Shown piece by piece: positions 1 to 28,091 of a DNA stretch of 28,091 nucleotides. Both the position numbers and the translations under genes were made by a program. A model generated the notes under the pieces. The model ran no database searches. It was not told where the DNA came from and worked only from the letters and a program-made list of their open reading frames with translations. The stretch's first letter is position 1, and every line of letters starts with the position of its first letter. The stretch spans positions 1-28,091 of IMG/VR virus record IMGVR_UViG_3300046010_015612. One strand, 5' to 3'. Origin of the DNA: a virus.

Positions 1-2
1 TT

Positions 3-644
3 AAACTTGATGGATTAGTGGATCTACTTAACTCAGCACTTGTAACAGGTGGAGCTGATGTGCCTGAAGGACACTATGCTGAAAAAAACATGAAAGCAAC
101 AGTTGTTCCTAACCGAAACAAAATATTTGCCTCTATTGTACAAGCAGTTGCACTTTCAATTGCTGATAAAACAGGTGAAAATTGTGATATTGCAATGGGT
201 ATTCATGCTGGTGACCATGCAATTTACCCAGATTGTAGACAAGAATTTAGAGATGCAGACGACCATGCATTTAGAGTAGGTAACTGGGGTTCTGAAAAAG
301 TAGGTTACTTTACACCATATCTTGAAGGTGATAAATTTACTATTTTACAAGATGGAGAAACATTATGTAATGAATTAGGACTTGAATTTAATGAAGTTTA
401 TAAACGTACAAACACTTCATATAAACCTATTTACCATGAATTAGCTTATGAAGAAGATGATATTATATTTGAAATAAAAGGATGGTTTTCCGATTACAAA
501 TCAGCAAGTTCTGTGGAACGTGTAGAAGCTTTTATTAAATTGGGACGACCTGATCCTGCACCTTATGCAGATGAAGAAGGACCAGTAACATGGGAACATG
601 TAGTAACAGAAGTAAGTAAAATACTTGAAACACATGCAGGATAG
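3..644 (+). CDS. QueC-like 7-deazaguanine enzyme lacking the zinc cysteines (5' truncated)
   Basis: The reading frame is open to the left edge, so the N-terminus with the expected PP-loop (SGGxDS) is outside the window. What remains matches the QueC core: VPNRNKIF corresponds to the family VPGRN motif, followed by GIHAGD..YPDCRQEF. QueC converts 7-carboxy-7-deazaguanine to preQ0 with ATP and ammonia. The C-terminal zinc site of QueC (Cys-Tyr, then CGxCxxC) is absent: the aligned stretch reads TSYKPI and YKSASSVERVEAF, and the last 90 or so residues contain no Cys. The flanking ER..AF...G..DP..Y is kept, so this is substitution, not a frameshift. A QueC-derived decarboxylase (DpdL) has been proposed in phages, and this protein could be of that type. 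The gene heads the queD-trx-queE cluster. The family is clear; the exact reaction is not. Confidence 0.85.
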   Translation, partial: KLDGLVDLLNSALVTGGADVPEGHYAEKNMKATVVPNRNKIFASIVQAVALSIADKTGENCDIAMGIHAGDHAIYPDCRQEFRDADDHAFRVGNWGSEKVGYFTPYLEGDKFTILQDGETLCNELGLEFNEVYKRTNTSYKPIYHELAYEEDDIIFEIKGWFSDYKSASSVERVEAFIKLGRPDPAPYADEEGPVTWEHVVTEVSKILETHAG

Positions 645-819
645 TTGTATTATAGATTGGGAATTATACCAAAAAGTTATGGCAAAGAAAAAAACAATTA
701 AAGTTTGTACTGGAGTAGGATTAGATCAAATTACCCCTGAGTACATTACAATCGAACTCTTTGATATCGATACAGAAATTAAAAAACCTAAAACAACAAA
801 GAAAAATGGCAAAATATAA
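634..819 (+). CDS. Small hypothetical protein between queC-like and queD
   Basis: This 61-residue protein is not recognised. The ATG at 634 overlaps the end of the QueC-like gene by 11 nt, and the stop overlaps the queD start by 14 nt, which fits translational coupling in one operon. An alternative start at 679 (MAKKKTIKVC) would give 45 residues. The protein has two Cys, a short Lys-rich segment near the middle and a Lys-rich tail (KKPKTTKKNGK). No domain or membrane segment is visible. Its place inside the deazaguanine cluster is the only hint at a role. The frame is supported by packing, not by homology. Confidence 0.55.
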   Translation: MQDSCIIDWELYQKVMAKKKTIKVCTGVGLDQITPEYITIELFDIDTEIKKPKTTKKNGKI

Positions 820-1270
820 TTCAACAAAATTATTTGACGGTTACTCAACTTGTTTCCGTCAATGGAAAGCAGATAGAACTCATTGTAGGTTTTTACACGG
901 ATATGCTGTATCGTTTAGAGTATGGTTTGAAGGTGACTTAGATGAAAGAAATTGGGTTTGGGACTTTGGTGGTATGAAACGTGCAAAAACTCAAATTGAA
1001 GGTATGTCTCCAAAAGACTATTTTACATATCTTTTAGACCACACTACAATCATAGCTGAAGATGATCCGCATTTAACTTTATTTAAACAAATGCATGTAG
1101 AAGGTATTATCCAATTACGAGTATTACCAGCTACAGGTTGTGAACGATTTGCAGAATATCTGTACACTACAATTAACACTTTCTTAGCAAAAGAAACTGA
1201 TGGTAGAGTTAAAGCAACTAAAGTAGAAGTTTATGAACACGAAAGAAACTCAGCTAGCTATGGAGAATAG
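806..1270 (+). CDS. queD: 6-carboxy-5,6,7,8-tetrahydropterin synthase-like protein (QueD)
   Basis: QueD turns 7,8-dihydroneopterin triphosphate, the FolE product, into 6-carboxytetrahydropterin. The protein has 154 residues from the ATG at 806; the frame extends further upstream, but the 806 start gives the typical QueD N-terminus. The catalytic Cys27 and the following LHG (residues 30-32) line up with the E. coli enzyme (C27, LHGH), and LDH at the middle fits the conserved Asp-His. The zinc ligands differ: E. coli H16 corresponds to Cys16 (STCFRQW) and H33 to Tyr33 (LHGY). The STCFRQWKA..HC.FLHGY pattern looks like a divergent QueD subgroup. The gene overlaps the small gene before it by 14 nt. 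Confidence 0.85.
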   Translation: MAKYNSTKLFDGYSTCFRQWKADRTHCRFLHGYAVSFRVWFEGDLDERNWVWDFGGMKRAKTQIEGMSPKDYFTYLLDHTTIIAEDDPHLTLFKQMHVEGIIQLRVLPATGCERFAEYLYTTINTFLAKETDGRVKATKVEVYEHERNSASYGE

Positions 1271-1292
1271 TTATTATACGACAACCACCACT

Positions 1293-1322
1293 TTTGGTGA
1301 CATTAAATTTATTTATACAATA
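1293..1322 (+). promoter_or_regulatory. Putative promoter for thioredoxin-queE
   Basis: TTTG at 1293-1296, a 19-nt spacer and TACAATA at 1316-1322 resemble the Bacteroidetes -33/-7 arrangement. The box starts exactly 12 nt before the ATG at 1328, the same distance as at three other genes here. A weak CACC/GGTG hairpin overlaps the TTG. The octamer TATTTATA (1310-1317) also lies here, so a late element may overlap. Confidence 0.45.
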
Positions 1323-1327
1323 ACAAA

Positions 1328-1576
1328 ATGAAAGAAATACTTTATTTCAGTGCAACATGGTGTGGACCATGTAAAAATTTTAAACCAATCATGGAACAAG
1401 TTAGCCGTGAACTACCTGTAAAATTCATTGATGTAGATGCAAATCCTGACATGACAGCAGCTTATGGCGTACGAAGCGTTCCTACATTAGTAGTAGTAAA
1501 AGATGGGCAAGTTGCTCAAAAACAAGCAGGAGTTTTATCTGAATCACAAGTAAAAGGTTTATGGAATCAAAATTAG
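1328..1576 (+). CDS. Thioredoxin
   Basis: This is a compact 82-residue thioredoxin with the redox motif WCGPC (residues 11-15) and the cis-proline loop SVPT (50-53). At this size it is closer to the T4 glutaredoxin-like NrdC (87 residues) and other phage thioredoxins than to bacterial TrxA (about 108). It would act in the cytoplasm as a dithiol reductant, for example for ribonucleotide reductase or other enzymes. It overlaps the queE start by 16 nt, so the two are co-transcribed and probably coupled. Whether it serves the deazaguanine pathway specifically is only suggested by position. The start is fixed by a promoter-like box 12 nt upstream and the A-rich leader. Confidence 0.9.
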   Translation: MKEILYFSATWCGPCKNFKPIMEQVSRELPVKFIDVDANPDMTAAYGVRSVPTLVVVKDGQVAQKQAGVLSESQVKGLWNQN

Positions 1577-2343
1577 GAAGAATAGAAGATTATAACAAAG
1601 TTTTACCAATCGTAGAACTATATCGTTGCGTTCAAAGCGAGGGATCACGCTTTGGACGTCCAACGATTGCAGTTAGAACAACAGGTTGCACTCACCGTTG
1701 CTACTTTGGTGAAGGTGGATGGTGCGATTCTTGGTATACAAGTATCCACCCAGAAAAAGGAACATTTACTTTCAATGACATTATCAAAATATATGACGAA
1801 AACCCTCATATTAAAGAAATGATGTTAACAGGTGGATCACCTACAATGCACCCTAAATTAGTTAATGAATTAACACATTTTGCACATGAAAGAGACATTC
1901 TTATTACTATTGAAACTGAAGGCTCGCATTATATTGAGACCGATTATCCTATTGGTCTTATATCTCTTAGCCCTAAGTTTACAAATTCTATTCCCGTTGT
2001 GGGAGTGGCCACACCACAAGGTGATATTGTCGACGATAAAATGGTTCGACAACATAACAAGTTTAGAATGAACTTAATCGCAATAAGTGCAATGATTAAT
2101 TTTCATACAGACTATCATTTTAAACCAGTTTGGGATGGTACAGAGGAAAATTTAAATGAAATTGAAGAGTTTAGAACATCGCTTAAAATCCCTAAAGATA
2201 AAACATACATCATGCCAGCAGGTGATACTCGTGAGGAACTTATTAAAATGTATCCACTAGTATTTGATATGTGTGCTGAAAAAGGATACAATATGACAGG
2301 TAGAGATCACATTATTGCTTTTGATACAAAGAGAGGAGTTTAA
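1561..2343 (+). CDS. queE: 7-carboxy-7-deazaguanine synthase-like radical SAM enzyme (QueE)
   Basis: QueE is a radical SAM enzyme that contracts the ring of 6-carboxytetrahydropterin to 7-carboxy-7-deazaguanine. In this 260-residue protein the family start (VELYRCVQSEGSRFGRPTIA, residues 18-37) is followed by a cluster motif with C43, C47 and C55, then CDSWYT. The spacing is CX3CX7C where most QueE enzymes have CX3CX2C (or CX14CX2C in some), so there is a five-residue insertion between the second and third cysteines. The usual GGEP motif reads GGSPT (91-95). SLSPK (residues 135-139) matches the family's VSPK region. The gene overlaps thioredoxin by 16 nt and ends the cluster. The family assignment is solid; activity with the altered motifs is inferred. 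Confidence 0.85.
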   Translation: MESKLGRIEDYNKVLPIVELYRCVQSEGSRFGRPTIAVRTTGCTHRCYFGEGGWCDSWYTSIHPEKGTFTFNDIIKIYDENPHIKEMMLTGGSPTMHPKLVNELTHFAHERDILITIETEGSHYIETDYPIGLISLSPKFTNSIPVVGVATPQGDIVDDKMVRQHNKFRMNLIAISAMINFHTDYHFKPVWDGTEENLNEIEEFRTSLKIPKDKTYIMPAGDTREELIKMYPLVFDMCAEKGYNMTGRDHIIAFDTKRGV

Positions 2344-2351
2344 TTGGATGT

Positions 2352-2380
2352 TTTGTGATGTTGTTCGATATGTATAATAA
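2352..2380 (+). promoter_or_regulatory. Putative promoter for the first tail-fibre gene
   Basis: TTTG at 2352-2355, a 17-nt spacer and TATAATA at 2373-2379 lie in the 42-nt gap before the ATG at 2386. The 16-mer ATATGTATAATAAAAA (2368-2383) is repeated exactly at 16320-16335 before another gene, which argues for a real regulatory element. Confidence 0.5.
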
Positions 2381-2385
2381 AAACA

Positions 2386-3381
2386 ATGTCACAATACACC
2401 TTTTCAACTAGAGAGTATGGACCTAATGCTAAAGGTTCAACACTAACATGGGAAGATTTAGATTATAGTTTATTATTTTTATCTGAATCCCTTAATGAAA
2501 TTGAATTTTACCCATTATCTGGTTCAAATTACACTTTTGTAGAAGCAAATGGAACACCTACTCAAAATGGTTTATCTTTATCTGCTTCTTATGCTTTAGC
2601 TAAAACTGCTAGCCCATCTTCATCTAGTAGATTTGCAGTTTTATTAGGGCCCGGAAAATACCAATTAGCTAGTAATTTTACTTTTGACACAGAATATTTA
2701 GATGTTGTTTCCCTTACAGGATATAAAGATGTATATGTTACAGGTAGTGGCACTATTGTAGTTGGAGCTGATAACATATATGTAAGAGGAATTGATACAG
2801 GAAATAATAATTTTACAATAACAAGTAGTTTCCCTGGCACAATATTTAAAAATTGTAAAGGTGGAGATGAAAGTTTTGGTGGAAATCCAAACCCAACAGT
2901 AGGAGGTATTCCTAATCCCGGATACACTATAGCAAGTACATTTGTAGATTGTGAAGGTGGTGATCGTAGTTTTGCAGGATATGGTTCAGCATATGGTACT
3001 TTTACAAATTGTATTGGAGGAAATGAATCATTTGGAAACTATTGTGATGGAACCTTTAAAAATTGTGTTGGTGGAAATAATAGCTTTGCTACTTTAGGAA
3101 ATATTGAAGGTGGAACTCTTGAAAATTGTACTGCTGGGGATGCAAGTTTTGCTTCTATTGGATTTATTGGAGACTTTCCTATTCCACAACCCCTTCAACC
3201 TAAATTAATAGAATGTGTTGGAGGAGCTAATAGCTTTACTATAAACACATTTGGGCTACAATACGGATATTTACAAGAATGTCGTGTAACAGCAGGTAAT
3301 ACTTTTCCTAACAACATTTCATTCCCGGGTCAATTAGTTAATTGTGTAACTCCAGGTTTTGCTCCAATAAACGCTCAGTAA
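2386..3381 (+). CDS. Tail-fibre-type beta-helix protein with Cys ladder
   Basis: This is a 331-residue protein with no signal peptide. Residues 1-50 (MSQYTFSTREYGPNAKG...) look like a virion attachment module, judging from position and composition. The middle (about 95-150) has short hydrophobic beta-type strands. From about residue 151 to the end there are seven to eight degenerate repeats of the type GTFxNCxGGxxSF, about 20-25 residues apart, each placing one Cys and one Phe at the same position. That is what a right-handed beta-helix with a stacked Cys and Phe ladder would show. It is probably a fibre or appendage that contacts the host surface. It is first in a run of four virion-type genes. 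The structural role is inferred; no catalytic motif is visible. Confidence 0.65.
   Translation: MSQYTFSTREYGPNAKGSTLTWEDLDYSLLFLSESLNEIEFYPLSGSNYTFVEANGTPTQNGLSLSASYALAKTASPSSSSRFAVLLGPGKYQLASNFTFDTEYLDVVSLTGYKDVYVTGSGTIVVGADNIYVRGIDTGNNNFTITSSFPGTIFKNCKGGDESFGGNPNPTVGGIPNPGYTIASTFVDCEGGDRSFAGYGSAYGTFTNCIGGNESFGNYCDGTFKNCVGGNNSFATLGNIEGGTLENCTAGDASFASIGFIGDFPIPQPLQPKLIECVGGANSFTINTFGLQYGYLQECRVTAGNTFPNNISFPGQLVNCVTPGFAPINAQ
2836..3348 (+). repeat. Tandem beta-helix coils (F-x-N-C-x-G-G-x-x-S-F)
   Basis: The translated repeats read IFKNCKGGDESF, TFVDCEGGDRSF, TFTNCIGGNESF, TFKNCVGGNNSF, TLENCTAGDASF, KLIECVGGANSF, YLQECRVTAGNTF and a final QLVNCV. The DNA copies have diverged, so the repeat is held by selection on protein structure and is not a recent duplication. 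Confidence 0.85.
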
Positions 3382-3404
3382 ATTTAAATTTTTATAAAAA
3401 AGAT

Positions 3405-6400
3405 ATGACAACTTATTCATTTGTACAATACGATGTTTTAAACGATTTAATATACTTTAAAGGAACACCAACTCCTGGGTTAGTAGATACAATTAATCAA
3501 AATAAAAACGATATTAATTCGATTAAAGCCATTATCCAAAATGACACAACAGGACAATTAACCCTACTTCCTTCATCAGCATCTCAAAATATTAAAAATT
3601 TCTTAGCAACTGTTTCTGAAATTAGTTTAGCTGATTCACAATATATTACTTTAACTATAGCAATTATAGATGATACTTCAATAGGTAATGTAGATGTAGT
3701 TTCTAGAAATTTAGATGGTACTAAAACATATGCAACTAAAGGAGGTGCTTCTCTTATTATAAGCATAGATATTCTTAAACCAGGAAAAAAATGGCCTACA
3801 ATGGGCAAATGTAGAAATTGCCTTAAATTTACATTTGACGAAGATAATGAATTTAATTTTACTGGAAATATAGGTGGAAATTGGGATGGTACCTGGAAGA
3901 ACGGACAAAAAGTTTATGATGTAAACATCCCAACATTTGCTACTCCTCAAAGTTTTGGAAATTATACAAACTATAAAATATTTTGGAAGCCCAATGTTAC
4001 CTATTCAGGATTAGATTATAATGGAAATGCAATTAATATTATAAACACACATAAATGGATATGTGTCCCATCTTCTTCTATTGGTACACCATCTGAATTA
4101 AGTAATACTACATTTTTTCATGTACTAAATAATTTTTCAGCCTCTTGTGCTTATGCTCCACCAACAACAACGTGGTATAACTTTTTTGGAAAAAATGGAT
4201 ACTTTCTTTTAGAAAATACTCCATTACCGACTCAACAAACAAACACTCAACAAAATGCAAAATGCCCTTCATTTTCTCCAACCCCTGGAGATGTAGATTG
4301 GGGATATAATTGTGGACCAAATGGGTGTGTTGCTACTCCCTCTGGATCAATAGGTACATATGCTACATTAGCACAATGCCAAACTGCTTGTATTATAAAT
4401 TATGGGTGGAATTGTACTACAGGTGGATGTGTTTCTGGTAGTGCTGCTAACCCTGGAGTATATGTTACATTAGAAGAATGTCAATTATCATGTATTCCTG
4501 ATTATGGTTGGAATTGCACAGTCCCTGGAGGATGTATTCCTGGTACTGAAACTAACCCAGGTGTATACGATACACTAGCACAATGTGAACTTGCTTGCCC
4601 TGCAAGTTATGGATATAACTGTGTTAATGGAAATTGCGTACCTGGAACTTCAACAAATACAGGATCATATGCTACAATAGCAGAATGTACTGCTACTTGT
4701 GCTGTTACTTACGGATATAATTGTACTCCAAATGGATGTGTTCTTGGAGATGCTGCAAATACCGGTTCATACGCTACAATAGAAGAATGTGAAGCTGATT
4801 GTTTTTACCCAACTCCCGAACCAACTTTTTGTGGTGAATGTATTGGAAACTTAGTTACTAATGGAGACTTTACTACTACCGATAACTGGATTGCAACCCC
4901 ATCTTCATATACTCCAGGAGTTGGTATAGTATTAATTGATCCATCATCATCTCCTTTTGGAGCAGGGTATACAACAGCAGGTATAACATCAAATGTTCAA
5001 TTTAATAATGATAATACTTCTAGTGTATATTTAACTCAAGCAAATGTTTTTAACATTTCTTGTTCATATAATGTATGTTTCCAAGCATGGGCAAATATAT
5101 TCCCAGCAAACTCACCTGATGCTACTATTTCAATAGGAGATGGAAATTACCCTATAACTAATGTACTAAGTGGACTTACCCAAACTCCAACAGCTTATAA
5201 TATTGTTTTAAACAATGTTAGCACTAATAATCTTACCTTTTATTTTGGATTCCCTTCAGGCTCTACAGCGGCTAACGCTGAAATTAACATAGATAATATT
5301 TGTGTTACATTATTAAGTTGCCCTCCTGAAGAAGTTACAGATTGCCTTATAACAGGTTCTATATACAGTTATGAAGAAGTTGAATATGATTGTTTATGTC
5401 CTGAAGGGTATGTTAGTAATGGAAGTGGAAGTTGTGTTAGTACTTTAAATCAAGTAATATTACCTCTTACTTTACCAACAGCATCATACAACACATATAT
5501 ATCTAATATTTATATTTGGAATTTTGGACAAGGATTTTCAGTATTACAACCTCCATCTTCATCAAATACCTTATTTTACCCAACCCCAGGCCCATTATGG
5601 TATTATTATAATTTATCTTCTTTAATAGGTACAGGAAACCCTTCTTTGTATTACCAATACAATTTAGATGGAACAGGTAATACATCTTCACTTAATCCTT
5701 CCCCAATTGCTGGAAATCCTAATATATATAAAACCCAATACACTTTTGATATATTAAAAGCTCCATTTTGGTCTAATCCATCATCATTAGGAAATCCCCC
5801 GTGGACAATCAATACTTTTGGACAATATAATTGGAACAGTGCTAATTGGAATGGAAGTATCACATCAGCAACTACTCCTATATTCCCAACTCCAAGTAAT
5901 CCTTATAGTACTAATTGGATATTAAAGAGAGCACGTTATATTAGAGAAAACAATAATCCTCAAAAAATGTGGTTTGGATGTGGAACTGCAATTTCCCCAT
6001 CCCCAACAACAAAAACATATTATCTTTTAATTACAGCAGCTCGTCAATTTAAAATTAAGTTAAATGGTGTAACTATTATTACAACAGGAGGTGGACAAAC
6101 AGTACAAAATGCAATGAGCAGTATTGATTATCCTATGGTATGGCAAAATTCATATGCTCGACAGTTTGCAACTCCTCTTACAGGACTAGGTACATTACCT
6201 GCTCCATTTTATGGAAATAATCCTTATATTAGTGCTTTTAGTAGACCTAGTGGGTCATTAGCATATCTTAGTGGAGTAGGTGTTTTAAACCCAAGTTACA
6301 TTGATTATTTTAGCCTTACCCAACCAACTGTCTTTACTTCTCAAAGAACTACCCCGTATATATACCCTATTACAATCCCTTCAGGATCTTGCGGTATAAT

Positions 6401-7859
6401 TAATGTTGAAGTTAGACCTGGAAATAGTTGTGATGAAGATGAATGGATAGCAGCCGCTTTATTTAATAATACTGCTGCTGAAATAGCAAATGCTACTTCA
6501 TTTAATAATTTAAATATTGTATGGGATACTTCTTATCTTACTGATTTAAGAACAATTCCTAATAATATTACTAATTTCCCTACTGCATCAGGCCCAAATA
6601 CTAATTTATTTGCAACTGCTTCTCATGAAATATATTTTTATGGATACCTCCCAGGCCAAGAACCATCACCAGGATCATATATCCCAGTATGCCCATCTGG
6701 AAGTACTCCTATAAGTGGATCAGCATGTAATGGGTGTTTAGCTTCTGGTTCTATAGTAGTTTCTGTTCCATGTGGTGATTGTATTGAATGTAATCATGGT
6801 AAATTATATAATGGATATGTAGTAGATGCTGGTGGATATACATTACAAGGCCGTGGATCTGGTGGTATTGTTAACACTAATTTAACAGCAAATAACACTT
6901 GGGTTATACCAGCTGAATCTGATTGGGATACTTTAATAACCTATTTAAACAATGGAATAACTCCTCCTACAGTAACAGGTAGTTTAGGAACGACTGTTGG
7001 TGGTGAGTTAAAAGATTACACTAGAGATTTAAACGCTACTTGTTGGGAAAATCCAAACATAGGTGCTCAAACAGCTACTGGAAGTAGTGGATGGGCAGGA
7101 ACCGCTGGTGGTAAAAGAGATAATACTGGAACCTTTAGTGGATTAGGATTTGAAGGGATATGGTGGAGTGTTAACTCATCATCAGCATTTCCAAATCCAT
7201 TCCAACTATACACTAGAGAACTAAAACATTTTTCAGATGATGTTTATAGAAATCTTTATACTAAAAATTATGGTTTTTCTCTTCGTTTAGTTAGACCAGC
7301 AGCTGCTGGAGAAGTTGATGGATCTACTATTATAAGTGCTTATACAGGTAATGATGGAACTTCATATGATGGAATTGTAATTGGAACTCAAGTTTGGATT
7401 AATAAAAACTTATCAGAAACCCAATACAATAATAGTTCAAACATTTCTATTACAACAAATTCAACATCTTGGGGCAATGCTATAAATTCACCAACTACTG
7501 CTTCATCTTGTTTTTATGATAATGATACTAACAATGAAGTACTTCCTGCAGGAAATATTGATCCTTCAACTGGAGCGTGTTATACCTTTCCTTCATTTTA
7601 TGTTTATCAAAAATGTGAAACAAATGAATATCTAGTTCAAACAGTAAGTGGAAGCACAACTACTCCTGGAAATGTACAAAGAGATTCTAATAATGATTGT
7701 TGGTCATTTATAAACACTCCAACAGGACTTCCTAATTACCCTAACCAAACATTATATACAGGAAATTATTTTTCAGGAAGTAATTATGTATACGATGATT
7801 GTGATGAATGTAATGCTATTCATACTATTTATATGAAATTTGGAACTAAAAATTGTTAA
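3405..7859 (+). CDS. Large multidomain tail adhesin with Cys-rich repeats and FISUMP-like domains
   Basis: This protein has 1484 residues from the ATG at 3405 (MTTYSFVQYDV); an upstream in-frame start at 3342 would overlap the preceding gene and gives an implausible N-terminus. Visible parts in order: an N-terminal region of about 290 residues; five Cys-rich repeats (about 298-467); a carbohydrate-binding-like segment starting NGDFTTTDNW (about 485-640); an EGF-like CLCPEGYVSNGSGSC; a long Pro/Ser/Asn region; a FISUMP-like domain (about 1133-1300) with WVIPAESDWDTL, a wWS core and YGFSLRLVRP; and a second FISUMP-like opening (IGTQVWINKNL, about 1325 on). FISUMP domains occur in surface proteins of Bacteroidetes and Fibrobacter. 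A receptor-binding or adhesin role in the virion is inferred. The many cysteines suggest a disulfide-stabilised extracellular protein. Confidence 0.7.
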   Translation: MTTYSFVQYDVLNDLIYFKGTPTPGLVDTINQNKNDINSIKAIIQNDTTGQLTLLPSSASQNIKNFLATVSEISLADSQYITLTIAIIDDTSIGNVDVVSRNLDGTKTYATKGGASLIISIDILKPGKKWPTMGKCRNCLKFTFDEDNEFNFTGNIGGNWDGTWKNGQKVYDVNIPTFATPQSFGNYTNYKIFWKPNVTYSGLDYNGNAINIINTHKWICVPSSSIGTPSELSNTTFFHVLNNFSASCAYAPPTTTWYNFFGKNGYFLLENTPLPTQQTNTQQNAKCPSFSPTPGDVDWGYNCGPNGCVATPSGSIGTYATLAQCQTACIINYGWNCTTGGCVSGSAANPGVYVTLEECQLSCIPDYGWNCTVPGGCIPGTETNPGVYDTLAQCELACPASYGYNCVNGNCVPGTSTNTGSYATIAECTATCAVTYGYNCTPNGCVLGDAANTGSYATIEECEADCFYPTPEPTFCGECIGNLVTNGDFTTTDNWIATPSSYTPGVGIVLIDPSSSPFGAGYTTAGITSNVQFNNDNTSSVYLTQANVFNISCSYNVCFQAWANIFPANSPDATISIGDGNYPITNVLSGLTQTPTAYNIVLNNVSTNNLTFYFGFPSGSTAANAEINIDNICVTLLSCPPEEVTDCLITGSIYSYEEVEYDCLCPEGYVSNGSGSCVSTLNQVILPLTLPTASYNTYISNIYIWNFGQGFSVLQPPSSSNTLFYPTPGPLWYYYNLSSLIGTGNPSLYYQYNLDGTGNTSSLNPSPIAGNPNIYKTQYTFDILKAPFWSNPSSLGNPPWTINTFGQYNWNSANWNGSITSATTPIFPTPSNPYSTNWILKRARYIRENNNPQKMWFGCGTAISPSPTTKTYYLLITAARQFKIKLNGVTIITTGGGQTVQNAMSSIDYPMVWQNSYARQFATPLTGLGTLPAPFYGNNPYISAFSRPSGSLAYLSGVGVLNPSYIDYFSLTQPTVFTSQRTTPYIYPITIPSGSCGIINVEVRPGNSCDEDEWIAAALFNNTAAEIANATSFNNLNIVWDTSYLTDLRTIPNNITNFPTASGPNTNLFATASHEIYFYGYLPGQEPSPGSYIPVCPSGSTPISGSACNGCLASGSIVVSVPCGDCIECNHGKLYNGYVVDAGGYTLQGRGSGGIVNTNLTANNTWVIPAESDWDTLITYLNNGITPPTVTGSLGTTVGGELKDYTRDLNATCWENPNIGAQTATGSSGWAGTAGGKRDNTGTFSGLGFEGIWWSVNSSSAFPNPFQLYTRELKHFSDDVYRNLYTKNYGFSLRLVRPAAAGEVDGSTIISAYTGNDGTSYDGIVIGTQVWINKNLSETQYNNSSNISITTNSTSWGNAINSPTTASSCFYDNDTNNEVLPAGNIDPSTGACYTFPSFYVYQKCETNEYLVQTVSGSTTTPGNVQRDSNNDCWSFINTPTGLPNYPNQTLYTGNYFSGSNYVYDDCDECNAIHTIYMKFGTKNC
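4299..4806 (+). repeat. Five tandem Cys-rich protein repeats (34-35 residues)
   Basis: Units start at 4299, 4401, 4503, 4608 and 4710. Each follows YGxNC..xGCVxG...NxGxYATxxECxxxC, with four Cys in fixed positions and a spacing of 34 or 35 residues. The copies differ at the DNA level throughout. Confidence 0.9.
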
Positions 7860-7878
7860 TTAAAAAAAATAAAATAAA

Positions 7879-9405
7879 ATGGCTTTTGAATACAAAGACG
7901 AGATAAAAAACATTTTACTATCAATGTCCTTTGATGAAACCTTCCCTTCAGGGGCTTGGGTCGGATATGGGTTTCAAATGAGGTATAGTGGTTCTGCTAC
8001 AGGTTCTGTTAGTGGTGCTATAACTATGTGGGATGAAAATTTATTATCTACAGGAACAGCTTCTTTACAGATATTTATTCCATCTTCTTCATATTTAGAT
8101 TCTCCTTCAAGAACATCTGCTTCATTAGCTTCATTAGTAAGTGAATATACTAATTTTACCTGGTCAGGAAGTGATTATAATAAAATCTCAACTCAAATTA
8201 TTTATGCCCCAGGAGAAATTAATCCATACGCTTGTAGTGCTACTTGTTATCAAGGAGAATACCCATGGGTGTTTGGAGTCGGAAACATCAACCCAGCTAC
8301 TATTCAAAACCCAGCAAATAGACAAACTCAAAGACCATTAAAAGGAGGAATTTCAATTACTTCAACATCAAAATCAACTCCATTTGCTCCTTTTGGAAGC
8401 TCAGGAACAATGGGTCTTGTATGTCAAGATTCAGCATCTAATGCTTTAGTTGGTTTAACAAATAATCACGTAATAGTTAAAGATCCATTTTATACAAATC
8501 AAAGAAATATTGCTGGGGTAATAGAAAATGAATATGATTTAGTAGATTCTTCTAATACAATTCAAGGAGATTTTGTTTATCAAACAGGAGAAGTTCAACC
8601 TGTTTCACCTGGGGGAAATCTTGAAATTGGGAGAGTATTAAGATATGTTCCTTTATATACTTCTGCTTCTACTGCTGCTAACCCTACTAAGATTAATAAC
8701 TCAGATGCTGCTATATTTTCACTTTATTGCACAGCAAGTGGTGGAGCTACAATTATAAACTTTACATCTTCATTCCAGCAGTTAGGATTAACTTATACTT
8801 CTTCAATGCCTTTTGCTTCAACAGCAGAAATAAATAACTTAATGAACACAAACCCTGAACTTTATAGCTCAGGAAGAACAACAGGAGCTAAAGGTTCTCC
8901 TGGAACTTTATGCCCTTTAAGAATACTTGGGTATCAAAATTCTTACGTAGGATATAATCTTCAAGGAACATCAACATTAGCCTATATGCAAGATTTAATT
9001 GCATTTGTAAAACCTGATAACAGTGCATCATATTCTCCTCCTACCCCTAATGCAAGTGTTTCAGTTTGCCCCTATCCAGCTTGGGCGGGAGATTCAGGTT
9101 CTACTTTAATTGCTAATATAGGTGGTACATGGAAAATTATTGGTTTAGTATTTGCTGGAAATGGTGCTCCGTATAATCCATTTGTAAATTATGAAGTTGC
9201 TTCTAGTATAGGATTAGCATGTCGAATAGATTACATTGCATCTCAGTTAGGGATTAAAGCTTGGACTGGAAGTATTGCACCTGTAGTAGACAATAATAGT
9301 ATTACGTATGTTACAGTTTCTGGAAGTAATGATACTAAAATTTATAATTGTAGTGGTTCAAACTATTGGCAAGTTGGGCTTACTGAAAAACATGATTTCT
9401 GTTAA
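7879..9405 (+). CDS. Virion-associated trypsin-like serine protease candidate
   Basis: This 508-residue protein begins with about 155 residues of Ser/Thr/Tyr-rich sequence, perhaps a virion anchor. Residues 156-460 read as a chymotrypsin-fold protease: GTMGLVC.. (176-182) and LTNNHVI with His197; NNSDAAIF with Asp276; GRTTGAKG (332-339); GDSGST with Ser406; then IIGLVFAGN (420-428). The order and spacing of His, Asp and Ser and the GRTTG and GLxFAG elements resemble a group of intracellular-type trypsin-like proteases that includes plant Nal1. No secretion signal is seen. It lies between two tail-type genes with gaps of about 20 nt, so it is probably a structural protein made late. It could cut host surface proteins during adsorption or process neighbouring fibre proteins. 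The fold assignment is strong; the target is unknown. Confidence 0.75.
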   Translation: MAFEYKDEIKNILLSMSFDETFPSGAWVGYGFQMRYSGSATGSVSGAITMWDENLLSTGTASLQIFIPSSSYLDSPSRTSASLASLVSEYTNFTWSGSDYNKISTQIIYAPGEINPYACSATCYQGEYPWVFGVGNINPATIQNPANRQTQRPLKGGISITSTSKSTPFAPFGSSGTMGLVCQDSASNALVGLTNNHVIVKDPFYTNQRNIAGVIENEYDLVDSSNTIQGDFVYQTGEVQPVSPGGNLEIGRVLRYVPLYTSASTAANPTKINNSDAAIFSLYCTASGGATIINFTSSFQQLGLTYTSSMPFASTAEINNLMNTNPELYSSGRTTGAKGSPGTLCPLRILGYQNSYVGYNLQGTSTLAYMQDLIAFVKPDNSASYSPPTPNASVSVCPYPAWAGDSGSTLIANIGGTWKIIGLVFAGNGAPYNPFVNYEVASSIGLACRIDYIASQLGIKAWTGSIAPVVDNNSITYVTVSGSNDTKIYNCSGSNYWQVGLTEKHDFC

Positions 9406-9426
9406 ATAAAATAAAAAAATAAAAAT

Positions 9427-11955
9427 ATGAGCTTTGCTATTTGTTTAGATCAAAATACTCCAAACTTTAATGTTAACAATTTATCTGCTAATGGTTTTAG
9501 CATTTATACTAATTTAGATCTTCAAAACCCGATTTATCAAGGTATTCCTTATACCCAATTGTTTCAACCACCTATAGGAAACTGTCCTTTTCTTGTTACA
9601 GTTCCTCAAGGGGCTACTCAACTTATAGTTATAGATCAATGTGATCCAAACTTAGATGTTGCTGCTGCTATATTTAATCCTACTAATATATCTTCTGGGC
9701 AACTTACTGTTGAATGTTGTTATGCTGTAATTAACATACCACAAGAACCACCTCCCCCATTCTGTGAGACTTGTCCTTTAACGTTTGATACGTTTTTAAC
9801 AGCAACTACTGGTTCTATTATAGCAGGAAATTTATCTTCAACTTGTGGTCCTGTAACAGATTATACCATTGGGTGGTATTTAAATGGAAACTATTCAGCA
9901 CCTGCTATTACTTCAGGATATGGAAATACATTTACTTACCAATTTCAACACCCATTAACAGGAAATTCAGCTGTACCTGTTTTAGCAGGTAACTGGGAAG
10001 GTATTATACATGATATTACAATAAATGGTGTAACTTATAGTAGTGTAAGTGGTTCTGCTGGTGGGCAATCAATCCCATTTGAAAGTTGTTTTGATACAGT
10101 AGTAGCACAACCTCTTAAATGTAATAATGGTGCATACCAAGGAATTGCAAAGTATACTCACCAAATTAACTTTAATAGCCAAGCAGTAGGTACTACATCT
10201 GCTCCTGTATCGTTAACATTTGCTTTAAATCCTTCAACAAAATATTTTGCTTATCTTTTTAATGCGTATACTGTTTCAGATGAGATAGAAATTAAATGGA
10301 AATCAGGAAACCCAAATGCTACTTCAAATCCTACTTTATATAGTCAACCTATTTACTTAGAAAAACTTAAAAGAGGATCTGATATTCCTGTTAGTAATAA
10401 CCCAAATCTAAATACTACTCCACAACTACCACAAGCCCCGAATATAATTTTTAATAATGTTTGGCCTAAAGAATCTTCTACTATTGGTGGTAATTTTTCA
10501 AATTTTGGAGCATTTCAAAGAGTGTTAACTTTAACTAGTCTAGAAACTAGTAGCAATGTATTATTTCCTGACTTACTCGAAATTACTATAACACCAAATA
10601 CGACAAATAATAATACCCAATGGAAAGCAGCATTTCAGTGTTTAGATAATTTTGATTGTACTGACTGTAATTATTCTAACTGGAAGGATAGTTTAGGTAA
10701 AATACAAAATCTTTATTTACAAAAAATATATGGGTGTGATGCCCAAAGGCTTATAGTAAGTATTTCAGGATGTAACTCAAATTCAGATCTTGTTAGTGGC
10801 TTATCTGATAATCCACTTACATCATTACAAGGAAATCTAGTTAATTCATATCAAATAAACCCCAGTTTTCAAAGTTATCCAAATTATTTTTTGCAACTAT
10901 CTCCTAATACTTATTGTGACTATGTAGATTTACATACGCCAAATAGTACTTGTGGTCCTTCTTCAACAGGAACCATCACTTTAAATAAAATCCCACAACA
11001 AATTCAACTAACTTTTGACTTGTATAGTGACTATACTTACTATAAAAATAGTTTAAATACAGCATTTTCTACAATTCTTCCAAATCCCCCTACTTCTTCA
11101 GTTTCATGTCCTGCAGGAACTACTAATTTAGATTATTATAGATATATTTCTTTACAAGTTCCTATTCAACAAAATTCTGGAGCCAATTGTGGGGATAATA
11201 CTAATTTTTCCACTTATCTATTTCATGTAAATGATTATTTTAACATACAATATGTTAATGATGGTAATCCTAATGCAACTTCTTGGTCTATAACAATCCC
11301 TCAAACTCTGATGGTAAATTGTTACCCTGTTTTAAATTGTAATAATTGTAATGCTAATCTTAATAACTTTATCAACCAGTACAACCAAAATGTTCAAGAC
11401 CCAACAAATTTTGCATTTACTACTACTGTAGGAGCTAAATCTATAAACCCATTTTCTAATAACCATTATGTTTTTACTTACTCTTCAGTTTCTCCAAGTG
11501 GTTCTTTATGTTTTATTAATTTAAATCAAACAGGTTTTCCTTGGTATGCTACTTACACTATACCATTTGTTTCTTCTCCATCATCCCCTACAGGATGGAC
11601 TAACTTAACTTCTTTATCAAGTTCTCTTCCTTGTGATTTTACTAAATATCCAGCACCAACTTCTTATTTTCAAGAATATGGATGGATGTATAAAGGATAT
11701 TCTTTAGGACTTCAAGTTCGTTTTCCTCATTTAACAAGTAGTTTTAACTATTCAACATCAACAAATGATTTTGAAATATATGCTATTACTAATCTTACAG
11801 GCACTGGATCTCTTGATCTTAGTACTAATCAATACCCTGCTCCTTGCCCTGAACCTTCAGGCTCATTAATATACTCGTATATTGGAGGAACACCTACGGT
11901 TTATAGTGCATCTTATTTTGTAGGAGGATCTCCAACATTAACAATAGATCCTTGA
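9427..11955 (+). CDS. Large Asn/Ser/Thr-rich virion-type protein of unknown fold
   Basis: This 842-residue protein is not recognised. It is rich in Asn, Ser, Thr, Pro and Tyr, has many scattered Cys (for example CETCPL near residue 113, and FDCTDCNYSNW and NCNNCN further on) and no predicted membrane or coiled-coil segment. Composition and style match the two genes before it, so it is most likely a tail fibre or appendage subunit. A repeated theme of the form xxWKxGNPNATS / VNDGNPNATSWS appears near residues 290 and 615, suggesting two related beta domains. It is the last gene of the structural run and is followed by a hairpin. The enzymatic role, if any, cannot be read. Confidence 0.6.
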   Translation: MSFAICLDQNTPNFNVNNLSANGFSIYTNLDLQNPIYQGIPYTQLFQPPIGNCPFLVTVPQGATQLIVIDQCDPNLDVAAAIFNPTNISSGQLTVECCYAVINIPQEPPPPFCETCPLTFDTFLTATTGSIIAGNLSSTCGPVTDYTIGWYLNGNYSAPAITSGYGNTFTYQFQHPLTGNSAVPVLAGNWEGIIHDITINGVTYSSVSGSAGGQSIPFESCFDTVVAQPLKCNNGAYQGIAKYTHQINFNSQAVGTTSAPVSLTFALNPSTKYFAYLFNAYTVSDEIEIKWKSGNPNATSNPTLYSQPIYLEKLKRGSDIPVSNNPNLNTTPQLPQAPNIIFNNVWPKESSTIGGNFSNFGAFQRVLTLTSLETSSNVLFPDLLEITITPNTTNNNTQWKAAFQCLDNFDCTDCNYSNWKDSLGKIQNLYLQKIYGCDAQRLIVSISGCNSNSDLVSGLSDNPLTSLQGNLVNSYQINPSFQSYPNYFLQLSPNTYCDYVDLHTPNSTCGPSSTGTITLNKIPQQIQLTFDLYSDYTYYKNSLNTAFSTILPNPPTSSVSCPAGTTNLDYYRYISLQVPIQQNSGANCGDNTNFSTYLFHVNDYFNIQYVNDGNPNATSWSITIPQTLMVNCYPVLNCNNCNANLNNFINQYNQNVQDPTNFAFTTTVGAKSINPFSNNHYVFTYSSVSPSGSLCFINLNQTGFPWYATYTIPFVSSPSSPTGWTNLTSLSSSLPCDFTKYPAPTSYFQEYGWMYKGYSLGLQVRFPHLTSSFNYSTSTNDFEIYAITNLTGTGSLDLSTNQYPAPCPEPSGSLIYSYIGGTPTVYSASYFVGGSPTLTIDP

Positions 11956-11972
11956 TGATCTTTAAAAAATAA

Positions 11973-12004
11973 TTTGGCCCCGTAAAGGGGCCTTATTACA
12001 TTTA
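11973..12004 (+). promoter_or_regulatory. Putative folE promoter overlapping the terminator
   Basis: TTTG at 11973-11976, a 20-nt spacer and TACATTTA at 11997-12004 match the Bacteroidetes TTTG/TAnnTTTG pattern. The terminator stem fills the spacer. The expected transcript would have a leader of about 15 nt before the ATG at 12024. Confidence 0.55.
11976..11996 (+). terminator. Hairpin terminator after the tail-gene run
   Basis: GGCCCC (11976-11981), loop GTAAA and GGGGCC (11987-11992) are followed by TTATTA. The U-tract is short, so termination may be partial. The hairpin lies within the spacer of the folE promoter. Confidence 0.75.
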
Positions 12005-12023
12005 TATAAAATAATTAAGTTAT

Positions 12024-12722
12024 ATGTCAGAAAACACACGTAGAAAAAAACACACAGAACTAGAATGTGTACAAGTAGGTTATGCAAACGGAGTTGCACC
12101 CGGTTTTCCACTTACTGAAAATGAAAAATGGAAAATGGTAGATGAAGCTGAAAAAGCTTATGGTAAATTTTTAGATGCTTTAGGATGTGATTGGCGAAAC
12201 GATCCAAATTCATCAGAAACACCTCGTCGAGTAGCTAAAGCTTATGTATTTGATTTATGGGCAGGTAGATATACTGCAATGTCAGATATCACTTCATTCC
12301 CATCAGACGGATACGATGGTATTGTAATTGAAAGAAACATCCCAGTTACTTCAATGTGTTCACACCACCACCAAACAATTGGAGGAGTAGTTCATATTGG
12401 TTATGTAGTTGGAGAAGGTGGTCGAGTAATTGGTTTATCTAAATTGAACCGTATTGTAGAATTATTCGGCCGTAGAGGAGCTATTCAAGAGCAATTAACT
12501 TCAGCTGTTCACAATGCAGTAAACAAAGTATGTGAAGGAAACAGAGGTATTATTGTTACAGTAGTAGCAACTCACAATTGCGTATCTTGTAGAGGAGTAA
12601 AACACCAAGGTGCTTCAATGGTTACAACAAAAGCATCAGGTGTGTTTATGGAAAACGATAACCAAGCACGTAAGGAATTTTTCGATAGTATTAAAATCAA
12701 TAATGGCGGACACCAAATTTAA
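12024..12722 (+). CDS. folE: GTP cyclohydrolase I
   Basis: FolE converts GTP to 7,8-dihydroneopterin triphosphate, the entry point of folate and 7-deazaguanine synthesis. The 232-residue protein shows the family motifs: SMCSHHHQTIGG with zinc ligands Cys112 and His115 and catalytic His114; IGLSKLNRIVELFGRRGAIQEQLT (136-159); and ATHNCVSCRGVKH with His184 and zinc ligand Cys186. All key residues are present, and the length is close to E. coli FolE (222). In this phage it most likely feeds QueD and QueE encoded about 10 kb upstream. It has its own promoter-like element directly behind the tail-gene terminator. The next gene follows after 5 nt, so it opens a new operon that runs toward the polymerase. 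Confidence 0.95.
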   Translation: MSENTRRKKHTELECVQVGYANGVAPGFPLTENEKWKMVDEAEKAYGKFLDALGCDWRNDPNSSETPRRVAKAYVFDLWAGRYTAMSDITSFPSDGYDGIVIERNIPVTSMCSHHHQTIGGVVHIGYVVGEGGRVIGLSKLNRIVELFGRRGAIQEQLTSAVHNAVNKVCEGNRGIIVTVVATHNCVSCRGVKHQGASMVTTKASGVFMENDNQARKEFFDSIKINNGGHQI

Positions 12723-12727
12723 AAATT

Positions 12728-12955
12728 ATGGACAGAACACAATTACTCTATGAGGCTTTAGAGTCAAAATATATAGCCCAAATTGCAGGAGCAAAAGCAA
12801 CACTAGCAATTTATTTTACAAATCCAGTTGGTATTGGAGAACACCCTCAACATCTTGAGGAAATGGACAATTTTATAGCTCAATTAGCTGAAGCTGAAGA
12901 TAAACTTGATTGTTTAAGACATTTAAAATTAATTGACCCTACAACTCCATTTTAA
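12728..12955 (+). CDS. Small conserved-type phage protein of unknown function
   Basis: This 75-residue protein is predicted to be mostly helical (MDRTQLLYEALESKY..., then HLEEMDNFIAQLAEAEDKLDCLRHL), consistent with a short helical hairpin or coiled coil. The middle carries NPVGIGEHPQH, a loop that looks conserved and specific. The style resembles small proteins near replication genes in other T4-like phages, but no function is known to me. It starts 5 nt after folE and ends 1 nt before the next start, so it is certainly in the same operon. Confidence 0.65.
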   Translation: MDRTQLLYEALESKYIAQIAGAKATLAIYFTNPVGIGEHPQHLEEMDNFIAQLAEAEDKLDCLRHLKLIDPTTPF

Positions 12956-12956
12956 T

Positions 12957-13574
12957 ATGAGCCCACTAGAACAAAAACAAGACGAGTTAATTGAATTGCT
13001 TTATGGACAAGTTATGGACCTTACAATAATGTCTAAAATTGAACTTGGAGATGATGTAATAGAAAAATTTCGTACATTAAGAAGTGAAATTACTCAAATG
13101 AAAGAAAGTTATGTACCTTTTGTGTCAGAAGTTGAAGAGTTTAATGCAGTAATGGGAAAACCCAATAATTATACCCCGGTCATTCCCGATGAGAAGGAAT
13201 GGATGTTTGTCTACAATTTCGTTTTGGAAGAACTCGAGGAATATAAACATGCATGTGAACAAGGAGATATTGTTGAAGTTCTTGATGCTTTATGTGACAT
13301 TGCCTATGTTTCCTTGGGCAACGGAACTATGCTACATGGTCTTAAGGATAAACTATGGCCCGCATATCAAGAAGTACAAGCGTCAAATCTTAGCAAAGCT
13401 TGTTCTAGTGAAGAAGAAGCACAAGAAACCGTTAGAGTACGTTCCGCAGAACAAGAGGAACCATGTCACTATGAAAAGGTTGACAAATATTATATCGTCT
13501 ATCGAACACGTGATAGAAAAGTAATGAAAAATGTTAATTACTTTAGACCTGATTTAACACAGTTCTTTAAGTAA
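12957..13574 (+). CDS. MazG-like nucleotide pyrophosphohydrolase
   Basis: This is a 205-residue protein from the ATG at 12957, one base after the previous stop. Residues 58-147 resemble the all-alpha NTP pyrophosphohydrolase (MazG / PRA-PH-like) fold: VEEFNAVMG at the start, the metal-binding EELEE (91-95), then EVLDALCDIAYV (107-118, with Glu107, Asp110 and Asp114), and QASNLSKA (141-148), a pattern common in phage MazG-like enzymes. Such enzymes hydrolyse (d)NTPs to monophosphates. In phages they may shape nucleotide pools or lower alarmone-type signals. The N-terminal helix (1-50) and the C-terminal tail with a basic RTRDRKVMK segment lie outside the core. It stands directly before DNA polymerase, in keeping with nucleotide metabolism. 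Confidence 0.75.
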   Translation: MSPLEQKQDELIELLYGQVMDLTIMSKIELGDDVIEKFRTLRSEITQMKESYVPFVSEVEEFNAVMGKPNNYTPVIPDEKEWMFVYNFVLEELEEYKHACEQGDIVEVLDALCDIAYVSLGNGTMLHGLKDKLWPAYQEVQASNLSKACSSEEEAQETVRVRSAEQEEPCHYEKVDKYYIVYRTRDRKVMKNVNYFRPDLTQFFK

Positions 13575-13590
13575 TATTTAAATAAAAGTT

Positions 13591-16320
13591 ATGTATCAAG
13601 CGGTTTTCTATAACAGATTACCCGGAGATGACCAATGGTCATATTATCTTCGGGATGATAAAAAAGGTATACACAAATTCCAGTACTGGCCTACAGTCTA
13701 TAAACTTGATGAAGAGGGAGAATTCGAAACACTATTTGGTGAAAGGTGTTCTCCCCTTCAAGGCAAGTACGATAAAAAGGATCCTACCATTCTAGAAAAA
13801 GATATTGACCGTGAACTTGTACTGTTGCGAGATCTGTACTTTGAAACAGATGAAATGCCAGAATATCACAATACAGTTTATTTAGATATTGAGATTGAAA
13901 TTTTAGGTGCACTTACCCCTCAAACCATTAAAGAAGCAAATGCTGAAGTTACAGCAATTGCCTTAATTGATACTTCAACCAAAGAAAAAATATGCTTTAT
14001 CTTAGATAAAGAAAGTAAAATTGATGAAGTAGATTTAGATGGTAAGAAAGTTATCCCTTGTATTGACGAAAACACTTTACTACGCAATTTTTTAAATAAA
14101 TGGGAACAGATGGATCCTACAATTGTAGTAGGTTACAACAGTGATTTCTTTGATATCCCATATTTGTACTATAGAATTAAAAAACGTTTAGGAGATGATG
14201 TATATCGTTTATCCCCTATAGGTAAAATTGAAGAGGTATTATCTCAACCAAATTCTCCAATTCGTATTGGTTTAGTTAACAGTTTAGACTATATGCACTT
14301 GCTTCGCAAGTACATGATGAAAGAAGAACCATCATACAAGTTAGGTGACATAGGTTTAAAATATGCTAAACTAGGAAAAATAGAATACAACGGTAACCTA
14401 GATACCTTATTCAGAGAAGACCCAAACAAATTTATAGACTATAACATTCGAGACGTTGAAATTATAGAAGCGTTAGAGGAAAAACAGAAATTTATTGAAT
14501 TGACTGTTTTGATTTCTCACCTATGCCATACACCATACGAATCGATCTACTATAACACTATATTGAATGAAGGTGCTATTTTAACGTATTTAAAACGTAA
14601 AAACATAATTGCACCAAATAAGCCAACAACTACAAATCCTACAATTAGAGATTTAGAGTTAGGCGATCACGTAGTACATCAAAGAGGTACTCCAACCGTT
14701 GAAGGCACGGTGTATAGCTTTGAAGACAAACAAATTATAGTCAAAACACTATCTGGAAAATATATTGCTCGTAACCCTAAAACAGTTAAGAAAAAAGACA
14801 GTTACGCAGGTGGATATTTACTTGACCCTAACCCAGGTTTGTATTCAGATGTGAGTGACCTTGACTTTACCTCACTATATCCTTCAATTATCAAATCGCT
14901 TAATTTAGGTATTGAAACGTTGATAGGTAGAATTGTTACAAAAAACAATTACGAACAGTACAATTCACTTGAACAGCTAAAACAACGTGACCCTGAAGAA
15001 AAAGTACACATTCAAAAGTTAAGCAGAAAATCATATCAACTAAAAGATGCTACTATAGCAGTAGGTGCTTTAATTAGATTGATTGAAGACAATAACTGGA
15101 CAATTTCAGCTAGTGGAGCGTTTTTTACAACTGATAAAAAAAGTATTGCTTGTGAAGTACTAGAAGATTGGTTCAATCAGAGGGAACATTATCGAGCACT
15201 TAAGAAAAAAGCAGGTAAAGCAGAAGATTGGGCCAACTACAAACTATATGACTTGTACCAAATGGCGTTCAAAATCTTACAAAACGCTTTATACGGTACG
15301 TATGCAATTAATTCATGGCGTTTTACAGATGGGTTTAAAATATGCTCTGCTGCCATTACAAACAGTGGTCAACGCTTAACAAAGGAATCGATTATATTTG
15401 TGAACAAGTATATTTCCGATCAACTTGAAATTGACCCTAGAGAATTTGTTATCGCCTCAGATACCGATTCACTTTATATGGAGTTAACAGATTTGCTTAA
15501 ACATAGAAACCCTGATTTAAACTACAATGACCGTGAAGAAAAAATCAAACGATTGTTGGTTTTGACAGAGGAACTCCAAGATGTAGCAAACGGAAATCTG
15601 AACAATATCACGCAGGATCTGTTCAACATGCACGGCAAACACCACTTTGTATTAAAGCAAGAGGTAATCGCTGAAAAAGCGTATTGGGCTGGTAAACGTA
15701 GATACGCTATTTACATTGTAAACAAAGAAGGTGTACCTATTGAGGAACTAGAGATGAAGGGACTAGACATTATGAAATCTAATTTCCCCCCTTACTTTAG
15801 AAACTTTGGAGAAGACCTAATCAAAAACATCCTATTCAGTAAACCGAAAGAAGATATAGACAAAGATGTAATGGATTTTAAAAATTCAATGCAAACGGTA
15901 GAGTGGATTAAGTTGCTTAAACCAACAGGACTGAAAAAAATGGGTGAATATATTGAGCGTAAACCTATGGCTGGTGAATTGTTCTCTAAATTAAAACTAA
16001 AATGTCCTATCAACACTAAAGCAGCTATAATTTACAATGACTTTTTACGCTACAAAAAGCTTAATGTAAAGTATCCTGAATTTACAATTGGAGATAAAAT
16101 GTATATAGCCTATTTGAAACCAAACCCATACCAGATTGAGGTAATAGGTTACAATGGCTACAATGACCCTCAAGAAATTACAGATTTGATCAACAAATAT
16201 ATAGACCGTGATGGTTTATTTGATAGTGTAATTCGAAATAAATTAGAGGGAGTATACAATGATATTGGATGGGTATTGAATTTGAACCCATTTAAAGCTA
16301 AATTCTTTAACTTTTCATAA
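13591..16320 (+). CDS. Family B DNA polymerase, T4 gp43-like
   Basis: This is the replicative DNA polymerase with 3'-5' proofreading, at 909 residues (T4 gp43 has 898). Exonuclease motifs: DIEIEI with Asp99 and Glu101, GYNSDFFDIPYL (exo II), YNIRDVEI (exo III). Polymerase motifs: A, SDLDFTSLYPSII (about 420-433); B, KILQNALYGT (about 560-570); C, ASDTDSLY with Asp624 and Asp626; and a late KKMGEYIERKP segment. All catalytic residues are present. Residues of about 355-400 (GDHVV...GTVYSFEDKQIIV...) look like a small beta-barrel inserted between the exonuclease region and motif A. The gene follows the MazG-like gene by 16 nt. It should work with the clamp at 16759 and the loader at 22668 and 24025. 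Confidence 0.97.
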   Translation: MYQAVFYNRLPGDDQWSYYLRDDKKGIHKFQYWPTVYKLDEEGEFETLFGERCSPLQGKYDKKDPTILEKDIDRELVLLRDLYFETDEMPEYHNTVYLDIEIEILGALTPQTIKEANAEVTAIALIDTSTKEKICFILDKESKIDEVDLDGKKVIPCIDENTLLRNFLNKWEQMDPTIVVGYNSDFFDIPYLYYRIKKRLGDDVYRLSPIGKIEEVLSQPNSPIRIGLVNSLDYMHLLRKYMMKEEPSYKLGDIGLKYAKLGKIEYNGNLDTLFREDPNKFIDYNIRDVEIIEALEEKQKFIELTVLISHLCHTPYESIYYNTILNEGAILTYLKRKNIIAPNKPTTTNPTIRDLELGDHVVHQRGTPTVEGTVYSFEDKQIIVKTLSGKYIARNPKTVKKKDSYAGGYLLDPNPGLYSDVSDLDFTSLYPSIIKSLNLGIETLIGRIVTKNNYEQYNSLEQLKQRDPEEKVHIQKLSRKSYQLKDATIAVGALIRLIEDNNWTISASGAFFTTDKKSIACEVLEDWFNQREHYRALKKKAGKAEDWANYKLYDLYQMAFKILQNALYGTYAINSWRFTDGFKICSAAITNSGQRLTKESIIFVNKYISDQLEIDPREFVIASDTDSLYMELTDLLKHRNPDLNYNDREEKIKRLLVLTEELQDVANGNLNNITQDLFNMHGKHHFVLKQEVIAEKAYWAGKRRYAIYIVNKEGVPIEELEMKGLDIMKSNFPPYFRNFGEDLIKNILFSKPKEDIDKDVMDFKNSMQTVEWIKLLKPTGLKKMGEYIERKPMAGELFSKLKLKCPINTKAAIIYNDFLRYKKLNVKYPEFTIGDKMYIAYLKPNPYQIEVIGYNGYNDPQEITDLINKYIDRDGLFDSVIRNKLEGVYNDIGWVLNLNPFKAKFFNFS

Positions 16321-16335
16321 TATGTATAATAAAAA
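16319..16335 (+). promoter_or_regulatory. Putative late-type promoter for the first shared-module gene
   Basis: ATATGTATAATAAAAA (16320-16335) is an exact copy of the element at 2368-2383. No TTG lies at a -33 distance, as expected for a T4-style late promoter that has only a -10 element. It overlaps the polymerase stop codon. Confidence 0.45.
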
Positions 16336-16345
16336 TTTAAATAAA

Positions 16346-16696
16346 ATGACTCAAGAACAACTTAGAATGCAGATGTTGGCTGGTATTATCACAGAAGGAC
16401 AATACAAAGCTATGTTAAATGAGGATGAAGATGATAATGACCCAAGTTCATTTGATATTAATCAAGATTGGGATTCATTAAAGGTATTAGGATCTGAAAC
16501 TGATCATCAAGGTGAATGGGTAATATTTGCTGATCCTGAAGATCCATATTTAGATGAAGAAGGATATAGTTTTGCTGTTGAAAAAAGACAAATAGATCAA
16601 GTAGCAAATGGAGAAAAAATAGGAGTTGAAGATGGATCTAGTATCTCTCATTACATGACTTCTCAAGATGCTAAAAATATCCTAAGCCAAATTTAA
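16346..16696 (+). CDS. Putative internal head protein with LRMQMLAGIITE module
   Basis: This 116-residue acidic protein starts at the ATG at 16346; an in-frame ATG at 16322 would lie in the promoter element and breaks the alignment with its paralogues. Residues 1-26 (MTQEQLRMQMLAGIITEGQY...) match the N-termini of the proteins at 17507, 24725 and 25822. ITE|G at 17/18 fits the T4 prohead protease consensus (L/I-X-E|A/G/S), whereas LNE at 26 is followed by Asp, a poor fit. The rest is rich in Asp and Glu and has no known domain. The module also resembles a SHOCT-type helical hairpin. Packaging into the head is inferred, not shown. It sits between the polymerase and clamp genes with its own late-type element. 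Confidence 0.65.
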   Translation: MTQEQLRMQMLAGIITEGQYKAMLNEDEDDNDPSSFDINQDWDSLKVLGSETDHQGEWVIFADPEDPYLDEEGYSFAVEKRQIDQVANGEKIGVEDGSSISHYMTSQDAKNILSQI

Positions 16697-16719
16697 AGTA
16701 AAATCAACCCCATATAGAA

Positions 16720-16747
16720 AAGCTTGCCTATCGGCAGGCTTTTTTTT
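16720..16747 (+). terminator. Strong intrinsic terminator
   Basis: AAGCTTGCC (16720-16728), loop TATC and GGCAGGCTT (16733-16741) form nine pairs with one G-T wobble and are followed by a run of T. An almost identical copy lies at 26443-26470. Confidence 0.92.
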
Positions 16748-16754
16748 ATCTTTA
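16724..16754 (+). promoter_or_regulatory. Putative clamp promoter fused to the terminator
   Basis: TTG at 16724-16726 lies inside the terminator stem; 20 nt later comes TATCTTTA (16747-16754), a TAnnTTT box. The ATG at 16759 is 12 nt after the box start, so the mRNA would be leaderless or nearly so. Confidence 0.5.
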
Positions 16755-16758
16755 ACAT

Positions 16759-17493
16759 ATGGTTAATAAAATAGTTCTACAATCGGTTATAAACAAATAC
16801 TACCTAGGCGAAAACGAATCCGTTAAATGGAGTATCAAAGACAAAATCCTTACTATAGACTTTATGTCTGTAAACAAAGAGGTAATAGGTAAAATTGTTC
16901 ACAACAATATTGATATTGAGGATAGTGAATTAGCTATCTTTGATACCAAAAAACTACTCAACCTATTAGGTATTACACAAGGTGATTTAATGTTTTCCTT
17001 AGAAAAAGGTAAAAGCGTTTACACCAAAATGCATTTTGCAGATGCTTCCTTTAACTTAACTTATGCACTTGCCGATCCTTTATTAATTGGAAAAGTAGGT
17101 TCTGTAAGTGAACCAGAATGGGATGCATGTTTACCTTTAGAAAAAGAATATGTCGACAATTTAGTTAAAGCTAAAAACGCTTTAACAGGTATTGGTTCAA
17201 TGACTATCTCTATTGAAGTTGATTTAAACGGAGACAATATGTGCTTGTTTACATTTGGAGATGAGCAAGGTCACAACAACAAAATTACATACCAAATGTA
17301 TGGTACTATCAAACAAGAAAAAGTTGAAATACCATTCAATTCAGACATGTTTAGAAACATTTTGAAAGAAAACAAGGATCTAGAAAGCGGAAATATCTAT
17401 TTGAGCTACCAGGGCTTGATGAAACTTGAATTCAAATCCGAAGACACAACTAGCACTTACTATATGGTGAGACGTGAAGAATCTGCTTTTTAA
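16759..17493 (+). CDS. DNA polymerase sliding clamp, T4 gp45-like
   Basis: This 244-residue protein (T4 gp45 has 228) is read as the processivity clamp that encircles DNA and tethers the polymerase. Evidence is weaker than for an enzyme because clamps have no catalytic motif. The beta-rich pattern with FDTKKLLNLLGI (61-72), the SMTISIEVDLNGDNMCLFTF strands, the central IPFNSDMFRNILKENKD and the C-terminal GLMKLEFKSED..STYYMVRREE follow the two-domain gp45 layout. In T4 the clamp also activates late transcription, so it may do the same for the late-type elements here. It is preceded by a terminator-promoter junction and followed by a late-type element before the next gene. Confidence 0.85.
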   Translation: MVNKIVLQSVINKYYLGENESVKWSIKDKILTIDFMSVNKEVIGKIVHNNIDIEDSELAIFDTKKLLNLLGITQGDLMFSLEKGKSVYTKMHFADASFNLTYALADPLLIGKVGSVSEPEWDACLPLEKEYVDNLVKAKNALTGIGSMTISIEVDLNGDNMCLFTFGDEQGHNNKITYQMYGTIKQEKVEIPFNSDMFRNILKENKDLESGNIYLSYQGLMKLEFKSEDTTSTYYMVRREESAF

Positions 17494-17503
17494 TATATTT
17501 ATA
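17494..17503 (+). promoter_or_regulatory. Late-type element TATTTATA before the 17507 gene
   Basis: TATTTATA (17496-17503) lies 3 nt before the ATG. It is the reverse complement of the T4 late octamer TATAAATA. The close spacing would put a T4-like transcription start on the start codon, so its function as a promoter is uncertain. Confidence 0.35.
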
Positions 17504-17506
17504 AAC

Positions 17507-17812
17507 ATGAAAAAAGAACAACTCCGTATGCAAATGTTGGCTGGTATTATCACAGAGAGCCAATACAAAGCTATATTGAATGAAAGTAAATTTGAAATTA
17601 TAGGATCTGATGCTGATGAACTTTTAGATGTTATTAGTTTAATTAATGGAAAAAATATAGCTAAACTTAAACCTTTAGACACAACAGGTCATCAAATTGC
17701 AGACGATAAATTTTCTATTGAAGTTGAACTTGATAACAGTGAATATATTCAAAAAATTAATTCATTTTTAGAAGAAAGAGGATTTCAAAGCAAATTATAT
17801 AAAACCAATTAA
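17507..17812 (+). CDS. Putative internal head protein with LRMQMLAGIITE module
   Basis: This 101-residue protein starts at the ATG at 17507; a longer frame from 17474 would overlap the clamp gene and break the alignment. Residues 1-26 (MKKEQLRMQMLAGIITESQY...) are almost identical to the 16346 product, also at the DNA level. Two candidate prohead protease sites are present: ITE|S (17/18) and LNE|S (26/27). The remaining part, after residue 27, has alternating strand and helix (FEIIGSDADELLDVISLING..., FSIEVELDNSEYIQKINSFLEERGF), which could be a small ferredoxin-like alpha/beta fold of unknown role. Processing and packaging are inferred from the module. Confidence 0.65.
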   Translation: MKKEQLRMQMLAGIITESQYKAILNESKFEIIGSDADELLDVISLINGKNIAKLKPLDTTGHQIADDKFSIEVELDNSEYIQKINSFLEERGFQSKLYKTN

Positions 17813-17815
17813 AAT

Positions 17816-17828
17816 TTGGCTCAGCCAA
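17816..17828 (+). other. Short hairpin in the spacer of the next promoter
   Basis: TTGGC, loop TCA, GCCAA forms five pairs and is followed by TAAGTTTT. It is a weak terminator at best. Its place between a -33 TTG and a -7 box matches the stronger hairpins at other junctions. Confidence 0.45.
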
Positions 17829-17861
17829 TAAGTTTTCGTATATTACAGTTATAAATTTAAA
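17816..17861 (+). promoter_or_regulatory. Putative promoter for the groES-groEL operon
   Basis: TTG at 17816-17818, a 20-nt spacer and TATATTAC at 17839-17846 give the same geometry as at folE, the clamp, gp44 and the nuclease. Just downstream, AGTTATAAATTTAAA (17847-17861) is repeated exactly before the glycosyltransferase gene at 27659. The leader would be about 18 nt. Confidence 0.5.
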
Positions 17862-17868
17862 TTTAGTT

Positions 17869-18221
17869 ATGGAAGAAACCAAACGACGCGGTCGTCCCGC
17901 TAGAGACGAAAATGACACCCAATCAAACTTATGTACAATTAAAGATCCAGCAATGGAACCTTTCTACATTGTAAAAGATACTACAAACTTTACAGTTATA
18001 GAAAGATCTGTTGCCACAAGAGGATTTGGGGGTAAACAAGCATCCGGTAAAGAAGTTGAAAAAGTTGTAGGATACTACAGTAGCTTTGGAAATGCTGTAA
18101 ATCGTATTGCAAAGGAAAAGTTTTATCAAAATGAAGGTGAATATGAAACCATTCAAGGATATATCAACACCTGGAAAGAAGTAAAAGATGGAATGGAATC
18201 AATGTTAAATAAATTAGAAAT

Positions 18222-18225
<4 letters not shown>
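17869..18225 (+). CDS. Hypothetical protein with AT-hook-like N-terminus
   Basis: This 118-residue protein opens with KRRGRPARDEND (5-16). The RGRP core is an AT-hook-like minor-groove binding motif, so DNA contact is possible. Residues 32-110 contain FYIVKDTTNFTVIERSV, VVGYYSSFGNAVNRIAKEKF and a C-terminal helix (IQGYINTWKEVKDGMESMLNKLEI). The YYSSFxxAxxxIAKEKF pattern is reminiscent of small phage proteins of unknown function. Its stop overlaps the groES start (ATGA), so translation is coupled to the chaperonin genes. Function is not known; a link to chaperonin expression is only positional. Confidence 0.65.
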
Positions 18226-20151
<1,926 letters not shown>

Positions 20152-20155
20152 TATT

Positions 20156-20189
20156 TTACCGGGAGATCGACTTTACGGTCTCCCGGTAA
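20156..20189 (+). other. Long hairpin after groEL (possible terminator without U-tract)
   Basis: TTACCGGGAGA (20156-20166) pairs with TCTCCCGGTAA (20179-20189). Adding TCG/CGG with one wobble gives a stem of about 14 bp with loop ACTTTA. No T-run follows on either strand. It may end the groEL message, protect its 3' end or act as an endonuclease landing site. Confidence 0.7.
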
Positions 20190-20203
20190 TATGTATAACC
20201 GAT

Positions 20204-20929
20204 ATGGATTATACAAAAATATACAATCAAATTGTTAAACGTGCTCAAACTCGTAAACTAGACGGGTATATTGAAAAGCATCATATAGTTCCAAAGTGTA
20301 TAGGTGGTTTAGATGTGAAAGAAAACATTGTTGAGTTAACGGCTCGTGAACATTTTTTTTGCCATAGATTACTTTGTGAAATGTACCCAAAAGAACCTAA
20401 GTTATGGTATGCTCTTTGGTTAATGGCTATAGGAAAAAGAAAATGGATTGAATCTACTCCATATAATATATCTAGTAAAGAATATGAACGTATAAAGTTA
20501 GAATTCATTGGACATAGAAAAGGAAAACCTATAAGCAAACAACATAAAACCAAAATAAGCAAAAGTAACTCTAAACAAATAATCCAATACTCGACCTCAG
20601 GTGAGTATATCAAAACTTTTCCAAGCGCAATGGATGCCGAAAGATATATCAATCAAAAACCTACAGCACATTGGAAAGAACTTAGAAATAATATAAACGA
20701 TTGTTGTAGAGGAAAACAAAAATCTGCTTATGGGTATATTTGGAAGTATGAAGGAGATTTCTTAAATTTAGAAGAACATAAAGGAGCAAATAATTGTAAA
20801 GCAACAAAATTAATTATTTACCAAAATAAAACATATAAATCTCAAACCGATTTTTTCAAAAAAACAGGAATGAGTAACTATACATTCTATAAAATGTTAA
20901 AAGAAAATCAAATAACTTATGGAAACTAA
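20204..20929 (+). CDS. HNH homing endonuclease with NUMOD domains
   Basis: This 241-residue protein is a free-standing homing endonuclease of the phage HNH type. Residues 22-60 hold the nuclease: YIEKHHIVPKCIGG with His26 and His27, then ENIVELTAREHFFCHRLL with Asn41, His50 and His54. GHRKGKPISKQHKTKISKSN (about 103-122) is a NUMOD3-type DNA-binding element. IIQYSTSGEYIKTFPSAMDA to YGYIWKYEG is a NUMOD1-type module. The C-terminal part (IIYQNKTYKSQTDFFKKTGMSNYTFYKML) looks like a further helix-turn-helix DNA-binding unit. It lies directly after the groEL hairpin and overlaps the next gene by 11 nt, as expected for an insertion into an intergenic site. Confidence 0.92.
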   Translation: MDYTKIYNQIVKRAQTRKLDGYIEKHHIVPKCIGGLDVKENIVELTAREHFFCHRLLCEMYPKEPKLWYALWLMAIGKRKWIESTPYNISSKEYERIKLEFIGHRKGKPISKQHKTKISKSNSKQIIQYSTSGEYIKTFPSAMDAERYINQKPTAHWKELRNNINDCCRGKQKSAYGYIWKYEGDFLNLEEHKGANNCKATKLIIYQNKTYKSQTDFFKKTGMSNYTFYKMLKENQITYGN

Positions 20930-21182
20930 AATAGTAGAATACAACGAATTAATTGCTACCCGTGTCCCTCCTTCAGATAGGTGGAAATTAGTAGACGACA
21001 AAACAGAAACAATTCACAAGTCACTTACCGATGCTTTAGAAGCATGGTTTGAAGCAACCCAGGAAAAAGCAGAATTTCGTTTAGCTCCTTTAGATAGTAA
21101 AATTTATGTTATACGAAACGAAGAAAGAGAAATACAACCGGAATCTGCAAAACGATACAACTTATATGGAGACCCTCAATAA
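20919..21182 (+). CDS. Small hypothetical protein
   Basis: This 87-residue protein is not recognised. The sequence (METKIVEYNELIATRVPPSDRW..., then SLTDALEAWFEATQEKAEFRLAPLDSKIYVIRNEER) suggests a mixed alpha/beta small fold with a central helix. Its start lies within the 3' end of the endonuclease gene (11-nt overlap). Its last codons form the 5' arm of a terminator whose loop holds the stop codon. It may once have followed groEL directly before the endonuclease gene inserted. No function is proposed. Confidence 0.6.
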   Translation: METKIVEYNELIATRVPPSDRWKLVDDKTETIHKSLTDALEAWFEATQEKAEFRLAPLDSKIYVIRNEEREIQPESAKRYNLYGDPQ

Positions 21183-21197
21183 CGGGTCTCTTTTTTT
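21169..21197 (+). terminator. Intrinsic terminator overlapping a stop codon
   Basis: GAGACCC (21169-21175), loop TCAATAAC and GGGTCTC (21184-21190) are followed by seven T. The stop codon TAA is in the loop, so translation up to the end of the gene would cover the 5' arm. Confidence 0.93.
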
Positions 21198-21198
21198 A

Positions 21199-21209
21199 CA
21201 TATTTATAA
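21199..21209 (+). promoter_or_regulatory. Late-type element TATTTATA before the 21212 gene
   Basis: TATTTATA (21201-21208) lies 3 nt before the ATG, with no TTG at a -33 distance. It has the same spacing as the element at 17496. As there, the short distance leaves its exact function open. Confidence 0.35.
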
Positions 21210-21211
21210 TT

Positions 21212-22249
21212 ATGAAATTAACAGATATCCTACGTCAAATAAACGAAGAAGAAGAAGAGAGTGGTTTAAAAAATGCTCCTAAAGAAGAGTATAATTTTGC
21301 TATTGTCCCTAGTGATATGGGAAAAGCATTAGATGCTTTATCTGATCCTGAAAATTATATGGTTAAAACTATAGATGATGATGGTAACGAAAAAATTGAA
21401 ACAGATTTTACTTCTAACTTTGCTAATAGAGCTACAATTGATAAAATTTTTGGATCTCCAAACCCCCAACAAAGAGATAAAGATGCAATGAATGATTGGA
21501 ATTCTTCATCCCCTGTAGGTAGACGTTCTAAAATAAAAGATATCCAAAAACGAATTCCTGAAATATATAAAAAAGGAATAGAACAAAAAGATTTTGTAAA
21601 AGCGTACGATGCTTGGAAAAATGAAGGAAACGAAGGTAGTGAAGAAGATTTTATTGTTGCTAATGACTATAAACCAGGTGCTGAATTTGCTCCAATTAAA
21701 AAGGTTTCTAAAGCTGGTACCTTAACAAAATATTTTCCTGATAAAACAAAAGATAATATGAGGAAATATGGAGGAACATTATCTATAGATACACACTATG
21801 ATGTTGATGGGGATAAAATTATTTTTCCTTCTGAAAAAAACCCATGGAAAACTCAATCCTTATTAAAAAGTAGAATTGAAACAATAATGGGTAATGCTAG
21901 TGTTGACTACAAACCAACTGAAGTATCATTAGACGCAATAGAAAAACCAATCCAACCAGTACAACCACCAGCAGGACCATCAGTTTTAACTATTACCTTA
22001 GACCCAGCTAAAATTAAAGGAAAAAAACCTGAATTGAATGCGATAATTAAGCTGTTAAAAAACACATACGAAAAAAACTTTGATTACGATCAAGAAAATA
22101 GTGTAATTAAGATTACAAATATTAAACCGGAACGAAGAGCTGATGTAAGAAACCAATTTTCTAAATTTTTAAAAGCATCAACTCCAATAAAAGAGGATTT
22201 TGATCTTGAAAGATACCAAATGCTTAGACGAGCAGGAATTATAAAGTAA
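21212..22249 (+). CDS. Putative head-associated protein ending in MLRRAGIIK
   Basis: This 345-residue protein is charged and has no recognised domain. Residues 1-17 (MKLTDILRQINEEEEES) form a short helix and an acidic run. The middle is rich in Asp, Lys and Asn. A Pro-rich linker (IEKPIQPVQPPAGPSV, about 243-258) separates a C-terminal unit (LTITLDPAKIKGKKPELNAIIKLLKNTYEKNF...VIKITNI) that looks like a small alpha/beta domain. The protein ends FDLERYQMLRRAGIIK. The tail MLxxAGIIK resembles the first half of the LRMQMLAGIITE module seen at four other N-termini and is shared with the 25587 product. A structural or internal head role is inferred from that and from the late-type element upstream. 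Confidence 0.6.
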   Translation: MKLTDILRQINEEEEESGLKNAPKEEYNFAIVPSDMGKALDALSDPENYMVKTIDDDGNEKIETDFTSNFANRATIDKIFGSPNPQQRDKDAMNDWNSSSPVGRRSKIKDIQKRIPEIYKKGIEQKDFVKAYDAWKNEGNEGSEEDFIVANDYKPGAEFAPIKKVSKAGTLTKYFPDKTKDNMRKYGGTLSIDTHYDVDGDKIIFPSEKNPWKTQSLLKSRIETIMGNASVDYKPTEVSLDAIEKPIQPVQPPAGPSVLTITLDPAKIKGKKPELNAIIKLLKNTYEKNFDYDQENSVIKITNIKPERRADVRNQFSKFLKASTPIKEDFDLERYQMLRRAGIIK

Positions 22250-22251
22250 CT

Positions 22252-22623
22252 ATGGACAATTTTGATTTAAAAAAATATTTAGCTGAAAATAAGTTAAACG
22301 AAGCCGGAGGAAATGACTTGTATCAAACAGCAGGTGAAATGATCTCCCAAGTTGGTTTGTTTACTCAAAAAAAGGCAGATGAACTAGAAGCAGAAAATAG
22401 AGGAAACTTATACCGTTTCTTTGACACCCCAGAAGAAAAATCAGAATTAATCAAAATTTCAGAAGGGTATAAAGCTTATCTAGCTAAAGTAAAGACAATG
22501 ATGGATGAGTTGATGAACGATCCAATGTATCAGGTTGCAGTAGGTGATGTAGGTGGACGATACAGAGATAGAGGACCAGGTGAAACTTTAGAAAAAGCAT
22601 ATTACAGATCAAAAAATATTTAA
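22252..22623 (+). CDS. Putative head protein with N-terminal targeting-like sequence
   Basis: This 123-residue protein starts 2 nt after the previous stop. Its N-terminus MDNFDLKKYLAENKLNEAGG is an amphipathic helix ending in LNE|A at 17/18, which fits the T4 prohead protease consensus and resembles capsid-targeting sequences of T4 internal proteins in length and style. The remaining part is helical (YQTAGEMISQVGLFTQKKADELEAE, ELIKISEGYKAYLAKVKTMMDELMND) with a glycine- and arginine-rich tail (VGDVGGRYRDRGPGE). No known domain is seen. Packaging and cleavage are inferred. A terminator follows directly. Confidence 0.6.
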   Translation: MDNFDLKKYLAENKLNEAGGNDLYQTAGEMISQVGLFTQKKADELEAENRGNLYRFFDTPEEKSELIKISEGYKAYLAKVKTMMDELMNDPMYQVAVGDVGGRYRDRGPGETLEKAYYRSKNI

Positions 22624-22629
22624 ATAAAG

Positions 22630-22654
22630 AGCTTGCCTAGTGCAAGCTTTTTTT
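22630..22654 (+). terminator. Intrinsic terminator before gp44-like gene
   Basis: AGCTTGC (22630-22636), loop CTAGT and GCAAGCT (22642-22648) are followed by a run of T. The arm shares AGCTTGCC with the terminators at 16720 and 26443, but the rest differs. Confidence 0.93.
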
Positions 22655-22663
22655 GTATAATAC
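22633..22663 (+). promoter_or_regulatory. Putative gp44 promoter fused to the terminator
   Basis: TTG (22633-22635) is inside the terminator stem. Exactly 20 nt later comes TATAATAC (22656-22663), and the ATG at 22668 is 12 nt after the box start. The geometry is identical to the clamp and nuclease junctions, although the box sequence differs. Confidence 0.55.
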
Positions 22664-22667
22664 GGTT

Positions 22668-23576
22668 ATGAAAGAAAACACATTATATGTAGAACGTTTT
22701 CGCCCTACCGAACTGCAATACTATGTTGGTAACGAAAATGTCAAAGACACAATACAAAAGTACCTAGACCAAGGTGATATTCAAAATTTCATCTTTTATG
22801 GACCTGCAGGTACAGGTAAAACTACCCTAGCAAAAATTATCGTTAAAAACCTAGATTGCGATTACCTTTATATAAACGCATCTGACGAGAACGGAATTGA
22901 TACTATTAGAGAGAAAGTAAAAGGATTCGCTAGTGCTGCATCTTGGAAAGGAATTAAAGTAGTAATCCTAGATGAAGCAGATTTTATTACAATCCAGGGA
23001 CAAGCCGCTTTACGAAATGTAATTGAAACATTCTCTCGCTCAACTCGATTTATCTTAACTTGTAACTTTATTGAGCGAATTATTGATCCACTTCAATCAC
23101 GTTGCCAAGTACTTAAAATTGTACCACCAACAAAAATGGATGTGTACAACCATTTAACTTATATTTTAGCTGATCAATTGTCTTTATCCTATGAGCAGGA
23201 AGACATTAAAAACCTAATAGTAAAATACTATCCTGACATGCGTAAAATGTTAAACGTTTTACAAATGTCTGTAAAAGATGATGCTATTGTGCTTGATGAA
23301 ACCGTTTTGACCTCAAACAACTACATCAAAGAAGTATTGAAAGAACTAGCAGGTAAGAAAAACTGGGTAACAATTAGACAAATTATAGCAGATTCAAACG
23401 TTAAAGACTTTGAGGAACTATATCGCTCACTATTTGAATATAGTTCAAAATATGCCCCAGGTAAGGAAGGATCTATTGCAATTATATTAAACGAACACCT
23501 TTACCAAGCAAATTTCCGTATAGACAAAGAAATTAACGTAATGTCTGCAATTGCAAAAATTATAGAAGTATTATGA
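22668..23576 (+). CDS. Clamp loader ATPase subunit, T4 gp44-like
   Basis: This is an AAA+ ATPase of the RFC small-subunit / gp44 type that loads the sliding clamp on DNA. It has 302 residues (T4 gp44 has 319). Motifs: ERFRPTELQYYVGNE (9-23), Walker A GPAGTGKTT (45-53), Walker B VVILDEAD (98-105), sensor 1 FILTCN (128-133) and the arginine-finger motif PLQSRC (141-146). The start at ATG 22668 is preferred over an in-frame TTG at 22653, which lies in the promoter. The stop overlaps the next start (ATGA). It should form a complex with the gp62-like subunit encoded at 24025. Confidence 0.96.
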   Translation: MKENTLYVERFRPTELQYYVGNENVKDTIQKYLDQGDIQNFIFYGPAGTGKTTLAKIIVKNLDCDYLYINASDENGIDTIREKVKGFASAASWKGIKVVILDEADFITIQGQAALRNVIETFSRSTRFILTCNFIERIIDPLQSRCQVLKIVPPTKMDVYNHLTYILADQLSLSYEQEDIKNLIVKYYPDMRKMLNVLQMSVKDDAIVLDETVLTSNNYIKEVLKELAGKKNWVTIRQIIADSNVKDFEELYRSLFEYSSKYAPGKEGSIAIILNEHLYQANFRIDKEINVMSAIAKIIEVL

Positions 23577-23785
23577 AACATTTCCTAAAGTACACTCTTT
23601 CGTGGGTATCAAGTAATTTGTCCGTACCTTTTTGGACAGTAGGACATATTCACTTGATGACATCCATTTATGCTGATTTACATGAACTACTAATGTCATT
23701 TGGAATGAATATAATTGTAGCAGCAGGATTTATCCATGATTTTTACGAATATAGAAAAGAAAAAGTAACTAATAAAAACAAATAA
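23573..23785 (+). CDS. Small protein with a possible membrane segment
   Basis: This 70-residue protein is not recognised. It is coupled to the gp44-like gene by an ATGA overlap. It is rich in aromatic and hydrophobic residues: FLKYTLSWVSSNLSVPFW near the start and LLMSFGMNIIVAAGFIHDFY (about 39-58), which could cross a membrane once, followed by a charged tail (EYRKEKVTNKNK). It is unusual to find such a gene between two clamp loader genes. A membrane location is a guess from composition. Confidence 0.55.
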   Translation: MKHFLKYTLSWVSSNLSVPFWTVGHIHLMTSIYADLHELLMSFGMNIIVAAGFIHDFYEYRKEKVTNKNK

Positions 23786-23786
23786 A

Positions 23787-24032
23787 ATGCAAGAACAACC
23801 AAGGTTGAACATTGACTTCAAAAACACAACAGCTGTAACTGGCTTTGATGGTGGCCATTTATTTGGACAAGCAATCATTGTCCGTAAAATCTCTAAATTT
23901 TTAATCGGAGCTGAAGAGGATTCACTCATTCCAATCCCAGTTTTTTATGACATGGAAAGTAAGAAAATCCTACCTGATTCACTTCCACCAGATCTTCGTG
24001 ACGAATATAAAGATATTACTTTAGATGTCTAA
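23787..24032 (+). CDS. Small conserved-type hypothetical protein
   Basis: This 81-residue protein starts one base after the previous stop and overlaps the gp62-like start by 8 nt. The sequence reads as a compact beta-rich protein: LNIDFKNTTAVTGFDGGHLFGQAIIVRKISKFLIGAEE, IPIPVFYDMESKKILPDS, LPPDLRDEYKDI. No domain is recognised. Its position between the two clamp loader genes suggests a replication-linked or simply co-expressed role. Confidence 0.6.
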   Translation: MQEQPRLNIDFKNTTAVTGFDGGHLFGQAIIVRKISKFLIGAEEDSLIPIPVFYDMESKKILPDSLPPDLRDEYKDITLDV

Positions 24033-24453
24033 GAAACAGATAAAAGATTTATGGGGGTGGTTAAATGAAATCACCCTCTATAAAACCCCTATTGAAAATA
24101 TTTCGGAAGAATCATGGGAGAAATGGAACTCCTATATAATCCATCGATATGTATCTATGAATATAAATTATGTTGAACTAGCTAATTTTGTTCAAACTCT
24201 ACCATACGAGAACAAACAACAAACATATACAATTTATAGAGAGATGATCCCAAAAACTAAAACGTTCTTGAAGTACGTTAAGTCAAGAACAAAGAGACAG
24301 CCTGCTACTTTGGTAGAGTACGTAGCAAAACATTTTGAATGCAGTTTAGGCGAAGCTGAAGAATATATTGACATTTTACGTGAAAGCGGTGTACGATCAG
24401 TTTTATATAAAATGGGGATAGAAGATAAAGAAATAGAAAAGTTATTAAAATAA
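24025..24453 (+). CDS. Clamp loader small subunit, T4 gp62-like
   Basis: This 142-residue protein is read as the non-ATPase clamp loader partner of gp44 (T4 gp62 has 187). The first half (LWGWLNEITLYKTPIENIS, then SYIIHRYVSMNINYVELANFVQTL) follows the gp62 pattern of an N-terminal LxxITxxK helix and a xxNRYxSxxxxxxxxxN helix. The IPKTKTFLKYVKSRTKR segment (about 73-89) matches the basic stretch of the family. Position close behind the gp44-like gene supports the call. The remaining C-terminal helices (LVEYVAKHFECSLGEAEEYIDIL) carry no extra signature. The protein is short, and gp62 families diverge fast, so a profile search would be needed for certainty. Confidence 0.7.
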   Translation: MSKKQIKDLWGWLNEITLYKTPIENISEESWEKWNSYIIHRYVSMNINYVELANFVQTLPYENKQQTYTIYREMIPKTKTFLKYVKSRTKRQPATLVEYVAKHFECSLGEAEEYIDILRESGVRSVLYKMGIEDKEIEKLLK

Positions 24454-24704
24454 TGGACAACGACAATTCCCAAAGAACAGTTACTAAAAATTATAGACAT
24501 ATCCTTCAAACAGACTCAATTGTTGATTCAGTTATTGATCAATTTATTTCAAGAGCCACATTTGGTAAAACAAAATATGGAGTTGATTTAGACCGTGAAG
24601 ATTTAAGCGTTTTAGAATGGATCGAACACGCTAAACAAGAACACATGGATGCGATTTTATATTTAGAAAAATTGAAAAAAATCGTAGAGACCAAAGGACT
24701 ATAA
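24453..24704 (+). CDS. Small MazG-like pyrophosphohydrolase-type protein
   Basis: This 83-residue protein overlaps the previous stop by one base (TAATG). The core ISRATFGKTKYGVDLDREDLS (about 32-52), then EWIEHAKQEHMDAILYLEKLKK (55-76), resembles a group of small phage proteins with a MazG-like helical fold: the KYG motif followed by EWxxHAxxExMDAxxYLxK. In that group Glu and Asp residues in the last helices bind metal. If active it would hydrolyse a (d)NTP; the substrate is unknown. It is the second MazG-type gene in this window (the other is at 12957). Confidence 0.6.
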   Translation: MDNDNSQRTVTKNYRHILQTDSIVDSVIDQFISRATFGKTKYGVDLDREDLSVLEWIEHAKQEHMDAILYLEKLKKIVETKGL

Positions 24705-24718
24705 TATTTATAATAAAA
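24703..24718 (+). promoter_or_regulatory. Late-type element before the 24725 gene
   Basis: TATTTATA (24705-24712) continues as TATTTATAATAAAAT and lies 12 nt before the ATG. No TTG occurs at a suitable distance. It is similar to ATATGTATAATAAAAA at 16320. Confidence 0.4.
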
Positions 24719-24724
24719 TATCAA

Positions 24725-25585
24725 ATGAATAAAGAAACTTTACGTATGCAAATGCTTTCAGGTGTAATCACAGAAAGCGAATACAAAGCAAAATTAGAAG
24801 AAGCTACTCAAAAAGATTCACTTAACGAACACTACGTTGCAGGTGGAATTGTAGGAATTGGAGCAATCAATCAAATCCCCCCTCGTGCTAAAGCAGTTTA
24901 CGAAGATGCATTTGAACATTTCTTAGGTCAAAAATATGGTATTAATGAAGTAGAAAATCTAGAAGAAACTGAAACAGGAGACCTTGACCCAGCAATTAAA
25001 AATGATCCTAACTTTAAAAAACTTGTAAACTATTTTAATCAACATCCAGATGAAGCTGAAGAAGTTAAGGATGAAGTTAAAAAATTAGAAGAAGTAAGTG
25101 TTAAAAAATCTTCTGATGGTTCTTTTTATATAGAAGATGGAGTATATAACACTTACTATGATGAAAAAAATGGTAAATATTTTAAACGTGAAGATCTTGA
25201 AGGTGGAAAACAAAAAACAACTGAAATTTCAAAAGAAGAATATAAAAAAGTAAAAAAAGAATATATAAAAACAAAATTAATTAATATAGGTCTTAGTGCT
25301 GCTGCGTTAGGTTTTGTTGGTGCATTAATGGCTGGACCTCTTGGAACTTATTCCCCTGACCAAATATTAGATTCAGTTGCAATTGCTGCTGGAATTGGAG
25401 CAACTGCAAGTGCAGCTTTAAGTGAAGGTGGAGAAGTAGAAGAAAAATCTTTATATGAAGATGAATCTCCTACTAAAGAAGAAATAGCAGCATTTGAAGC
25501 AGCAGTTGACAAGTTAGTTTACATGACAGGAATGAGTAAAGAAGATGCCATTGCTGCAATTGGACGAGTAGCTCAAACAAAATAA
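24725..25585 (+). CDS. Putative internal head protein with module and hydrophobic hairpin
   Basis: This 286-residue protein starts with the shared module MNKETLRMQMLSGVITESEY; ITE|S (17/18) and LEE|A (26/27) fit the prohead protease consensus. Residues 28-180 are acidic and helical, with a long charged stretch (ISKEEYKKVKKEYIKTK). Two hydrophobic segments follow, at about 185-205 (LINIGLSAAALGFVGALMAG) and 214-232 (ILDSVAIAAGIGATASAAL), joined by a short PLGTYSPDQ loop: a possible membrane hairpin. The tail (246-286) is a small helical unit resembling a metal-free EF-type or UBA-like pair (TKEEIAAFEAAVDKLVYMTGMSKEDAIAAIG). A role as an ejected internal protein that interacts with the host membrane is a hypothesis. 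Confidence 0.65.
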   Translation: MNKETLRMQMLSGVITESEYKAKLEEATQKDSLNEHYVAGGIVGIGAINQIPPRAKAVYEDAFEHFLGQKYGINEVENLEETETGDLDPAIKNDPNFKKLVNYFNQHPDEAEEVKDEVKKLEEVSVKKSSDGSFYIEDGVYNTYYDEKNGKYFKREDLEGGKQKTTEISKEEYKKVKKEYIKTKLINIGLSAAALGFVGALMAGPLGTYSPDQILDSVAIAAGIGATASAALSEGGEVEEKSLYEDESPTKEEIAAFEAAVDKLVYMTGMSKEDAIAAIGRVAQTK

Positions 25586-25586
25586 A

Positions 25587-25820
25587 ATGAACCAAAGAGA
25601 CACAATCACATTAGACGTCCCTCTATTCATTCGTTTACTCGAATACGCTAGAGAAGATGCTCAAACCGATATGGACCTACACAACGTAGCAGAAAACGCA
25701 ATCGGTTTAGCACTTTCAGGAAAAGTATTAACTATGAATGACTATAACATGATTGTTGGTTCTCCTGAAGATATTGAAGAAATTAAAATGCTCCAAATAC
25801 GAGCAGGTATTATTAAATAA
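25587..25820 (+). CDS. Small putative virion protein ending in MLQIRAGIIK
   Basis: This 77-residue protein starts one base after the previous stop. LDVPLFIRLLEYAREDAQTD (9-28) followed by MDLHNVAENAIGLA is a helical pair that looks like a conserved phage module, name not known to me. The C-terminus IEEIKMLQIRAGIIK matches the end of the 21212 product (ERYQMLRRAGIIK). The following gene begins one base after the stop with MKQELLRMQMLAGIITE, so two related motifs face each other across the gene junction. A structural role is inferred. Confidence 0.65.
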   Translation: MNQRDTITLDVPLFIRLLEYAREDAQTDMDLHNVAENAIGLALSGKVLTMNDYNMIVGSPEDIEEIKMLQIRAGIIK

Positions 25821-25821
25821 A

Positions 25822-26424
25822 ATGAAACAAGAACTATTACGTATGCAAATGTTGGCTGGTATCATTACTGAAAGCCAATATGTTGCTAAATTAATTGAAG
25901 CTTCTAACACCATGTTTGATGACAGAAATGAAGCACTTGGGATATTATTTAGAAAAAGAACTCCTGAAGATCTTTATGATGACGACTATGAATATCTATG
26001 GATTCATGAAAATGTAGTTAAATTTTGTGAATTTTTAGGATATGGTGAAGAATCTTTGGATGTGGCTGGTGAGTTTACTGACTTTGCTTACCCAGGAACA
26101 GAAGATGATTATGAATCACTAGGTAACCCAAATGTCCCAATTGAAGGTATCACCATAGGAATGTATAGAAAAGTTATAGAAGATTTTTATGAAAAACCTG
26201 AAGATGAATCCCCAGATGAAATTCCATTAACTTCAGAAATAAAGGCATACATTGATAATGCTGTTCAAAGTGCTAAAAAAGATGGAGAGTTAGAAGACTT
26301 AATAAATGCAGGGTTCTTTGATACCGACATTATAGATAATATCTTAGTTGAATTTGATGATGAATTTCCAGATGCTGATGATGTAAGTCAAGAAGTAAAA
26401 GATTATATTGAATCCCAACTTTAA
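25822..26424 (+). CDS. Putative internal head protein with LRMQMLAGIITE module
   Basis: This 200-residue acidic protein starts at the ATG at 25822; longer starts inside the preceding gene would break the module alignment. Residues 1-27 read MKQELLRMQMLAGIITESQY, then VAKLIEA: ITE|S (17/18) and LIE|A (26/27) both fit the T4 prohead protease consensus, the second very well. The remainder is strongly acidic (many Asp, Glu) with helices such as TSEIKAYIDNAVQSAKKDGELEDLI and a C-terminal DDVSQEVKDYIESQL. No catalytic motif is seen. High acidity fits scaffold or internal head proteins. A strong terminator follows. Confidence 0.65.
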   Translation: MKQELLRMQMLAGIITESQYVAKLIEASNTMFDDRNEALGILFRKRTPEDLYDDDYEYLWIHENVVKFCEFLGYGEESLDVAGEFTDFAYPGTEDDYESLGNPNVPIEGITIGMYRKVIEDFYEKPEDESPDEIPLTSEIKAYIDNAVQSAKKDGELEDLINAGFFDTDIIDNILVEFDDEFPDADDVSQEVKDYIESQL

Positions 26425-26442
26425 TAAAAAATTTTTATAGAA

Positions 26443-26470
26443 AAGCTTGCCTATCGGCAGGCTTTTTCTT
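26443..26470 (+). terminator. Strong intrinsic terminator (second copy)
   Basis: AAGCTTGCC (26443-26451), loop TATC and GGCAGGCTT (26456-26464) are followed by TTTCTT. The 42-nt block 26436-26477 equals 16713-16754 except for one base. Confidence 0.92.
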
Positions 26471-26477
26471 ATCTTTA
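26447..26477 (+). promoter_or_regulatory. Putative nuclease promoter fused to the terminator
   Basis: TTG (26447-26449) in the terminator stem, a 20-nt spacer and TATCTTTA (26470-26477) lie 12 nt (box start) before the ATG at 26482, exactly as at the clamp gene. Confidence 0.5.
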
Positions 26478-26481
26478 GGTA

Positions 26482-27417
26482 ATGAAAAAAAAGTTACCTT
26501 CTATATTAAAGGAGATAAAAACTAAGGTTTTACCCGAAATTGATTACGCAACTCAAAAATCCATTTCATACTCCCAAATGTCTATGTTCAATGAGTGCCC
26601 TAAAAAATGGTCACTACAATATAGAGAAGGACACAAACAATTCACTTCTTCTATCCACACAGTTTTTGGAACTGCATTACACGAAGTACTTCAACATTAC
26701 CTTACAGTAATGTACGAACAAAGCGGAGCAGAAGCAGACCGCCTTAACACTGCTGAGATGCTAGAAGAAGCACTCCGCAACGAATACAAAAAACAATACC
26801 ACTCAAACAACAACCAACACTTTGTTTCCCCAGATGAACTTAGAGAGTTCTATGAAGATGGAGTAGAGATTATAAGAGAAATAGCAAAAGAAAAAGGTAA
26901 ACATTTCGGCAAACGAGGATGGTATTTAGTTGGGTGTGAAGTACCTATTATACTAACTCCAAACTCCAAACTACAAAACATAATGTTTCAAGGGTTTTTA
27001 GATGTTGTTCTATACCATGAACCAACAAATACATTTAAAATCATAGACATTAAAACAAGTAGACAAGGTTGGAGTAAAAAAGAAAAATCAAACGAACAAA
27101 AGCAATTTCAACTTATTCTATACAAAAAATACTATTCGGAACTATACAACGTACCAATAGAAAATGTAGAAGTAGAGTTCATGATTGTAAAACGCAAGAT
27201 ATTTGAAAGCGAACAATTCACAATCAAACGCGTACAATGGTTCAAACCCGCGTCGGGTAAAGTAAAACTAAACAAAGTCACCAAATCAATTGAAGAATTT
27301 ATAGAACAAGCATTTGATCGCAATGGTTATAAACAAGTGGAACACCAACCAAAAGTAAATGATAATTGTAAGTGGTGTCCATTTTATAAAACTTATTTGT
27401 GCTCTGCGACCTATTGA
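26482..27417 (+). CDS. PD-(D/E)XK nuclease of the Cas4/RecB type with Fe-S cysteines
   Basis: This 311-residue protein is a predicted single-strand-acting nuclease. Core motifs: SYSQMSMFNECPKKWSLQY (29-47), FGTALHEVLQHYL with His67, GCEVPI with Glu153, GFLDVVLYH with Asp174, IIDIKTS (187-193, the D-x-K triad end) and QFQLILYKKYY (208-218). Four cysteines fit a 4Fe-4S cluster: Cys39 and the C-terminal CKWCPFYKTYLC (Cys296, 299, 307). This is the Cas4/AddB arrangement, and similar proteins occur in many marine T4-like phages. Its likely role is recombination or end processing during replication. It is not next to any CRISPR array or cas gene. A terminator-promoter junction precedes it. Confidence 0.9.
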   Translation: MKKKLPSILKEIKTKVLPEIDYATQKSISYSQMSMFNECPKKWSLQYREGHKQFTSSIHTVFGTALHEVLQHYLTVMYEQSGAEADRLNTAEMLEEALRNEYKKQYHSNNNQHFVSPDELREFYEDGVEIIREIAKEKGKHFGKRGWYLVGCEVPIILTPNSKLQNIMFQGFLDVVLYHEPTNTFKIIDIKTSRQGWSKKEKSNEQKQFQLILYKKYYSELYNVPIENVEVEFMIVKRKIFESEQFTIKRVQWFKPASGKVKLNKVTKSIEEFIEQAFDRNGYKQVEHQPKVNDNCKWCPFYKTYLCSATY

Positions 27418-27441
27418 CATCCCTACATATGTATATACGAT
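27414..27441 (+). promoter_or_regulatory. Putative promoter for the small RHH-like gene
   Basis: TTGACA (27414-27419) overlaps the nuclease stop codon. TATACGAT starts at 27434, 17 nt after the TTG. The leader to the ATG at 27461 would be about 15 nt. The match is moderate. Confidence 0.4.
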
Positions 27442-27460
27442 AACACAAAATTAAAAACAT

Positions 27461-27658
27461 ATGAGTGATAAAAAACAAGTATTAACAAGCGTCAAACTAG
27501 ACACAGACCTATTTGAAAATTTTAAAATAGAATGTATTAAACGTAAATTTTCGTTTCAAAAATTAAGTGAAAGAGCAATTCACCTATATTTAACAGACGA
27601 AGAATTTAGAAAAAAAATCCACAACCATAGCGATTTAAGCTTGGAAACCGAAGAATAA
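27461..27658 (+). CDS. Small ribbon-helix-helix-like protein
   Basis: This 65-residue protein reads VLTSVKLDTDLFENFKIECIKRKFSFQKLSERAIHLYLTDEEFRKKI. A beta strand with alternating polar residues (TSVKLD), a first helix (TDLFENFKIECIKRK) and a second helix after S/F-S (FQKLSERAIHLYL) fit the ribbon-helix-helix (Arc/MetJ-type) DNA-binding fold. Such proteins act as dimers and often repress their own promoter. It has its own promoter-like element and no coupled partner. A toxin partner is not visible. The fold is a pattern-based guess. Confidence 0.6.
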   Translation: MSDKKQVLTSVKLDTDLFENFKIECIKRKFSFQKLSERAIHLYLTDEEFRKKIHNHSDLSLETEE

Positions 27659-27673
27659 AGTTATAAATTTAAA
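27659..27673 (+). promoter_or_regulatory. Element shared with the groES-groEL operon
   Basis: AGTTATAAATTTAAA (27659-27673) is identical to 17847-17861. It starts right after the stop codon of the previous gene and lies 21 nt before the ATG at 27695. TATAAAT is close to the T4 late octamer in its normal orientation. Confidence 0.4.
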
Positions 27674-27694
27674 GCAAATAAAAATCAAAGTTAC

Positions 27695-28091
27695 ATGAAT
27701 TCAAGTTTTAATTACTTACCGCAAAACGAGCGGAAAAAAATCATGCTAATTTGTGATGACATTCGAGTACACTCCGGTGTAGCAACAGTGGCACGCGAAT
27801 TAGTTTTGAACACAGCCCAACACTTTAATTGGGTAAATATTGCAGGAGCAATAAACCATCCGGAAAAAGGAAAACGATTCGACATTTCCAAAGACACCGA
27901 CGCAAACACAGGTTTAACAGATGCTTCTGTTTTCTTGTATCCTGTTGATGGTTATGGAAACCCGGATTTAATTCGTCAGTTGATTTCACTTGAACAACCG
28001 GATGCAATCATGTTAATTACCGACCCAAGGTATTTTGAATGGTTGTTTCAAATTGAAAACGAGATTAGACAACACATGCCAATCATTTATT
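27695..28091 (+). CDS. Glycosyltransferase, GT4-like (3' truncated)
   Basis: The frame from the ATG at 27695 is open to the right edge (132 complete codons), so only the N-terminal half is here. It reads MNSSFNYLPQNERKKIMLIC, then DDIRVHSGVATVARELV, a Rossmann-type start with the HSGVATVAREL loop of phage glycosyltransferases; further on come NWVNIAGAINHPEKGKRFD, VFLYPVDGYGNPDLIRQLI and AIMLITDPRYFEWLFQIE. This family is common in marine T4-like phages. The donor and acceptor are unknown: DNA bases and host surface glycans are both possible. No stop or frameshift is seen within the window. Confidence 0.85.
   Translation, partial: MNSSFNYLPQNERKKIMLICDDIRVHSGVATVARELVLNTAQHFNWVNIAGAINHPEKGKRFDISKDTDANTGLTDASVFLYPVDGYGNPDLIRQLISLEQPDAIMLITDPRYFEWLFQIENEIRQHMPIIY

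Follow-up and report, generated by a model that had tools for sequence, protein, structure and literature searches.

Most of the enzymes known from phage tails act on sugars or peptidoglycan, and the virion-associated tail depolymerases, mostly beta-helix spikes, cut polysaccharide. A different kind of enzyme is found in plants, where NARROW LEAF 1 (rice NAL1; PDB 7y77, 8hau and 8pmi) acts in the cells; its trypsin-fold domain comes after an N-terminal domain, and it has catalytic residues in the order H-D-S and the GR(T/S)(T/S)G and GDSGS motifs. Maize NAL1a has been described as an active protease degrading REL2 (PMC12915138). Streptogrisin and alpha-lytic protease (family S1) are secreted bacterial enzymes. 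The fold and family of the protein analyzed here are already known. As to phages, part of its relatives are grouped as 'protease' in PHROG 20754, and A0A7S9XDX3 of Virus NIOZ-UU157 is an uncharacterised protein; both entries say nothing of the role of the protein.

The phage protease described here is encoded by a 28-kb genome fragment from a T4-like phage (hereafter the window, i.e., the whole 28,091-nucleotide stretch of DNA that was analyzed). Similarly to rice NAL1, it displays a trypsin-fold domain preceded by an N-terminal domain, the H-D-S order and both of the above motifs. Unlike rice NAL1, with which it shares 11-16% identity, it has a C-terminal tail of its own and an N-terminal domain that carries an insertion, and it sits with adhesin genes whereas NAL1 acts in plant cells. 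It resembles streptogrisin and alpha-lytic protease in the fold of the catalytic domain only, since these enzymes do not match its NAL1_N-like domain, and it is related to A0A7S9XDX3 (33% identity, TM 0.73-0.83). The role that we propose for it, an enzyme of the adsorption apparatus opening the host surface, is similar to that of the tail depolymerases, but it would be fulfilled by a protease, the protein having a trypsin fold instead of a polysaccharide-active domain.

The protease gene and its family

The open reading frame at 7879..9405 almost certainly encodes a serine protease enzyme, judging from its sequence and its modelled structure. The features of the gene are as follows.

7879..9405, + strand: NAL1-like trypsin-fold serine protease (predicted), 508 aa; ATG 7879, stop 9405
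7879..8208, + strand: NAL1_N-like N-terminal domain, about residues 1-110, with an insertion as compared to most family members
8338..9264, + strand: trypsin/chymotrypsin-fold catalytic domain, residues 154-462, with streptogrisin/alpha-lytic protease matches
8467..8469, + strand: codon of the catalytic His197, in LTNNHV
8704..8706, + strand: codon of the catalytic Asp276, in SDAAIF
9094..9096, + strand: codon of the catalytic Ser406, in GDSGST
9265..9402, + strand: phage-specific C-terminal tail, ending ...YWQVGLTEKHDFC; linkers or extra domains occur here in relatives

The reading of the translation and of the codons found the three catalytic residues in the order and at the positions given by the original prediction, which had been made from the sequence alone, together with the GRTTG (residues 332-336) and GLVFAGN (residues 422-428) elements that it had noted. 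The interval it had assigned to the protease, 8347-9258, corresponds to residues 157-460 and nearly equals the trypsin-fold domain delimited by structure (residues 152-464). This ordered set of motifs is unlikely to be fortuitous: it was reproduced in none of 200,000 shuffles of the protease, and it occurred in 30 of the 4,056 fetched open reading frame entries, all 30 being copies or relatives of the protease gene. Furthermore, the pairwise dN/dS values among five protease relatives (0.19-0.43) indicate that the gene is under purifying selection.

The family was assigned with the help of bacterial relatives. A profile scan of bacterial genomes yielded none of them, and they were reached through a second DNA pattern, for SNNHVLA, which uncovered NAL1-like proteases of many phyla in bacterial and archaeal genomes. 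First, the alignment of the phage profile with the bacterial NAL1-like one covers almost the entire protein (hhalign 99.9%, E 3.6e-33). Second, the bacterial profile finds rice NAL1 (E 1.4e-15), and most of its members match the Pfam NAL1_N family. The phage-only profile reaches NAL1 weakly (E 0.0069). Among 19 phage relatives, six match NAL1_N, with a best E of 3.3e-5, and the window protease taken alone (P0001) matches none of NAL1_N, Nal1_C and Trypsin at the Pfam cutoff, which we attribute to limited sensitivity for a single divergent sequence; family membership therefore rests on the bacterial bridge together with the structural model. As for phrog_20754, it is matched by 15 of the 19 phage relatives (best E 8e-25) and weakly by the window protease (E 0.001).

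A structure predicted from the single sequence was discarded (pLDDT 31.6), and the AlphaFold model based on a 49-sequence alignment reached a pLDDT of 80.2 and a pTM of 0.88. As this alignment includes bacterial relatives, the model is evidence of the fold, not independent evidence of kinship with NAL1. The model has a trypsin-type fold, a structure without two beta-barrels being what could have contradicted the original prediction, and the NAL1 structures were its top matches in Foldseek (E 1.4e-11) and VIA-align (Z 23.4 for residues 1-474, 331 residues aligned, rmsd 3.9). The next structural matches were streptogrisin and alpha-lytic protease (Z about 19, residues 152-464). In the poorly modelled parts (residues 37-54 and 125-135), other folds are still compatible with the Foldseek and VIA lists. 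The N-terminal domain was delimited from the hhalign alignment, which starts at residue 9, and from the NAL1 structure, which aligns from residue 1 of the model. Together, these data support assigning the modelled protein to the chymotrypsin/trypsin fold (clan PA, serine type) and, within it, to the NAL1-like branch, as had been proposed from its motifs. Among the other candidates, a prohead protease of the T4 gp21 type was dropped, the fold matching NAL1/S1, and matches to Peptidase C3 and protein C proved to be motif matches on the GDSGS loop alone.

The bacterial NAL1-like proteases (LSNNHVLA...GDSGSL...GLLFAGS; loci L073-L190) have the same domain order as the phage ones, and the residues around the triad and GRTTG are common to the 49 phage and bacterial sequences. 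They nevertheless share 20-25% identity with the phage proteases, form a separate clade, are more charged and contain fewer cysteines, and have no adhesin cassette as far as seen. In the tree, a branch with a long stem and 100/100 support sets all 22 phage rows apart. From these sequence comparisons, the phage NAL1-like proteases probably constitute a lineage of their own, in phages probably of Bacteroidota.

Relatives and conservation of the catalytic triad

A search with PolB yielded 63 related phage loci, and a homologue of the protease is encoded by five different phages of the clade (the window being counted), always in the order B-protease-C; three further protease-carrying contigs of the clade came to light afterwards. 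Profile scans with N-terminal motifs had initially reached only the nearest phages, and the wider phage family was collected with a DNA pattern for GLTNNHV(I/V), the newly found members sharing 34-64% identity with the window protease. A tblastn search of 50,697 phage records gave no match for the window protease, L034 and L203, and a single weak match for two relatives, in an unannotated 484-kb phage.

The triad is invariant in a 19-sequence phage alignment (19/19), partly by construction as these sequences had been picked via the NNHV motif of the histidine and filtered for GDSG(S). The collection was therefore repeated with motifs lying outside of the triad, which gave 75 loci; a second such motif set gave 159 stretches in IMG/VR, 80 of which were kept. 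Among the resulting 78 non-redundant open reading frames, the three not spanning all sites are cut by contig ends, and the 75 others all possess H, D and S, along with the GDSGS loop. The residues lie, in order, in the contexts [ST]NNHV, (V/S)D(A/G)A and GDSGS across the phage relatives. A loss of His197, Asp276 or Ser406 in relatives, which would have weakened the original prediction, was thus seen in no complete row.

The gene varies among relatives. In a protease of the closest group (L003:6133-8067), the N-terminal domain is enlarged by an insertion of about 125 residues, and some relatives harbor tandem protease pairs, the two copies being diverged in L196 and L200 (as well as in the record of L218).

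An exchangeable cassette of low-charge genes

The protease gene belongs to a cassette, the features of which are as follows.

2344..11990, + strand: exchangeable 9.65-kb cassette (genes A, B, protease and C, and a terminator-like hairpin) between QueE and FolE
2386..3381, + strand: gene A, 331 aa, low charge, with repeated 'C-x-GG-x-x-SF(G/A)' units
3405..7859, + strand: gene B, 1484 aa, 52 Cys, probable adhesin from its Pfam Fib_succ_major match (E 1e-14) and composition
9427..11955, + strand: gene C, 842 aa, 25 Cys, probable adhesin, with the lowest charge (8%) among the window genes checked
11976..11992, no strand assigned: palindromic hairpin (GGCCCC-GTAAA-GGGGCC) that closes the cassette and resembles a terminator on the minus strand

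Two related loci, L004 and L015, align to the window up to position 2343 and resume from 11991, with about 23 bp in between, i.e., a clean empty site with breakpoints at the end of QueE and at the terminator-like hairpin. L004 is otherwise very close to the window (96% identity for the FolE-PolB DNA and 99% for the PolB protein). From this clean absence, genes A, B, protease and C and the hairpin constitute one unit, which is accessory since most close relatives are devoid of it. In L006, L008, L030 and L047, the same QueE-FolE slot is occupied by tail-fibre- or trimeric-adhesin-like genes, with repeated 'GSHAEG' or 'GNNNVALG-x-x-AL' units.

The products of the cassette are unusual in composition, with 8-12% of charged residues in A, B, protease and C versus 21-30% in the remaining genes of the window that were checked. 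The adhesin-type genes flanking the protease, as well as the gaps of about 20 nt separating them from it (19 and 21 nt by measurement), agree with what had been read in the sequence initially: B matches Fib_succ_major, B and C are of low charge, and both are probable adhesins. Gene A, which is present in full in every protease-carrying clade member with this region covered, has a tail-fibre-like 'S-x-LT-x-x-(E/D)-LD-x-x-L' motif at its N-terminus and may, from its sequence, encode a beta-helix spike. No solved structure was matched by the sequences of genes A and C, and the matches to sigma-70 promoters in the cassette are at chance level.

Position relative to tail genes

The claim that the protease lies among tail genes is plausible, with indirect support: a tail or tail-fibre module surrounds the gene in relatives, not in the wider surroundings of the window itself. 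No known tail family was found in the window, the outer neighbours of the cassette being nucleotide-metabolism genes, and in G020, a 174-kb contig of the same clade, the tail sheath is about 60 kb away from the protease. In this contig, most of the low-charge open reading frames are fibre-like genes or genes of the baseplate and sheath, and some 10 kb separate the cassette from a fibre-like block. The slot swaps and the adhesin-like composition described above support the claim, as do the following data from distant phages. First, in G022 the codons of the protease end at 3792 and the tail sheath gene starts at 4018, i.e., about 0.2 kb downstream, followed by tail tube and baseplate hub genes. 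Second, the sheath and the protease share a strand and are about 12-17 kb apart in several other records, including a 308-kb contig. Third, the protease of several relatives is fused, via Thr/Ser/Pro-rich linkers, to surface-repeat or unknown domains, in proteins of up to 1,117 aa. For example, large C-terminal domains follow the protease in L329:1663-5013, L339:2257-4584 and L410:2266-4602, with Thr/Ser/Pro-rich linkers in some of them, and BspA-like surface repeats were recognized by eye in L329 and L339.

In 24 loci of distant phages as well, gene C adjoins the protease. Moreover, a C-terminal domain present in the protease of one phage group (L196:4835-6760) recurs at the C-terminus of gene C in another (L237:10480-13125), with 38% identity (E 4e-23). 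This exchange of a domain suggests that the protease and gene C act in the same place. Two A4 proteases have a Pfam PBP match in this domain, and some members of the PBP fold inhibit serine proteases. A BppU-like baseplate domain, suspected in the gene upstream of the protease in distant phages, was rejected, the baseplate-hub match in the structure bank being at chance level (E 0.22).

Proposed function and alternatives

The host of the phage is likely a member of the Bacteroidota. This proposal is based on the G020 contig, some proteins of which end with tails of the type IX secretion system (Por_Secre_tail, E 2e-9; CHU_C, E 8e-13; a weak SprB repeat in one gene), a system known from Bacteroidota. 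The absence of a Shine-Dalgarno sequence (0/25 starts in the window) and the A-rich leaders were also counted in its favour. The two G020 genes concerned (L253:13667-15568 and L252:7694-9889) have signal-peptide-like starts in addition to their tails, and from their sequences these phage proteins seem to be exported by the machinery of the host.

We favour, with some reserve, the account in which an active protease on the tail-fibre complex cuts the surface proteins of the Bacteroidota host. The four-gene adhesin cassette (A-B-protease-C) would be swapped as a unit against tail-fibre genes, and the protease would be integrated in the tail-fibre/adhesin complex or exposed next to it. Its presence in the virion, which we infer from sequence data, is rather likely. 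Upon docking, the protease would cut host surface proteins (a receptor, an adhesin or a shielding layer), and this cutting would clear or commit the attachment, like the polysaccharide depolymerases on other tails. Plausible targets exist, as Bacteroidota surfaces are rich in secreted adhesins. The gene, the conservation of its triad, the fold, the kinship with NAL1, the limits of the cassette and its link to adhesins are results of computation; the proteolytic activity and the host-surface substrate are presumed. The catalytic residues being retained in all complete phage relatives examined, we suggest that an enzyme cutting proteins is carried by some phages to the surface of their host.

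The main rival is that the enzyme operates in fibre assembly, where it would cut the neighbouring adhesins (B, C or linkers) or itself, which would not require it to stay in the virion. Viral proteases often process their neighbours, and here B and C are inherited along with the protease in all five PolB-clade contigs and the three further contigs of the clade, gene C even being retained beside it in distant phages. In other distant phages, however, C is missing beside the protease, and B can be replaced by unrelated genes, so that there is no single conserved partner. In addition, the fused forms put the protease and surface-repeat domains in one chain, and no conserved cleavage site was identified. 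We consequently regard maturation as unlikely, though it survives better than the explanations below.

It could also be proposed that the protease, produced early or late, degrades host proteins inside the cell (takeover or counter-defence) and neighbours adhesin genes incidentally. Its N-terminus has no obvious signal peptide in its sequence, and maize NAL1a works inside cells, on a corepressor (PMC12915138). Such an intracellular role is nonetheless improbable in view of the slot swaps with tail-fibre genes, the fusions to surface-repeat domains, the location just upstream of the sheath in G022, and the adhesin-like low charge of the long phage members (9-13% versus about 18% in bacterial relatives). 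Finally, a structural or binding role for a trypsin fold deprived of catalysis, as happened in other trypsin-fold proteins, is very improbable, H, D, S and the GDSGS loop being kept in 75/75 complete rows collected without the triad.

If an intact and widespread family of trypsin-fold proteases is indeed swapped along with adhesin genes, the digestion of surface proteins for phage entry becomes directly testable, the family of a plant developmental regulator becomes connected to phages, and a protease group with presumably narrow targets becomes defined. We found no report, in the openly licensed literature, of this phage family or of a phage lineage tied to swappable adhesin cassettes. More tentatively, and with less confidence than we have in the account for the window, a large phage NAL1-like family (159 matching stretches in one IMG/VR scan) in the adhesin complex of contractile-tailed Bacteroidota phages might serve as an entry enzyme acting on surface proteins of the host, the proteolytic equivalent of tail depolymerases, spread as swappable receptor-binding cassettes.

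Other features of the window

The T4-like assignment of the window is based on PolB, GTP cyclohydrolase and a chaperonin, identified by a family search; the reading of translations added a sliding clamp, a clamp loader, a thioredoxin and 7-deazaguanine-pathway genes. The latter comprise QueD, QueE, FolE and a further candidate (3-2343 and 12024-12722), the sequences of which suggest that the phage DNA contains a modified guanine. The phage also carries GroES-like and GroEL genes (18222-20151) and an HNH homing endonuclease (20204-20929), and in a relative (L002:9471-12787) PolB is interrupted by an endonuclease-like gene. Four otherwise different proteins of the window begin with a common N-terminal tag, M-x(4)-LRMQML(A/S)G(I/V)ITE-x-x-Y-x-A, and are encoded at the following positions.

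16322-16696: tag-bearing open reading frame
17507-17812: tag-bearing open reading frame
24725-25585: tag-bearing open reading frame
25822-26424: tag-bearing open reading frame

This LRMQML-type tag, which we take to resemble the capsid-targeting sequence of the T4 type with its I-x-E cleavage site, has 90 matches across the PolB-clade loci, and in 86 of these its spacing from the initiating methionine is identical.
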